From assembly GCA_903906315.1 (NCBI GenBank), contig CAIVJW010000132.1:1-64000 (forward strand): 64,000 nt of DNA. Reading direction: 5' to 3'. The notes beneath the pieces were generated by a model, which saw only the letters and a program-made list of their open reading frames with translations, was not told the DNA's origin and searched no databases. A program made the translations under genes and the position numbers. Numbering within the stretch: the first letter of the stretch is position 1; the number at the start of each line of letters is the position of its first letter. This document shows, piece by piece, positions 1 through 64,000 of this stretch. Origin of the DNA: an uncultured delta proteobacterium. GTDB taxonomy: Bacteria; Myxococcota_A; Polyangia; Polyangiales; Polyangiaceae.

Positions 1-611
1 CCGTTGAAGAGGCGCGCCTTGTGAAGGGGAAGGAGCACGACGTTCTTCGCGGCCGCGTCGAGGTAAATCGGGACGGTGAGGTCCTGGCCGTCGACGATCG
101 CGAACTTGCCGTCGGCAGCGATCGGGCTCTTGGCGCTGAACCACTTGATCTTGCTGTCGTTGACGAAGCAGTACCCGGTCGTCGGATCCGCCACCGGCTT
201 GGCGCCACCGGTCTTGAGCGTGCCCTTCGCCGTGTCGAACTCGAGGAGCCACGAGAACGTGCCGGTGCCCGTGCCGTAGATCGAGTCGGCGCTCGAGCCG
301 ATGGTGCAGGCCGTGTAGTTCGAGGCGACGGCGTTGTTCACGACCGTCGAGATGACGCCCGACGCGAGCGCCGCGGGCTTGGTCACCGTCAGCTGCGAGA
401 TGCGCAGGCCGAACGTCTTCAGGTCCTTGTTGTCGACGAGCGAGACGCAGTCGGAGATCTCCGTCTTGCAGCCCGCGGCCGACACGGCGCAGGCCGCGCC
501 GCCCGAGTTGCCGCCACCGTTGGTGTTGCTCGGCGTGGTGTCCGAGCTGCAACCGGCGAGCCCGCCGACCGCGGCGACCGCGAAACCAATGATCACGTTC
601 GACAAGCGCAT
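1..611 (-). CDS. Putative secreted lipoprotein, C-terminus cut off by window edge
   Basis: The frame is open from the ATG at 611 to the left edge of the window, so about 203 residues are visible and the end is missing. It begins with a typical lipoprotein signal: a short basic start, a hydrophobic stretch, and a lipobox ending LAGC, followed by a Ser/Thr/Asn/Gly-rich linker. A GGAGG ribosome site lies just upstream of the ATG, which decides the start. The mature part has several Cys residues that may form disulfides. I do not recognise a domain. It would be the last visible gene of the minus-strand run coming from 6114, but a 95-base gap separates it from the kinase gene and it may have its own promoter. 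Confidence 0.8.
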   Translation of the reverse strand, partial: MRLSNVIIGFAVAAVGGLAGCSSDTTPSNTNGGGNSGGAACAVSAAGCKTEISDCVSLVDNKDLKTFGLRISQLTVTKPAALASGVISTVVNNAVASNYTACTIGSSADSIYGTGTGTFSWLLEFDTAKGTLKTGGAKPVADPTTGYCFVNDSKIKWFSAKSPIAADGKFAIVDGQDLTVPIYLDAAAKNVVLLPLHKARLFN

Positions 612-706
612 GTAATCCTCCAAGGATGTCCCGTGGGAAGCGCCAGGATAGCCGCGGAGCCCCCCCAACCTCAATCGTGCGGGGCCGGCGGCGTGCCGGC
701 CCGCCC

Positions 707-1633
707 TCACATCGTGGACGCGCCGAAATCGTAGAGCGCGCGGATCTCGCTCACGCGGCGGGCGATGTCGGACTTCTCGAGTGTGGCGACGCGGCTCGTC
801 CCGACCGCTTCGACGCAGAACGAGGCCGCCGCCGTCGCGTGGATCATCGCGCGCCGCAGCGCGAGCGGGGTGACCTCCGGTAGCCCGGCCAGGTAACCGA
901 GGAACCCGCCCGCGAACGAGTCGCCCGCGCCGGTCGGGTCCACGACGTCCTCGAGCGGGAAGCCCGGCGCAGCGAAGAGCCCGTACTCGTCGAAGAGCAG
1001 CGCGCCGTGCTCGCCTCGCTTGATCACGAGGCGCTTCGGACCGCGACGCAGGATCTCGCGGGCGGCTCGGGAGACGTTGCGAGTACCGGAGAGCTCGCAC
1101 GCCTCCTCGTCGTTGATGACCAGCGTGTCGACGCGGGCGAGCAGCGCCGCGAGCGTCTTGGGCTCGCCGTGGATCCAGAAATTCATCGTGTCCGCGACGA
1201 CGAGCTTCGGCGCACGCACCTGCTCGAGCACCTCGAGCTGCAGCGCCGGGTGAATGTTGCCGAGCAGGAGGAACGGGCTGTCGCGGTACTCGGCCGGGAT
1301 CTTCGGCTGAAAGCTCGCGAACACGTTCAGCTGCGTGTCGAGCGTCGTGCGGTGGACGAGGTCGGCGTCGTAGCGCCCGGCCCAGCGGAACGTCTTGCCC
1401 GTCGCGCGTTCGATGCCGACCGTGTCGATGCCGCGCGCCCGCATGCTGCCGAGCGTGCCTTCGGGGAAGTCGTCGCCCACGACCGCGACGACCCGTACGG
1501 GCGCGAACGTGGACGCGACGAAGGAGGAGTACGTCGCCGAGCCGCCGACGACGTTCGTCGCGTGTCCGCTCGGGAGCTCGAGGTCGTCGAACGCCATCGA
1601 TCCGACGATGAGAATGGGGGATTGGGTGCTCAC
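707..1633 (-). CDS. PfkB-family sugar/nucleoside kinase
   Basis: A 308-residue ribokinase/PfkB-fold kinase that phosphorylates a sugar or nucleoside hydroxyl with ATP in the cytoplasm. The N-terminus carries the substrate-side GG motif (NVVGGSATYSS). The C-terminus has the family signature DPTGAGDSFAGGFLG, with the catalytic base Asp and the anion hole GAGD. The start is GTG with AAGGAG eight bases upstream. It lies 65 bases downstream of the methylthioadenosine phosphorylase gene and is probably co-transcribed with it. That suggests a purine-salvage or sugar-1-phosphate related substrate (adenosine or a methylthio sugar), but the exact substrate cannot be read from sequence. Confidence 0.88.
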   Translation of the reverse strand: MSTQSPILIVGSMAFDDLELPSGHATNVVGGSATYSSFVASTFAPVRVVAVVGDDFPEGTLGSMRARGIDTVGIERATGKTFRWAGRYDADLVHRTTLDTQLNVFASFQPKIPAEYRDSPFLLLGNIHPALQLEVLEQVRAPKLVVADTMNFWIHGEPKTLAALLARVDTLVINDEEACELSGTRNVSRAAREILRRGPKRLVIKRGEHGALLFDEYGLFAAPGFPLEDVVDPTGAGDSFAGGFLGYLAGLPEVTPLALRRAMIHATAAASFCVEAVGTSRVATLEKSDIARRVSEIRALYDFGASTM

Positions 1634-1698
1634 CGGGCGTGCTCCTTACCGTCGTTCCGGTCGAAACGAAAGACCTGTCGCGGGCGCCGCGGCCCGAA

Positions 1699-2565
1699 TC
1701 AGGGCTGCTTGGCGCCGAGGATCCAGTCGAGGCGGGCGCGGACCTCCTCGGTCAGCGCTTCGTCCGAGGTCATGATCGCGTTCTTCAGCGCGTTGCGCGC
1801 GGGGCTCTTCGACACGTCCGGCAGCGCCTCGGCGAGCTTGCGTGCCACTTGCCTTGCGTACTGGACGTTGCTCTTGAGCACGGCGACGACGGCCTCGACG
1901 CTCACGTCCGCCTCGGTCGCGTGCCAGCAGTCGTAATCCGTGGAGAGCGCGAGGGTCGCGTAGGGGAGCTCGGCCTCGCGGGCGAGCTTGGCCTCGGGCA
2001 TGTTCGTCATGCCGATGACGTCCACGCCCCAGGTCCGGTAGAGCAGGCTCTCGGCGCGCGTCGAGAACTGCGGCCCCTCCATGCACACGTAGGTCCCGCC
2101 CTTGTGCACGCGGGCGTTCGTCGTCTTCGCCGCCTGGTGGATGGCGTCCGCCATGATCGGGCAGACCGGATCGGCGAAGGGTACGTGCGCCGCGATGCCG
2201 TCGTCGAAGAACGTCGAGGTGCGTCGCTTGGTGAGGTCGATGAACTGGTCGACCACGACGAGGTCGCCCGGCGCGATGTGCTCCTTCATCGATCCGACCG
2301 CGCTCACGCTCATCACGTGCGTCGCGCCGAGCAGCTTCAGGGCGCAGATGTTCGCGCGGTAGTTGATGGTCGACGGCGAGTGCCGGTGCCCGCGCCCGTG
2401 CCGTGGCAGGAAGAGCAGCGTGGTGTCCGTGCCGCGCATGCGGCCCCGCACGATCGCGTCGCTCGGCGCCCCGAAGGGCGTCGACACGTGCAGCTCCTCG
2501 ACGTCCTCGAGGTCGTCCGCGACGTAAAGCCCGCTCCCACCGATGACCGCAAGCACTCCGGGCAT
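1699..2565 (-). CDS. mtnP: S-methyl-5'-thioadenosine phosphorylase
   Basis: A 288-residue purine-nucleoside phosphorylase of the MTAP type. It cleaves 5'-methylthioadenosine with phosphate to adenine and methylthioribose-1-phosphate, in methionine salvage and polyamine by-product recycling. Visible motifs are the N-terminal IGGSGLY phosphate site, LPRHGRGHRHSP, NYRANI, the CMEGPQFSTRAES block, MTNMPEAKLAREAE, and TDYDCWH, which is typical of MTAP rather than classical PNP. The gene starts one base after the stop of gmk and is followed by the PfkB kinase, so it sits inside a transcription unit of nucleotide genes. A strict inosine/guanosine phosphorylase is the main alternative. Confidence 0.92.
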   Translation of the reverse strand: MPGVLAVIGGSGLYVADDLEDVEELHVSTPFGAPSDAIVRGRMRGTDTTLLFLPRHGRGHRHSPSTINYRANICALKLLGATHVMSVSAVGSMKEHIAPGDLVVVDQFIDLTKRRTSTFFDDGIAAHVPFADPVCPIMADAIHQAAKTTNARVHKGGTYVCMEGPQFSTRAESLLYRTWGVDVIGMTNMPEAKLAREAELPYATLALSTDYDCWHATEADVSVEAVVAVLKSNVQYARQVARKLAEALPDVSKSPARNALKNAIMTSDEALTEEVRARLDWILGAKQP

Positions 2566-2566
2566 G

Positions 2567-3199
2567 TCAGCGTCCCTTCCACTCGGCGAGGAGCTTCTCG
2601 CACAGCCTCGCGTGGCGGTGGCGCCGCGCGCGCTCGGCGTACACCACCGCGCGGAGCTCCTCGTAGGCCCGCGTGATGTCGTCGTTCACGATCACGTAGT
2701 CGAAGAAGCCATAGTGCTCGATCTCGCCCTTGGAGTTCTCGAGTCGGCGCCGCGTCGTCGGTTCGTCCTCGGTCCCGCGACCGCGCAGCCGTCGCTCGAG
2801 CTCGCCGAGCGAGGGGGGCAGAATGAACGCGGCCACGGCCTCGGGCAGGGCGGCCTTGATCTGCCGCGCTCCCTGGTGATCGATGTCGAACAGCATGCCG
2901 CGCGCCGTCGCGCGGGCGACCTCGATCTCGTGGAGCGACGTGCCGTAGAGGTGCCCGTGTACCTGCGCCCACTCGGCGAAGGCGCCGGCGCGGATCATCT
3001 GCTCGAAGACGTCGCGCTCGACGAAGTGGTACTCGCGCCCGTCGACCTCGGTCGGCCGCGGCCTCCGCGTCGTGTGGGACACCGAGAACCGCAGGCCCGG
3101 GAACTCGCCACGGAGGCGGTTGCAGAGCGTCGTCTTCCCGGCGCCGGACGGCGACGAGACGATGAGGAGGAGGAAGTCGTTCGAAAGCTCAAGCGCCAT
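2567..3199 (-). CDS. gmk: Guanylate kinase
   Basis: A 210-residue guanylate kinase (GMP + ATP to GDP + ADP). The P-loop SSPSGAGKTTL lies near residue 16. The GMP-binding region follows (SHTTRRPRPTEVDGREYHFV), then the EWAQVHGHLYGTS segment and the lid with conserved Arg residues (RRLRGRGTEDEPTTRRRLE). Length is close to the family norm. It lies 13 bases after yicC, an arrangement found in many bacteria, and its stop is one base from the mtnP start. Confidence 0.96.
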   Translation of the reverse strand: MALELSNDFLLLIVSSPSGAGKTTLCNRLRGEFPGLRFSVSHTTRRPRPTEVDGREYHFVERDVFEQMIRAGAFAEWAQVHGHLYGTSLHEIEVARATARGMLFDIDHQGARQIKAALPEAVAAFILPPSLGELERRLRGRGTEDEPTTRRRLENSKGEIEHYGFFDYVIVNDDITRAYEELRAVVYAERARRHRHARLCEKLLAEWKGR

Positions 3200-3212
3200 G
3201 TCACTCCGGGCG

Positions 3213-4082
3213 TCACTCGACGTTCTGGACCTGCTCGCGCAGGCGCTCGAGCTCGACCTTCATCGCGACGACGAGCTGGGAAACCTGCGCATCTTGCGCC
3301 TTGGCTCCGAGCGTGTTCGCCTCGCGGACCATCTCCTGCAAGAGGAAGTCGAGCCGCCGCCCGATGGGCTCGCCCTCGGGGGTCAGGAGCGCGCCCTCGA
3401 ACTGCTCGACGTGGCTGCCGAGCCGGGTGAGCTCCTCGCTGATGTCGCCGCGCTCGGCGAGCAGCGCGATCTCGACCTCGAGCCGCGTCGGATCGGCGGC
3501 GACCTCGCTGCCTGCGAGGAGGCGGTCGATGCGCTCGCGCAGCCGGCGGCGAATGCCCTCCCGGGCGCCGTCGGCTCGCGCGTCGACCTCGCCGACGAGG
3601 CGCTTCACGGTGGTGGATCGGCTGCTCAGGTCGCCGAGGATGGCCTCGCCTTCGCGCCGGCACATCGCGTCCATCCCGGTGATCGCCCGCTCGATGGCGG
3701 CTCTCACGGCGGTACGCAGCGCGACGAGCTCGGGGCCCGCTGGCGGTACGAACAGATCGGGCACCGCGGCGAGGAGCGAGAGCGGCAGGTCCGTGCCCGG
3801 GGCGAGCTCGTCTCGAATCTCGCCCAGCGCTCGCAGCGCCGTCCGCGCGCGCGCCTTGTCGAGCACGCACGGGACGACCACCGCGCCCTCGGTCCGCACC
3901 ACCAGCTCGACGCGCCCGCGGCGCAGCTGTTCTCGCGCGACTTGCTCGGCGAACAAGGTCAAGTCCGCGAGCTCGCGCGGCATGCGAGCGCGCACGTCGA
4001 GGAACCGCTGGTTGACGGACCGGATCTCGGCGACGACACGCCCATCGGCGAACGGTACGTCGCCGATCCCGAACCCGGTCAT
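3213..4082 (-). CDS. yicC: YicC-family endoribonuclease
   Basis: A 289-residue YicC-family protein. The family is known as a stress-linked endoribonuclease found next to gmk. The protein starts at the conserved MTGFG motif, which fixes the start at 4082 within a longer open frame. It has the N-terminal EIRSVNQRFLDV segment and the C-terminal block EVEIALLAERGDISEELTRL followed by GRRLDFLLQEMVREANT, both hallmarks of the family. It is positioned between the sugar epimerase and gmk in the same direction. Full length with no anomalies. Confidence 0.95.
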   Translation of the reverse strand: MTGFGIGDVPFADGRVVAEIRSVNQRFLDVRARMPRELADLTLFAEQVAREQLRRGRVELVVRTEGAVVVPCVLDKARARTALRALGEIRDELAPGTDLPLSLLAAVPDLFVPPAGPELVALRTAVRAAIERAITGMDAMCRREGEAILGDLSSRSTTVKRLVGEVDARADGAREGIRRRLRERIDRLLAGSEVAADPTRLEVEIALLAERGDISEELTRLGSHVEQFEGALLTPEGEPIGRRLDFLLQEMVREANTLGAKAQDAQVSQLVVAMKVELERLREQVQNVE

Positions 4083-4105
4083 GCTTCGCACGTCGACCCG
4101 GGCGG

Positions 4106-5140
4106 CTACGCCGCCCCCCTCCCGAACACGCTCGACGAAAGCTCGGCCTTGCCGGGCACGATCGTCGACGCCGCGGCGACGCGCCCCTCGGTCCGGAGCG
4201 TGCGAAGGTAGCGCACCGTCGGCTCGATGCCGTCCTCCCAGCGCACGCGGGGCTCGTAGCCGAGCAGCTCGCCCGCGCGCGAGATGTCGGCGAGCGAGTG
4301 ACGGATGTCGCCCGGGCGCTCGGCGACGTGTCGCACGTCGACGGGGCGGCCGAGCACGCGCTCGATCTCGCGGCAGAGGTCGTTCAGCGCGATCCGCCGG
4401 CCGCCGGCCACGTTCACCACCTGGCCCGTGAGGCGCTTCGGCGAGGCGGCGGCGAGCAGGTTCGCGCGCACGCAGTTGTCGACGTAGCAGAAGTCGCGTG
4501 TCTGCTCGCCGTCGCCGTAGATCTGGATCGGCTCTCCCGCGAGGGCCCAGCTCACGAAGCGCGGAATGGCGGCGGCGTAGGCCCCGTTCGGCGTCTGGTT
4601 CGGGCCGAAGACGTTGAAGTAACGGAGGTTCAAGGTCTCGAGGCCGTAGAGCGCAGCGAAGACCTCGAGGTACTTCTCGCACGCCAGCTTCGTGACCGCG
4701 TAGGGCGAGAGCGGCAGCGCGGCCATGTCCTCGCGCTTCGGCAGCTCGGGCGTCTCGCCGTAGGCCGATGAGGAGGCCGCGAAGACGAGGCGCCTGACGC
4801 CCGATCGGCGCGCGACGTCCAGGACGGTGACCGTCCCGCCGACGTTCACGGCGTCCGACTCGACCGGCGTCTCGACGCTGCGGGGCACCGAGCCGAGCGC
4901 GGCCTCGTGGAACACGACCTCCACGCCCGCGACCGCTCTCGCGACCGCATCGGCGTCGCGGATGTCGCCCTCGATTCGCTCGATGAGGGATTGTTCCGGG
5001 ATGCCGTCGAGGTGCTCCCACGAGCCCGTCGAGACGTTGTCGAGGATGCGAACCCGCTCGCCCGCCGAAGCGAGGGCCGCGACGAGGTTCGACCCGATGA
5101 AGCCGGCGCCGCCGGTGACGAGGTACCGTGCCTTTGCCAT
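4106..5140 (-). CDS. NAD-dependent sugar epimerase/dehydratase (SDR family)
   Basis: A 344-residue extended short-chain dehydrogenase. The Rossmann motif TGGAGFIGSN is at the N-terminus. The catalytic triad region is visible as SSSAYG followed by YAVTK. The NVFGPNQTPNGAYAAAIPRF and GDGEQTRDFCYVDN blocks match UDP-glucose/UDP-N-acetylglucosamine 4-epimerases of the WbpP/Gne type. It probably makes a UDP-hexose for polysaccharide or glycan synthesis. The start has an AGGA ribosome site a few bases upstream. The neighbouring yicC and gmk do not reveal the pathway. A dTDP-glucose dehydratase is less likely from the motifs. Confidence 0.88.
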   Translation of the reverse strand: MAKARYLVTGGAGFIGSNLVAALASAGERVRILDNVSTGSWEHLDGIPEQSLIERIEGDIRDADAVARAVAGVEVVFHEAALGSVPRSVETPVESDAVNVGGTVTVLDVARRSGVRRLVFAASSSAYGETPELPKREDMAALPLSPYAVTKLACEKYLEVFAALYGLETLNLRYFNVFGPNQTPNGAYAAAIPRFVSWALAGEPIQIYGDGEQTRDFCYVDNCVRANLLAAASPKRLTGQVVNVAGGRRIALNDLCREIERVLGRPVDVRHVAERPGDIRHSLADISRAGELLGYEPRVRWEDGIEPTVRYLRTLRTEGRVAAASTIVPGKAELSSSVFGRGAA

Positions 5141-5250
5141 GTCCTGCTCCGATGGGCCGGGCCGAATCGGCCGACCCCGCGCTTCTCGCGCTTCTCGCGC
5201 TCGACCGTCCTATCACGGCGCCAGCCGCGGAGGAGGGGCGAGTTCGTTCG

Positions 5251-5568
5251 CTATGGCTTCTTGAAGAGGGAGTCGAGCCGGGCCTTCGCGGCCGCCTGCC
5301 GGGCGCTCGGATCCTCCGGGACGCCGCTCTTGAACGTGAAGAACGTGCAGAAATTCGAGCGCTCGCGGTCCGGTATGTACTCGGCGATGTGCTCGCGGCA
5401 CTGGTTGTGCGCGGACGGCTCCCAGTACTCGCAGTTCTTGCAGCAGTAGAGGTCGACACCGCAGTGCGGGCAGGTGTCGGCGCGCTGGAGCTTCACCTCG
5501 AAGACCAGCTCGTTTTTGCACTTGTGGCAGAAGTGGCGCTTCTGCTCGAGCTTCGGGATCCAGCTCAT
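5251..5568 (-). CDS. Small zinc-ribbon protein
   Basis: A 105-residue protein dominated by metal-binding Cys pairs: HFCHKCK, CPHCG, CCKNCEYW and a later CREH. This suggests two zinc ribbons in the first 60 residues and a possible third site. The C-terminal third is charged with a short helical stretch. Similar small proteins occur next to general housekeeping genes in myxobacteria, but I cannot assign a role. A nucleic-acid or chaperone-type zinc ribbon is plausible. It lies between the DUF507 gene and the epimerase in the same direction. Confidence 0.82.
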   Translation of the reverse strand: MSWIPKLEQKRHFCHKCKNELVFEVKLQRADTCPHCGVDLYCCKNCEYWEPSAHNQCREHIAEYIPDRERSNFCTFFTFKSGVPEDPSARQAAAKARLDSLFKKP

Positions 5569-5601
5569 CGTTCCGCTCCGCCTCGACGGTCGGTCGCCCG
5601 C

Positions 5602-6114
5602 TCAGCGCAGCCCTTTGCGCCGCTGAACGTCGCTCATGACGCGCTGGTATTCGATCTCCCAGGTGCGAGAGCCCTCCTGGAGGTGCTTGAGCTGCCCGCG
5701 GACCTCGCTCTCGAGCGCCTCTTCGACCTCGAGGTGCTTCTTGAGCACGGGACGCATGCGCCGGCGGAGGTCGTGGTCCTGCGCGAACACCTCGTCGACG
5801 TTGCCCGAGTGGAGCAGCATCTCGATGAGTTGATCGAGGAGGAAGTCCAGGAGGTCGTCGCCGACCTTGATGCCCTTCTGCTCGGCCGCGAGCTTCTTGA
5901 CGCGGGCGAACTCGCTCTGCGGAAGCCCACGGGCTTCCATTGTGCTCTTCGCCTTTTCCGTTACCTCGCGTTCCTGTTGGAGGTAGCTCGTGAACACCGA
6001 CTGCACGTCGAGCACGACCTCCTTCTTCGACTCGCACTCGATGTCACCCCCCGCGACGAGCGCTTCGACGAGCTCCTCGCTGAGGGGGGCGATTTTGCCA
6101 CTAAAGAGACGCAT
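5602..6114 (-). CDS. DUF507-family protein
   Basis: A 170-residue protein starting MRLFSGKIAPLSEELVEAL, the typical DUF507 opening. That is why I place the start at 6114 rather than the longer frame to 6186. DUF507 proteins are short helical proteins of unknown function, common in deltaproteobacteria, Aquificae and related groups. A region around residues 90-120 contains SGNVDEVFAQDHDLRRRM. It is mirrored by a second protein at 59493-60779 in this window, so the two are paralogues. It heads the long minus-strand run ending with the kinase and lipoprotein genes, and diverges from the Crp-type regulator. Confidence 0.85.
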   Translation of the reverse strand: MRLFSGKIAPLSEELVEALVAGGDIECESKKEVVLDVQSVFTSYLQQEREVTEKAKSTMEARGLPQSEFARVKKLAAEQKGIKVGDDLLDFLLDQLIEMLLHSGNVDEVFAQDHDLRRRMRPVLKKHLEVEEALESEVRGQLKHLQEGSRTWEIEYQRVMSDVQRRKGLR

Positions 6115-6413
6115 CCGGCGATCCGTAGCACGGGGCAGAAGCACAGAAGTGCTGCCCGGGTGGATTGAGTTCTCGCTCGAGCTCACCCGGCGGCGAACGA
6201 CTCAGCCGGAGGCCGGCGAAAGGTACGAGCCGCATCTCTCGGATGTCAACGTACCCATTCGATTTCGAGGCCGAAAGCGGACCAAAACGCGCGCGACGGT
6301 GGTCGCGGCCACGGCGCCTCCCGATGGGAGGGCCGAGGCCGGGGGGCCGGCATTCAAACCCGGGCCGGGTGTCTTCTGGCCCCAGCAGTACCGACGAACC
6401 AGGAGCACCAGAA

Positions 6414-7175
6414 ATGATGATCGGTAAGGAAGCCTTGGCGCGAAACATGCGAGTCCGACCCTCGACGCTCGGCAACGACGGAGGGCTCGACCTCGACGCC
6501 CGCAAGCGGCGGATCCTCCGCCGGTCCGCCATCGCGAACGCGGCCTCGGCAGCCTCGCAGAGCGCGCTGTGCGACGGTGGCACGATCCGACGCGTTTCGC
6601 GGGGACGGATCCTCGCCGCCCAGGGCGACCCGGCTACGGCCATCGCCTTCGTCGGCATGGGGCGGGTCCGGCTCGCCCGGGCGATGAGCGACGGCCGCAA
6701 CCTCTCGCTCGGATATCGAGGGATCGGCGACATGCTGGGCGAGGCCGCCCTCGGCGCCGCCGCCACGCACCGCGAGAGCGCGGTCGCGGCGGAGGACGTC
6801 GAGGCGCTGAGCGTGCCGGTCGCTACGCTCCGCGGTCTCATGGTGCAGGATGGCGGCCTCGCCGCGGCGCTCATGGTCGTCATGGTCGAGCGGCAGGGCG
6901 ACACGGAGGAGCGTCTCGCGTCCATGCTCTTCCGCAATGTCGAGTCGCGGCTCGCCGAGTTCCTCCTCAAGGCGATGACCCGCTGGGGCATCCCCGACCC
7001 GCGTGGCGTCCTCATCGCCGCTCCGTTCACTCACCAGGAGATGGCGAGCATGATCGGGTCGACGCGCGAGACGGTCACGCTCACGCTGGGCGATCTGCGC
7101 CGCCGCGGCGTGCTCGAGGTCGACCGCCGGCGCATCGTCGTGCTCGACCGCGAGGCACTTCGCCAGCGAGTGTGA
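6414..7175 (+). CDS. Crp/Fnr-family transcription regulator
   Basis: A 253-residue regulator. An N-terminal cyclic-nucleotide-binding-like beta-barrel (about residues 45-170) is followed by a C-terminal winged helix with FTHQEMASMIGSTRETVTLT, the recognition helix region of Crp/Fnr proteins. No Fnr-type Cys cluster is visible, so iron-sulfur sensing is unlikely. The ligand is unknown. The open frame extends further upstream, but the ATG at 6414 has AGGAG eight bases before it and is preferred. The 299-base gap to the divergent DUF507 gene probably holds promoters for both. Confidence 0.9.
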   Translation: MMIGKEALARNMRVRPSTLGNDGGLDLDARKRRILRRSAIANAASAASQSALCDGGTIRRVSRGRILAAQGDPATAIAFVGMGRVRLARAMSDGRNLSLGYRGIGDMLGEAALGAAATHRESAVAAEDVEALSVPVATLRGLMVQDGGLAAALMVVMVERQGDTEERLASMLFRNVESRLAEFLLKAMTRWGIPDPRGVLIAAPFTHQEMASMIGSTRETVTLTLGDLRRRGVLEVDRRRIVVLDREALRQRV

Positions 7176-7286
7176 GCGCTTCCGTGGGCCGGCCCCGGCT
7201 TCCCGGGGCGGCGCCGCCGCGTCTGGCCCCGGTCGGTTCCCGAGGATTCCTGCGCGTCCCCTCGCGGACACCGGGGCACACAGGAT

Positions 7287-8732
7287 ATGATGCCGGGTCC
7301 CGGCCCCCGCCGTGAACCGATGGAACTCGACGACGACCTTCCGGACCTTCCTCCTCTCGAGCTAGCCAGCGCGCGTCCGCGGGCCGCCGCGGGGCCCCCG
7401 GCGTCCGCATCCCCCATGCCACAAGGGGCGGCGCAGGCGTCCGACTCGCACGTGGACGACGACCTCGACGACGGCGTCGAGGGCCTGCCGAGCCTCGAGC
7501 TGGCGAACCTGACGTCAGCGCCCGCGTCGTCGCGTGGCGCGGCCGCACCGTCCTCCTCGCCCGGCGGCACGCCGGCGCCACCGTCCGGGCAGCCCGGTAC
7601 GCCGCGTCCCGCGCCCGCCGCGAGGCCCACGCCTGCGCCCGCGGTGTCGGTGCGCCCGGCCGTGTTCGTCGATCCGATCGACGTCGTCGCGTTCGCCAAT
7701 TACGGCGCGGCGCCCCGGGCGTGGTTCGAGGCGCCCATCTACGCCGTCCGCGTCATGCAGCGGCAGCGCGATCTCGGGCGCGAGCTCGCTCGCCAGCGCA
7801 AGCTCGCCAGCGACGCGGACGACGCGGTCGTGGAGCGCATGGCGCGCGCAGCCGAAGCCCTCCGGGGTCGGATCGATCCGGAGCACCCGGCCATCGGTCT
7901 GTACGGACAGCTCGGCAAGTACGACGAGCTCACGCAGTCGAGGTCCGTCGCGCTCCACGAAACGAGCCGGCAGTACGCCGAGCAGCTCGCGCAGGTCGAC
8001 GAGCGCATGTCGGCCGAAGAGGAGCAGCGGAGCAAGCTCGCGCGCCTCGTGGAGGACGCCGCGCTCGAGCTCGGCCGGCTGAGCGCCGAACGCGCGCGCA
8101 ACGAAGCCAAGAGCAAGCGGATCGAGATCGAGCTGCGGAGCGCGCACGACGCCGCCCGCCTCGCCGCCGGCCCGGACGCCAAGTTCGCCCCGCCCGAGCA
8201 CGCGCACCGGATCGCCGCGCTCGAGTCCGACAAGGCAGCGCGCGCCGCCGAGCTGGTGCCGATCATGGAGGCGTGGACGGACGCGGCCGAGGTCGCGCGC
8301 CGCCGCCAGAGCGACGAGCGCGAGGCCCGCAAGAAGGTCACGGCGCTGCGCGACGAGCGCAAGCGCATCGAGCAGACGGCCGAGCACCAGCTCGAGGTTC
8401 GCTCCGAGGGTGCGCGGCAAGCCGAGCGCGATCGCTTCGCGGCGTACGCCGAGGTCGCGCGCGCCGTGCTGGCCAAGCGGCCCGACGACCTCACCGAGGC
8501 CGAGCGCGGCGACATCGCCGCCGCGGAGAAGCGCCTCGCGGCAGCGGAGCGCGACCTCGAGCTCCACGTTCGTGCGTTCGAGGCGGCCGATCAGCCGGCG
8601 CTGCGCAAGGGTCTCGCCCTGATGCTCGGTGGCGTCGTCCTCGTGCTGGTCCTGTTCGTCGCAGCCATCGTCCGGTCGGGCCCGGCCGACTCGCCCTCGC
8701 CTCGCTCCGCGCCGCCCGCCACCAGCCGCTGA
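7287..8732 (+). CDS. Coiled-coil protein with C-terminal membrane anchor
   Basis: About 481 residues. The N-terminal 110 residues are acidic and Pro/Ala-rich, with two copies of a short motif (LPPLELA and LPSLELA), each preceded by an Asp-rich run. From about residue 135 to 440 the protein is almost continuous charged helix (repeated Glu/Arg/Ala heptads), predicted coiled coil. A single hydrophobic helix (LMLGGVVLVLVLFVAAIV) near residues 448-466 leads to a short Ser/Pro tail. It is probably a tail-anchored or inner-membrane structural protein. I recognise no enzyme domain. The start is uncertain: ATG at 7287 or 7290, or the MELDDD start at 7320. A TATGAT box overlaps the first two. Confidence 0.75.
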   Translation: MMPGPGPRREPMELDDDLPDLPPLELASARPRAAAGPPASASPMPQGAAQASDSHVDDDLDDGVEGLPSLELANLTSAPASSRGAAAPSSSPGGTPAPPSGQPGTPRPAPAARPTPAPAVSVRPAVFVDPIDVVAFANYGAAPRAWFEAPIYAVRVMQRQRDLGRELARQRKLASDADDAVVERMARAAEALRGRIDPEHPAIGLYGQLGKYDELTQSRSVALHETSRQYAEQLAQVDERMSAEEEQRSKLARLVEDAALELGRLSAERARNEAKSKRIEIELRSAHDAARLAAGPDAKFAPPEHAHRIAALESDKAARAAELVPIMEAWTDAAEVARRRQSDEREARKKVTALRDERKRIEQTAEHQLEVRSEGARQAERDRFAAYAEVARAVLAKRPDDLTEAERGDIAAAEKRLAAAERDLELHVRAFEAADQPALRKGLALMLGGVVLVLVLFVAAIVRSGPADSPSPRSAPPATSR

Positions 8733-8747
8733 CCGAGACGCGCGTCG

Positions 8748-9833
8748 CTACTTCTTCCGCACGCTGCGGGGGGGCTCGCGCATCGGTCGCACCCCGAGCT
8801 TCAGCCGCCGCATCACGGCTTGCTTCTGGCGCTCCTTGTACCGAGCGTGGCTGGCTTCGCCGAGCTCGTTGCCGAACTCCGTCTCGCGGTCGACGAGCTG
8901 GAACTCGCACAGCACGAAGATGATGGGGCCGAGCGCCCACGCCGCCGGGGGCGCCATCTCCATGACCTCGGGCGGCAGCCTGACCGGGAGGTCGACGACG
9001 ATCTGGATGACCCGGTAGCTCTCGTCGCTGAACGAGTTGCCGCTCAGCGTGAGCTCGTCGTCGACGTTGGTCTGAAGCTCCTTCAGGAGCGGCCGGAGGT
9101 GCGGGTGGGCCTCGCAGTAGCTCCGGAAGTGGAACATCGTGTTGATGCTCTGTCCCGGCACGACGTAGTTGAACGGGAAGAGCCGCTCGGAGAGGTAGTG
9201 CAGGACGGGCACCAGGTCGTCCGGGCTGCGCGTGACGATTCGGAAGCGCAGCTTGTCGTAGACGGCCGACGCGGTGGTGTCGGCCTTCGATAAGAGCTTC
9301 GTGTAGAGCGAGTCCTTGTTCTTGCGCCCGCCGACGAACTCCACGATCGGGAAGCCCGAGGCGAGCATGCCGCCGATGACTCGGTAGATCTTCTCCTCGA
9401 CGAGGTGAAAGACCTCCTGGTCCGACATCGGGATGGAATAGAGGAGCTCCCGGCCATCCACGTGGTGGATGATGTGCATGGCCTTGAGGATGGTGCAGGC
9501 GCACAGCTGCCGATGCCCCTTGCCCGAGGCCAGCAGCAGGAGCTCCTCGACGGACGCGCGCGCGACCGGCCCCGGGATGGGGAAGTCGAAGTGCCGCCGG
9601 AGGTAGTTGATCGCCTCGTTCTTGATCGCGTCGAGGCGCACCCGGTCGTTCGGGTTGTCCGGGTGGAACTCCTCGGCGCGCAGCAGCTCGGCCGGGCCCA
9701 CCTCGCTGTCGAAGTGCAGGCGGTGCCAATCGATGACGGAATCGCCCCGGAGAATGAGCTTCACGGACTCGAGGTCCATGCGCGAGAACTCATCGAGTCG
9801 CTTGAGGCGTCCGACCGAGTCGCTAGGCGGCAT
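8748..9833 (-). CDS. Conserved protein resembling a RelA/SpoT-fold nucleotidyltransferase
   Basis: A 361-residue protein. The middle shows GRKNKDSLYTKL, then YDKLRFRIV, then SYRVIQIVVDLP, CEFQL and finally GEASHARYKE. In this order they mirror the RelA/SpoT synthetase blocks: a basic helix with Arg/Lys, the D-x-x-x-x-R-(I/V) strand with a catalytic Asp, the GYxSLH strand, the catalytic Glu in EIQ, and the H-x-x-YK helix. The likeness is my reading, not a database hit. The N-terminal 150 residues are helical and unassigned. If correct it could make or bind a (p)ppGpp-like nucleotide. I believe close relatives are confined to myxobacteria. It is convergent with the coiled-coil gene. Confidence 0.75.
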   Translation of the reverse strand: MPPSDSVGRLKRLDEFSRMDLESVKLILRGDSVIDWHRLHFDSEVGPAELLRAEEFHPDNPNDRVRLDAIKNEAINYLRRHFDFPIPGPVARASVEELLLLASGKGHRQLCACTILKAMHIIHHVDGRELLYSIPMSDQEVFHLVEEKIYRVIGGMLASGFPIVEFVGGRKNKDSLYTKLLSKADTTASAVYDKLRFRIVTRSPDDLVPVLHYLSERLFPFNYVVPGQSINTMFHFRSYCEAHPHLRPLLKELQTNVDDELTLSGNSFSDESYRVIQIVVDLPVRLPPEVMEMAPPAAWALGPIIFVLCEFQLVDRETEFGNELGEASHARYKERQKQAVMRRLKLGVRPMREPPRSVRKK

Positions 9834-9952
9834 GGCGGGAGGCTACCAAGCGGACCCGTCGCGGCGTGCAGAATCCGGTGGGCTCTGCGTTCGCCGACCG
9901 GGCCCCGCGGGGGAGGCACCGGTCGACGAGCAGGAAGCGGGGAAGATAAGGC

Positions 9953-10129
9953 TCAGGAAGCTCGCGCGCTCGGGGGCTCGGTCGGCGGGGCAGCGCGCCC
10001 CAGCGAGAGCGTCCCGAGAAAGATGCCGACCGTCAGTGCGACGACCACGGCGTGGCCGAGATAGGCGCCGCTCGCGCCGATGGCGGCGAACGGAGCCAGG
10101 GCCGCCAAGTACCAGGGGGTGATCTTCAT
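9953..10129 (-). CDS. Small membrane protein
   Basis: A 58-residue protein starting at an ATG with GGAGG close upstream, which is strong support for a real small gene although it is shorter than usual cut-offs. It has two hydrophobic segments (WYLAALAPFAAIGASGAYLG and HAVVVALTVGIFLGTL) separated by a short turn, then a Pro/Ala-rich cytoplasmic or periplasmic tail. No known family is recognised. It lies alone on the minus strand between the RelA-like gene and a gene-free stretch. Confidence 0.7.
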   Translation of the reverse strand: MKITPWYLAALAPFAAIGASGAYLGHAVVVALTVGIFLGTLSLGRAAPPTEPPSARAS

Positions 10130-10559
10130 CGGTCCTCCATCTTCGCTGCGACCGGCCACTATTGGCCGTTGGTCCATCCCCCAACTCGAATCGTCGTGAG
10201 CGATGAGGTCAGGGAGTGGGTAAGCGCGTGTAGGATAAGGTGCTACGGTCCGCTGGTTCGGGCCAAACAAGTAGCGGGTCATGGGGCGTTGCATCAAGCG
10301 ATTTCGTCTCACACGTCCCGTGCCGTTGGGTTTCGTGCGGATCAGAATGGCGAATCATTCGCTTATATCGTGTGGTTGCCTGCGCACGGCTCAGGTGATT
10401 CGTCGGTCACGGTCCGTGTCGACCCAGACGCAATCCAGTGCTCGAGAGACACACTCGGGGCGTCGCGAAACCTTCGAGGAAGGTCGTCGCGCAGGGACGC
10501 CTCTCGCGGCGCGTCAATGCCGGGGCGCGAAGGCACGCCTGGCCCGAGCCGCCCGACCG
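10130..10559. other. Gene-free stretch of about 430 bases
   Basis: No reading frame here has convincing codon use, and the base composition is less GC-rich than the neighbours. The only clear structure is a short perfect palindrome at 10350-10362 (GCGAAT-C-ATTCGC) followed by an AT-rich TTATAT. It could hold the promoter of the small membrane protein at 9953-10129, or it could be a decayed gene. Confidence 0.5.
10350..10362. repeat. Short perfect palindrome, possible operator
   Basis: GCGAAT and ATTCGC are separated by one base, giving a 13-base dyad in the gene-free region. The size and symmetry fit a site for a dimeric repressor, but no regulator is adjacent. Confidence 0.35.
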
Positions 10560-11024
10560 TCAGCGTGGAACGATGATCGTGACCTCGTCGCTGCCGTCGA
10601 GCGCGACGAGGCGGCTCGACGCGCGCGGGCCGTCGGCGCGCTGCACGACGATCTCGACCTCGTAGGAGCCGTTGGCCAGGCGGACGGTGGACTCCAGCCT
10701 GCGTGGGGCCCGGCCGGCCTCGAACCGCCAGGAGCTGCCCACGACGGGCTCGTCACGGCCTGCGCGCGTCCAGGCCAAGTCGATGGACGTCACGGTGGCG
10801 GGGTCGTCGAGGCGGAGCACGAGCGGGCGCTCGTGGGGAAGGTGCGGAAGGAGCTGCGAGCCCGCAAGGAGGGCTCCGCCGAGCAGGACGAGCCTTGCCA
10901 GGCGCCCCTTTCGCGTCGGTCGCGGCGCTGGGGTCGGGCTCGCCGGATCGTCCGCGAGCTCGTCGGCCGGAGTGGCCTCGTCGGGCGGGGGTTCCGTCGA
11001 CGGAGGGGGAGCCGCGAACGTCAT
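10560..11024 (-). CDS. Membrane-anchored hypothetical protein downstream of cytochrome c
   Basis: A 154-residue protein with a Pro/Ser-rich N-terminal region (about 50 residues), one membrane span (RLARLVLLGGALLAGSQLL), and an external C-terminal domain of alternating strands ending in DEVTIIVPR that resembles a small beta-sandwich. The ATG at 11024 is chosen over an upstream TTG at 11078. It follows the cytochrome c gene in the same direction, so it may be co-expressed, but no function can be assigned. Confidence 0.7.
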   Translation of the reverse strand: MTFAAPPPSTEPPPDEATPADELADDPASPTPAPRPTRKGRLARLVLLGGALLAGSQLLPHLPHERPLVLRLDDPATVTSIDLAWTRAGRDEPVVGSSWRFEAGRAPRRLESTVRLANGSYEVEIVVQRADGPRASSRLVALDGSDEVTIIVPR

Positions 11025-11082
11025 GACGTGACCGGTGTCACCGAGGAGGAGGGGCGCGCGCAGGGTCGACGCACGCAACCCC

Positions 11083-11556
11083 TCAGGGGGCGCTGCGGGT
11101 GCCGCGGATGCGCTTGACGAGCCCGTCGACGACCTGGGCGGGCAAGCGCGGGAACGCTGGCATCTTGCCGCGGCCCTTGCGGATCGTCTCGGTGATCTGC
11201 TGGTCGGTCACCTGGCTCTGCCACTCCGCGCGGGTGAGGTCCGGGGCGCGAACGCCCATTCCCTTCGGTCCGTCGCCGCGGCCCATGCGGCCATGGCAGT
11301 CGAGGCAGTTGCGCTGCCAGGCGATGTCGATGAGGTCCGGGTCCGGCCCGGGCGCCTGCGCTTGGTTTTGTCCCGCGCGGCCTCCGCGGCCCGGCTGCGG
11401 GGCCTGGTCGGCTTCGGGGGGCTGGTCGTGGTCGGCCGCCGTCCAGTCGCGAACGTCGCCGGGCGCGCGGTCGCAACCGGCGAGCAGCGTGACGAACGCT
11501 GCGGCGAGGGCGAGGGCAGGGAAGTGCGCGCCGGTGCGGAGGGGTCGAGGTGTCAT
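11083..11556 (-). CDS. Lipoprotein c-type cytochrome
   Basis: A 157-residue protein. The signal peptide ends in the lipobox LLAGC, so the mature protein is likely lipid-anchored outside the cytoplasmic membrane. A Pro/Gln/Gly-rich linker of about 45 residues leads to a single cytochrome c domain with the heme motif CLDCH and a plausible axial Met in KMPAFP. One heme is expected, with a role in electron transfer. No oxidase or reductase gene is next to it, so its partner is unknown. Confidence 0.9.
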   Translation of the reverse strand: MTPRPLRTGAHFPALALAAAFVTLLAGCDRAPGDVRDWTAADHDQPPEADQAPQPGRGGRAGQNQAQAPGPDPDLIDIAWQRNCLDCHGRMGRGDGPKGMGVRAPDLTRAEWQSQVTDQQITETIRKGRGKMPAFPRLPAQVVDGLVKRIRGTRSAP

Positions 11557-11636
11557 TACGCTATGGGCGGGTTGGGCAGGGAGCCTGGCCTATAGCGCGT
11601 TTTTTGTCCGCCGCGGACGCGGAGCGCGCCCCGACG

Positions 11637-11676
11637 AACAAAAAGCGAAGGGCCCGCTCCGAAGAGCAGGCCCTCG
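11637..11676 (-). terminator. Rho-independent terminator of the OmpA-like gene
   Basis: On the minus strand an 11-base-pair stem (GGGCCTGCTC pairing with GAGCGGGCCC, with one G-U pair) is closed by a UUCG tetraloop and followed by UUCGCUUUUU. The stem is perfect only when read as minus-strand RNA, because the plus strand has an A-C mismatch. This fixes its direction and its partner, the gene ending at 11706. Confidence 0.85.
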
Positions 11677-11705
11677 CTCGCGACGACCCTCAGGTCGTCA
11701 GCCGT

Positions 11706-12350
11706 TCACTTGCAGGGGTCGCCAGCGACCTTGCCGCCCGCGTCGACCGCGAGGCCGCCGATCGGCTTGCCCTTGAGGGCCGCGTTGACGAACGCCGTGC
11801 GGCGGTTCTGCGACTTCTCGTCGGGCGTCTGGGCGGTGGCCGTGCCGGCCGTGGGCCGCGTCTGACCGAAGCCGACGGGGAGCAGGCGGTGGCAGTCGAT
11901 GCCCTTGCCGACGAGCCACTTCGCGACTGCGTGGGCGCGCTTCTCGGAGAGGGTCTGGTTTGCCGGGGCGGCGCCGTCGTTGTCCGTGTGGCCTTCGACG
12001 CGGAGGAGCGTGACGTCCGGCTTCGCGTCGAGGTAGTCCTTGACGAACTGCAGGACCGTGTCGCTCTCCGGCTTCAGCTTGTCGCTGCCGGTCTCGAAGA
12101 CCACGGGGCCGGGGAGCTTGAGGGCGCCCTTCTCCATGGTGAACTCCTTCTTCGGAGCGGGAGCCGGCTCGGCCTTGACGGGCGGCGGGGGCGGCGGGGG
12201 CGGCGGGGGCGGGGGGGCCGGAGGGGGCGGCGGGGCCGGCGCCTTGGCGGGGACCTCACCGATCGAGGCGGAAGCCTTGCAACCCGTGGCCGAAGCCACC
12301 ACGCCGACCATCATGATGGTGGCAAGAACCGGGGCGACGAATCTACGCAT
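11706..12350 (-). CDS. OmpA/Pal-type outer-membrane lipoprotein
   Basis: A 214-residue protein. The signal sequence ends SATGC and is probably lipidated, although the lipobox is imperfect at -3. Next comes a striking run of about 20 prolines with few other residues (residues 37-57), then a basic linker. The C-terminal OmpA-like peptidoglycan-binding domain (about residues 75-190) has VFETGSDKLKPES, VEGHTDNDG and LSEKRAHAVAKWL, which include the Asp and Arg that bind meso-diaminopimelate. It probably links the outer membrane to peptidoglycan. The start has AAGGAG nine bases upstream. A strong terminator lies 30 bases after the stop. Confidence 0.9.
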   Translation of the reverse strand: MRRFVAPVLATIMMVGVVASATGCKASASIGEVPAKAPAPPPPPAPPPPPPPPPPPPVKAEPAPAPKKEFTMEKGALKLPGPVVFETGSDKLKPESDTVLQFVKDYLDAKPDVTLLRVEGHTDNDGAAPANQTLSEKRAHAVAKWLVGKGIDCHRLLPVGFGQTRPTAGTATAQTPDEKSQNRRTAFVNAALKGKPIGGLAVDAGGKVAGDPCK

Positions 12351-12792
12351 GGAAGTGGTCTCCTTGGACAAGCGACCGCCGGCTTCGCTTCGAAGCTCGG
12401 AATCTGCGCGGCTTGGACGGTGGCTCGGCACGTTTCGTTCAAAAACGACGGACGACTTGTAGCCAATAGTGCCCGCGGACGAAACAAAAACGGGCGTCTC
12501 GGCGTTTTCTCTGATCCCGCCGTGTCCCCGCGGGGCCCTCGTCGGCTGTGCCGACGCCCGCTGCGAGGCGAGACAAGCCGAGCGGCTGGCCCCGAACACG
12601 ACGCGATGACGTTCGCCCCCCTAAGACGCGCGCCTCGGTCGGGACGGCTCACGCGCGGCGCGGTAACGTCGATTTGCTGGACGAATGTTCGAAAGGAAAC
12701 GGGCCGCGAACTGGCGGTTGGCCGGAGCCGACGCGCTGGTTGCGGCCCGCTTCAGGCGAGCGGAGCGGGCGGGGGCGACCCCGCCGGTCAGC
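12351..12792. other. Intergenic stretch of about 440 bases
   Basis: No coding frame is supported. The part near the OmpA-like gene contains A/T-rich patches between 12430 and 12490, where its promoter is expected, but I could not fix -35 and -10 boxes. The part near 12700-12750 holds a hairpin listed separately as a possible terminator of the 12793 gene. Confidence 0.5.
12688..12748 (-). terminator. Possible terminator of the 12793 lipoprotein gene
   Basis: GGGCCGC (12701-12707) pairs with GCGGCCC (12742-12748) around a long, itself partly paired loop. On the minus strand the stem is followed by GTTTCCTTTCG. The tail is only moderately T-rich, so this is a candidate only. Confidence 0.35.
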
Positions 12793-13875
12793 TCACTGGC
12801 AGGGGTTGGCCGCGCCCGTGGAGGCGGGCGCGATCTTGCCCAGCTTGACCTGCTTCGCGCTGAAGCCGAGGCCGATCGAGATGCCGTCGCACGTCTTGGC
12901 CGGATCCTGCGAGCCGTCCTTCATGATGTCGGAGGCCTGGCGGAGCTGGTTCGCGATGCCGTCGATCGTCGAGCCGGAGCAGAGCGTCTTGTCGAACGCG
13001 CCCGCGACCTTCTTGATCTCCGCGATGAGGACCTCGGTCTCGATGATGCCGGCGATCGTGCCGTTCGAGCCCGCCTTGTGGGCTGCGTCGAGGTCGACCG
13101 CGAGGAGCGCGCTCGAGATCTTGAGGTCGAGGGTGAAGCCCGAGATGCTGAGGCTGAGGGTGAGGTCGCCCTTGTTGCCGCTGACCCAGGTGTTCTCCGT
13201 CAGGTAACCGTTCGCGAACACGACCTTCGAGGACGTCGGGTCGGCGGGGTTGCTGAGGAGCTCGGGGCGGATCGGCCACTCGTCGGTCCCGTCCCACTTC
13301 GGCGCGCCGCCGAGGTCCGCGCCGGCGTAGAGCTTGGCGGCGAGCGGGTTGTAGGTCTTGCCCGAGCCGAGCTTGTCCATCGCGAGCATGATGGTGAAGC
13401 TGCCCTTGTTGATGCTGTCGTTGACCTTCGTGCCGGCATCGGACGCCAGGCCGAGGATGATCGGCAGGATGTTCTTGCCGAACGAGTTGTCGATGCCGTC
13501 GTTGCCGTCCGGGTAGGCCTGGGCGGGCGAGGCGCCGCCGGCGGGCCTGCAGAGGTCCTTGGCAGCCTTGTCCGAGACCTTGCCGTCGAGGTTGAAGCCG
13601 TACTGCTTCCAGCCATTCTGGCCGTTCGGCGTGCCGTCGCGGTTCATGTCGCCGAGGAAGAGCTTGTCGATCGCCATCACGACCGTGGCGCCGTCACCGG
13701 GCTTGCCCTCCGCCGGGCGGCCGGGCGGGAGGCCGACCTGGGCGCCCGTACCGGTCGCCGTGCCACCGCCTGCGCCGTCGCCGCCGGTCGTGGAGCTGGA
13801 CTCGGTCGTGGAGCTACCGCAGGCGGCGAGCGTGGCGAGAGCGGCGGCGGCGAGGAGGAGACGGGAACGAAGCAT
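12793..13875 (-). CDS. Secreted lipoprotein of unknown function
   Basis: A 360-residue protein. The signal peptide has the lipobox LAAC, followed by a Ser/Thr/Gly linker. The mature protein has Asp/Asn/Gly-rich loops (DMNRDGTPNGQ and DGNDGIDNSFG) that look like calcium-binding loops, and several paired Cys residues. The rest alternates short strands and helices with no known enzyme motif. I would expect a surface or periplasmic protein. The ATG at 13875 is chosen because it starts the signal peptide and has GAGG upstream. The frame stays open to 14238 but without sensible protein sequence. Confidence 0.85.
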   Translation of the reverse strand: MLRSRLLLAAAALATLAACGSSTTESSSTTGGDGAGGGTATGTGAQVGLPPGRPAEGKPGDGATVVMAIDKLFLGDMNRDGTPNGQNGWKQYGFNLDGKVSDKAAKDLCRPAGGASPAQAYPDGNDGIDNSFGKNILPIILGLASDAGTKVNDSINKGSFTIMLAMDKLGSGKTYNPLAAKLYAGADLGGAPKWDGTDEWPIRPELLSNPADPTSSKVVFANGYLTENTWVSGNKGDLTLSLSISGFTLDLKISSALLAVDLDAAHKAGSNGTIAGIIETEVLIAEIKKVAGAFDKTLCSGSTIDGIANQLRQASDIMKDGSQDPAKTCDGISIGLGFSAKQVKLGKIAPASTGAANPCQ

Positions 13876-14014
13876 GGGCACGGACCTCACTTTCTCATTG
13901 TCCCCGAGCACCGGGAGCGTTGAGTTTAGGCGTCGCCGGCCTCGGCGGAGGCGGCGGCTTCCCGCTCTCGACGGGCGAGGGCCGGGCGCTACGAGTGACA
14001 AGTAATTGAGTAAG

Positions 14015-14048
14015 TGCTCGGGCGGACCGTTCGATGCTAGCCCGAGCA
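14015..14048. repeat. Inverted repeat in the dnaE leader region
   Basis: TGCTCGGGC (14015-14023) and GCCCGAGCA (14040-14048) are perfect complements with a 16-base loop, 53 bases upstream of the dnaE start. It could be an operator between the two divergent genes or a hairpin in the dnaE leader. There is no following T-run, so it is not a simple terminator. Confidence 0.5.
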
Positions 14049-14101
14049 AGGGGGGCCAGCAAGGGTTTGCGCGGGGCGATTTCCGTGCGAGGAGCCCCCC
14101 C

Positions 14102-17722
<3,621 letters not shown>

Positions 17723-17792
17723 CGCCCCCGCGCGGCGCCTGTGCGCGGACGGGGCGCTCGCGGAGCCGAACGGGCCACGCGGCCCCTCGCGC

Positions 17793-20633
17793 CTACTGCC
17801 CGGTGGTGATGCCGAGCGGCACGCGCTTGCCCGCGGAGCTGGCGTCGAGGCCGCCGCCCTCGCGCGCGGCGTCGCTCGAGTGCGCGCGGACTTCGCCGTT
17901 CGCGCCGAGTCCCGCTGCGCTCGCCTCGGCGCTGGCGATGCCGCTCGGCAACCTGCGCACGGTGGTCACGACCACGGCGCGGGCGGGATCGAGGGCCCTC
18001 GCGAGGGCCTTGTCGACGTGCTCGACGTCGACGCGCTCGACGTCGGCGAGCAGGCGCTCCGCGCTGCCGGGCGCGAGGACGGCGCGGAGCCGCGCGGTCG
18101 AGACCTCCGGCGGGGCGCCCTTGCGCGGGCCCGTCGTGCGCTCCGAGATGCGGCGCTCGAGGCGCTTGCGGAGCAGCGCGCGGGCGACGCCGACCTCGCC
18201 GCCGCCGAGGCCCTTCTGCCTGATTTCGTCGAGCGCGGCGCGCAGCTCGCGCTCGATCGCCCCCGCTTCCGCCGCCGGGGCGCCGACGACCTCGATCGCC
18301 ACGACGCCGGCGCGAGGCCCCGGGTCGATCGTGCAGCGCACCGTTCGGGCTACGTGCGCGCGCCCGACGAGCGCGCGCTCGAGGCGGGCGCTCGGGCCGC
18401 GGCACAGCGCGTCGAGGCCGACCCGCAGGGCCGCGTGCTCCGGATCGCCCTCCGGTGGCACGAGCCAGCCGAAGAGCGCGGCCGGCGTGAGCACGTGCTC
18501 CTCGACGACGACGCGCTGACCGGTCGCCGGCCTGTCGATGGGGACGTCCGCGGGGGCGAGGAGCCAGCCGAGGTGGGGCTCGACGAGCGCGCGTGCGCGC
18601 GGGAGATCGACGTTGCCGGCGAGCGTCACCGTGATGCGCCGCGGGGTGCGCTCGGATCGCAGCGCCTCGAGCAGCAGGGCGTCGCGCAGTACTGCGGGCT
18701 CGTCGTCGCCGCCGCCGACGACGGAGCCCTCGAGCGGATGGCCGACGGGGAAGAGCGTGCTCGACAGCGCGAGCCACGCGGCGCCGTAAGGTCGTGCTGC
18801 CAGCGCCTTGCGGACGCCCTCGCTCGCGCGTCGCCGCAGGTCGGCGTGGTAGGCGCCGCCGCCTTCCGCGAGGATCATTCGGGCGCGCGCGGCGGCGATC
18901 TGGACGCCGACGTCGAGGTCGGGGGGCGGGACCGTGACGACCGTGTGCGCCTCGGAGGTCTCCGTGAGGACGCCGCCGCTCCCCGCAGGCCGCGCGAGGC
19001 GGAGCGCGATCGCGACGTCGACGGCGCGCGGATCGCGTCGCAGCACCACCGTGAGCCCGTTCGGCAGCGTCAAGCGCTCGCCTCCGCCGTCGTCGGCGAG
19101 GATGCCGCTCGCGACGGTGCCCGGGCTGCGCAGCGCGGCCGCGAGCGTGCGCTCGATCGCGCGGCCGGCTTCGTGCGCGCCCGCGATGGTCGTCCACGAG
19201 TCCGGGTCGCCGAGGAAGCCGCCGCCTCCCTGCTCGACCAGGAGCGATCGCCAGCCGATGCCGACGCCGATCGTGCGCGCGGGGAGCTGCGCGTCCACGA
19301 CGCCGAGGGCGGCCAGGGGGATCATCGCGCGGCGCGGGAGGGAGAACTCCGGCAGGCGGTTGTGACCGAGGTACGAGGGGCGAGGGGGCAGGCGCTCGTC
19401 CGCGAGGGCGATGGCTTCGATCTCGCCGTCGCGCGCTGGCGCCGGGATGCCCGTTTCGGCCTCGTCGTCCTGGGCGCGCTGCGCGTCGGCGCGTTGCTCG
19501 GCTGCGTAGAGGACCGGGAAGCTCGCGAGCGCCCGCGAGACGCGGTGCGCGGGGACGCTGACGACGACGTCGCCGCCGGTCGGCGGGGTGCGGTCGCGGA
19601 GGAGCCCGGGGTTGTACTCGCGGATCGCGGCGATCGAGACCTCGGCGGCCCGTGCGATCGTCGCGAGGCGCGTGCCCGCCGGCACGACGAGCTCGGCCGG
19701 GGTGAGCGGCTCGCGCGGCGGCGCGTCGGGGTCGTCGAGGCGGTAGCGGGCGCGGTTCAGCGCGACCATCGCGAAGGCGACGACCTTCGGGACGTAGTTC
19801 GCCGTCTCCTCGGGGATGACGCCTGCCTCCGCGAGGTCCGCGAGGTCGACCGGGCCCGCGCGCACGCCGCGCTTGTCCGACGCGCGATCCATGGCGCGCA
19901 GGAGGCCGTCGTGGCCGAGGTTGTACGCCGCGAGCGCGAGGTCCCAGCGCCCGAAGCGCTCGTACAGGTCGCGCAGCATGGTGACGGCGGCCTTCGTCGC
20001 GCGCTCGGGGCTGCGCCGCTCGTCGAGCCAGGGGGAGACCGAGAGCTCGTAGTGGCGGGCGGTGCCCGGCAGGAGCTGCCACAGGCCTGCCGCGCCGGCG
20101 GGCGAGACCGCGCGCGGGTCGAAGCTGCTCTCGATCGCCGCGACCCAGACCAGGTCCTCCGGCAGGCCCGCGTCGCGCAGCGCTCGCTCGACCATCGGGC
20201 GGTACGATCCGGCGCGCCGGTAGCGCTCGGTGAAGCTCTCGCGACCCGCTACGCTGCGCGTGAAGAACTGGACGTAGCGGATCGTGCGGCGCGTGATCGG
20301 GATGCGCAGATCGGGCTTCGCGAGGCTCTCGATCGCGGGGCCGTCCGGGTCGTCGACGTCGCGGCCCTCGCCTCGCGCGAGCTCGCGGGCGATTTCGGCG
20401 TCCGAGAGAGGATCGCGCGACGAGCAGCGCGGCAGGCCGCCGCGCTCGGTCGGCGCGGTGGGCGCGCAGACCGTATCGGCGCGATCGGCCACGCGGCCTG
20501 GATCGCGGAACGCGACCCACGCGGCGGAGAGCGACGCGCGCAGGGGCGGCGACCCGAGGGCCCCGAGGAACCCGGCGCCGCCGCACGCGAGGGCGCCGCC
20601 GACGATCACGTGGCGCAGACGAGGCCGGATCAC
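17793..20633 (-). CDS. Fusion of lytic transglycosylase, LysM and M16-like domains
   Basis: A 946-residue envelope protein. The GTG start has GGGAG seven bases upstream and is followed by a signal-type hydrophobic helix (HVIVGGALACGGAGFLGAL). Residues about 140-290 form an MltD-type GH23 lytic transglycosylase with the catalytic Glu168 in AIESSFDP and GAAGLWQLLPGTARHYELSV. A LysM-like repeat lies near 330-380 (VPAGTRLATIARAAEVSIAAIREYNPGL, in two parts). From about 530 to the end the sequence resembles an M16 (insulinase/processing peptidase) protein, with RLTLPNGLTVVLRRDP. The HxxEH zinc motif is absent, so that half is probably non-catalytic. It likely cuts or remodels peptidoglycan. It lies downstream of a MoxR ATPase gene. 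Confidence 0.88.
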   Translation of the reverse strand: MIRPRLRHVIVGGALACGGAGFLGALGSPPLRASLSAAWVAFRDPGRVADRADTVCAPTAPTERGGLPRCSSRDPLSDAEIARELARGEGRDVDDPDGPAIESLAKPDLRIPITRRTIRYVQFFTRSVAGRESFTERYRRAGSYRPMVERALRDAGLPEDLVWVAAIESSFDPRAVSPAGAAGLWQLLPGTARHYELSVSPWLDERRSPERATKAAVTMLRDLYERFGRWDLALAAYNLGHDGLLRAMDRASDKRGVRAGPVDLADLAEAGVIPEETANYVPKVVAFAMVALNRARYRLDDPDAPPREPLTPAELVVPAGTRLATIARAAEVSIAAIREYNPGLLRDRTPPTGGDVVVSVPAHRVSRALASFPVLYAAEQRADAQRAQDDEAETGIPAPARDGEIEAIALADERLPPRPSYLGHNRLPEFSLPRRAMIPLAALGVVDAQLPARTIGVGIGWRSLLVEQGGGGFLGDPDSWTTIAGAHEAGRAIERTLAAALRSPGTVASGILADDGGGERLTLPNGLTVVLRRDPRAVDVAIALRLARPAGSGGVLTETSEAHTVVTVPPPDLDVGVQIAAARARMILAEGGGAYHADLRRRASEGVRKALAARPYGAAWLALSSTLFPVGHPLEGSVVGGGDDEPAVLRDALLLEALRSERTPRRITVTLAGNVDLPRARALVEPHLGWLLAPADVPIDRPATGQRVVVEEHVLTPAALFGWLVPPEGDPEHAALRVGLDALCRGPSARLERALVGRAHVARTVRCTIDPGPRAGVVAIEVVGAPAAEAGAIERELRAALDEIRQKGLGGGEVGVARALLRKRLERRISERTTGPRKGAPPEVSTARLRAVLAPGSAERLLADVERVDVEHVDKALARALDPARAVVVTTVRRLPSGIASAEASAAGLGANGEVRAHSSDAAREGGGLDASSAGKRVPLGITTGQ

Positions 20634-20793
20634 CTGGCTACTCCCGGAGGGAGGGCGCGGATCGGTCGCGCGTCGAGCGGTCGGGGAGGACGGGTCGGCA
20701 TCGGCGGTCCGGAGGCGCGAGGAGTCTACCCCGAACGGCGCGCTCCCGGGGCGCGTAACGTCGGGAAGTTGGCCCCTTTCGGGGAGGGCCCCG

Positions 20794-21765
20794 TCAGCCG
20801 CCGCGCCCCGCCTCGGCGAGGAGGGCCGCCAGCCGGGGCTCGACGTCTTCCTTGTCGTGCTGGTGCTTGAGCAGTAGGCCCAGCGTGTCGCGCACGAGCT
20901 CGGGGCCGAGGGCCCTACCACCGAGGAGGGCGAGCGCCCGGGCCCAGTCGAGCGTCTCGCTGATCGCCGGCAGCTTGCGGAGCTCCAGGGTGCGGAGGCC
21001 CTGCACGAAGGCCACGACCTCGGCGGCGAGGCGCTCTTCGAGGCCCGGGACCGACAGCCGGAGGATCGCGAGCTCGCGCGAGGGCGGGGGGTAGTCGAGG
21101 AACGCGTGCAAGCAGCGGCGCCGGAGCGCTTCGGTCATCTCACGGGTCGCGTTGGTCGTGAGCAACACCAGCGGCGGGTGCGTGGCGCGAATCGTGCCGA
21201 GCTCGGGGATCGTCACCTGTTGCTCGGAGAGCACCTCGAGCAGGAAGGCCTCGAACTCCGGGTCGGCGCGGTCGACCTCGTCGATGAGCAGGACGACCGG
21301 CGCGTCGCTGCGTAGCGCCGCGAGCAGCGGGCGCGCGAGCAGGAACCGCTCGCTGAAGAACGTGGCCTCGCTCTTCTCTACGATCGCGGCGGCCTCGGCC
21401 ACCGAGCCGGTGCCGGCGAGGTCGCGGGCGACGGCGTCGCGGAGCAGCTGCGTGTAGAGCATCTGCTTGGCGTAGTCCCACTCGTAGAGCGCCTTCGATT
21501 CGTCGAGCCCCTCGTAGCACTGGAGGCGGATGAGCGTCCGCCCGAGCGCCTCTGCGGTCGCGCGGGCGAGGTCGGTCTTGCCGACGCCGGCAGGCCCCTC
21601 GAGCAGGAGAGGTCGCTCCATCGCGAGCGCCAGCCACACCGAGAGCGCCGTCGTCGGGTCGGGCAGGTAGCGAGCGCCCGCGAGGGCGACCTCGAGGTCC
21701 TTGGCGGACTTCGGGATCGAGGTGTTCGCCCCGATCCGGCCGCCCGAACCGGCGTGGTCGGTCAT
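20794..21765 (-). CDS. MoxR-family AAA+ ATPase
   Basis: A 323-residue AAA+ ATPase. Walker A is GPAGVGKTD (near residue 60), Walker B is VVLLIDEVDRAD, sensor 1 is LTTNATREM, and the arginine-finger region is EALRRRCLHAFLDYP. MoxR proteins act as chaperone-like ATPases, often with a VWA-domain partner that is absent here. The ATG at 21765 begins the protein proper; the frame continues upstream without sense. A TAGCGT box ends seven bases before this ATG, which would give a very short leader. The next gene on the strand, 160 bases away, is the transglycosylase fusion. Confidence 0.93.
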   Translation of the reverse strand: MTDHAGSGGRIGANTSIPKSAKDLEVALAGARYLPDPTTALSVWLALAMERPLLLEGPAGVGKTDLARATAEALGRTLIRLQCYEGLDESKALYEWDYAKQMLYTQLLRDAVARDLAGTGSVAEAAAIVEKSEATFFSERFLLARPLLAALRSDAPVVLLIDEVDRADPEFEAFLLEVLSEQQVTIPELGTIRATHPPLVLLTTNATREMTEALRRRCLHAFLDYPPPSRELAILRLSVPGLEERLAAEVVAFVQGLRTLELRKLPAISETLDWARALALLGGRALGPELVRDTLGLLLKHQHDKEDVEPRLAALLAEAGRGG

Positions 21766-21850
21766 GGGGGCCACGCTAGCACGCCGCCCGCGCGGCCGCG
21801 CCGCACGGAAGGGGGCCAATCGCAGCGCGCCTTGCTATGGTTGCGCCGGA

Positions 21851-23134
21851 ATGGACGACCCGCGCTCCGAGCTCGTTCGCATCGACGCGACCGGAACCGC
21901 CCACCCCGTCGGGCGGACCGCGAGCCAGCGGATGCGCGTACGCCAGGGGGCGTTCCGGCTCATGCCCGCGCCGGCCCACCTCGTCGTGATGCGGTACGTC
22001 GGCGAGGACGGCCGCCGCGACGACAACGACGGCCCGGTCTTTCGCCTCGCAGGGGAGATCACCGCGCACGCAGCGCTCTGCGACATCGTGGCGCTCGTCG
22101 GCCACGCGGGCTGGGCGGGCGAGCTCGTCGTCCTCGACGGGTACGCCAGCCGCTCGATCTTCTTCGAGGCGGGAACGGTCATCGCGGCGAGCTCGAGCGC
22201 CGGCGGCGAGCGGATCGGCGAGGTGCTCTACCAGTACGGCGCCCTCACCGCGCATCAGGTCGGCGCGACGGTGGCGGCGTCGAGCGCCGACGCACGCTTT
22301 GGCGAGGTCGCCGTCAAGCTCGGCTTCATCACGCCGGAGCGCCTGTTCCAGATCATCGCCATCCAGGCGCAGGAGATCCTCTACGCCGTGCTCCGCGTGG
22401 GCGACGGGATGTTCTACTTCCTGGAGACGTACGACGAAAAGCGCATCGCGGCGCGCCTCAACCTCGGCGTGAACGGCCTCCTCATGGAAGGCGTGCGTCG
22501 GATGGACGAGATGAGCTTCTTCCGCCAGCGCATCCCGTCCGAGGAGCACGTGCCCGAGCGGGTCGTGGGTCATGGCGTGCCCGCGGCGGAGGTCGAGCCC
22601 GTCTACTTTTCCGTCGATGGCGTCCGCACCGTCGCCGAGATCGGACGCGTCGTCGGCCGAGGCGAGTTCGAGGTCACCCAGGCGCTCTTCCAGCTCGTGC
22701 AGTCCGGCCACGTCGTCGTCCACGCGCCGCGGCCGACCGGCCCGGCGGCCATCGCCGAGATTTTCAACCAGATCATGGCGTGCCTCTTCGGCGAGCTCGA
22801 CGCGTGCGCGAGGGGCGACGCCGTCCGCGAGCAGCTCGCGAACTTCGCGGCGAGCGGCGGCGTGTACATGTCGCTCTTCGATGGCGCGGGGCCGCGGCGC
22901 GACGGGACGGTGGACGGGGCGCGCCTCGCGGACAACGTCGAGACCCTGGTCGGGCCCGAGCAGGCTGACGCCTCGCTGGCGCAGTGGCTGCACGAATACG
23001 CCACCTTCGCGCTCTTCCTCGGCGAGCCCCACCTCCGCCGAAGCGACGCGCCCCCGCTCTCGGTCGACGCCGGCGCCGCCCCCGCGCGACGGGTCGGCGA
23101 GATGCTCGCGGCGCTCTCCTCGCGCGTCGGCTAG
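21851..23134 (+). CDS. DUF4388-type regulatory or scaffold protein
   Basis: A 427-residue cytoplasmic protein. Residues about 55-210 match the DUF4388/PATAN pattern: FRLAGEITAHAALCDIVALV, GELVVLDGYASRSIFFEAG, then IGEVLYQYGALTAHQV and FGEVAVKLGFITPERLFQII, and a hydrophobic MFYFLE strand. This domain is common in myxobacterial signalling proteins. A winged-helix-like segment follows (VDGVRTVAEIGRVVGRGEFEVTQALFQLVQSG, in two parts, near 255-290), then an uncharacterised C-terminal part. The start is the ATG at 21851. It is convergent with the NtrC-type regulator, 18 bases apart. Confidence 0.82.
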   Translation: MDDPRSELVRIDATGTAHPVGRTASQRMRVRQGAFRLMPAPAHLVVMRYVGEDGRRDDNDGPVFRLAGEITAHAALCDIVALVGHAGWAGELVVLDGYASRSIFFEAGTVIAASSSAGGERIGEVLYQYGALTAHQVGATVAASSADARFGEVAVKLGFITPERLFQIIAIQAQEILYAVLRVGDGMFYFLETYDEKRIAARLNLGVNGLLMEGVRRMDEMSFFRQRIPSEEHVPERVVGHGVPAAEVEPVYFSVDGVRTVAEIGRVVGRGEFEVTQALFQLVQSGHVVVHAPRPTGPAAIAEIFNQIMACLFGELDACARGDAVREQLANFAASGGVYMSLFDGAGPRRDGTVDGARLADNVETLVGPEQADASLAQWLHEYATFALFLGEPHLRRSDAPPLSVDAGAAPARRVGEMLAALSSRVG

Positions 23135-23152
23135 GCCCGCCGGGCCCCTCGA

Positions 23153-24685
<1,533 letters not shown>

Positions 24686-24816
24686 GGCCCGGGACGTTAC
24701 CAGAGCTTCCCGGGGCCGGCGCGACCGCGGTCTCGCGAGGCTCGGCGAGCGCCCGCGCGCTCGATCGTGGGAATAGCTGGCGGAGCGAGCGGGAATTGGC
24801 TACGAGGGCAGGGCTC

Positions 24817-25728
24817 ATGCGCCGGCCCCGACTTGCCTCCTGCGACGCGCCCCGTCACGTCGCGCTCTGCCTGGCGGTCCTCGCGGCCACGCTCGGCCTC
24901 GGCGGCTGCGACCTCAACTTCGGCGACCCGACGCGGGCCACGCTGACCTACACGGAGGACGCGCGCGCCGCCTACAACCAGGCGATTTCGTCGTTCAGGG
25001 CACGCGACTGGGAGGACGCCCGCGCGCTCTTCGGCGAGGTGAAAAAGCGCTTCGCCTACAGCCGTTACGCGCGCCTCGCCGAGCTGCGCCTGGCCGACAT
25101 CTCCTTCGAGCAGGAGAAGTTCAGCGAGGCGATCTCCGGCTATCGCGAGTTCGTGCAGAACCACCGGACCGACCGCGACGTCGAGTACGCGAAATACCGG
25201 ATCTGCAAGTCGCTCTTTCTGGACATCGACGACACGATCTTCCTGCCCTCGCGCGAGGAGCGCGATCAGGCGACGACGCTCGAGGCGTACAAGGAGCTGC
25301 GCAGCTACGATCGCGAGTACTCGCGCAGCCGCTACCACGCGGACGTCGGCTACATGCTCGACGTCGTCAGCGGGCGCCTCGTGCGGCACGAGCTGTACGT
25401 CGCGCGGTACTACCTCAAGCGCGACGTCTTCGAGGCGACCGTCGCGCGCATCGACTTCGCGGTGAAGTCGTACCCCGGGTCGAGCCTCGAGCCCGAGGCG
25501 CTCGTCCTGAAGGGCGAGACGCTCCTCAAGATGAAGAAGCGCGACGAGGCCCGCCAGGTCTTCGACCGCGTGCTGAAGGACTACGGCGGCCCGTTCGGCA
25601 GCACCGCGAAGGCCTTTCTCGCCGAGATGGCCGCGCAGGACTCGCGGCGCGGCGGCGCGATCCCGGCCCCGCCGCCGGCCGCCCCCGTGCCGGCGCCCGC
25701 CGCTGCGCCCAAGCCCGCCGCGAAATGA
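24817..25728 (+). CDS. bamD: BamD/YfiO-type outer-membrane assembly lipoprotein
   Basis: A 303-residue lipoprotein (lipobox LGGC) with TPR-like helices: a first block with YNQAISSFRARDWEDARALF, then FSEAISGYREFVQNHRTDRD and YAKYRICKSLF, typical of BamD/YfiO. It is expected at the inner face of the outer membrane in the BAM complex, which inserts beta-barrel proteins. The C-terminus carries a Pro/Ala tail not found in the E. coli protein. The ATG at 24817 is preferred over an upstream TTG. The stop overlaps the start of the next small gene (ATGA). A bamB-like gene occurs further downstream in the same direction. Confidence 0.9.
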   Translation: MRRPRLASCDAPRHVALCLAVLAATLGLGGCDLNFGDPTRATLTYTEDARAAYNQAISSFRARDWEDARALFGEVKKRFAYSRYARLAELRLADISFEQEKFSEAISGYREFVQNHRTDRDVEYAKYRICKSLFLDIDDTIFLPSREERDQATTLEAYKELRSYDREYSRSRYHADVGYMLDVVSGRLVRHELYVARYYLKRDVFEATVARIDFAVKSYPGSSLEPEALVLKGETLLKMKKRDEARQVFDRVLKDYGGPFGSTAKAFLAEMAAQDSRRGGAIPAPPPAAPVPAPAAAPKPAAK

Positions 25729-26012
25729 GCCTGCGGCCCAGCTCGGGGGTGCGCTTCGCGGTGGACCGCGTCGATGGCGAGCCCGGGCCGGAGGTCGTCT
25801 ACCGAGGGTTCGTCCACCTGCCTGACGCCGACCTTCCGATCGTCGTGCGGGCTGCCGACTCGGGCGTCACGGCCGTCGTCGAGGCCGATCCCGGGGGCGC
25901 CCGATCGCGCGCCGACCTCGAACGGGCCGCCGCCGCGCTCGTCCGGGCGGTCGTGAGGGCGCCTATCGCCGAGGGCCGCCGTCCCCCGCGCCGGATCGTG
26001 CGCTGGCGGTAG
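25725..26012 (+). CDS. Small hypothetical protein coupled to bamD
   Basis: A 95-residue protein whose ATG overlaps the bamD stop, pointing to translational coupling. It has no signal peptide or membrane span. It consists of a short beta-rich N-terminal half and a helical, Arg-rich C-terminus (RRPPRRIVRWR). No family is recognised. Codon use is consistent with a real gene. Confidence 0.65.
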   Translation: MSLRPSSGVRFAVDRVDGEPGPEVVYRGFVHLPDADLPIVVRAADSGVTAVVEADPGGARSRADLERAAAALVRAVVRAPIAEGRRPPRRIVRWR

Positions 26013-26104
26013 TCGCGACGGGGCCGCGAGCCTCGCGGGCCGTCCGCACGCCTCGGTCGCGGAGCTCGTCGCCACGATCGCCCTTCCTCGCCGCAGAGTC
26101 GTGC

Positions 26105-26110
26105 TAGAAC
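26105..26110 (+). promoter_or_regulatory. Possible -10 box of greA
   Basis: TAGAAC ends nine bases before the greA ATG and would give a leader of only a few bases. No good -35 box is visible at the right distance. Confidence 0.3.
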
Positions 26111-26119
26111 GGCGGGGCT

Positions 26120-26596
26120 ATGGCTGACAAGGTTCCGATGACGCCCGAGGGACAGACCCGCCTCCGCGAGGAGGTCAAGAAGCTCAAGGAGGTCGAGCTC
26201 CCCCACGTGGTGAAGGACATCGGCGTCGCCCGCGAGCACGGCGACCTGTCCGAGAACGCCGAGTACCACGCTGCGCGCGACCGCCAGGGGATGATCGTCG
26301 CTCGCATCTCGTACATCGAGCAGGCCCTGGCGCGCGCAGAGGTCATCGACCCGTCGAAGCTCGGCGGGAAGAAGATCCAGTTCGGCGCGAAGGTGAAGCT
26401 CGCGAACGTCGACAGCGGCGAGGAGCAGGCGTTCCAGATCGTGGGCCCGGAGGAGGCCGACCTGAAGATCGGCCGCATCTCGGTCGCGTCCCCGCTCGCA
26501 CGCGGTCTGCTCGGCCACGAGGTCGGTGACGAGGTGCGCGTGGTGATGCCCGCCGGCCCTCGCGCGTTCGAGGTCCTCGAAGTCAGCTGGGCGTGA
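26120..26596 (+). CDS. greA: Transcription elongation factor GreA
   Basis: A 158-residue factor of normal length. The N-terminal coiled coil contains MTPEGQTRLREEVKKLKEVE and the tip region AREHGDLSENAEYHAARDRQ, whose acidic residues stimulate RNA cleavage by backtracked RNA polymerase. The C-terminal domain has GKKIQFGAKVKLANVDSGEE and SPLARGLLGHEVGDEV. The stop overlaps the GTG start of the next gene (GTGA), so the two are translationally coupled. Confidence 0.97.
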   Translation: MADKVPMTPEGQTRLREEVKKLKEVELPHVVKDIGVAREHGDLSENAEYHAARDRQGMIVARISYIEQALARAEVIDPSKLGGKKIQFGAKVKLANVDSGEEQAFQIVGPEEADLKIGRISVASPLARGLLGHEVGDEVRVVMPAGPRAFEVLEVSWA

Positions 26597-29500
26597 CGGA
26601 TCGGGCCGGGGGGCCCCCCTCGTCGGTCCGAAACGGCGGGCAGGCGAGCCTCCCTCCCTCGGCGCCGCGGGCGGACCGCTCGCGCCCGGTGCGCCCCGCG
26701 AAGCGGCCCGAGCCACCCGGACCGCCGGCGCGGCCGGTCCGCTTGCCCGGCCTGGCGTTCGGGTGGCGCATCGCGGACGCCTACCTCGCGATGGTGGCCC
26801 TGCTCGGCGCCGAGCTCGTCCTCGTCGCCGCGACCAGCTGGCGCGAGTTCGTGGGCAACTACGAGCTCACCCTCGCGCGCACCTCGCTGTTGCCGATCGC
26901 GTGCGCCGCGGTCGCGCCCCTCGCCCTCGCGGGCGCCGCAGCGGTCGAGCTCGCCGTGCGCGCGACTCGCCCCGTCCCGCGCGCGCTCGCGGCCCTCGGA
27001 TCGGCGACCTTCGCTGCCGTGGTCGCGTTCGGCGTGTCGACCGGCCGCCACCTCGCGGGCGCGCGGCGCCCCTCGTTCGTGCTCGCCGTCGCCCTCGCCG
27101 CGGCCGGGCTCGCGTGGGCGATCGGCCCGCGCCTCGCTCGCGCGATCGCGCCGCGCCCCGGGCTGCGCTTTCGACTCGGGATCGTCGCGTCCGTCGTGCT
27201 CGTCGAGCTCGGGATCGCGCTCGTGAACCTGCGCGTCTTGCCGCGCCTGTATCCCGCGTTCCACGTCGGCCTCGGCGCCCTCGCGCTGCTCGTCGCGCCG
27301 TTCGTCGCCCCCGCGCTCGACGCTGCGATCCAGCCCGGTGCGCCCCGCCCGCGCGCGTCCGGCCTGCGCGCCCTCGCGGCTCCCAAGCTCCTCCGCGCGG
27401 CGCTCGCGCTGTGCCTCTTCGCGGGGGCATCCGCCGTCGCGCCCGGCGGCGCGGTGCGGCTCTCGCGCGCCGACAACGTCCGGATCATCTACCTCACGCA
27501 CGGCCCGCTGCTCGGGCACGCCGTCGAGATCGCGGCCCGCCTCGCGCCTCCGGTCCCGATCGAGGACGGGCCGGCCGGCCCCGCGCCGGTGGCGGGCGCG
27601 CGATCGGTCGACCTTTCCGGGCGCGACCTCCTGCTCGTCACGGTCGACGCGCTCCGCGCCGATCACGTGGGAGCGCTCGGCTATTCGCGCCCGACGACGC
27701 CGCACCTCGACCGCCTCGCGACCGAAGGCGTGCTCTTCGAGGCCGCGTACACGCCGACGCCGCACACCTCGTACGCGGTCACGTCGATCATGACCGGCAA
27801 GTACATGCGGCCGCTCCTCCTTCAGGGCCTGGGCGGCGACTCCGAGACCTGGGCCGGGCACCTGCGGCGATACGGGTACCGCACCGCCGCCTTCTACCCG
27901 CCGGCGGTCTTCTTCATCGACGGCGATCGCTTCGGCGGCTTCCGCGACCGATCGCTCGACTTCGAGTACCGCAAGGTCGAGTTCGCCTCCGCCGCGCAGC
28001 GCGCCTTTCAGGTGCGGGGCTACCTCGGGCGCGTGAAGGCGGATCAGCGCCTGTTTCTGTGGGTCCACCTCTTCGAGCCGCACGAGCCCTACGAGGCGCA
28101 CGCGGATCACCCCTTCGGCGACCGCGACATCGATCGGTACGATGCCGAGATCGCCGCCGCCGACGCGGGCCTCGGCGCCATCGTCGCAGCCGTTCGCGCG
28201 GCCCGCCCCGGCGCGGTCGTGATCGTCGCCGCCGACCATGGCGAGGAGTTCAGCGAGCACGGCGGCCGCTACCATGGGACGAGCGTGTTCGACGAGCAGG
28301 TGCGCGTGCCGCTCGTCGTGAACGCGCCCGGGCTGCTCCCGCCGCACCACGTTGCCGCGCCGGTGCAGCTGGTCGACCTCCTGCCGACGGTGCTCGCGGG
28401 CCTCGACATTCCGCGCCCCGCGCGCGTCCGCGGCGCCGATCTCGGCCCGCTGCTGGCCGGAGGGCCGCCGCCGCCCGAGTCCGCGAGGGGCTTCGCGTTC
28501 TCCGAGACGGACTCGCAGACCCTGCTCGCGCGCGGCGATTCTCGGCTCGTCTGCGAGCGCCGCGTCGGCGCGTGCGCGCTCTACGCGGTCGGCTCGGACC
28601 CGGGTGAGCAGCGCGACGTCGCGGCCTCCCACGCCGCCGAGGTCGCAGCGCTCCGCGCGGAGCTGCGGGGCGTCGAGGCGTCGCACGGCCGCTACGAGCT
28701 GTCCGGCCTCCGCACCGAGGGGAAGGGCTGGCCCGAGGCTCTGCGGCGCGGGATCGCCGGCGACGCGGACGCCGCGCTCGACGTCGCCGCGCTGCTCGAC
28801 GACGCCGACGCCGTCATCCGTCGGCGGGCGGGCGAGGTGCTCTTCGATTTGCGGCGCGGCGAGGCGGCGTCCGCGCTGCGGCTCGCGGTGGTGCGCGACG
28901 AGGACGAGGACGTGCGCAGGTGGTGCGCGCTCGCGCTCACGCGGCTGGGCGAAGGCGCGGCGAAATCGCGTGATCTGGTGCAGGATCGCGAGCTCGTCTG
29001 GCGGCGCTTGGCGGCGCTCGCGTTGGCCGAGTCCGGCGACGATCGAGGCGAGCTCACGCTCGTCGGGTGGCTGCGCGACGCGGTGCCGGTGGCCGGGGAG
29101 GGGAAGGGGGCGCCCGCGGCGCGCAAGGCCGGTGGCGCGACCGTCCCCTTCGAGCGCGCGCGAGAGATCGTGCTGGCGCTCGGGCGCATCCGCACGAAGG
29201 CCGCGCTGCCGGCCCTCATCGACGCGCTCGACGACGTGCGGCTCCGACCGTGGGCCGCCGCCGCCCTCGCGGCGATCGGCGAGAACGGGGCGCGTCCGGC
29301 GCTCGCGCTTCACCTGGAGACCGAGCGCTACCAGACCGCCCGCGTGGCGCTCGCCGAGGCCCTCGTGAAGCTCGGCGCTGGGCCGGAGCTCCGCGCGCCG
29401 CTCGTCCGGCTGCTCGGGACGCCCGACCCGCTGCCGGATGGCCTGCGGGTCGCGCTCGACGCGGGCCTGCTCGATCTCGTCGGCGGCCCGCGCGCCCGCG

Positions 29501-29949
29501 AGCTCGAACGGTTGCGGAGCTTCGCCAAGAGCGGGGTCGCGGTCGGCATGACCGTGCCGAAGGGCGGTAACGGCGCGGGCGTGCGCGCCCTCTGCCGCGC
29601 GCGGTCCACCGACGGCCAGCCCGGCGAGCTGCGCATTGGACACGCGCTGCCCCGCGGTCGCGGTCCCGCCAAGGTCGACCGATCCTCCTCGGTGCCGGCC
29701 GAGGCCCCCGAGCTCGACGCCTCCTCGGCCCTCGTCCTCGAGGTTCCGGCGTCGGCCCTGGCGCGAGAGGTGTTCGGGACGCTCCCCGCAGGGACGGGCC
29801 CGCGCCCTGGCGAGCACGGCGAGCTCGTCGTGTACGCGACGCAGAACGTCGAGGTCGCGGCCTGCGCCCTCGTGCCCCTCAGCGACGAGATCCCCCCGCC
29901 GCCGCCCGAGCCGTGGACCCCGACCGCGGAGGAGGACCCTTCGCCCTGA
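26593..29949 (+). CDS. Membrane sulfatase/phosphatase-superfamily enzyme with HEAT-like repeats
   Basis: A 1118-residue protein. After a Pro/Arg-rich head, about seven hydrophobic helices lie between residues 55 and 300. The periplasmic catalytic domain (about 340-690) is of the alkaline phosphatase/sulfatase superfamily: metal ligand Asp in TVDALRADH (Asp352), ADHGEEFSEHGGRYHG (Asp548), and a nucleophile region TPTPHTSYAVTSIMTGKY. That region has Thr392 where sulfatases have the Cys of CxPSR, so it is more like a phosphotransferase (LtaS/EptA type) than a true sulfatase. From about 720 to 960 there are repeated helical pairs like HEAT repeats. The GTG start overlaps the greA stop. Confidence 0.85.
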   Translation: MTDRAGGPPSSVRNGGQASLPPSAPRADRSRPVRPAKRPEPPGPPARPVRLPGLAFGWRIADAYLAMVALLGAELVLVAATSWREFVGNYELTLARTSLLPIACAAVAPLALAGAAAVELAVRATRPVPRALAALGSATFAAVVAFGVSTGRHLAGARRPSFVLAVALAAAGLAWAIGPRLARAIAPRPGLRFRLGIVASVVLVELGIALVNLRVLPRLYPAFHVGLGALALLVAPFVAPALDAAIQPGAPRPRASGLRALAAPKLLRAALALCLFAGASAVAPGGAVRLSRADNVRIIYLTHGPLLGHAVEIAARLAPPVPIEDGPAGPAPVAGARSVDLSGRDLLLVTVDALRADHVGALGYSRPTTPHLDRLATEGVLFEAAYTPTPHTSYAVTSIMTGKYMRPLLLQGLGGDSETWAGHLRRYGYRTAAFYPPAVFFIDGDRFGGFRDRSLDFEYRKVEFASAAQRAFQVRGYLGRVKADQRLFLWVHLFEPHEPYEAHADHPFGDRDIDRYDAEIAAADAGLGAIVAAVRAARPGAVVIVAADHGEEFSEHGGRYHGTSVFDEQVRVPLVVNAPGLLPPHHVAAPVQLVDLLPTVLAGLDIPRPARVRGADLGPLLAGGPPPPESARGFAFSETDSQTLLARGDSRLVCERRVGACALYAVGSDPGEQRDVAASHAAEVAALRAELRGVEASHGRYELSGLRTEGKGWPEALRRGIAGDADAALDVAALLDDADAVIRRRAGEVLFDLRRGEAASALRLAVVRDEDEDVRRWCALALTRLGEGAAKSRDLVQDRELVWRRLAALALAESGDDRGELTLVGWLRDAVPVAGEGKGAPAARKAGGATVPFERAREIVLALGRIRTKAALPALIDALDDVRLRPWAAAALAAIGENGARPALALHLETERYQTARVALAEALVKLGAGPELRAPLVRLLGTPDPLPDGLRVALDAGLLDLVGGPRARELERLRSFAKSGVAVGMTVPKGGNGAGVRALCRARSTDGQPGELRIGHALPRGRGPAKVDRSSSVPAEAPELDASSALVLEVPASALAREVFGTLPAGTGPRPGEHGELVVYATQNVEVAACALVPLSDEIPPPPPEPWTPTAEEDPSP

Positions 29950-29985
29950 GCGCGTCGTTTTGCGGTCCCTGGCCGCTCCGCTGCA

Positions 29986-30013
29986 TTGACGCCGCGGGGG
30001 ACGCGGCTAGAGT
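29986..30013 (+). promoter_or_regulatory. Sigma-70-type promoter before the yfgM-like gene
   Basis: TTGACG (29986-29991) and TAGAGT (30008-30013) are 16 bases apart. The expected start of transcription, about 7 bases further on, is at or next to the GTG at 30021, which suggests a leaderless message. The gap after the preceding gene and the lack of a ribosome site support a separate promoter. Confidence 0.5.
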
Positions 30014-30020
30014 CCGCCGC

Positions 30021-31388
30021 GTGCCGAACCAGGAATCGACGAAGGAGCGCGAGGCGCGGGGCGTGGACGTTCGAGAGCCCGACGAGGGCGACGAGGGCGA
30101 CGACCGCACGAGCGAGCCAGGTCGCGACGACGATGAGGCGGGCCGCGAGGACGACGCGGCGGGCGAGGGGACCGAGGGCGACGAGGCCGCTGCTTCGCGC
30201 GTCGCGCACGCCCTGGGCGTCGACGAGGACGAGGGCGGTGAGGCCGCCGTCGCGGAGGGCGGCGAGACGGCGGGGATCGACTCCGGGCCCGCGAACCGCG
30301 CCTCCCGCCGACGCGATGAGGCGGTCAAGCGCCGCCGCAAGAAGGCCGCGGGCGCCGCCGCCGCACCGACGCCCGTCGAGGACGAGGATCTCCCCAGGGA
30401 CAAGAACGCGCGCGCGAAGGAGCTGCTCCTGCGCCGACGCGAGCAGGCCGCCGAGCGGGAGGCCCAGGTGAGCTCCGGCCTGCTGCCGGGCGAGATGGTC
30501 GACGACGCGCTCGCCCGAGCGACGTCCGGCACGATGAAGTGGCTGCGCAAGAACCTCGCCGCCATCCAGTACGTGGCGTTCGGCGCCATCGTCGTGACCG
30601 CCGGCGTGCTCACGTACAACTGGCGCGTCGAGAAGAAGGCCGGCGGGGCGGCGTCGCTGCTCGCTTCGGCCATCTCGGCCGAGCACGGTCGCGTGATGGC
30701 CGAGGACAAGCGCTCCGACGACGAGAAGGAGTACGACTTCGCCCGCATCTTCAAGACGCCCGAGGAGCGCAGCGAGGCTGCGATCTCGAGCTATCAGAAG
30801 GTCGCCGCGGAGGAGCCGGGCTCCGGCGCCGCCATCCTCGCCACGCTCGGCGTCGCCGGCGTCGAGCTCGAGAAGCGCGACTTCGCCAAGGCGCTCGACG
30901 CCTACGGCGTGGTCCTCACGTCGAAGCTCGCCGCTGCCGACTCGGACGTTCGGGCCCGCGCGATCGAGGGCAGCGGCTTCGCCAAGGAGGGCAAGGGCGA
31001 CCTCGACGGCGCCCTCGCGGCCTTCCGCGACCTGCAGAACATCGAGGGCAAGGGCTACAAGGAGCTCGGCCAGTACCACGAGGCCCGCGTGCTCGTCGCC
31101 AAGGGCAACAAGGACAAGGCCAAGGAGCTGCTCAAGGGCGTGCGGGACAAGCTCCAGGCGCCGTCGCCGGACGGGTCGAAGCCGTTCAAGTTCCTCGAGG
31201 CGATGGTCGATCGCAAGCTCGCCGAGGTCGATCCGACCGCGGTCCCGAAGGCCGCGGTGGCCGCCGGTCCGGGCGGTGGCGCCCAGCTCACGGCCGAGCA
31301 GATCGAGCTGCTCAAGAAGCAGTTCCAGAAGGCGGCCCAGGACGCCGCCAAGCAGAAGCAGCAAGGCGAGAAGCAGGGCGGACAGTGA
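30021..31388 (+). CDS. YfgM-like TPR membrane protein
   Basis: A 455-residue protein with a long acidic, low-complexity cytoplasmic N-terminus (about 150 residues rich in Asp/Glu, Gly and Ala), a basic patch, one membrane span (IQYVAFGAIVVTAGVLTYNW, near residue 190), and an outer TPR-like region of helical pairs (about 205-400). The C-terminus is Lys/Gln-rich. The layout and the overlap with a bamB-like gene match the yfgM-bamB pair of other proteobacteria, where YfgM is an inner-membrane partner of the Sec translocon. The acidic extension is unusual. The start is GTG without a ribosome site, so it is less certain. Confidence 0.8.
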   Translation: MPNQESTKEREARGVDVREPDEGDEGDDRTSEPGRDDDEAGREDDAAGEGTEGDEAAASRVAHALGVDEDEGGEAAVAEGGETAGIDSGPANRASRRRDEAVKRRRKKAAGAAAAPTPVEDEDLPRDKNARAKELLLRRREQAAEREAQVSSGLLPGEMVDDALARATSGTMKWLRKNLAAIQYVAFGAIVVTAGVLTYNWRVEKKAGGAASLLASAISAEHGRVMAEDKRSDDEKEYDFARIFKTPEERSEAAISSYQKVAAEEPGSGAAILATLGVAGVELEKRDFAKALDAYGVVLTSKLAAADSDVRARAIEGSGFAKEGKGDLDGALAAFRDLQNIEGKGYKELGQYHEARVLVAKGNKDKAKELLKGVRDKLQAPSPDGSKPFKFLEAMVDRKLAEVDPTAVPKAAVAAGPGGGAQLTAEQIELLKKQFQKAAQDAAKQKQQGEKQGGQ

Positions 31389-32740
31389 CCGGCGCCGTGG
31401 GCACGCGATCGGCGGGCCCGGCTGCTTCGGAGCGCGAGCACGGCGCGCGACGACCGGCGGCGGTTCGCTCGAGGTTCGACGGGCGCTTGGCGATCGCGTT
31501 CGCGGCCGCCGCCACGGCGCTCGGCGCGGCTGGCTGCGAGACGCTGCGCGGCTCCGCGACGCCCGAGTCGCCGAGCTGGCTCCATCATCCGGGGGGCGCG
31601 CTCTCGGTGACCTTTCGGCGCGACCTGACCGGCGCCACGCGGCGCGGCCCGATCATGGAGGAGTACGAGCGCGGTCGCCCCGAGCTCGACCTCGCGCACC
31701 GACGCGTCTTCGTCGGGTCGAGCGACCGCGGCTTTTACGCCTTGCGCGCCGACGACGGCAGCTTGATCTGGCGCTTCGAGACGATGGGCTCCGTGCAGTG
31801 CGAGCCGCTCTACGATCCGGCCGAGGACGTCGTCTACTTCGGGTCGAACGATGGCGCGCTGTACAAGGTGCGCGCCGTCGATGGCCACCTCCTGTACCGC
31901 TTCGCGACGAACGGCGAGGTCGCGCGTCGGCCGGTGCTCCGCGCCGGCATGCTGTACGTGATGAACGCGAACGACACGCTGCTCGCGCTCGACGCGAAGA
32001 CCGGCGCGCTCAAGTGGACGCAGCACCGCACGCCTGCCTTCGGCATGGAGATCGGCGGCTACGCCGGCCCGACGGTGGCCGGCGACCGCGTGTTCGCGGC
32101 GTACTCGGACGGCCTCGTCGACGTGTACTCGGCCGTCGACGGCGCCGAGCGCTGGCCCGGCGGCGTCGACCTCGCGGCCGAGGCCGAGCAGACGGCCGGC
32201 GGCGAGACCCCGAAGTACCTGGACGTCGACACGACCCCGATCGTCGACACGATCGCGTCCGGCGAGGTCGTGTTCGTCGCGAGCTACGTTGGTGGCGTCT
32301 TCGCGCTCGACACGGACAACGGCGCGCGCGCGTGGGTCAACGAGAAGGCCACCGGGGTGACGGAGCTCGCGCTCTGGACGCAGCCCGCGCACCGGGCGAC
32401 CGCGGGCGGCCCGGAAACGCCCGCGCGCAAGGTGCTCCTAGCGTCGTCGGGGCTGACGGGCCTGTGGGGCATCGACCCCAACGAGGGTCGGACGCTCTGG
32501 CACCGCAACCTGCCGGAGGGCGGCATGACGGCGCCCGTTCCGGTGGCCGGCGCCGTGCTCGTGGGCACCACCCGGTACGGGATGTTCCTGTTCTCGCCGG
32601 TGGACGGCGCGCTCATCGACGGCATCCAGACGGACTCGGGCTTCGCGATGGCGCCGGCCGCGGCGGGCGTGCGCGCGTTCGTGATGTCGAACGGCGGCGC
32701 GTTCCTCGGGTTGATGATCCAGCCGCCGCCGAAGGGCTGA
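31385..32740 (+). CDS. bamB: BamB-like PQQ-type beta-propeller lipoprotein
   Basis: A 451-residue protein. After an Arg-rich start a signal helix ends GAAGC, a likely lipobox. The mature part shows repeated propeller blades with motifs such as VFVGSSDRGFYALRADDGSL, VVYFGSNDGALYKVRAVDG, LYVMNANDTLLALDAKTGAL and VFAAYSDGLVDVYSAVDG, the PQQ-binding-like repeat found in BamB. It probably works with BamD in outer-membrane protein assembly. The GTG start overlaps the preceding stop (GTGA). A periplasmic quinoprotein dehydrogenase is unlikely because of the short length and lipoprotein signal. Confidence 0.85.
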   Translation: MTGAVGTRSAGPAASEREHGARRPAAVRSRFDGRLAIAFAAAATALGAAGCETLRGSATPESPSWLHHPGGALSVTFRRDLTGATRRGPIMEEYERGRPELDLAHRRVFVGSSDRGFYALRADDGSLIWRFETMGSVQCEPLYDPAEDVVYFGSNDGALYKVRAVDGHLLYRFATNGEVARRPVLRAGMLYVMNANDTLLALDAKTGALKWTQHRTPAFGMEIGGYAGPTVAGDRVFAAYSDGLVDVYSAVDGAERWPGGVDLAAEAEQTAGGETPKYLDVDTTPIVDTIASGEVVFVASYVGGVFALDTDNGARAWVNEKATGVTELALWTQPAHRATAGGPETPARKVLLASSGLTGLWGIDPNEGRTLWHRNLPEGGMTAPVPVAGAVLVGTTRYGMFLFSPVDGALIDGIQTDSGFAMAPAAAGVRAFVMSNGGAFLGLMIQPPPKG

Positions 32741-33060
32741 GCGACCGCGTCGGGCGGCGAGCCTTCGGGGCGCGCGCTGCCTTTCGCCGAACGCCCGCGC
32801 GGCTGCGGGGCCCTGGCTCGTGCGCTGCGTGGTCCGCATGGGGCTCGCGCGCGCCGTCCAGGTCACGACGTGGAGGCGCGGGGGGACCGGTGGGGGCAGC
32901 GCGCGAAAGCCCTCGAAACGCCCTCGTTCGTGGTGTGCGCAGATCGCATAAGAAACATTATGTCAACTGATTGGGCAGGCCGGGCGGGGGGGCGGCGCGG
33001 TGCCGCCCGGCGGCTCGTGGACCGGACGGGCCCGTTCGGGTCGCTCGCCCCAGGTTCAGC
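32741..33060. other. Intergenic stretch of about 320 bases
   Basis: This lies between the convergent bamB-like and acetyltransferase genes. No gene is supported. One AT-richer patch (32944-32970) stands out, but no clear promoter or terminator hairpin was found. Confidence 0.5.
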
Positions 33061-33681
33061 TCAGCCCTCGTCGGCTTCGCTCTCGTCGGCGTCGCCGGGC
33101 GGCTCCGGTCGTCGGGTCGACGCCCACAGCACGACCTCGCCCGGGCGCGTGACCGGCCTTCCGATCGCCGCCCGGTCCTCGTACCAGCCGCGCACGTCGT
33201 CCGGCGCGCCCGGCTCGAGCTCGTGGAAGCCGTACCGCTCGTAGAACTTCCTCGCCCACGTCGCACGGCGCCAGCACCGCGCCACGACGTGCTCGAGGCC
33301 GCGCGGGCCGTCGGCCGTGCCGACCTCGACCGCGCGCGCGTGCCGGCAGAGCTCGTCGATCAGCGCTGTCGCCACGCCAAGCCGCTGGAAGCCGGTCCCG
33401 ACCGATAGCTCCTCGAGGTACGCGACCCCGGGCGCCTCGTCGCGCCACGCCAGGTAGCCCGCCACGACGCCGTCCGCTTCCGCGACGAGGACCTCGTGGT
33501 CCCGCGTCAGCGCGACGAGGTCGGCGACCGACCGGATCGGCACCTCTGCGCCGTCGAAGCCGGCCTCGTGGTACATGGCTGCGGCGCTGCGATCCACTTC
33601 GCGCAGCTCGGGCAGCTGGGCCTCCTGCAGCCCGGTGATGCGGATCCTGTGGGGCCGCTCGCGGGGTTCTTCGATCGTCAT
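33061..33681 (-). CDS. GNAT-family N-acetyltransferase
   Basis: A 206-residue acetyl-CoA-dependent acetyltransferase. The core has VLVAEADGVVAGYLAW, the beta-4/alpha-3 region AYLEELSVGTGFQRLGVA with the pyrophosphate-binding loop, and a later ARKFYERYGFHEL helix-strand typical of GNAT proteins. The C-terminal 40 residues extend beyond the core and are acidic. The substrate is unknown. It diverges from the Ser/Thr kinase gene. Confidence 0.88.
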   Translation of the reverse strand: MTIEEPRERPHRIRITGLQEAQLPELREVDRSAAAMYHEAGFDGAEVPIRSVADLVALTRDHEVLVAEADGVVAGYLAWRDEAPGVAYLEELSVGTGFQRLGVATALIDELCRHARAVEVGTADGPRGLEHVVARCWRRATWARKFYERYGFHELEPGAPDDVRGWYEDRAAIGRPVTRPGEVVLWASTRRPEPPGDADESEADEG

Positions 33682-33809
33682 GGCAACGCCTCGCTTTCTC
33701 CCGGCGAACGGGCGCCGGGGTTGCGTATCATCGGCCGAGCCCGCGCGACGACGCGGGCTCGGTCAGCCCGGGTGGTCGCTCGGGTCGCGACGCACCCCTC
33801 GATATCCTG

Positions 33810-35162
33810 ATGCTTCCAACCGACATCAAGCCCGGCGACATCCTCGGGCGCTACGAGATCCTCGCGCTGATCGCCAAGGGCGGCATGGCCTCGGTGTGGG
33901 CTGCGCGTATCCACGGTAATCACGGCGCCAAGAAGCTCGTCGCGGTCAAGACGATGCTCCCGGCGCTCAGCGACGACCCGGACTTCGAGGCCATGTTCCT
34001 CGACGAGGCGCGGCTCGCGTCGCGCGTCCGTCACCCGTACGTCGCCGAGATCGTCGACCTCGGCGAGGACGAGGGCTGGCTCTACCTGGTGATGGAGTGG
34101 GTCGACGGCGAGACGTTCGGGACCCTCAACAAGCGCGTGAGGGCCCTCGGCGGCTACCCGATGCCGATCCTCGCGCGGCTCGTGGCGAACGCCTGCGCCG
34201 GGCTGCACGCAGCGCACGAGCTCGCCGACGATGGCGGCCACCTGGTCGACCTCGTGCACCGCGACATCACGCCGCAGAACGTGATGGTGACGTACGACGG
34301 CGTCGTGAAGCTCGTCGATTTCGGCGTGGCGAAGGCCAAGGGCCGCCTGCACGAGACCCAGGTGAAGGGCCTCATGAAGGGCAAGGTCCCGTACCTGTCG
34401 CCCGAGCAGCTCGTCGGCGAGAAGGTCGACCGGCGCGCCGACATCTTCTCGCTCGGCGTGATCGCCTACGTGATGGTCAGCGGTCGCCACCCGTTCCGCG
34501 GCGACGACGACAGGAAGACGATGGACAACATCGTCACGCGCGCGCCCGTGCCGCTGGCGACGCTCGTGCCCGACGTGCCGCCCGCGATCGACGCGCTCGT
34601 CACCAAGGCGCTCGAGAAGGATCCGGCCGACCGCTGGCAGACGTGCGCGGAGATGCAGCGCGCGCTCGAGGAGTTCCTGACCTCGCGCGGAGCGGTCGTG
34701 CCCGACGCCGACCTCGCGCGCTTCGTGCGCGAGGCGCTCGGCGAGCTCCACACCGAGCGACGCGCCGAGCTGGCGGCCGCGATCGAGGTCGGCGACGCGC
34801 GCGCGCAGGCGACGCGGCCCTCGCCCCGTGGTCGCGCGGCGGAGCGTCGGGGCGGCGCGCCGCTGCCGGCCACCTTCTCCGGCATCTTGCCGGTCGATCT
34901 CGACGACTCGGTCGAGCCGGGACCGCCGTCCTCGCGCGTCAGCGTGCCGCACGTCGACCTCGACGGCGTCCCGATCGTGCCGACGACCGCGACGTGGCGG
35001 ACGTCGAACCACGCGACGTGGCCGATCATCGTTGCCGCGGTCCTCGCGCTCCTCGGCGGAGCGGGCCTCGTCGCGCTCTACCAGAAGCTCCACGGGGCAG
35101 CCGAGGTCGACGGACGACCTTCCCCCGCGGCTCCCCTGCCCCCCGCGACCTCGAGGCCGTAG
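33810..35162 (+). CDS. Ser/Thr protein kinase with one membrane span
   Basis: A 450-residue Hanks-type kinase. The kinase domain (about residues 14-290) has a slightly altered glycine loop (IAKGGMASVW), the ATP Lys in VAVKTM, the catalytic loop HRDITPQN, DFGVAK, and the SPEQL/APE-equivalent. A Pro/Arg-rich linker follows. One hydrophobic helix (WPIIVAAVLALLGGAGLVALY, near 407-427) is followed by a short Pro/Ala tail outside. It is a sensor kinase of the myxobacterial type, but no sensing domain remains outside, so the input may be through partners. The start lacks a strong ribosome site. Confidence 0.93.
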   Translation: MLPTDIKPGDILGRYEILALIAKGGMASVWAARIHGNHGAKKLVAVKTMLPALSDDPDFEAMFLDEARLASRVRHPYVAEIVDLGEDEGWLYLVMEWVDGETFGTLNKRVRALGGYPMPILARLVANACAGLHAAHELADDGGHLVDLVHRDITPQNVMVTYDGVVKLVDFGVAKAKGRLHETQVKGLMKGKVPYLSPEQLVGEKVDRRADIFSLGVIAYVMVSGRHPFRGDDDRKTMDNIVTRAPVPLATLVPDVPPAIDALVTKALEKDPADRWQTCAEMQRALEEFLTSRGAVVPDADLARFVREALGELHTERRAELAAAIEVGDARAQATRPSPRGRAAERRGGAPLPATFSGILPVDLDDSVEPGPPSSRVSVPHVDLDGVPIVPTTATWRTSNHATWPIIVAAVLALLGGAGLVALYQKLHGAAEVDGRPSPAAPLPPATSRP

Positions 35163-35239
35163 CCGCCCGGAGATCGCGCTTCCGGTCGGGGGCCTTGCCG
35201 CCGGACCGGGCTGCTGGAGGGCGCGCGGAGGATCGCGCG

Positions 35240-36046
35240 TCAGTAGAAGCCCTCGCGCGCCTCGGGCAGACATACGCCGAGCGTGCAGAGGAGCAGGTCC
35301 AGGTCCGGCGCGGCGCAGCTCACCTGCCGCGCGCAGTAGTCGTCGTACGCGCAGAGGCGGTAGCACGACTGCTCCTCGCCGACGGCGCCGGTGTGCGTGA
35401 CGCAAGACCACGCGCTCGTCAGCCACACGACGTCGTCGCGGGTCGCGTCGAAGAGGCACGTCTCGCCGCGCATTCTGGAGTCGTAGGCGTACGTGGCGCA
35501 GCGGTCGCCGTGCTCGATCTTGGCGCGCTCCACGCTCATCGTCGACAGCAGCGAGGCGATGTCGCACGTGCCGCTCGTCGCGCTCGGGTGAAACACGCGG
35601 TCCTTCATCCACGGGTCTTTCGCGGCGACCTCGCGCAGGCCGCGCATCATGCCGGTGAACGCCGGACGGCCCTTGTCGTCCTTCGCCGCGTCGCCGAGGA
35701 TCTGGAGCGTCTTGGCCATCTGGGCGTCGGCCTCGGGGTCACCGCCCTCGATCAGCCGGCCGTAGCCGAGCCGCACGAAGCTCGGTGGCGTGCGGTTCGT
35801 GCACGGGCGCGCGTCCTCCCAGAGCCTCTCGCTCACGATGGGCGGGCGCTTGGCGCCTTGGCGCTTGCACACGCCGAGCGCGCCCGGTGGGACCGCTCCC
35901 GTCGCGCGATCCGAGGGCTGTCCGGGCCCCTCGTTGAAGAACTCGGTCGACGCACACGCGGGCACGGTCGCCCACGCCATGCCGAGGCCGACGACGGCGG
36001 CTGCCGCCCTCACGAGGTGCTGCGACCGACTGTTCTTCGACGCCAC
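35240..36046 (-). CDS. Cys-rich secreted lipoprotein
   Basis: A 268-residue protein. The GTG at 36046 starts a signal peptide ending VPAC, a probable lipobox. The mature part has about ten Cys residues, including CYRLCAYDDYC, that look disulfide-bonded. No enzyme motif is recognised. It lies downstream of the YbdK ligase gene in the same direction with a 135-base gap, so it may or may not belong to that unit. Confidence 0.75.
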   Translation of the reverse strand: MASKNSRSQHLVRAAAAVVGLGMAWATVPACASTEFFNEGPGQPSDRATGAVPPGALGVCKRQGAKRPPIVSERLWEDARPCTNRTPPSFVRLGYGRLIEGGDPEADAQMAKTLQILGDAAKDDKGRPAFTGMMRGLREVAAKDPWMKDRVFHPSATSGTCDIASLLSTMSVERAKIEHGDRCATYAYDSRMRGETCLFDATRDDVVWLTSAWSCVTHTGAVGEEQSCYRLCAYDDYCARQVSCAAPDLDLLLCTLGVCLPEAREGFY

Positions 36047-36181
36047 GTCGCTACGGTAGCAGAGGCGCGTGCCAGGCTCGAAATCCTCGGCGTAGGATCC
36101 TTCCGATCGTGGCCGAGGATGGGGCCGGCGCGTCCGGCAAGCGGCCTCGAGCGCGCGGTAGGCCCCCCCCCGGCCCACGAA

Positions 36182-37312
36182 TCACGCGCCGATCTGCGTC
36201 TGCTCGATGTTGTAGTCGACGATCGCCGCCAGGCTGCCCGTGGATCGGAAGACGGCCAGCTGCCGGTCGGCGCTGGTGCCCTCGGCGAGGATCGTACGGA
36301 CGCGGTCGAGCTCGTCGTGCGTGCCGAAGATGTCGGCGGCCTCGCCGACGAACTCGAGCAGCTCCACCACGAGGTCGCGGACGGGGACCTCCTCACGCTT
36401 GCCGAAGTCGATGAGCTTGCCGTCGATTCCCCACCGCACGGCGCGCCACTTGTTCTCCTCGATGAGCGCGCGCGAGTACGTGCGGAACGCGAGGTTGCGC
36501 CGGTAGAGCAGGTAGAGCTTGCCCATCAGCGCCTGGATGAGCGCCGTGATGGCCAGGGTGTCGTCGATGCGCGTCGTCATGTCGCAGACGCGGACCTCGA
36601 CCGTGTCGAAGAACGGGTGAGCGCGGACGTCCCACCAGATCTTCTTCGCGTTGTCGATACAGCCCGTCTTGATGAGCAGATCGACGTACTCCTGGAACGC
36701 CGTGTACGACTCGAAGTGGCTCGGGATCCCGGTGCGCGGAAAGCGCTTGAAGATCTCGCTCCGCGTGCTCATCAGGCCCGTCTCGCGGCCGAGCCAGAAC
36801 GGCGAGCTCGTCGAGAGCGCGAGAATGTGCGGGAGGAAGTAGCGGACCTGGTTCGCGAGGGCCATCGCGACCTCGCGGTCCTTGATGCCGACGTGCACGT
36901 GCAGGCCCCAGATGAGGTTGGCGCGCGCGACGTCCTGGAGCTCGTCGGTCAGGCCCTTGTAGCGGTCGCCTTCGGTGATCTCCTGCTTCTTCCAGTCACT
37001 GAAGGGGTGCGTGCCCGCCGCGACGATGCGCAGGCCGCCCTTCTTCGCCATGGCGCCCAGGGTGCCGCGCAGCTCGCAGATCTCGTCGCGTGCCTGCTTG
37101 ACGTCGCGACAGATGCCCGTGCCCGTCTCGACGACCGACTGGTGCATCTCGGGCCGTACCCGCTCGCGGAGGAGCGCGTTGTGCTTCCCCTCCTCGAGGA
37201 GCTGGCTCACGTACGCGCGCAGCTCCCGGTTCTCCGGGTCGACGATCTGGAACTCCTCCTCGACCCCCAGCGTGAACTGACCATCCAGCACCCCACGAAC
37301 GCTCTCGGACAT
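36182..37312 (-). CDS. ybdK: YbdK-type carboxylate-amine ligase
   Basis: A 376-residue member of the glutamate-cysteine ligase type 2 (GCS2) fold. It starts with the GVEEEFQIVDPENREL signature. ETGTGICRDV, LHVHVG and VEVRVCD supply the ATP/metal and substrate residues. The family joins an amino acid carboxylate to an amine using ATP. The length matches E. coli YbdK. A strong ribosome site (AAGGGGAG) precedes the ATG. It follows two ATP-grasp ligase genes on the same strand, so the true product may be a peptide-like compound rather than gamma-glutamylcysteine. Confidence 0.93.
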   Translation of the reverse strand: MSESVRGVLDGQFTLGVEEEFQIVDPENRELRAYVSQLLEEGKHNALLRERVRPEMHQSVVETGTGICRDVKQARDEICELRGTLGAMAKKGGLRIVAAGTHPFSDWKKQEITEGDRYKGLTDELQDVARANLIWGLHVHVGIKDREVAMALANQVRYFLPHILALSTSSPFWLGRETGLMSTRSEIFKRFPRTGIPSHFESYTAFQEYVDLLIKTGCIDNAKKIWWDVRAHPFFDTVEVRVCDMTTRIDDTLAITALIQALMGKLYLLYRRNLAFRTYSRALIEENKWRAVRWGIDGKLIDFGKREEVPVRDLVVELLEFVGEAADIFGTHDELDRVRTILAEGTSADRQLAVFRSTGSLAAIVDYNIEQTQIGA

Positions 37313-37336
37313 CGGCTCCCCTTTCTTCGCTGGTGA

Positions 37337-38722
37337 CTACGCGTCCTCCAGCACGAAGGTCGGCACGGTGCCAGCCCCCGCGTGGACGCTCGACATGGTG
37401 GTGGACGACAGGCGCGTCATGATGCCGCTGGCCTCGCCACGGAACAGATACGAGTCGACCTCGACGTATCGGCGCGAGAACGCGAGCTCTCCGGCCGCGC
37501 CGACCTCGGGGAACATCGCGGTCGGCAGCGGCACGCGGCGCTGCACGACCGAGGGATTGGCGACCGCGACCGCGAGCGCGCGCTCCCACGCGGCCTGGTC
37601 GACGTTCGCGCCGATCACGACGCCGCGCCCGCCGAGCTCGTCGTTCGGCTTCAGCACGAGCTCCTCGCGGCGGTTGGCGGCCCACTCGACGAGATCGACG
37701 GGCTCGCCCGACGGCCCCGGCGTGAACCCCGGCGCCACGCGCCGCGTCCACGGCACGTGGTCGCGGATGACCGCGAGCTCGTCCTCCGAGCACCGCGCCG
37801 TGACGCGGTCGTCGAAGAGCAGCGCCAGCAGGATCTTCTTGTTCAGGAGCTTGGCGCGGAAGCTGTTGACCACGCAGACGACGCGCGCGCGGTACGCCTC
37901 GAACAGCGGGCGCACCTCGTCCTCGCGGGCGAGCAGCTCGCTCGTGAGCGCGCGCCGGTACACGACGTCGATCCCCTCCCCACCCGCGCGGAGCTCGCCG
38001 TCGGCGTACTCGAGCTCGCGCGGATCGACGAAGCGCGCGCGCACGCCGTGCCGCTCGAAGCGCTCGCAGACGATGTCGAACTCGGCGCGCGTCGCGACCT
38101 CGTTCCAGTCGACGACGGCGACGCGCGGCAGGCTCGTCCCGCCGAACTCGTACCAGCTGTCGAGGATCGATCCCACGAGCGAGTTGCCCGCGTACAAGGG
38201 CCGGATCGGGCGCTCGCGGCAGAGCTCGCGCAGCGGCTGGAAGGCCTGGAAGAGGTCGGTGAGCCGGTCCGAGTAGCTGCCCCCGAACGCGCCCTCGGCG
38301 TTCAGCTCGACGATCGAGAGGTCGGCCCCGGTCAAGATGGTGTCGAGCCGCGCGACCACGGCGAACGACTTGAACTCCGGGTTGATCTCGAGCAGCCGCC
38401 GCTCGCCGTCCGTCAGGCCCACGAGGTCGAGCAGCGACGGGTCGTCGAGGATGGCGTCGCGCGCCTTCGAGCACGCGCTGCGGAACAGGTGGGCGGTGCG
38501 CGTGAGCAGATCGACCTGCGATCGCAGCAGGAACTGCGGGCGCAAGGACGTGCAGAGCGGCCTCCCCGCGAAGACGGCGCCGCGCGCGACCATCCGCGCG
38601 AGCAGCGCCTCGTGATCCTCACCGCCCCGGTCGATGTAGGCGGTGAGGATGTCGTGGTACCGGTCGACGGCCTCGCAGACGGCCCGCTCCCACGGATGCT
38701 TGGGGGCGGCGGCGCGGCTCAC
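37337..38722 (-). CDS. Circularly permuted ATP-grasp ligase
   Basis: A 461-residue protein. The C-terminal part has LVLKPNDELGGRGVVIG, the nucleotide-binding loop of circularly permuted ATP-grasp proteins, followed by VVQRRVPLPTAMFPEVG. The middle has SIVELNAEGAFGGSYSDRL, which fits the metal/phosphate side of the fold placed earlier than in normal ATP-grasp enzymes. The GTG start overlaps the stop of the upstream ATP-grasp gene (GTGA), so the two are translated together. The substrate is unknown. It probably forms an amide bond in a pathway with its two ligase neighbours. Confidence 0.8.
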   Translation of the reverse strand: MSRAAAPKHPWERAVCEAVDRYHDILTAYIDRGGEDHEALLARMVARGAVFAGRPLCTSLRPQFLLRSQVDLLTRTAHLFRSACSKARDAILDDPSLLDLVGLTDGERRLLEINPEFKSFAVVARLDTILTGADLSIVELNAEGAFGGSYSDRLTDLFQAFQPLRELCRERPIRPLYAGNSLVGSILDSWYEFGGTSLPRVAVVDWNEVATRAEFDIVCERFERHGVRARFVDPRELEYADGELRAGGEGIDVVYRRALTSELLAREDEVRPLFEAYRARVVCVVNSFRAKLLNKKILLALLFDDRVTARCSEDELAVIRDHVPWTRRVAPGFTPGPSGEPVDLVEWAANRREELVLKPNDELGGRGVVIGANVDQAAWERALAVAVANPSVVQRRVPLPTAMFPEVGAAGELAFSRRYVEVDSYLFRGEASGIMTRLSSTTMSSVHAGAGTVPTFVLEDA

Positions 38723-39702
38723 GGGGCGCCGGACGCCTCCCCGGCCGAAGGCGGCGACGGCGCGGCCGAGGGCGCGCGCGGCAGCATCGCGGCCCACGGG
38801 TAGGCGTCGCGGGTCCTGCGAGGGGCCGCCGCCAGCTCGACGGCGAGGTCGACCATCCAGTCGACGACCGTGTCGAAGTATTGCGGCAGGATCGAGTCCC
38901 GGTGCATGTCGGGCGCCGGGTTCGTGAAGTCGATGGCGTACGGCACCCCGTCCCGCACGGCGAACTCGACCGAGTTCATGTCGTAGCCGAGCGCGCGGTT
39001 GATCGTCAGCGCGTCGCGCATCACGCGATCGTGCAGGTCCTTCGGGAGCCACTGGAAGGCCTCGTTGTGGACGTAGCAGCGGCGCTTCGGGTCGTACTGG
39101 ATCGGCAGGATGCGGTCCTTGCCGACGCAGATGCAGCGGATGTACTGGTCGAAGTCGATGAACTCCTGCAGCGTCATCACGTTCTGGCCGGAGGCGTCGT
39201 AGGCGGCGAGGAGCTCGGCCGCGTCACGCACGATGGACACGTCCCTCCATCCTCCGCCGTCGGCCGGCTTGAGGACGGCGGGGAAGCCGACGTAGTCGAC
39301 GATGCCCTGCCAATCGAGCGGGTACTCGAGGTTGCGCAGGCTGCGGCTCGGGTCGATCGCCGGGATGTACTCCTTCTGCGGCAGCATGACCGTGCGCGGG
39401 ACCGCGAGGCCGAGCTGCGCCGCGAGCGAGTAGCCGAAGAACTTGTCGTCGGCGCTCCACCAGAACGGGTCGTTCACGACCTGCGTGCCGGCGAGGGCCG
39501 CCGCCTTGAGGTGGAAGCGGTAGTGCTTCACCTCGTGGCTGATGCGGTCGATGAGCACGTCGTAGCGCTTCTCGAATCGCTCGTCGGTGCCGCCGATGCG
39601 CGCGAGCTCCGCGTGCACGCCGGGCCGCTGGTTGCAGCGCTCGATGAACGCTTGCGGAAAGGAGTCCTCCATCCCGACGAGGAGGCCGATCTTCACCGTC
39701 AT
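38719..39702 (-). CDS. RimK-like ATP-grasp ligase
   Basis: A 327-residue ATP-grasp protein. The N-terminus (MTVKIGLLVGMEDSFPQAFI) is a pre-ATP-grasp fold. GFPAVLKPADGGGWRDVSIV is the glycine-rich ATP loop with its Lys. The C-terminal NSVEFAVRDGVPYAIDFTNP carries the metal-binding acidic residues and Asn. Proteins of this type join a carboxylate to an amine via an acyl phosphate. The start at 39702 has GGGAG upstream; the longer frame to 40002 runs into the tRNA gene region. It is the first gene of the three-ligase cluster. Confidence 0.85.
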   Translation of the reverse strand: MTVKIGLLVGMEDSFPQAFIERCNQRPGVHAELARIGGTDERFEKRYDVLIDRISHEVKHYRFHLKAAALAGTQVVNDPFWWSADDKFFGYSLAAQLGLAVPRTVMLPQKEYIPAIDPSRSLRNLEYPLDWQGIVDYVGFPAVLKPADGGGWRDVSIVRDAAELLAAYDASGQNVMTLQEFIDFDQYIRCICVGKDRILPIQYDPKRRCYVHNEAFQWLPKDLHDRVMRDALTINRALGYDMNSVEFAVRDGVPYAIDFTNPAPDMHRDSILPQYFDTVVDWMVDLAVELAAAPRRTRDAYPWAAMLPRAPSAAPSPPSAGEASGAP

Positions 39703-39919
39703 GCTTGTGGTCGCTCCCTGCTCTTGGCGCGAGGTATCGGCGACGCGCGAGCGGCGCGGAATCGCCGTGCGCTGCCGTAGCGCAATGAGAGCGCGATTCG
39801 ACGAGGATGTCTCCCGCGAATGCGCGCGTCGAGCCGTCGTGCTGCGACCGGACGCGGCGCCGGGAGCCGGCGGCCGGTGCTCCCGGCGAAGGGAAATGGA
39901 ACCGGCTTCGAGGATGCGC

Positions 39920-39947
39920 TTGACGTGCTCGTGGTTCCGGGTATTGT
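39920..39947 (+). promoter_or_regulatory. Promoter of the tRNA-Val/tRNA-Asp unit
   Basis: TTGACG (39920-39925) and TATTGT (39942-39947) are 16 bases apart and end 17 bases before the tRNA-Val gene, a good fit to a housekeeping promoter for the two tRNAs. Confidence 0.6.
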
Positions 39948-39963
39948 CCGCGTCCTCTTCGCC

Positions 39964-40036
39964 GGGCGGGTAGCTCAGTGGTAGAGCGCTGGTCTTACAC
40001 ACCGGTGGTCGCAGGTTCGAATCCTGTCCCGCCTAC
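39964..40036 (+). tRNA. tRNA-Val (anticodon UAC)
   Basis: A complete cloverleaf can be folded: a 7-bp acceptor stem (GGGCGGG with CCCGCCT, first pair G-U), D-arm AGCTCAGTGGTAGAGC, anticodon loop CTTACAC giving UAC, and T-arm GCAGG-TTCGAAT-CCTGT. The CCA end is not encoded. Confidence 0.95.
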
Positions 40037-40079
40037 CGGTGTCACGATCGGTGGATGCGTTGCGGTGGCAGTACCCCAT

Positions 40080-40460
<381 letters not shown>

Positions 40461-40472
40461 TTTCCGAGAGGT

Positions 40473-40703
40473 TCACGACGCGGCCCTCTCCGCCGGGCGC
40501 GCGAACCGCGCGCCGAAGGGGCCGGCCCCGCGCCGGGGCGGGCGCGCCGGGGCCTCGATAGGCGCGGGCTCGACCAAGCTCGCGCGGTGCGCCGCGGCGA
40601 GCAGCTCGCGAGCACGCTCGCCACGGGGGGCGCCACCGAGGGCGACGGCACGAAGGGCGAGGCCGAGCGCCTGGCGGACGGCTTCGAGGTCGTGGCGGCT
40701 CAC
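40473..40703 (-). CDS. Small hypothetical protein of the element
   Basis: A 76-residue helical, Arg/Ala-rich protein. The GTG start overlaps the stop of the upstream small gene (GTGA), a sign of coupled translation. It has no signal peptide or recognised domain. It lies between the 40700 gene and the integrase fragment. Confidence 0.55.
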   Translation of the reverse strand: MSRHDLEAVRQALGLALRAVALGGAPRGERARELLAAAHRASLVEPAPIEAPARPPRRGAGPFGARFARPAERAAS

Positions 40704-40981
40704 AAGGCACCCCCGGCGGCGAGCAGCGCGCGGCGCTGACGATGGTGAAGCTCGGCGGCCGCCCTCACGTGGCACTCGATCCGGAAGAGCGTCCCCTGCA
40801 CCTCTTCGGGCCGCATCGTGGTTGCGCAGGCGGCGGACGCCTCGTGCAAGAGGCCTTGCGACAGAACCGACGCGCCCTCTGCCGCGGCTTGCAGGATGGC
40901 CGCGCACGGATCGCTGTCACCTGCGAACGCCCACGCGAGCAACTCGATCGGCGTCGCCGAGCCCAGATCGTCGAGCCCCAC
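40700..40981 (-). CDS. Small hypothetical protein of the element
   Basis: A 93-residue protein with high GC at third codon positions. SATPIELLAWAFAGDSDPC and ECHVRAAAELHHRQRRALL are clearly protein-like. The putative GTG start (40981) shares the palindrome CACGTG with the start of the divergent gene at 40982. An earlier start further right in the same frame is possible but would overlap that gene. Function unknown. Confidence 0.5.
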   Translation of the reverse strand: MGLDDLGSATPIELLAWAFAGDSDPCAAILQAAAEGASVLSQGLLHEASAACATTMRPEEVQGTLFRIECHVRAAAELHHRQRRALLAAGGAL

Positions 40982-41224
40982 GTGGCGATCGAGCCCAAGC
41001 GCCACGAGGTCGGGCGGGTGCCACCCGGGCGCTTGTTCCGGTGCGGTGGCCTGAGCAACGCCAAGCAGGCGGACCCGTGCAAGTCGATCCACCTCGCATC
41101 GTGGCTGGGCCTGAGCGACGAAGAGACCCCCGGGCCGGCGGTGTACGCCAAGCGCGCGGGGCGCGTCGGCTTGTGGCTCGCCAACGGGCGAGCGATCGAC
41201 GCGGCGACCCTGAGCTACCAGTAG
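40982..41224 (+). CDS. Small hypothetical protein of the element, divergent
   Basis: An 80-residue frame with strong third-position GC from 40982 to the stop. This distinguishes it from the weaker upstream part of the same open frame. It contains FRCGGLSNAKQADPCKS and a C-terminal VYAKRAGRVGLWLANGRAID. No family is recognised. It is the only plus-strand gene I support inside the element. The start is uncertain. Confidence 0.4.
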   Translation: MAIEPKRHEVGRVPPGRLFRCGGLSNAKQADPCKSIHLASWLGLSDEETPGPAVYAKRAGRVGLWLANGRAIDAATLSYQ

Positions 41225-41273
41225 CGCCAGCGCCACGCCCTGACGCGCCCTACTCCCCGCGTGCGGCAAGCCG

Positions 41274-41564
41274 CTACTCGAGCGGAACCGGCGGCTCGCG
41301 CGTGACGAGCAGCACGAGCACGAAGGCGCCGTGGTCGACGTACCAGATCCACACGTTTTCGCCGGGCACGCGGCGCGTGAAGGCGCGCGCCACCGGGGGG
41401 ATCGCCGACTCGACGTCGCCCGCGCCCGGGAGCGTCTCGGCGGTCGTGAGGGCGCGCAGCACGGCGGCGACGCGACGGCCGGGGTCGGTCCCGGCGACCA
41501 CGCCGGCGGCGTCCAGGCTCGCGCGGAACCGGCGCCCGAACCTCAGCGTGCGAGGGTCGCCCAC
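41274..41564 (-). CDS. Possible RelE/ParE-like toxin
   Basis: A 96-residue basic protein. The N-terminus is a charged helix (FGRRFRASLDAAGV). The C-terminus has strands RVPGENVWIWYVDHGAFVLV and LLVTREPP, which recall the RelE/ParE beta-sheet with its final VLLTRxP. The start GTG overlaps the end of the preceding small acidic gene, an arrangement typical of toxin-antitoxin pairs. The family call is an inference from shape and context only. Confidence 0.45.
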   Translation of the reverse strand: MGDPRTLRFGRRFRASLDAAGVVAGTDPGRRVAAVLRALTTAETLPGAGDVESAIPPVARAFTRRVPGENVWIWYVDHGAFVLVLLVTREPPVPLE

Positions 41565-41773
41565 GGGTCGCCCTCGCCGGTTTCGAGCCACCGCACGACG
41601 GCGGCGCCGTCGACCGGATCGAGCTCGTCCAGGGCGTCGAGCGCGCGCGCCACGTCGGCGGCGAGCTCGGGCGGAAGCGCGGGCGCGCCCTGCTCGAGCC
41701 GTTCGGCCAGGCCGCGGAGCGCCTTCGCCTGCTCGGCCGCCGTCGTCGGAATGCGCCTCGCCGCGTCGCCCAT
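41543..41773 (-). CDS. Possible antitoxin partner
   Basis: A 76-residue acidic helical protein (GLAERLEQGAPALPPELAAD and ALDALDELDPVDGAAVVRWL) that ends 22 bases into the following basic gene. Size, charge and overlap fit an antitoxin encoded ahead of its toxin. No DNA-binding motif is certain. The ATG at 41773 is preferred to an upstream TTG. Confidence 0.45.
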   Translation of the reverse strand: MGDAARRIPTTAAEQAKALRGLAERLEQGAPALPPELAADVARALDALDELDPVDGAAVVRWLETGEGDPWATLAR

Positions 41774-41826
41774 GCCCGAAGCATGCGCCGCCGCGGGGGT
41801 GGCGTGCAACGGGCGGCGCGCCGGGA

Positions 41827-41859
41827 GGGTGGCTACCTGGCGGCCACCCGAACGCCCGA
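41827..41859. repeat. Hairpin-forming direct repeat, copy 1
   Basis: A 33-base unit with GGGTGGC and GCCACCC arms around a nine-base loop, followed by GAACGCCCGA. It differs at one base from the copy at 41894-41926. Confidence 0.85.
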
Positions 41860-41893
41860 AATCGCGCTGTGTTGGCCGCGTTTCTCGCGTTTG

Positions 41894-41926
41894 GGGTGGC
41901 TACCTGGGGGCCACCCGAACGCCCGA
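41894..41926. repeat. Hairpin-forming direct repeat, copy 2
   Basis: The second copy of the 33-base unit, same orientation, 67 bases from the first, with one base difference in the loop. The pair resembles REP/iteron-type sites. Confidence 0.85.
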
Positions 41927-41933
41927 GCCGCCC

Positions 41934-41960
41934 CGATGCGTTCCACGGTGGAACGCATCG
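41934..41960. repeat. Perfect 27-base palindrome
   Basis: CGATGCGTTCCAC and its exact reverse complement are separated by a single G. It lies eight bases after the second direct repeat, between two element genes. It fits a site for a dimeric protein such as a repressor, partition or resolution protein. No T-run follows, so it is not a simple terminator. Confidence 0.85.
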
Positions 41961-41991
41961 ACGGGCAACGGCGCCGCCCGCTCGCGCCCGA

Positions 41992-42270
41992 TCAGATCGG
42001 GGTGATCCACCCGCCCGCCCGCGGCCAGCCGCGCGCGCCGGACCGTGCCCCCCACGCGGTCCGCACGAGCGTGCGCACGTTGTTCTCGAACCGCGTCACG
42101 TCGACGTACGCGGGGACCGTCGGAAGCCCGAGCTGGCGCGCCAGCACGTTCGCGGTCGTGCCCTCCGTTCGGGCGGTCGTGAGGGCCGCTTGGATGGTGT
42201 CGATCGCATGTCCAAGCGGGCGCATCGGGGCGATGGGGGCGCGCCCCGCGTCAGCCTCGCCGCGGTTCAT
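41992..42270 (-). CDS. Small hypothetical protein of the element
   Basis: A 92-residue protein whose ATG overlaps the stop of the upstream excisionase-like gene (ATGA). The middle is helical with TANVLARQLGLPTVPAYVDV, possibly a small nucleic-acid-binding fold, and the end is Trp/Gly/Arg-rich. No known family. Confidence 0.6.
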   Translation of the reverse strand: MNRGEADAGRAPIAPMRPLGHAIDTIQAALTTARTEGTTANVLARQLGLPTVPAYVDVTRFENNVRTLVRTAWGARSGARGWPRAGGWITPI

Positions 42271-42698
42271 CGCGCACCCCCTGTCCTGCGCATCGGCACG
42301 CCAGCGCGGGCGAGCAGCGCGTCGCGGTCGGCGTCGTTCTTCGGCGGCCCGGCGGCGTCGTTCGCGGGTTTCGCGTCACGCCGGCGCGTCGAGCCCTCGA
42401 TCGCGCGCTCACATTCCGACCACAGGGCCGCGACCTCGCGTCCGATCTTGAACGTCGGGAAGAGGCCGGCGCGGGCGCGGTCGTGGAACGCGCGGGCGCT
42501 CCCCCACGGGTTGCGCTTCGCCGTGGCGTACCTCGGCGCCGTGCTCGGCGCGGGCGCGGCGGCCTGCCCGGATTCGAGCACGTCCGCCACCGCGACGAGC
42601 GCCGCGGCCTGTGCGCGGAGCGTCGCGGCCAGCGCAGCGTTGGGGACTTCGACCGCCTTCCGCGCGGCCTCGACCGGATCGATCGGTTCGGGTACCAT
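42267..42698 (-). CDS. Excisionase-like DNA-binding protein
   Basis: A 143-residue protein. The part NPWGSARAFHDRARAGLFPTFKIGREVAALW (residues about 63-93, written in full here only as NPWGSARAFHDRAR and FPTFKIGREV) matches the winged-helix pattern of excisionase/MerR-type proteins, in which a short helix is followed by the wing with Gly-Arg. The N-terminus is helical, and the C-terminus is Arg/Asp-rich and disordered. GGAG lies nine bases upstream of the ATG. In this context it may control integration direction or element gene expression. Confidence 0.6.
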   Translation of the reverse strand: MVPEPIDPVEAARKAVEVPNAALAATLRAQAAALVAVADVLESGQAAAPAPSTAPRYATAKRNPWGSARAFHDRARAGLFPTFKIGREVAALWSECERAIEGSTRRRDAKPANDAAGPPKNDADRDALLARAGVPMRRTGGAR

Positions 42699-42785
42699 CG
42701 TCTCGTTCTCCGTCGGCCGTCTCGGGGTGAGCTCCCGGGGCGGCCGTTCCCTTTCGGGCGTGCCGCCGCGCAGCCGTTCAAGGGG

Positions 42786-43022
42786 TCACGCCGCGCGCGT
42801 GGGCTCCGCGGCGTCGAGGCGGGCGAGGCGCGTCGAGGCGCACTCGGCGGTCTGTCGCAGTACGGGCAGGCCGGAGCCGAGGCGCGCCAGCGTGACGCGC
42901 GCGATGCCCAGCGCGGTGGCGGCGTCCTTCTCGCCGACGCGGGCGACGAGCGCGGCCAGGCGGTCCCGGTCGGCGGGGTCGAGCGTGGCGGACGGGAGGG
43001 GGCGGCGGGTGGCGTTACTCAT
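42786..43022 (-). CDS. Small helix-turn-helix protein
   Basis: A 78-residue protein. LAALVARVGEKDAATALGIA followed by RVTLARLGSGLPVLRQTA reads as a helix-turn-helix (GEKDAATALGIARVTLARL), similar to short LacI/Xre-like element regulators. The ATG at 43022 begins the protein proper. Two GCGAACGA octamers exactly 20 bases apart lie just upstream and may be its own operator. Confidence 0.6.
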   Translation of the reverse strand: MSNATRRPLPSATLDPADRDRLAALVARVGEKDAATALGIARVTLARLGSGLPVLRQTAECASTRLARLDAAEPTRAA

Positions 43023-43042
43023 GCCGCCGAACCAAACACACG

Positions 43043-43070
43043 GCGAACGAACGCGCCGACGCGCGAACGA
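43043..43070. promoter_or_regulatory. Paired octamer repeats, candidate operator
   Basis: GCGAACGA occurs at 43043-43050 and 43063-43070, 20 bases apart (about two helix turns), directly upstream of the small HTH gene. The second copy is also part of the near-palindrome GCGAACGATTCGC. Confidence 0.4.
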
Positions 43071-43264
43071 TTCGCCGCGGGAACCAAGGGGATTCCTCGC
43101 GCCCGTGGTCGCGGCATGTCCTCGTGCGAGCGACGCCGCGCGCGGGTGCATCGGCCCGTCGTCGCGAGGAGTGACGGACTCGCGCGTGAGTCCTCGCCCC
43201 CCCGCGTCACTCCCGCGGCGTGCGCCTGCCACGCCGGCGGCACCACGCGCAAGGCCCCTGCCGC

Positions 43265-43615
43265 TCACGACTCCCCCCGCCGGCGGCGCTCGGCCGCGAG
43301 GTCGACGACGGGGCCGCCCTCGCCGAGCTCCCCGGTCAGACGCCCGAGCGCGTCGAGCGCCACCCGAGCCGCCCCGGCGTCGCCACCGGCGAGCGCCTCG
43401 GCTACGCAGTCCGCCAGGGCGCGCGCAAGCTTCGCCCGGGGGCCCCCGGGGGCCGGCGGAAGCGTCCGCCCATCGTCCGCCGAGTGAGGCGCCGCACCGC
43501 CAGGCGCCCCCGTGGCGTCCCCATCGCCCCCCGTGGCGTGCGCCTCCGTGGCGGAATCACGCGCGGCGCGTAACCACTTGATAGGATTCGAGTTCCGTCC
43601 ACCCCGCAGAAGCAT
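43265..43615 (-). CDS. Small hypothetical protein at the right end of the element
   Basis: A 116-residue frame. The likely ATG (43615) lies just outside the right attachment repeat, so the first residues (LLRGGRNSNPIKWL) are read from the att site. The C-terminus RAKLARALADCVAEALAGGD and VVDLAAERRRRGES is helical and basic, typical of short conserved element proteins. Because the start crosses the junction, expression may depend on integration, or the true start may be lost. Function unknown. Confidence 0.55.
   Translation of the reverse strand: MLLRGGRNSNPIKWLRAARDSATEAHATGGDGDATGAPGGAAPHSADDGRTLPPAPGGPRAKLARALADCVAEALAGGDAGAARVALDALGRLTGELGEGGPVVDLAAERRRRGES
43584..43607 (+). repeat. Right attachment site (attR)
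   Basis: A 24-base imperfect copy (22 matches) of the tRNA-Asp 3' end at 40131-40154. No tRNA can be folded around it. Confidence 0.8.
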
Positions 43616-43820
43616 CGAGCCGTAAGCGCCGCCCCTGGGCGATTCGTGAAAGCGAGTCTCCGGGGGCGTCGTCGTTCCATGGCTCGCCATGCCGGTCGGT
43701 CGGCCGTCGCCCGTCGCGAACGCAAGAGGAGGCTCGAGCCCCGCGGCAGTTGCGCGCGGGGGTGCGTCACGTACCTTCGAGCCTCGCGCGGGGCTGCTAC
43801 CTCGCCGTCACGGAGATCGC

Positions 43821-45947
43821 GTGCGCGAGGCCCTGGAGCGGTTCGTCGTCGTCCCCACCCCGCCCATCGAGCCGGGGAACTACCGGACGTACGTCGCGTT
43901 CAACGTCGGAGCCCTCGCGGCTTGCGGCATTCACCTCTGCATCTTGCCGCTCTTCTGGTGGCTCGGCGCCACGGAGCTCCTGTGGCTCAACCTCGGGAGC
44001 CAGCTCGCGTACCTCGGGGCGCTCGTCGCCAACCGCCGCGGACACCACGCGACGATGATGGCGATCTGCCTGCTCGAGCTCTCCGTTCACCAGGCCGCAT
44101 GCGTCCACTACCTCGGCTGGGCGACCGGCTTTCAGTACTACCTGCTCGTCTACCCGGCGTTCGCGCTGCTGCTGCCCGGTCGACGGCTCGCCCTCCAGCT
44201 CTCGCTGCACGCGGTCGCGATGGGGGCGTTTCTCGGCATCTACACCTGGTCGCTCGCGCACGAGCCCGTCCACCGGATCGCGCCGGGCGTCGCGGCCGTC
44301 GTGTCGTACTTCAACATCGTCGGCCTGTTCACGCTGCTCGGCCTCTTCGGGTGGAACTTCCGCCAGGCGGCCGACGCGGCGGAGGCGCGCCTGGCCGTGA
44401 CCGAGCGCAAGCTCGCCGACGACCGGCTGATGTTGCTCAAGGCCGCGGTCGCCGCGGCGCAGGACATCATCGTCATCACCGACGAGCGCGGCGACATCGA
44501 GTTCGTCAACCGGGCGTTCGCGACCGCGACCGGTCACGCGGAGTCGGAGGTCCTCGGGCGCAACATCAGCCTCGTGTACTCCGGTCGGCACCCGCCCGAG
44601 TTCATCGACGAGATGTGGCAGACGCTGCGCGCGGGGCGCAGCTGGTCCGGCCGCTTCGTCAACCGGCGCAAGAGCGGCGAGCTCTACACCGAGGCCGCGA
44701 CCATCACGCCCATCCGAGACGACGCGGGCGCGATCCGGCACTACCTGTCGATCAAGCAGGACATCACCGAGGCGGAGCGCGCCGAGGAGCGGCTCGCCGA
44801 GACCGAGGAGCAGCTCCGCCAGGCGAAGAAGATGGAAGCGATCGGCACGCTCGCGGGCGGCATCGCGCACGACTTCAACAACGTGCTCACCGTGATCCTC
44901 GGCTACGCGGCGGCGCTCAAGGAGACTCTGCCCGAGAGCGACGAGAGGCTCGAGGACCTCGAGGAGATCGAGCGAGCCGGCGAGCGCGCTGCGGCGCTCA
45001 CGCGCCAGCTGCTCGCGTACAGCCGCAGGCAGGTACTTTCCCCGCAGCTGCTCGACCCGAACCGCGTCGTCCGCGAGATCGAGCGCCTGCTGCGGCGGTC
45101 GGTGTCCGAGCGCGTCGAGCTCGCCCTGCGGCTTTCGCCTTCCGTGCGGCATGTGGTCGCGGACGAGGCGCAGCTCGGTCAGGTGCTGCTCAACCTGGCG
45201 GTGAACGCGAACGACGCGATGCCGAACGGCGGCCTCCTCGTGGTGGGGACCGACGGCGCCGCGCTCGCCGAGCCGACGGTCCTCGGCCAGTTCACCGTGC
45301 CGGCGGGCGACTACGTCGTGCTGTCGGTGAGCGACACGGGCGAGGGCATCGCGCCCGAGGCGATGGCCCGCATCTTCGAGCCGTTCTTCACGACCAAGGC
45401 GTTCGGCAAGGGCACGGGGCTCGGGCTCGCGACGGTCTACGGGATCGTCGCGCAGTCGGAAGGGCACCTGTCGGTCGAGAGCCGGCTCGGGGTGGGCACC
45501 ACGTTCAAGGTGTTCCTCCCCGCGAGGGAGGCGCGGGCCGTCGAGAGCCTCCCGGTCCAGGCGCCCGAGCGGCCGCGCGGAGTCGAGACCATCCTGCTCG
45601 TCGAGGACGACCCCGCCGTGCGCGCCGTCGCCCGGCGGACCCTGCGCTCGTGCGGCTATCGGGTCGTCGAGGCGAGCGACGGGCGCGAGGCCGTGGACCT
45701 CCTCGCGTCGAGCCGCGAGCACGTGGAGCTGCTCGTCACGGACGTGATGATGCCCGGGATCGACGGCCCATCGCTGGCTCAGGAGCTGATCGGGCAGTAC
45801 CCCGACCTCGCCGTGATCTTCATGTCGGGGTACCCCGGCGAGGTGATCGCGAAGCACGGGCGCTTCGTGCCCGGAGAGAACTTCCTGTCCAAGCCGTTCT
45901 CCGCGGACGCCCTGGCCGCGCTCGTGCGCAAGGTGCTCGACTCCTGA
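43821..45947 (+). CDS. Hybrid histidine kinase (membrane, PAS, HisKA, HATPase, receiver)
   Basis: A 708-residue protein. About six membrane helices occupy residues 30-195. A PAS domain follows (about 215-330) with [20 protein letters not shown]. The dimerisation helix has the phospho-His in [13 protein letters not shown] (His350). The ATPase has [16 protein letters not shown] and [13 protein letters not shown]-terminal receiver carries the acceptor Asp641 in [11 protein letters not shown] and Lys in LSKPFS. A possible output by phosphotransfer is unassigned. The GTG at 43821 has GGAG six bases upstream. It begins about 210 bases beyond the integrated element. Confidence 0.94.
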
Positions 45948-46030
45948 GGCCGGGCGATCCGGGCGATCTCGATCGCTCCGGGCCCGCGGTCGTGGCGCCA
46001 CGCGCCGCCGTCCCGTAGTGTCGCGCGGCC

Positions 46031-48571
46031 ATGACCACGGAGACGGACTACCCCCTCGGCCGCCGCCTGCCCGCGCGCGGCGCGAGCGACGACGAGATCC
46101 TCGAGCGCTTCCTCGACTACGTCGGCGAGCGCGGGCTCGACCTCTACCCCGCGCAGGAGGAGGCGCTGCTCGAGATCATCGCGGGCAAGAACGTCATCCT
46201 CGGGACGCCGACCGGATCGGGCAAGTCGCTCGTCGCGGCGGCGATGCACTTCGCCGCGATGGCGAGGGGGCAGCGATCGATCTACACCGCGCCGATCAAG
46301 GCGCTCGTCAACGAGAAGTTCTTCGCGCTGTGCCGGGAGTTCGGGCCGGATCGCGTCGGCATGCTGACGGGCGACGCCGCGGTGAACCGGGGCGCGCCGA
46401 TCCTCTGCTGCACGGCCGAGATCCTCGCCAACGTGGCGCTGCGCGAGGGGGCCTCGGCCGACCTCGACTGCGTGATCATGGACGAGTTTCACTACTACGC
46501 GGACCGCGATCGCGGCGTCGCGTGGCAGCTCCCCCTGCTCGCGATGCCGCAGGCGACCTTCCTGATCATGTCGGCGACGCTCGGGCCGGTCGACTTCTTC
46601 GAGCGCACGCTCACGGGGCTGAACGGCAAGCCGACCGCGGTGGTCCGATCGCTCGAGCGGCCGGTCCCTCTCGACTTCGAGTACCGCGAGACGGCGCTCT
46701 ACGAGACGGTCGCGCACCTCGTGAAGATCGGGCGCGCGCCCATCTACGTCGTGGGCTTCACGCAGCGCGCCGCCGCCGAGGAGGCGCAGAACCTCATGAG
46801 CACCGATTTCTCCACGAAGGAGGAGAAGCGATCCATCCACGAGGCGCTCGACGGCGTGCGGTTCGCGAGCCCGTACGGCAAGGAGGTGCAGCGCTTCGTG
46901 CGCCACGGCATCGGCCTGCACCACGCGGGCCTGCTGCCGAAGTACCGCCTGCTCGTCGAGAAGCTCGCGCAGCGCGGGCTGCTCAAGGTCATCTGCGGGA
47001 CGGACACGCTCGGCGTCGGGGTGAACATCCCCATCCGCACGGTGCTGTTCACCAAGCTCTGCAAGTTCGACGGCGAGAAGACGTCGATCCTGAGCGTGCG
47101 CGACTTCCAGCAGATCAGCGGGCGCGCGGGGCGAAAGGGCTTCGACGATCGCGGCACCATCGTCGTGCAGGCGCCCGAGCACGTCATCGAGAACCTGAAG
47201 CTCGAGACCAAGGCGGGCGTCGACCCGGCCAAGAAGAAGAAGATCGTGCGCAAGAAGCCGCCGGAGAAGGGCTACGTGCACTGGGACCGCACGACCTTCG
47301 ACCGGCTCACCTCGGCGCTGCCCGAGCCCCTCGTGTCGCGGTTCTCGGTGTCGCACGGGATGCTGCTCAACGTGCTGTCGCGGCTGACCGGCGGCTGCGG
47401 CGCGATGAAGCGGCTCATCAAGAGCTGCCACGACACGAAGCACCAGAAGAAGCAGCACGTCCGCACCGCGTTCGCGATGTTCAAGTCGCTGCTGGGCGCG
47501 GGCATCGTCTACGAGACCTTCGACGATACGACCGGCGCGCGCCGGTACAAGATCGACACCGAGCTGCAGGAGGACTTCTCGCTCAACCACGCGCTGTCGC
47601 TCTATCTCGTCGACACGATCGAGAAGCTGCAGCGCGACGAGAACCCCGACTACGCGCTCGATCTGCTCTCGATGGTCGAGTCCATCCTCGACAACCCGGA
47701 GCTCGTCCTGATGCGGCAGCTCGACCGGCTCAAGACGATCAAGATGGGCGAGATGAAGGCGGCCGGCGTCGAGTACGACGAGCGGATCGCCACGCTCGAG
47801 AAGATGGACTACCCGAAGCCGAACGCGGAGTTCATCTACCTCACGTTCAACGAGTTCTCCGCGAAGCACCCGTGGGTCGGCCAGGAGAACATCCGGCCGA
47901 AGGCGGTCGCTCGCGAGATGTTCGAGAAGTACATGGGGTTCGGCGAGTACGTGCGCGAGTACGGGCTCGAGCGCGCCGAGGGGCTGCTGCTCCGGTACCT
48001 CTCGGACGTCTACAAGACGCTCACGCAGTCGGTGCCCGAGGCCGACCGGACCGATGAGGTCGACGAGATGCTCGTCTACTTCCGCGCCCTCGTGCGCGGG
48101 GTCGACTCGAGCCTCATCGACGAGTGGGAGGCGATGCGCACCGGGCGCGCGCGCCCGCCGCGAGAGGACGAGGCCGAGGCGCCGCCCGCGCCGACGGATC
48201 TCACGACGGACGTTCGCGGCTTCACCGTGCTCGTGCGAAACGAGGTGTTCCGCCTCCTGCGCGCGCTGTCGCTGCGGGACTTCGGCGCGGCCGCGGAGAT
48301 CGTGGCGGAGGGCGGCGAGCCCTGGGCGGCCGACGCGATCGAGGCCGCGCTCGCGCCGTTCTGGGACGAGCACTCGGCCATCCGCACCGACCCGAAGGCG
48401 CGCGTGCCGGCGAACACGCGCGTCGAGGCCGGGGAGTCCGCCTGGCACGTGCAGCAGATCGTGCTCGACCCGGAGGGGCACGACGACTGGTTCGTCGAGG
48501 TTGCGATCGACCTCGAGCGCGCGCGAGCGGCGGGCCGACCGGTGCTGGGGCTGGTCCGCATCGGCGCCTGA
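46031..48571 (+). CDS. Ski2-like DEAD/DEAH-box helicase with DUF3516
   Basis: An 846-residue superfamily 2 helicase. Walker A is GTPTGSGKS (from residue 58), motif II is DEFH (Asp151), SAT is present in MSATLGP, and motif VI is [12 protein letters not shown]. This core resembles Ski2/Mtr4-type RNA helicases. The C-terminal half matches DUF3516, seen in bacterial members of this group. It probably unwinds RNA or RNA-DNA hybrids. A TAGTGT box lies ten bases before the ATG. It is transcribed with or after the hybrid kinase but is probably independent. Confidence 0.93.
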
Positions 48572-48668
48572 CGCCCGCCCCCTCGAAGCCGCGGGCCGCT
48601 TCTGATAGGTGTCTCGCTTTCGCCGCGGAGGCCGGTCCATCCGCGCGCGCTCGACCGGAGCTCCCTCG

Positions 48669-49097
48669 ATGCCCAGCCCTCTTCGCTTCCCGCTTCGCGC
48701 CGCGATCGTCGCGCTGATCTCCAGCGCCATGCCCCTCGTGGGGTGCGGCTCCGACACCGACGGCACGTCGGGCACGGCCGCCGCGGACGCGAGCGACGGC
48801 CGCTACCACCCGGCGGGCAACGGCAAGGCGATGACGGAGCAGGACGCCTGCGCGGCGCTGTCGAACGCGCGGCAGGCGCGGGGAAAGGACCTGGCCTGCT
48901 CGGCCACCGTGCGGCCGTGCCCGACGTTCCTCCGCGCTCAGTTTCCGGGGAACGATTGCGCGCAGTACGACGAGGGCACCGTGACGGGGTGCGTCGCGTA
49001 CTACGCCGGCAAGTCGTCGTGCGAGGCGCTCGCGGCGGCCGTCTCCGACTGCGCGGTGTCTCCGATCGCGGGCACCCACTCGGACGGGTGCCAGTAG
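48669..49097 (+). CDS. Secreted Cys-rich lipoprotein
   Basis: A 142-residue protein with a signal peptide ending LVGC (lipobox) and six or more Cys residues in the mature part, probably disulfide-bonded. No domain is recognised. The ATG at 48669 has GGAG eight bases upstream, so it is chosen over an upstream in-frame GTG. Confidence 0.8.
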   Translation: MPSPLRFPLRAAIVALISSAMPLVGCGSDTDGTSGTAAADASDGRYHPAGNGKAMTEQDACAALSNARQARGKDLACSATVRPCPTFLRAQFPGNDCAQYDEGTVTGCVAYYAGKSSCEALAAAVSDCAVSPIAGTHSDGCQ

Positions 49098-49113
49098 CGC
49101 GAACGCGGAGCGG

Positions 49114-49842
49114 CTACCTCGGGGCCGGTTCGGCCTTCGCGCCGGCCTCGGCGCGCGTGCGCATCGCGGCCACACCGTTCGCCGAGCCGTCGAGGTTCTC
49201 GTCGTTGATGAGGCCGTCGGGCAGCGGGATCTTCGGGTGCAGGAAGACCTCGAGCGACAGCTCGGTCTTGGCGGCGTCGAGCTTCTTCAGCCTCCAGGTG
49301 GCCTGGAAGTCGCGCACGTTGCCCTCGAGGAAGCGGGTCGCGTACGTCTCGGTGTCGTCCACCATCGAGGGCTTCGGGACGTCGACGCGGGCCCACATGT
49401 GCACGGCCCCGTGGAGCGCCTCGACCTCCATGTACACGTCGCGGCCGCCGGTCGGTGTGCGACCGAGGACGCGGCAGTTCGAGTAGTGCGGCATGAACTC
49501 CGGGTAGTGCGGGAAGCCGAGCATGACCTCGCGCACGCGCTCGATCGGCGCGTTCACCGTGACGGTCGAGCGGCCGTGGACGAGCGCCGACCCGCCGCCG
49601 ACGGGGACCGGGACGGTCGCGACGCCCGGCGGGCGATCCGGGTCGTCGTCGTGCTTGGCGGCCTCCGGGGCGACGTTGCCCTTGGCGGTGGCGTTCGCGG
49701 CGCTGGCGGCGGCCGGCGCGGACGGGGCCGCCGTCGGGGTCGGCGCCGAGACGTTGGCGGCGGGCGCCCCGCACGCGGCGGCGCCCAGGGCGAACGCGAG
49801 GGCCGCGCAGCGCGCGACGGGAGCGGAGAGCACTTCGATCAT
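49114..49842 (-). CDS. SRPBCC/polyketide-cyclase-like lipoprotein
   Basis: A 242-residue protein. The signal peptide has the lipobox AAAC, followed by a long Ala/Pro-rich linker (about 50 residues). The C-terminal domain reads as a START/SRPBCC fold (VNAPIERVREVMLGFPHYPE, then MEVEALHGAVHMWARVDVPK), as in coenzyme Q-binding COQ10-like proteins that hold a hydrophobic ligand. A periplasmic or outer-membrane ligand-binding role is likely. It is convergent with the lipoprotein gene at 48669. Confidence 0.82.
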   Translation of the reverse strand: MIEVLSAPVARCAALAFALGAAACGAPAANVSAPTPTAAPSAPAAASAANATAKGNVAPEAAKHDDDPDRPPGVATVPVPVGGGSALVHGRSTVTVNAPIERVREVMLGFPHYPEFMPHYSNCRVLGRTPTGGRDVYMEVEALHGAVHMWARVDVPKPSMVDDTETYATRFLEGNVRDFQATWRLKKLDAAKTELSLEVFLHPKIPLPDGLINDENLDGSANGVAAMRTRAEAGAKAEPAPR

Positions 49843-49935
49843 CGGAGAAGAGTGTAGTCGGAGCGGCTGGCGACGCCACTTCGCGGCACGTATCGGACGC
49901 GGCGATCACACGCGGGATCGTGGCGTCGCGAGCGG

Positions 49936-50646
49936 TCAGCCGGCGCGTCCGCTCGCGGCGGCGTTCGGCGCCCAGAGCACCTCGTCTGCGCCCAGGAGGT
50001 GGCTCGCCCAGCGGCTCCACACGAACAGCGCGTCGCTCAGGCGGTTGAGGTAGCGGACGGCGAGGGGGTCGACCTCGACCGAGGCAGCGAGCTCGACGCA
50101 GCGGCGCTCGGCGCGACGGCACACGGTGCGCGCCACGTGCAAGTCCGCGTTGAGGCGCGCGCCGCCCGGCAGCACGAAGGAGCGGAGCGGCGCGAGCGAC
50201 GCCTGGCAGCGGTCCATGTCGTCCTCGAGCGCGCGGATCTCGACCTCGGTCACGCGCGGCTGTTGCGGGCGGACGTCCTCGGACTGCGTCGCGAGCAGGC
50301 TGCCCAGGTTGAAGAGCTCGTGCTGCACGCGGCGCAGCGTGTCGGCGAGCCGCGCGAGCTCGGTCGTTCGGTCCGCGGGCGCCGTCGACCGCGCCTCGGC
50401 GAGCGACTGCCCTGCGGCGCCCACGAACGCGTTGAGCTCGTCGACGGTGCCGTAGGCCTCGATGCGCGCGTGGCTCTTGGACACCCGCTGACCGCCGACG
50501 AGGCCGGTCTCGCCGTCGTCGCCCTGGCGCGTGTAGACCCGGTTGATGGTGATCCGGGGCTCGCGGAAGACCGGCTCGTCGCCCGTGCTGCTCGACAGGG
50601 TCGCCTCGTTCGTCGGGTCCTCGCTGCCGTTGGGTGCCGTCTTCAT
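49936..50646 (-). CDS. PduO-type cob(I)alamin adenosyltransferase
   Basis: A 236-residue enzyme that transfers the adenosyl group of ATP to cob(I)alamin to make coenzyme B12. Visible motifs are the ATP-binding loop YTRQGDDGETGLVGGQRVSK, the HARIEAYGTVDELNAFVG segment, and the C-terminal RTVCRRAERRCVEL with the key Arg/Glu. An N-terminal 30-residue extension precedes the core. No cobalamin biosynthesis genes or B12 riboswitch are visible nearby, so it may serve scavenged cobalamin. Confidence 0.92.
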   Translation of the reverse strand: MKTAPNGSEDPTNEATLSSSTGDEPVFREPRITINRVYTRQGDDGETGLVGGQRVSKSHARIEAYGTVDELNAFVGAAGQSLAEARSTAPADRTTELARLADTLRRVQHELFNLGSLLATQSEDVRPQQPRVTEVEIRALEDDMDRCQASLAPLRSFVLPGGARLNADLHVARTVCRRAERRCVELAASVEVDPLAVRYLNRLSDALFVWSRWASHLLGADEVLWAPNAAASGRAG

Positions 50647-50743
50647 GGCGTGGCGCTACCAACCGGAGCCCCGTCGGTCAAGCCGGCGGCCGTCGGGACG
50701 GGTTGACGCTGACCTCCCGGAGGAGGAAAAGCGCCACACCGCC

Positions 50744-52351
50744 ATGGCCAACGACACGCCGCTCGGTCCTTCGCTACCCCACGCTCCCCACGCTTCCCGT
50801 GCACCGCGCCTCCGTGGGCTCCCGGGGGTCATCCTCGCCGGGCTCCTCGCCTCGCTGGTCGGCTGCGCGGCCGACCCGCCGCCGAAGGCCAAGGGCGGGC
50901 GCGAGGGTGACTCGGCCGAGGAGACGCAGCGCTTCGAGAAGAGCCGCAAGTTGCTCCGCGAAGCCCAGGAGCTCGAGCGGTCGAAGAGCTTCGACCGCGC
51001 TCGCAAGCTGCTGAAGCAGGCGTCGGATCTCGGGGTCGAGGCCGACCGCGCCGCGATCGACGAGACGCTCGCGAAGGTCGACAAGCGGCACGCGAAGCTC
51101 TGGGCGAACGAGGTCTCCGAGAAGCTCGACGAGAAGGATTGCGCGGGCGCATTCAAGGATCTCGCCAAGCAGATCCAGGCGTTCGACAGCGAGGTGTTCG
51201 CTCGCGAGCTGCGGGGCCTCGTCGCGACGAAGGCCGTCGCGTGCGTGGCCGACTCCGTCGATCAGGGCCGCACGGCGGGCAAGCTCGGCGAGGCGCGCGC
51301 GCTCGTCGGAGCCCCCGAGACCAAGGTCGTGCTTGGCGCGCCCGCGTGGAAGAAGGTGAGCGCGGAGCTCGACGCCGCCGCCGGCGACGTCATGCGCGCG
51401 CTCGTGGCGGGCGACGTGAAGGCGAAGAAGTGGGCCGACGCGGTGGCCAAGCTCGACGCTTCCGTGAAGGCCGGCGACGCGAACGAGGCGCAGGCCGCCG
51501 TCGGGCTCGAGGCCGTGCGCGAGGCGATCGCCCCGGAGATCGCCGCGATCGCCACGAAGGGGGTCGGCCAGGGGGACGCCGCCGCCGCCCTGAAGCAGGT
51601 CGCGGAGCTCGTGAAGGCCGCGCGCTGGGAGGTCCTCGCGCCCGAGGTCGCCGAGCTCCAGAAGGACAAGGCCCTGCCGTCCGATCTCCGCAAGAAGATC
51701 GACGTGCTCTCGGTGTGGGTCGAGGCGCAGCGGCTCTCGGCGAAGGTGCGCAAGGCCGGCGAGAAGCGCTGGGTTCACGGCAAGGTTCCGGTGACGCCCC
51801 CGGCCAAGAGCGATGGCGAGTCGAAGCGCGATCTCGCCTCGGCGACCGAGGTCTGGGTGCTCGCCGAGACGAAGACGCTCGCGCTCGTCGCGGACGCCGA
51901 GGCGGGCGGGGCGCTCGGCGCGGTGCTCGAGAAGGCGCTCGGCTGGGTCCCGCTCGGACGGCTCGCGCGTCAGTCGACGGTCGACTGGTTGCTGCCCGGG
52001 GACGAGCTGAAGGGCGCGCGCGTCTGGGGCCCGCTGCGGCCGCCGAGCACGGACCTCGAGCTCGGGCTGGTCACGGAGGCGTCGGGCAAGGAGGTGACCG
52101 TGAAGCGCCTCGCGGACGACGCGCCGGTCAAGGTGTCGCGCGCGTCGCTGCGCAGCGGCCGCCTGGCCGTGGGCACGAAGGTGCTGACGTTCTGCACGTC
52201 GAAGGACCAGCCTGCGGTCATCGAGGAGCTGCTCACGGCAGGCCGCGCCCAGCCGGGCGTGAAGCTCAAGTGCGAGGGAGGTCAGGAGAAGGAAGACCTG
52301 CTCCCCTCGCTGCGCACGCACGCCGATCTCCTGCCGAAGGCCGGCCCGTAG
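50744..52351 (+). CDS. Large helical lipoprotein of unknown function
   Basis: A 535-residue protein. The signal peptide ends in the lipobox LVGC. The mature part is mostly charged, Ala-rich helix (about residues 60-340), possibly coiled coil or TPR-like. It ends in a beta-rich C-terminal domain (about 420-535) with VTEASGKEVTVKRLADDAP, reminiscent of SH3/Tudor-like barrels. No enzyme motif is seen. It is probably a periplasmic scaffold. A GGAGGAGG site lies about 17 bases before the ATG. It diverges from the adenosyltransferase gene. Confidence 0.8.
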   Translation: MANDTPLGPSLPHAPHASRAPRLRGLPGVILAGLLASLVGCAADPPPKAKGGREGDSAEETQRFEKSRKLLREAQELERSKSFDRARKLLKQASDLGVEADRAAIDETLAKVDKRHAKLWANEVSEKLDEKDCAGAFKDLAKQIQAFDSEVFARELRGLVATKAVACVADSVDQGRTAGKLGEARALVGAPETKVVLGAPAWKKVSAELDAAAGDVMRALVAGDVKAKKWADAVAKLDASVKAGDANEAQAAVGLEAVREAIAPEIAAIATKGVGQGDAAAALKQVAELVKAARWEVLAPEVAELQKDKALPSDLRKKIDVLSVWVEAQRLSAKVRKAGEKRWVHGKVPVTPPAKSDGESKRDLASATEVWVLAETKTLALVADAEAGGALGAVLEKALGWVPLGRLARQSTVDWLLPGDELKGARVWGPLRPPSTDLELGLVTEASGKEVTVKRLADDAPVKVSRASLRSGRLAVGTKVLTFCTSKDQPAVIEELLTAGRAQPGVKLKCEGGQEKEDLLPSLRTHADLLPKAGP

Positions 52352-52393
52352 CGGCTTGCCCTGCCGGCGCGCCCGCGGCACGGTGCGCGCCCG

Positions 52394-53560
52394 ATGCCGA
52401 CCACGTCCGCCGAGCTCGTCGCCGCCGCCCGTCGAGAGGTCCCAAGCGTCTCGCTCGAGGAGGTGCGACGGCGCCTCGACGCGCGCGCGCCGATGGTGCT
52501 GCTCGACGTGCGCGAGAAGGACGAGACGCGCGCCGGCGTGATCCCGGGCGCGATCGTGCTGGCCCGGGGCCTGCTCGAGCTGTCGATCGAGCAGAAGGTG
52601 CCCGACCGCGCGGCGCCGATCGTCGTGTACTGCGCCGGTGGCGTCCGGTCGGCCCTCGCCGCGAAGACGCTCGTCGACCTCGGCTACACGTCCGTCGAGA
52701 GCGCGGACCCGGGGTTCGTGCGCTGGAAGGCGCTGGGCTTTCCGATCGAGGTGCCGCCGCACCTCACCGACGCGCAGCGCGAGCGCTACTCCAGGCACCT
52801 GCTCCTGCCCGAGGTCGGCGAGGCCGGCCAGGCCAAGCTCCTCGCGTCGAAGGTGTTGGTCCTGGGTGTCGGAGGCCTCGGCAGCCCCGCGGCGCTGTAC
52901 CTCGCGGCCGCGGGCGTGGGCACGCTCGGCCTCGCCGACGCGGACGTCGTCGAGGCGTCGAACCTGCAGCGCCAGGTCCTCCACGCGACCTCCCGCCTCG
53001 GGCGCCTCAAGGTCGAGAGCGCCGCGCACGCGATCCGCGACCTGAACCCGGACGTGAGGGTCGTCCCGTTCGCCGAGCGCGTCGACGCCTCGAACGTCGA
53101 TCGCATCTTCGAGGGCTTCGACGTCGTGGTCGACGGCTGCGACAACTTCCCCACGCGCTACCTCGTGAACGACGCCTCCGTCTTCCTGAAGAAGCCGGTC
53201 GTGCACGGGTCGATCTTTCGCTTCGAGGGGCAGGTCACGACCTTCTCGCCGGCGACCGGCGGGCCTTGCTACCGCTGCCTCTACCCCGAGCCTCCGCCGC
53301 CGGAGCTCGCGCCGAGCTGCCAGGAGGCCGGCGTGCTCGGCATCCTGCCGGGGGTGATCGGCGTGCTGCAGGCGACCGAGGTCGTGAAGCTCCTGCTCGG
53401 CCGCGGAGCGCCGCTCGTTGGCCGGCTGCTGACCTACGACTCGCTGCGGATGAAGTTCACCGAGCTGCGCCTGCGCCGCGACGAGGCCTGTCCGGTGTGC
53501 GGCGTGTCGCCGACCATCACGGGGTACCTCGACTACGAGGGCTTCTGCGGCTCGAGGTAG
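52394..53560 (+). CDS. Rhodanese-ThiF/MoeB fusion (sulfur carrier activating enzyme)
   Basis: A 388-residue protein. An N-terminal rhodanese domain (about 20-115) has the active Cys in VYCAGGVRS. A ThiF/MoeB adenylating domain follows: GVGGLGSPAALYLAAAG for ATP, NLQRQVLH, a C-Y-R-C and a C-P-V-C pair for zinc, and the catalytic Cys region PSCQEAGVLGILPGVIG. The usual MoeB/MOCS3 order is reversed, with rhodanese first. It likely activates a MoaD/ThiS-like carrier for molybdopterin or thiamin synthesis and may supply the sulfur itself. Confidence 0.93.
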   Translation: MPTTSAELVAAARREVPSVSLEEVRRRLDARAPMVLLDVREKDETRAGVIPGAIVLARGLLELSIEQKVPDRAAPIVVYCAGGVRSALAAKTLVDLGYTSVESADPGFVRWKALGFPIEVPPHLTDAQRERYSRHLLLPEVGEAGQAKLLASKVLVLGVGGLGSPAALYLAAAGVGTLGLADADVVEASNLQRQVLHATSRLGRLKVESAAHAIRDLNPDVRVVPFAERVDASNVDRIFEGFDVVVDGCDNFPTRYLVNDASVFLKKPVVHGSIFRFEGQVTTFSPATGGPCYRCLYPEPPPPELAPSCQEAGVLGILPGVIGVLQATEVVKLLLGRGAPLVGRLLTYDSLRMKFTELRLRRDEACPVCGVSPTITGYLDYEGFCGSR

Positions 53561-53584
53561 CGCGCGCCGGCGCGCGCGGGAGCG

Positions 53585-53908
53585 TCAGGCGGGCGGGTAC
53601 GCGGCGACGTCGCGCTTCGACGGGCGGTCGACGGCCTCGATGCGGCTCGTGACGATTTGCCGGTCGTCGCGCACGGTGAAGAAGATCGCGTCGCCGGGGC
53701 GCGGCTCGCCCAGGTTCGGCAGGCACGCGCCCGTCGGGTGGAGCTTCACCGCGCCCTGGAGGCGCAGGTTGAGGGCGAGGTGCCCGGGCTTGAAGCGGCG
53801 CGTCTGACGGTCGCGCACGGCCACGCAGACACCGTCCCGCAGGTGGTACTCGGTGTGGCGGGTGACGTAGACGCGGTGGCGTCGTCGATCGGTGCCGTCG
53901 TAGCTCAT
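53585..53908 (-). CDS. Small conserved hypothetical protein
   Basis: A 107-residue protein starting MSYDGTDRRRHRVYVTRHTE. The body alternates short strands and loops (HLALNLRLQGAVKLHPTGAC, GDAIFFTVRDDRQIVTS). It is vaguely PilZ-like but lacks the usual RxxxR...(D/N)xSxxG motifs, so I do not assign that. I believe related proteins occur in other myxobacteria. A short GAGG precedes the ATG. It is convergent with the rhodanese-ThiF gene. Confidence 0.65.
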   Translation of the reverse strand: MSYDGTDRRRHRVYVTRHTEYHLRDGVCVAVRDRQTRRFKPGHLALNLRLQGAVKLHPTGACLPNLGEPRPGDAIFFTVRDDRQIVTSRIEAVDRPSKRDVAAYPPA

Positions 53909-54052
53909 CGTGCCTCGCTCGCTCGCATGGACCGCTGATCCCCCGCGCTCGGGAACGATTGCAGAGCGCGCTCGCGGTGGCCAAATTGCGCGGCCGGATC
54001 GCAGGGGATTTCGGGTGCGGGCGCCGCAGTGCCTACGATCGGTGCGTCGCCG

Positions 54053-54502
54053 ATGCCGCCCTCCGCCATCCCCCGCCCCGGCCTCGCGAAGGCGCGCCCG
54101 CCCGCGATCGTGCGATCGCGCGAGCTCGCGCTCTACCAGGCGAACGACGCGGGGTGGCGCCTCGCCATCGAGGTGGCCGACGTGGTCAGCGAGGGGCGCG
54201 CCGAGGTCGAGGCACGCGGCGTCGTGTACTACGGGACCACGAGCGTGCTCCTGCCGTTTACTCCGGCGGGCGCGGCGCCGTCGCCCGAGGAGCTCGCGGC
54301 GTTGGCGCTCGTCGCGCCGCTCGATCCGCACCTGCGAGTGCGCGCGCTGCGGATCGCGCGCCGCGAGGCGGGACTGCGATCCGGCGGCGACCTCGGCAGC
54401 GTGCACGCGGAGCTCACCGTCGTCGTCGAGGCGCGCGGCGTTCGCGTCTCGATCGACGTGGTCGCGCCCGTCGCCGTCGAGCGCTCGGGGACGCACGCGT
54501 AG
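54053..54502 (+). CDS. Conserved hypothetical protein
   Basis: A 149-residue protein, mixed alpha/beta, without signal peptide or membrane span. VVYYGTTSVLLPFTP and VHAELTVVVEARGVRVSIDV appear as strands. Codon use is consistent with coding. The start could be the ATG at 54053 or the GTG at 54029. No function is recognised. Confidence 0.6.
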   Translation: MPPSAIPRPGLAKARPPAIVRSRELALYQANDAGWRLAIEVADVVSEGRAEVEARGVVYYGTTSVLLPFTPAGAAPSPEELAALALVAPLDPHLRVRALRIARREAGLRSGGDLGSVHAELTVVVEARGVRVSIDVVAPVAVERSGTHA

Positions 54503-54697
54503 CGCGACGGCGGCGGGGCCAAGCGGCCGGAGCGGCCGAAGGGGTCCGATCGGCGCTGTGGATCCTGCGGCCTGTCGTCGTCGCCGCGCCGAGACTCTTG
54601 ACGCGAGGGCGCGCGTGGAGAAAGTGCGTCGTGCCGTGGGCGCGACCGGGGGGTTGGGCTCATCGTCCCGATGGCGTAGCCTGCGAAGGATCTCGCG

Positions 54698-55768
54698 ATG
54701 AGCAAGAAGGACACGAACCCGTCTCGCCAGGCCGGCGCGCAGCCCGGCGTGCAGCCCGGCGACAAGGTGATCCACGTCGCCTTCGGTCCCGGCGGCGGTC
54801 GCATCTCCGTCCCCGCTCCCGCGCTCGCTGCGTCCGCGCTCGGCCTGGCGCCGCCGGGCGCCGCGCTCGATCTGCCGGTCCCGCTGCCGCTCAGCCGCGA
54901 GCCGGTCGGCGATCTCTTCACCGGCACCGAGGTCACGAAGCTGCTCGGGATGTCCGTCGGTCGGCTCCGCTCGCTCGACCGCGCGGGCATCGTGCCGCCC
55001 AGCGGTCGGCGCCGCGGTCGGCGGGCGTACACGTTCTCGGACATCATCGCGCTGCGCGCCGCGCGGGACCTGCTCGCGCGCAAGGTGCGCCTGCGCGACG
55101 TCGCGCGCGCGATCGACGTCATCCGCACGAGCCTCCCCAAGGTGACTCGCCCGCTCGCCGAGCTGCGGATCGTCTCCGACGGCCATCGGGTGATCGTGCG
55201 CAGCGCGTCGGGGTCGTTCGAGGCGGTCACGGGCCAGATGGTGCTCGATTTCGAGGTGCGATCGCTTCGCGACGACGTGGTGCGCGTGCTGCGCCCGGTG
55301 GTCGGCAAGGAGAACGCGCGCAAGGCCCACGACCTCTACGTGCAGGCGAGCAAGTGCGACGAGGACCCCGCCACGCTGGCCGAGGCCGAGCGACTCTACC
55401 GTCGCGCGCTCGAGCTCGATCCGTGGCTCGCCATCGCCTACACGAACCTCGGCAACATCTGCTTCCGTCGCGGCGACGACGCGCAGGCCGAGGTGCTCTA
55501 CCGCCGCGGGCTGCAGGTCGACGCCGCGCAGCCCGAGGCCCAGTACAACCTCGGCTACGTGATGCTCGAGCGCGGCAAGCCCATCGAGGCGATCGACTTC
55601 TTCAAGGGCGCCATCGGGGCCGATCCGCGCTTCGCCGACGCATACTTCAACCTGGCGATGGCGTACGAGCAGCTCGGCGAGGGCGGCAAGGCGCGCCCGT
55701 GCTGGCGGCGCTACCTCGAGATCGAGCCCACCGGCACCTGGGCTGACATCGCGCGCAAGCACCTGTAG
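54698..55768 (+). CDS. MerR-type DNA-binding domain fused to TPR repeats
   Basis: A 356-residue protein. A Gly/Pro/Ala-rich head is followed by a MerR-type winged helix (about residues 70-135): TEVTKLLGMSVGRLRSLDRA, GRRRGRRAYTFSDIIALRAA. The second half is at least three TPR repeats (about 225-345) with YLRRALELDPWLAIAYTNLG-type units (precisely YRRALELDPWLAIAYTNLGN). The combination suggests a regulator controlled by protein-protein contact. No metal or drug pocket is seen. Confidence 0.88.
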   Translation: MSKKDTNPSRQAGAQPGVQPGDKVIHVAFGPGGGRISVPAPALAASALGLAPPGAALDLPVPLPLSREPVGDLFTGTEVTKLLGMSVGRLRSLDRAGIVPPSGRRRGRRAYTFSDIIALRAARDLLARKVRLRDVARAIDVIRTSLPKVTRPLAELRIVSDGHRVIVRSASGSFEAVTGQMVLDFEVRSLRDDVVRVLRPVVGKENARKAHDLYVQASKCDEDPATLAEAERLYRRALELDPWLAIAYTNLGNICFRRGDDAQAEVLYRRGLQVDAAQPEAQYNLGYVMLERGKPIEAIDFFKGAIGADPRFADAYFNLAMAYEQLGEGGKARPCWRRYLEIEPTGTWADIARKHL

Positions 55769-55876
55769 CGCTGCGCCCGCGAGCGGCACGCCAGCGCCTG
55801 CGCGCCCGCACGTCGGTGGCCGGCCGCGGGCTCCCGGGCGCGCGCTCCTGCGCGGGGGGACGGTCGATCCGGGACG

Positions 55877-56338
55877 CTAGTTTGCGTCCTTGGCCTTTTT
55901 CTTCTTCTTGATCGGCGCGTCGCCGTCCTTCTTGCCGCCGCCGTCCCCGCCCCGCTTGACCTCGTCGCCGTGCATCGTCCCCGTGGCGTTCGGCACCGGG
56001 TCGAGCTTCACCGTCTGGCCCTTGTTCGGCTCGGTGGTGACGGAGATGGTCTGGGAGTTGTCCTCGGCGAACACGAAGGTGATCTCGTGCTGCCCGGAGG
56101 CGACCTTGTAGCCGGTGACAGGGGTCTTTCCGACGGACTTGCCGTCGATCTTGATCTCCGTCGGCTGCGCCGAGAGCACCTCGAGGAACGAGACGTCCTC
56201 GTTCGTGGTCGGCTCGTCGGTCGCGGGCGCGGCGAGCGGCACCGGCGTGACGGGCTCGGGCACCGGGCCGCCTCCGCAGGCGGCGGCGAGGAGCGTGAGG
56301 AGCGCGAGGGTGGCGTGGCGAACGATCCGTCGAGCCAT
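55877..56338 (-). CDS. PEGA-domain lipoprotein
   Basis: A 153-residue protein with lipobox LAAAC. A PEGA-like beta-sandwich follows (about 50-120: QPTEIKIDGKSVGKTPVTGY, SGQHEITFVF). The C-terminus is Lys/Asp/Gly-rich. PEGA domains are common in surface and secreted myxobacterial proteins. The ATG at 56338 has no strong ribosome site; a TACCCT box lies seven bases before it. It diverges from the large kinase gene. Confidence 0.85.
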   Translation of the reverse strand: MARRIVRHATLALLTLLAAACGGGPVPEPVTPVPLAAPATDEPTTNEDVSFLEVLSAQPTEIKIDGKSVGKTPVTGYKVASGQHEITFVFAEDNSQTISVTTEPNKGQTVKLDPVPNATGTMHGDEVKRGGDGGGKKDGDAPIKKKKKAKDAN

Positions 56339-56468
56339 GCCGCGCAGGGTACCAGAGCCGCGCACCCCGGGCCGAGTTCGCTGCCGACGCGCGCTGCGGC
56401 CCGAGCCTTGCCGGACGTACCCTCGCGCCGCCGCATCGAGCCGCCTATCATGCGCCGCGGAGCCTGCA

Positions 56469-59378
56469 GTGAAGAAGCCCGGGGATACGGTCGAGCGCTA
56501 CGTCGTGGACGCGCTCCTCGGCGCGGGGGGGATGGGCGAGGTCTACGAGGCCCGCGACACGCGGCTCGGGCGCAAGGTGGCGCTGAAGCTACTGCGGCCC
56601 GACGCGGCCGACGACGCCGACGAGCGGATGCTGCGCGAGGCGCGCGCCGCGGCGGGCTTCGAGCACCCGAACGCGGTGGTCGTCTACGACGTCGGCGAGG
56701 CCGAGGGATCGCGCTACATCGCGATGGAGCTCATCCGCGGGCGATCGCTGCGAGCGTTCGTGGGTGACGCGTCGGTGCCGCTCGCGCGACGGCTGCGGTG
56801 GCTCGTCGACGCGGCGCGCGCGCTCGCCGCGGCGCACCGCTCCGGGCTGGTCCACCGCGACGTGAAGCCGGACAACGTGATGGTCCGCGACGACGGCGTC
56901 GTGAAGGTGCTCGACTTCGGCATCGCGCGTCGCACGGGGCGCGTCGATCCGTCGGCGCCCACGGAGGCCGAGGCCGCCCCGCTACCGACGCTCACCGCCG
57001 CGGGGATGATCGTGGGCACGCCCCTCTACGCCGCGCCCGAGCAGCTCCGCAGCGAGCCGCTCGACGGGCGCGCCGACCAGTTCGCCTGGGGCGTGACGGC
57101 CTACGAGCTGTGCACGGGCGCGCCGCCGTGGACGGCGGGCGACTCGGTCGGGCTGCTCTCGCAGATCCTGAGCGGTGAGGTGGCGCCCCTGCGAGGCGCC
57201 GTGCCCGCCCTGCCCGAGGACGTCGAGCGCGTCGTCCTGCGGACGCTCGCGAAGAAGGCGGCCGACAGGTTCGAGGACCTCGACGCCGTCGCCGACGCGA
57301 TCGAGCCATTCGCCGAGGCCGCGGCCTCGACCGGTCGCCTCACGGGCGTGCCGTCCACGGGCGCGACGGGGACCGCCGGCCTGGGTCCCGCGGCTCGTCC
57401 GACGCGCGGGCGCGTGGCGCTCCGCTGGGCGCTTCGGCTCGGCGTGGCGGTGCTCGCGCTGCCCGGCGTGCTCATCGTCGGCGCGCTCGTATTCGGCGCG
57501 GCGACGGGGAAGCTCAACGTCATCGGGCGCGACGGCGGCGCGGACGCCGGGCCTGCGGTCGTGGCGGCGCTCGCGTGCTCGGACGCGAAGGTCGACGGCC
57601 CGTCCGCGTCCCCCGCCCTCGCTCGCGCGCTGGGCATCGGCGCGTGCGCGCGACTCGCGGCGGAGGTCGGCGTCGACTGGCGCGGCGGTGACGGGAGCCG
57701 GCCGCTGTCGGTGCACGTCGGCCCGGCCGACGGCGGGGCGGGCGTCACGGCGCGGCTCGAGCTCGATGGGCGCGTGGCCCAGTCGACCGCCGCGCTGCCG
57801 CTCGACGCCGTGGCCGGCGCGGTCCGCGCCCTCGCCAAGGATGTCGCGCCGCCGCCGATGTCGGACGCGGACGTGCACGCCTGGGGCGCCAAGGACGCCG
57901 CGAGCGCGCGGCGGATCGAGCGCCTGTGGAGGCGCATCGTCCTCAACCTCGTGAGCGACGACGCGGTCGCCATCAAGGAGCTCGTCGAGGTCGACCCGGC
58001 CTCGCCGTGGCCGCACGCCTTCGAGGCGCTCGCGGCCGTGGGCGGCAGCGCTTCGCTCACGGACGCGGCCGACCGGACGCTGGCGCGCCTCGATCGCCTC
58101 CCGCCTGCGCGGGCGCTCGGGCTGCGCGGGGTGATGACGTACCTGGGATCGCGCGACAGGAAGGAGGCGCTCCGGCTGATGCGCCAGTCCTACGCGGACG
58201 CCCCCGACGACGTCGACATCGCCGGCCTCTACGCGGCGATCGCCATCGCCGAGGGGGCGGGCGACGAGGGCTTCGCGGTCGTCGACCGCCTCTTCGAGCG
58301 CAACCCGACGCGCAGCATCGTCCCGCTCGACAACGCCGTCTCCGCGCCCTCCGACCGTAACCTCGCGCGTGACGCCAAGTACCTCGGCCGCCTCTGCGCG
58401 ACGTTCCCCGAGGCGAGCGCCTGGCGGACGAACGTCACCTTCCTGGTGCGGAGCGGGCGCTTCGACGAGGCCCGCGCCGCGCTCGCCTTCGCGCGCGAGC
58501 TCGGCGGGAGCGCGGCTTCGAGCGACCGGCTCTCGCTCGAAGCGGCGGCCGCGGAGATCGAGCTGGGCGCGTTCGCGCCCGCGGCGGTGCGCGACGTCGC
58601 GTCGAAGCTGCTCGCCGACCCGGGCCTGTTGATGTCCACCCGGGGCGCGGACCTCACGATCTCGAGCTACCTGCTCGAGGGCCGCCCGACCGAGGCCGAG
58701 TCGACCGCGATCCGCGAGATGGACCGCCAGCGCGACCGCAAGAGCCCGCTCGAGGTCGCCGCGTTCGGGACCGACCTCCTGCGCGTGCGGAGGCTGCTCG
58801 GCCGGCCGCCGATCGACGCGGACCGCTTGAAGGTCATCGAGGATGCGGTCGGCACCGATCGCGACCTGACGATCGGGGTGCGCGCCGCGTTCGTCGTCGA
58901 GCGCGCCCTCGTCCGTGGCCGGATCGAGCCCCGCAAGGCGCGCGAGCTCGCCGAGGAGGCGCTGCGCGAGCTCGACGCCGCTGCCGCCGCGACCGACGAC
59001 CGCCGCCTGCGGGACCGCTTCGCCCTCGTGGCGATCCCGCTCGTGCGGCTCGTGCGCGGCGATCGCGAGGCGGCTCGACGGTGGGTCGAGACCGATCGCG
59101 CCCCGTCGCGCTCCCGCGCCAGGCTCGCGCTCGAGGCCGGCCTCGCCCTCGAAGGTCAGGGGGACGCGCCCGGCGCGGCGCAGGCGTACAAGGTCGCGAC
59201 GGACCCCGACGGCGTCGACACGTCCCCGACCGGGGCGCTCATCGCGATGACCCGGCTGCGGGAGATTCACCGCGCGCAGCACCGGGAGGCCGACGCGCAG
59301 CGGCTCGACGATCTCCTCGCGCGGCTGCTCGCCGGTGCGGAGCCCGGGCTGCGCGAGGCCCTCGCGCGCGTCCGCTGA
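56469..59378 (+). CDS. Large Ser/Thr protein kinase with membrane span and helical sensor domain
   Basis: A 969-residue Hanks-type kinase. The kinase domain (about 8-280) has LLGAGGMGEVYEARD, the ATP Lys in KVALKLLRP, HRDVKPDN and DFGIAR. One membrane span (LRLGVAVLALPGVLIVGALV) lies near residue 325. The outer part (about 350-969) is Ala/Arg/Leu-rich, mostly helical, with TPR-like pairs. It is probably a periplasmic sensor. The GTG at 56469 has GGAG six bases upstream; the long open frame before it is not coding. Confidence 0.93.
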   Translation: MKKPGDTVERYVVDALLGAGGMGEVYEARDTRLGRKVALKLLRPDAADDADERMLREARAAAGFEHPNAVVVYDVGEAEGSRYIAMELIRGRSLRAFVGDASVPLARRLRWLVDAARALAAAHRSGLVHRDVKPDNVMVRDDGVVKVLDFGIARRTGRVDPSAPTEAEAAPLPTLTAAGMIVGTPLYAAPEQLRSEPLDGRADQFAWGVTAYELCTGAPPWTAGDSVGLLSQILSGEVAPLRGAVPALPEDVERVVLRTLAKKAADRFEDLDAVADAIEPFAEAAASTGRLTGVPSTGATGTAGLGPAARPTRGRVALRWALRLGVAVLALPGVLIVGALVFGAATGKLNVIGRDGGADAGPAVVAALACSDAKVDGPSASPALARALGIGACARLAAEVGVDWRGGDGSRPLSVHVGPADGGAGVTARLELDGRVAQSTAALPLDAVAGAVRALAKDVAPPPMSDADVHAWGAKDAASARRIERLWRRIVLNLVSDDAVAIKELVEVDPASPWPHAFEALAAVGGSASLTDAADRTLARLDRLPPARALGLRGVMTYLGSRDRKEALRLMRQSYADAPDDVDIAGLYAAIAIAEGAGDEGFAVVDRLFERNPTRSIVPLDNAVSAPSDRNLARDAKYLGRLCATFPEASAWRTNVTFLVRSGRFDEARAALAFARELGGSAASSDRLSLEAAAAEIELGAFAPAAVRDVASKLLADPGLLMSTRGADLTISSYLLEGRPTEAESTAIREMDRQRDRKSPLEVAAFGTDLLRVRRLLGRPPIDADRLKVIEDAVGTDRDLTIGVRAAFVVERALVRGRIEPRKARELAEEALRELDAAAAATDDRRLRDRFALVAIPLVRLVRGDREAARRWVETDRAPSRSRARLALEAGLALEGQGDAPGAAQAYKVATDPDGVDTSPTGALIAMTRLREIHRAQHREADAQRLDDLLARLLAGAEPGLREALARVR

Positions 59379-59492
59379 TCGGCCGAGGGCGTCGCCCGCG
59401 ACTGATCAAGCGGTCAGTTGCGGACGGCGAACGAGCTGAATGCGTCCAGCAATTGGGTATCTTGCGTCCAAATCCGTGTACCCTCCCCGCCC

Positions 59493-60779
59493 GTGAGCGA
59501 GAGCCTCGTGAGGCGCCTGGCGGTGGCCGTCGTCGAAGCGCTGAAGGCGCACGGACACATCCTGGTGGTGAAGGGCGGCGGTGAGGCTCTGGTCCGAGAG
59601 CTCTCGCAGCTGATGATGGAACCGGTCGTCATGGTCGCGCCGCGGCTCGGGCCCCGCGTGCCCCTGTTTGGCGAGGTCACGAGCACCTTCGGCCACGAAG
59701 ACTCCGACGAGATCGTCGAGGAGATGGTCAAGAGCGTGACGCACGCGCTCATGGAGTCCGACCACGTCGACGACGTCTTTGCCGAGGACAACGTCATCCG
59801 TCGCGACGTGTTCCGCGTCGCGCGCGACACGCTGCTCGCGCCTTTGCCGCCCGAGGAGGAGCCCGACGACGAGGGCGAGGGCGCCATCTCGGTGCGTCTC
59901 GACGAGCTCGGCTACATCGCCAAGGCGGTCGCGATCCGCGCGGACGCGGGCACGCTTCGTGAGGCGCTCGAGCGCGCGGCGGAGTCGGTCGACGCGCAGC
60001 TCGAGGGCTACGAGCCGACGACGCGCGAGGCCGTCTTCGCGGCGCCGGGCGGCGGACCGGATCGCCGGCTCGAGCTCGAGGAGACGGTGGCCGACGAGCT
60101 CGCCGACCTCGTCGAAGTGGGCATCGTCGAGCTCCCGACGGTGGAGCGCGAGGTCGATCTCGCGCGGCCGGTCGACGTGGCGGAGCGCAAGGCGCTTCGG
60201 CCGCGGATCGACGTGATCTCGACGCGGACGCTCATCCGGTCCGGCTGCGCGGTGACCTGGGAGCACGATGGCGCGTCCCGGATCAAGGTCACGTTCACGC
60301 CGCTCTCGGACCACGACGCGCGCGAGCTCGATCAGCACCTCGCCGCCTTCGCGCGCGACGTGAACGCGATGCTCGCGGAGTCGGCCGGGGCGAAGCGCGA
60401 GCCGGAGGTGGACGACGCCTCGGCGCCCCCCGCTCCGCGTCGAGCCGCGACGTTCGCGGATGCCGCGGCGGAGCTCCTGCTTCGCGCCGGTCGCGTCGCC
60501 GCGAGCGAGGCGCCTCCGCCGCCAGCCGCGAAGAAGGCCACGCCGAAGGCCGCGGAGCCCGCCGCGGCCGGGGACGCACCCAAGCTCGAGGCGAAGAAGC
60601 CGGCCAAGAAGGCCGCGCACGACGAGGCGGGCGGCGACGCGGTCGCCGTCGAGAAGCCCGCGGGGAAGAAGCCGGCGACGAAGCGCGCGGCGGCGAAGAA
60701 GGCCGCGGCCGCCGACACCGTGCTCGAAGCGCCCGCCGTCGAGGCGCCTGCCAAGCGCGCCACCAAGCGCGGTCGCTAG
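59493..60779 (+). CDS. DUF507-like protein with histone-H1-like tail
   Basis: A 428-residue protein. Residues about 1-150 resemble DUF507: HALMESDHVDDVFAEDNVIR against LLHSGNVDEVFAQDHDLR of the gene at 5602. The middle (about 150-300) is unassigned. The C-terminus (about 330-428) is rich in Lys, Ala and Pro, with repeated KKA, PAKK and KRAAAKK, like histone H1 or HU-type tails of myxobacteria, and could bind DNA or RNA. The GTG at 59493 is preferred over the ATG at 59418, which adds a non-conserved head. Confidence 0.78.
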   Translation: MSESLVRRLAVAVVEALKAHGHILVVKGGGEALVRELSQLMMEPVVMVAPRLGPRVPLFGEVTSTFGHEDSDEIVEEMVKSVTHALMESDHVDDVFAEDNVIRRDVFRVARDTLLAPLPPEEEPDDEGEGAISVRLDELGYIAKAVAIRADAGTLREALERAAESVDAQLEGYEPTTREAVFAAPGGGPDRRLELEETVADELADLVEVGIVELPTVEREVDLARPVDVAERKALRPRIDVISTRTLIRSGCAVTWEHDGASRIKVTFTPLSDHDARELDQHLAAFARDVNAMLAESAGAKREPEVDDASAPPAPRRAATFADAAAELLLRAGRVAASEAPPPPAAKKATPKAAEPAAAGDAPKLEAKKPAKKAAHDEAGGDAVAVEKPAGKKPATKRAAAKKAAAADTVLEAPAVEAPAKRATKRGR

Positions 60780-60790
60780 CGCCGCGCGCG

Positions 60791-62551
60791 CTACTTCGGC
60801 CGCCTGTAGACCAGGATCACCGGGACGCCGTCGAGCCCGCCGACGTGGTCGGGCCGCACGGTGCCGTACGACATCCACGCCTGCTGCTCCTGCCCCTGCA
60901 TGTGCAGCTCGTGGTGGTAGAGGCCGTAGTCGGCCTGGTCCACCGACCACACGCCGCGCAGGTCGCGGCGCAGGCGACCGTCCTTGATCAGCATGTCCCA
61001 CGACGCGCCCGCCGTGTCGTGCACGTAGACCGTCGAGCCCGGCGGCGCACCGTTCAAGTACGGCGCCACCGCGCCCGTCGCGTAGCCCCAGAAGCCACGA
61101 TTCAGGCCGAGCGTGGCGCCGCCCGTCGCGCCGCCCACGAGCGGCACGTACGTCGAGAGGCCCCACGGGTGCGCGTGGAGCGTCTCGACGACGGGGGCCG
61201 CGAGCACCGCGGCGCCGATCGCGACGGCCGGGAGCGGACCGCGCGCGAGGGAGACGAGCCGCGTGCCGAGCAGGCGGCGAGCGCGCAGGAGCTCGAGCCG
61301 GGCGGCGAGGGCCGCGCGCTGCAGCGCGACGCCGGCGAACAGCGCGAGGAACGGGTACGCGGTCATCCAGTGCTTGGTGCCGCCGAAGATCGGCGTCGCG
61401 GGAGAGATCCACGGCGCGTACGAGATCAGCACCGCGCCGAGCCACAGGATCCCGGTCGCCTCGCGATCCGGCAGCGCCGCGAGCCCGCTTCCGCGCAGCG
61501 ACGCGAGCGCCGAACTCGCTCGAGCCAGGCCGAGCCGTGACGCGATCGCGGTGACCGGCCCCGCGAGCTCGACCCGCGCGAGCGCGACGAGGCCGACCGC
61601 GAAGAGGATCAGCGTGACCGTCGGCACGGTCGCGACCGTCATGAGCGGCGCGTAGCCGCGCGGCATCGGCGGGGTCCAGTAGTTCCGGCCGAGGAACTCC
61701 ATGTTGTAGTAGTCGTGGTTCAGGTGGAACGACGCCCACCCGCGCAGGCGCGCCGCGGTGTCGTGCCAGAGCCACGGCCACAGCGCGACGAGCACCGCGG
61801 GCCCCACGACCGCCATCGACCCGAGCGCCGCGATCGCGCGGCGGAACGGCGCGCGATCGGCCGCGTTCCAGCCGAGCAGGCGCCCTCGAGCGAAGAGCAC
61901 GACCGCGTGCGTGACCAGCAGGAACGGCAGGAACCAGGCGTTGTGCTTGGTGTCGAGCGCGAGCCCGAACGCGACGCCCGTCGCGAGCGGCCACGCCGCG
62001 CCGCCGTCGCGCAGCGCTCGCCAGTACGCGTACACGGTCAGCGTGAAGAGCGTCGTGATGGGGACGTCGAAGCACGCCAGGTGCGCGTGGAAGAAGAAGC
62101 GCGGCAGGAACGCGAGCAGGCCCGCGGCGGCGAGCCCCGCGATGCGGCCCTCGGCGCGCGCCCCGAAGAGGTAGACGAGCCCGACGCCCGCGCCGGCGAG
62201 GACCATCGCGGCGAAGCGGTAGCTCGTCCCCTCCATCGCGAAGAGGTGGTGCTTGCCCTGCAGGATCAGGTTCGACAGCGCGAAGAGCGACTTCACGAGC
62301 GCCGGGTGCTCGTGGTTCGTCGCCCATGCGGCGTCGACCGCGCGCTGGGCGAGCGCGGCCTTGGGCGCGTGCCAGAGCGCGTCGAACCAGCGGCCGTAGC
62401 TCTGCGCGGCCTGGAAGTAGAAGCCCTCGTCGCGCGCGTAGCCGAGGTCGCCCACCGTGCGCAGCAGCAGCACGACGTAGAGCGCGCCGAGCCCGAACGC
62501 GACCGCGAGATCGAGCGCGCGTCCCCTCCCCGCCGGCGAGCGTGCGATCAT
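60791..62551 (-). CDS. ArnT/PMT-type (family 39) membrane glycosyltransferase
   Basis: A 586-residue multi-span protein with about 11 to 13 hydrophobic helices. The first outer loop has YARDEGFYFQAAQSYGRWFD, which supplies the acidic residues of the family-39 active site. NHEHPALVKSLF and HAHLACFDVP are further typical motifs. The C-terminal part is outside the membrane. It probably transfers a sugar from a polyprenyl-phosphate donor to lipid or protein. The ATG overlaps the stop of the preceding gene (ATGA). Confidence 0.88.
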   Translation of the reverse strand: MIARSPAGRGRALDLAVAFGLGALYVVLLLRTVGDLGYARDEGFYFQAAQSYGRWFDALWHAPKAALAQRAVDAAWATNHEHPALVKSLFALSNLILQGKHHLFAMEGTSYRFAAMVLAGAGVGLVYLFGARAEGRIAGLAAAGLLAFLPRFFFHAHLACFDVPITTLFTLTVYAYWRALRDGGAAWPLATGVAFGLALDTKHNAWFLPFLLVTHAVVLFARGRLLGWNAADRAPFRRAIAALGSMAVVGPAVLVALWPWLWHDTAARLRGWASFHLNHDYYNMEFLGRNYWTPPMPRGYAPLMTVATVPTVTLILFAVGLVALARVELAGPVTAIASRLGLARASSALASLRGSGLAALPDREATGILWLGAVLISYAPWISPATPIFGGTKHWMTAYPFLALFAGVALQRAALAARLELLRARRLLGTRLVSLARGPLPAVAIGAAVLAAPVVETLHAHPWGLSTYVPLVGGATGGATLGLNRGFWGYATGAVAPYLNGAPPGSTVYVHDTAGASWDMLIKDGRLRRDLRGVWSVDQADYGLYHHELHMQGQEQQAWMSYGTVRPDHVGGLDGVPVILVYRRPK

Positions 62552-63477
62552 CGCGTGTCGGCCTCGAAGCAGAAGTGGCGGTGGGTGTTGTTCGACGCGG
62601 ACACGGCGAGCTCGACCTCGGCGTGATCGGCGCCCGCGTGCGCGCCGAGCGGCAGCTCGAAGGGTGACCAGCCGTCGCCGTCGGCGTGGACGTAGCTGCC
62701 CACAGTGTCGCCGTTGACCCGCACGGTGAGCGTGATCGGCGCGCCGCGCTGCTCGCGCTCGGTGATCCAGTACATGCCGCCGTGGCCGCGGATCACCCGG
62801 CCGAGCGGCACGTCGTGGAAGCGCGTGACGATCTCGCCGCGCGCGAACGGGTGCGACCAGAGGCAGCGGCGTGGTCGGAACTGCTCGTCGGCGATCACCG
62901 TGACGCCGACGTTGAAGAACTCGCCGCCGGGGCACTCGAAGCGTTGCGGGGGGAACGTCGGGTGGCCGCCGAGGCCGCCGGAGCTGACGGGCGCACGCGG
63001 GTTCCACGCGCAGGGGACGGCGGGATCGGTGCCGCGCACGTCTGCGATCGGCGGGCGCGCGTGGTCGACGAAGTCGTAGACGACCTTCGCGGGCGTGGGG
63101 TTCGCGAGCCGCCGCAGCGCGAACTTGCCGCGCGTCGTCCGTGACTCCTCGCGGAAGCCGGCGAGCTCGGGCGCGCGCTCGCCGAGGATCGAGACCTCGA
63201 TCGCGGTCGCGTAGCGCGTCACGTCGGGGCGCGCGACGTCGCGCACGGGCATGAGGTCGTCGCCGAGCGCGCGGCGGGCGAGCGGCTCGGCCCACGCGGG
63301 CGCGATCACGACGAGCTCGCCGTCTTTGCGCAGCTCGGCGACCGGCGCCCGCAGCTCGAGCCACGCGTCGAAGGTGGGCGCGCGGCGCGACGTGTAGAGC
63401 TGCGCCCCGAGCTCCACGATCCCGGCGAGCGGGAGGACCACGAAGGCGCCGCGACGCAGGGCGGGGCCGATCGTCAC
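62548..63477 (-). CDS. Membrane-anchored extracytoplasmic protein of the glycosyltransferase unit
   Basis: A 309-residue protein with an N-terminal hydrophobic anchor (GAFVVLPLAGIVELGAQLY) and a large outer part with few Cys. The outer part alternates strands and loops (ITLTVRVNGDTVGSYVHADG, VELAVSASNN), possibly beta-sandwich. Both ends overlap neighbours (GTGA and ATGA), so it is tightly coupled to the glycosyltransferase and the partial gene. Role unknown. Confidence 0.75.
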   Translation of the reverse strand: MTIGPALRRGAFVVLPLAGIVELGAQLYTSRRAPTFDAWLELRAPVAELRKDGELVVIAPAWAEPLARRALGDDLMPVRDVARPDVTRYATAIEVSILGERAPELAGFREESRTTRGKFALRRLANPTPAKVVYDFVDHARPPIADVRGTDPAVPCAWNPRAPVSSGGLGGHPTFPPQRFECPGGEFFNVGVTVIADEQFRPRRCLWSHPFARGEIVTRFHDVPLGRVIRGHGGMYWITEREQRGAPITLTVRVNGDTVGSYVHADGDGWSPFELPLGAHAGADHAEVELAVSASNNTHRHFCFEADTR

Positions 63478-64000
63478 GCCGCGGCCTCCTCGTCGCCGCC
63501 CTCGGCCGGATCGGGCGCGGGCTGCTTCGCCCACGGCGGGCTCCACGGTGCGAGGCCGCGATCGCGACGCCGCTCGCGGTCCCACGCGATCGCGATCAGG
63601 GCCGCGGTGATCGCGGCGATCGCGAGGCCGGCGCCGACGAGCGGCGGCCGGTACTGCAGCACGACGCGCGAGCGGCCCGCGGGCACCCGCGCGGCGAGCG
63701 TCGGCTCGCCCGCGATCACGACCGCGCTCGTGCTCGCGCCGCCCGCGGGCGTCACCGTGGCCCGCCAGCCCTCGTCGCGGTTCTCGTTGTAGCGGACGAT
63801 GGCGCCTTCGGTCGGCGTGCTCACCTCGATCTCGACGCGGTTCGGGCTCCAGCCCGCCACGCTCGCCGTGCCGCCGTCGACGCGCGCGTCGCCGCCGAAG
63901 GCGGGATCGGTGATCGCTTTCGCGCCCTTCTCGAAGGGGGGCGCCGAGTAGCAGTTCAAGACGCCCACGTTGCCGAGCATCGAGAGGTACTCGAGGCCGC
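63474..64000 (-). CDS. YfhO-like membrane protein, C-terminal part only
   Basis: Only the last ~175 residues are visible; the frame continues past the right edge. It ends with a beta-rich outer domain (VEIEVSTPTEGAIVRYNENR, GWRATVTPAG), one membrane span (VGAGLAIAAITAALIAIAW) and a Pro/Asp tail. This layout is like the end of YfhO-type glycosylation proteins. The in-window ATG at 63980 is not the start. It is the first gene of the three overlapping minus-strand genes. Confidence 0.75.
   Translation of the reverse strand, partial: GLEYLSMLGNVGVLNCYSAPPFEKGAKAITDPAFGGDARVDGGTASVAGWSPNRVEIEVSTPTEGAIVRYNENRDEGWRATVTPAGGASTSAVVIAGEPTLAARVPAGRSRVVLQYRPPLVGAGLAIAAITAALIAIAWDRERRRDRGLAPWSPPWAKQPAPDPAEGGDEEAAA

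Follow-up and report, generated by a model that had tools for sequence, protein, structure and literature searches.

One gene of the uncultured delta proteobacterium studied here, a member of the Polyangiaceae, which are soil myxobacteria, encodes a lytic transglycosylase of the MltD type that is fused to a single M16B peptidase half lacking the catalytic zinc-binding segment. The same junction recurs in further genomes of the family, where the M16 half is maintained by purifying selection. The gene lies in a stretch of 64,000 nucleotides at the beginning of contig CAIVJW010000132.1, the whole of which is referred to as the window.

The fusion gene and its transglycosylase half

The gene and its parts are arranged as follows, all on the minus strand.

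17793..20633, minus strand: whole gene, MltD-type transglycosylase fused to an M16B half, 946 aa, GTG start (ORF list and Pfam)
20550..20612, minus strand: hydrophobic N-terminal segment, residues 8-28, membrane anchor or signal peptide (read from sequence alone)
19872..20180, minus strand: SLT transglycosylase domain, residues 152-254 (Pfam PF01464, E 2.5e-25)
20130..20132, minus strand: codon GAG of the catalytic Glu168 (motif context WVAAIESSFDP)
19554..19697, minus strand: LysM-like segment, about residues 313-360 (weak Pfam LysM and 8rhe alignment)
19080..19481, minus strand: linker, residues 385-518, with a conserved LPPRPxxxGxNRLPxF motif (10-homologue alignment)
18648..19079, minus strand: remnant of M16 domain 1, residues 519-662, catalytic segment missing (hhalign against HxxEH-type M16)
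18948..18998, minus strand: deletion site, about residues 546-562, where HxxEH-type relatives carry GRSGFAHLFEHLMFEGS... (hhalign and 17-member alignment)
17931..18647, minus strand: M16 domain 2, residues 663-901 (Pfam PF05193 and match to 3ih6_A)

The reading frame opens with a GTG at 20633, is free of internal stops and closes with a stop codon whose last base is 17793. A preceding sequence-only reading had given exactly these coordinates for one continuous frame, leaving the strand unstated. The GTG start is supported because Polyangium homologues have an ATG at the equivalent position of the homologue alignment. The hydrophobic segment that follows is replaced by a lipobox-like motif in some homologues (L028, L049). 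The fusion gene is flanked by a convergent dnaE-like gene (14006-17719, plus strand), and three further genes of the window are its neighbours.

20797-21819, minus strand: AAA (MoxR-like) ATPase gene, upstream of the fusion on the same strand
21848-23131, plus strand: DUF4388 protein gene
23156-24685, minus strand: sigma-54 response regulator gene

No conserved neighbour or operon partner was found, the ORFs of the window and of nine homologous loci having only the fusion gene in common; nor was any M16 gene found adjoining the fusion at these loci. An antisense mirror ORF of 996 codons lies opposite the fusion gene (window 17880-20870, plus strand) and appears to be a side effect of the high G+C content, at which such a frame is to be expected.

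The assignment of the N-terminal part to an MltD-type transglycosylase with an intact Glu168 holds. The SLT domain scores 88.7 bits against a curated cut-off of 21.3, and the closest curated transglycosylase model is that of MltD, PRK10783 (E 3e-37). The 128 bits obtained with this model fall below its equivalog cut-off of 508, so the protein is related to MltD rather than an orthologue of the E. coli enzyme. Like E. coli MltD (SLT family 1 fold), it carries the catalytic Glu of its SLT domain within the motif ESxFxPxAxSPxGAxGLWQ; the domain is followed by a putative LysM-like segment and preceded by an N-terminal envelope anchor. Unlike E. coli MltD, it ends in an M16B half instead of further LysM repeats, and the N-terminus of most fused members is plainly hydrophobic with no clear lipobox. 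The LysM domain named in the sequence-only reading is less secure than was implied there: the Pfam LysM match has an E-value of 0.1, below cut-off, and weak matches to this model, likewise below cut-off, occur in 9 of 10 homologues (best E 0.012). A LysM-like segment is weakly supported by these matches and by phmmer, which aligns residues 131-380 with 8rhe, a LysM-bearing protein of solved structure (E 7e-26).

The M16 half and its missing zinc site

Pfam detects a Peptidase_M16_C domain (PF05193) at residues 663-817 (E 9.9e-12; 45.5 bits, cut-off 23) and an M16 domain in 10 of 10 fused members checked. In hhalign, the profile built from 18 fused halves matches HxxEH-type M16 over its full length (probability 100, E 3.6e-49). 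Structure prediction of the C-terminal half, which the sequence-only reading had suggested as a check, yielded an M16 fold: Foldseek searches with an AlphaFold2 model (10 input sequences, mean pLDDT 58, domain 1 poorly resolved) returned M16 proteins as all top matches, and domain 2 of the model superimposes on 3ih6_A with a Z of 19.5 and an rmsd of 2.7 over 167 residues. A full-length model was discarded for its mean pLDDT of 45.

The catalytic elements of the family are gone from this half. A net gap of 38 residues in the fused-half profile relative to HxxEH-type M16 removes the HLFEH-carrying segment and its helix, and in place of the later Glu that serves as third zinc ligand, the fused members inspected have Gly, Pro or Ala (hhalign and alignments). 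As first read, the M16-like part has no HxxEH: none occurs in residues 519-905 of the window protein, nor in the M16 halves of any of the 27 fused copies described below. An HxxEH flagged in L018/L043 precedes the start codon and falls outside the protein. A PF00675 search of the window's own genome did not report the fusion gene.

What is left of the half sides with the active member of the M16B pair. With subunit profiles built in this analysis, the window M16 half scored 130 bits against the HxxEH-type subunit and 3 bits against the R/Y-type subunit, the latter profile comprising 5 rows only. The R/Y pair of the non-catalytic subunit is not present, the aligned window positions being Val and Arg. 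The best PDB profile match is 3amj_C, the active subunit of a Sphingomonas M16B heterodimer (E 4.8e-13); the inactive subunit 3amj_B ranks below it (2.2e-5). By its sequence, the fused M16 half is most closely related to the catalytic (HxxEH) subunit of bacterial M16B heterodimers. The earlier supposition of a usual pseudoprotease partner fails on these scores and on the nature of the loss: not just a few ligands but about 38 residues, including the HxxEH helix, have gone.

In M16B enzymes, two halves of ~50 kDa pair to enclose a chamber, one contributing HxxEH and the other the R/Y pair; M16 chains without HxxEH are proteolytically inactive (PMC12731061). With neither element, the fused half is very unlikely to have peptidase activity. 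The polypeptide contains one M16B half only (domain 1 plus domain 2). The full clam-shell pictured in the sequence-only reading is thus not present, and could be completed only if the half paired with itself or with another M16 chain.

Like M16B catalytic subunits (3amj_C/3ami of Sphingomonas; PA0372; TTHA1264), the fused half has domain 1 followed by a whole domain 2, an LPNG first strand and a PYGxxWxxLxxxLFPxGHPxxG region. Unlike them, it is shortened by the deletion, has lost the third zinc ligand and sits behind a transglycosylase with no operon partner. It resembles M16 pseudoproteases (the R/Y subunit, alpha-MPP, cytochrome bc1 core proteins) in being non-catalytic and kept by selection, probably for binding. 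Those, however, are partner subunits of normal length with an R/Y pair or a glycine-rich loop, whereas the fused half has neither of these features, groups by score with the HxxEH subunit and is attached to an enzyme that cuts glycans.

Distribution, single origin and selection

The domain-architecture survey proposed in the sequence-only reading recovered 27 copies of the fused gene in 23 of 108 Polyangiaceae genomes, representing 9 genera, with both halves present in all 27 frames. The fused class was defined by E<=5e-75 with a C-terminal-half profile; the next class, at E>=4e-58, consists of free-standing M16 peptidases. Full-length matches in the 108 genomes share 39-47% identity. Elsewhere in a 377-genome sample of the phylum, with a few candidates scored per genome, the fusion was not found; the search beyond the phylum was one pattern-based scan of genome contigs.

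The window's assembly is fragmented (455 contigs), which might suggest that two adjacent genes were joined by an assembly or sequencing error. This is refuted by the identical junction in 26 further copies, including those in five single-contig genomes (G006, G066, G100, G101 and G102) and in named Sorangium and Polyangium strains. The protein is a genuine fusion of an MltD-type enzyme with a non-catalytic M16 part, and neither outcome that the sequence-only reading had named as fatal to it, a spurious junction or a C-terminal fold unrelated to M16, was found.

Phylogenetic trees place the fused proteins in one clade for either half. The transglycosylase halves group together (100/99) against 29 unfused relatives, and the M16 halves do so (100/99) against 32 HxxEH-type and 7 R/Y-type M16 chains. 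One fusion event followed by duplication therefore explains all copies. Four genomes (G045, G066, G106 and G107) carry two copies each.

The catalytic Glu is retained in 26 of the 27 copies. In L046, the second copy of G066 (on G066:C1), the SLT region reads MAAILSGFEP and the codon of the catalytic Glu is CTG (Leu); both the transglycosylase and the protease half of this copy appear catalytically dead. G066 also encodes an intact first copy, L022.

The fused proteins form two subfamilies, a longer and a shorter form, and in the 17-member alignment the M16 part is more reduced in the second. This could mean that only domain 2 matters, a point against the reading favoured below. Pairwise dN/dS values between Polyangium or Sorangium homologues, obtained by simple Nei-Gojobori counts, are 0.06-0.36 for the M16 half and 0.04-0.26 for the SLT/MltD region; the linker, at 0.12-0.69, is the fastest-evolving part. 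Both halves are under purifying selection, the values for the M16 half lying in the range of those for the MltD part. They indicate that the M16 half is in use and maintained, though purifying selection does not tell which use. The partial deletion of domain 1 and the still shorter second subfamily would suit a decaying, functionless remnant, but with 27 open copies, none broken, and with this range of dN/dS, such decay is highly improbable.

The closest stand-alone HxxEH relatives of the fused half adjoin an R/Y-type partner gene with a lipoprotein-like beginning. This partner reaches E<=6e-100 in nearly all of the 18 genomes with the stand-alone gene; two of its copies are split or broken. 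The stand-alone gene with its partner (L119-L126 and others) and the fusion occur in 18 and 23 Polyangiaceae genomes, respectively, with an overlap of 0. Direct descent of the fused half from this closest-scoring gene was suggested by the scores and the mutual exclusion but is not borne out by the M16 tree, in which the fused clade falls outside all sampled HxxEH rows.

M16B subunits are usually heterodimeric (PMC12731061), and the fused half might pair with a separate M16 chain of either the R/Y or the HxxEH type, bringing a peptidase to the site of peptidoglycan cutting. Other M16 chains are indeed still encoded in the fused genomes. The window's genome has seven PF00675 matches besides the fusion, of which one is a gene on C31 and six form three ordinary two-gene M16B pairs.

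G000:C426:2876-5658: two-gene M16B pair
G000:C180:3979-6017: two-gene M16B pair
G000:C132:133335-135070: two-gene M16B pair

The dedicated R/Y partner of the closest stand-alone relatives, however, was found in none of the 23 fused genomes, where no match exceeds 4e-88, and the fusion has no M16 gene beside it. The fused half also lacks both HxxEH and the R/Y pair; without HxxEH, its pair with an R/Y subunit would possess no zinc site. Such a heterodimer is fairly unlikely.

Proposed role and significance

Given its single origin, its occurrence in 9 genera and its maintenance by selection, the fusion probably has a binding or regulatory job for its dead half. The envelope-anchored transglycosylase, probably active, would cut the glycan strands of peptidoglycan while the LysM-like segment would hold it to the wall. 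Through the conserved linker it is joined to an M16B half from the catalytic-subunit side with its zinc site deleted. This half-shell would no longer cut peptides. It would act as a module for protein binding, most likely forming a pair with itself in the manner of M16B halves or gripping an envelope protein, and would thereby position or restrain the transglycosylase. The chances that this account of an anchored enzyme with a gutted M16 half-shell is right seem to us about even. The earlier suggestion that the M16 half guides or inhibits the transglycosylase is likewise plausible.

Pseudopeptidases commonly act by binding (PMC11266112), and in E. coli the periplasmic adaptor NlpI acts together with the protease Prc to control MltD post-translationally (PMC10931528), a precedent for controlling an MltD through protein contacts. 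A binding or self-pairing module is favoured because pseudopeptidases bind and E. coli MltD is restrained by contacts and turnover. The turnover itself invites another explanation. E. coli MltD is short-lived, being degraded by NlpI-Prc with a half-life of about 8 min (PMC10931528), and the M16 half could be a stability handle, seen by a periplasmic adaptor or protease, that sets the lifetime of the transglycosylase. A few residues suffice for a degradation signal, yet ~380 residues are under purifying selection here, and we regard this explanation as unlikely.

Extended peptides bind in M16 chambers (PMC12731061), and the MltD family uses C-terminal binding modules, the E. coli enzyme being weakened by loss of LysM (PMC10931528). 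The emptied cavity might accordingly recognise substrate alongside LysM by binding a component of the wall, for example stem peptides. We judge this quite unlikely: the chamber has lost its catalytic floor and the R/Y pair that binds substrate, and stem peptides, besides containing D-residues, are short and branched.

Returning to the protein-binding module, a more far-reaching form of this proposal is offered tentatively, as one that may well prove wrong. A catalytic-type M16B subunit would have been captured once and its zinc site emptied, and would now be a built-in regulator that gates wall cutting by what it holds, either as a self-pairing clamp or as a receptor for an envelope protein. 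The fusion would then represent a new class of envelope enzyme.

Both protein families are known. No paper joining an MltD-type transglycosylase with an M16 half was found in the open-access literature, and, as far as could be searched, this domain order, the deleted catalytic segment and a pseudoprotease with affinity to the catalytic subunit are undescribed. So too, as far as the sources searched show, is an M16 pseudoprotease that comes from the catalytic-subunit side and is employed outside a protease complex. Unrestrained lytic transglycosylases destroy the cell, and the control of most of them is an open question. With a candidate regulator fused to a lytic transglycosylase, this question becomes testable within one protein.
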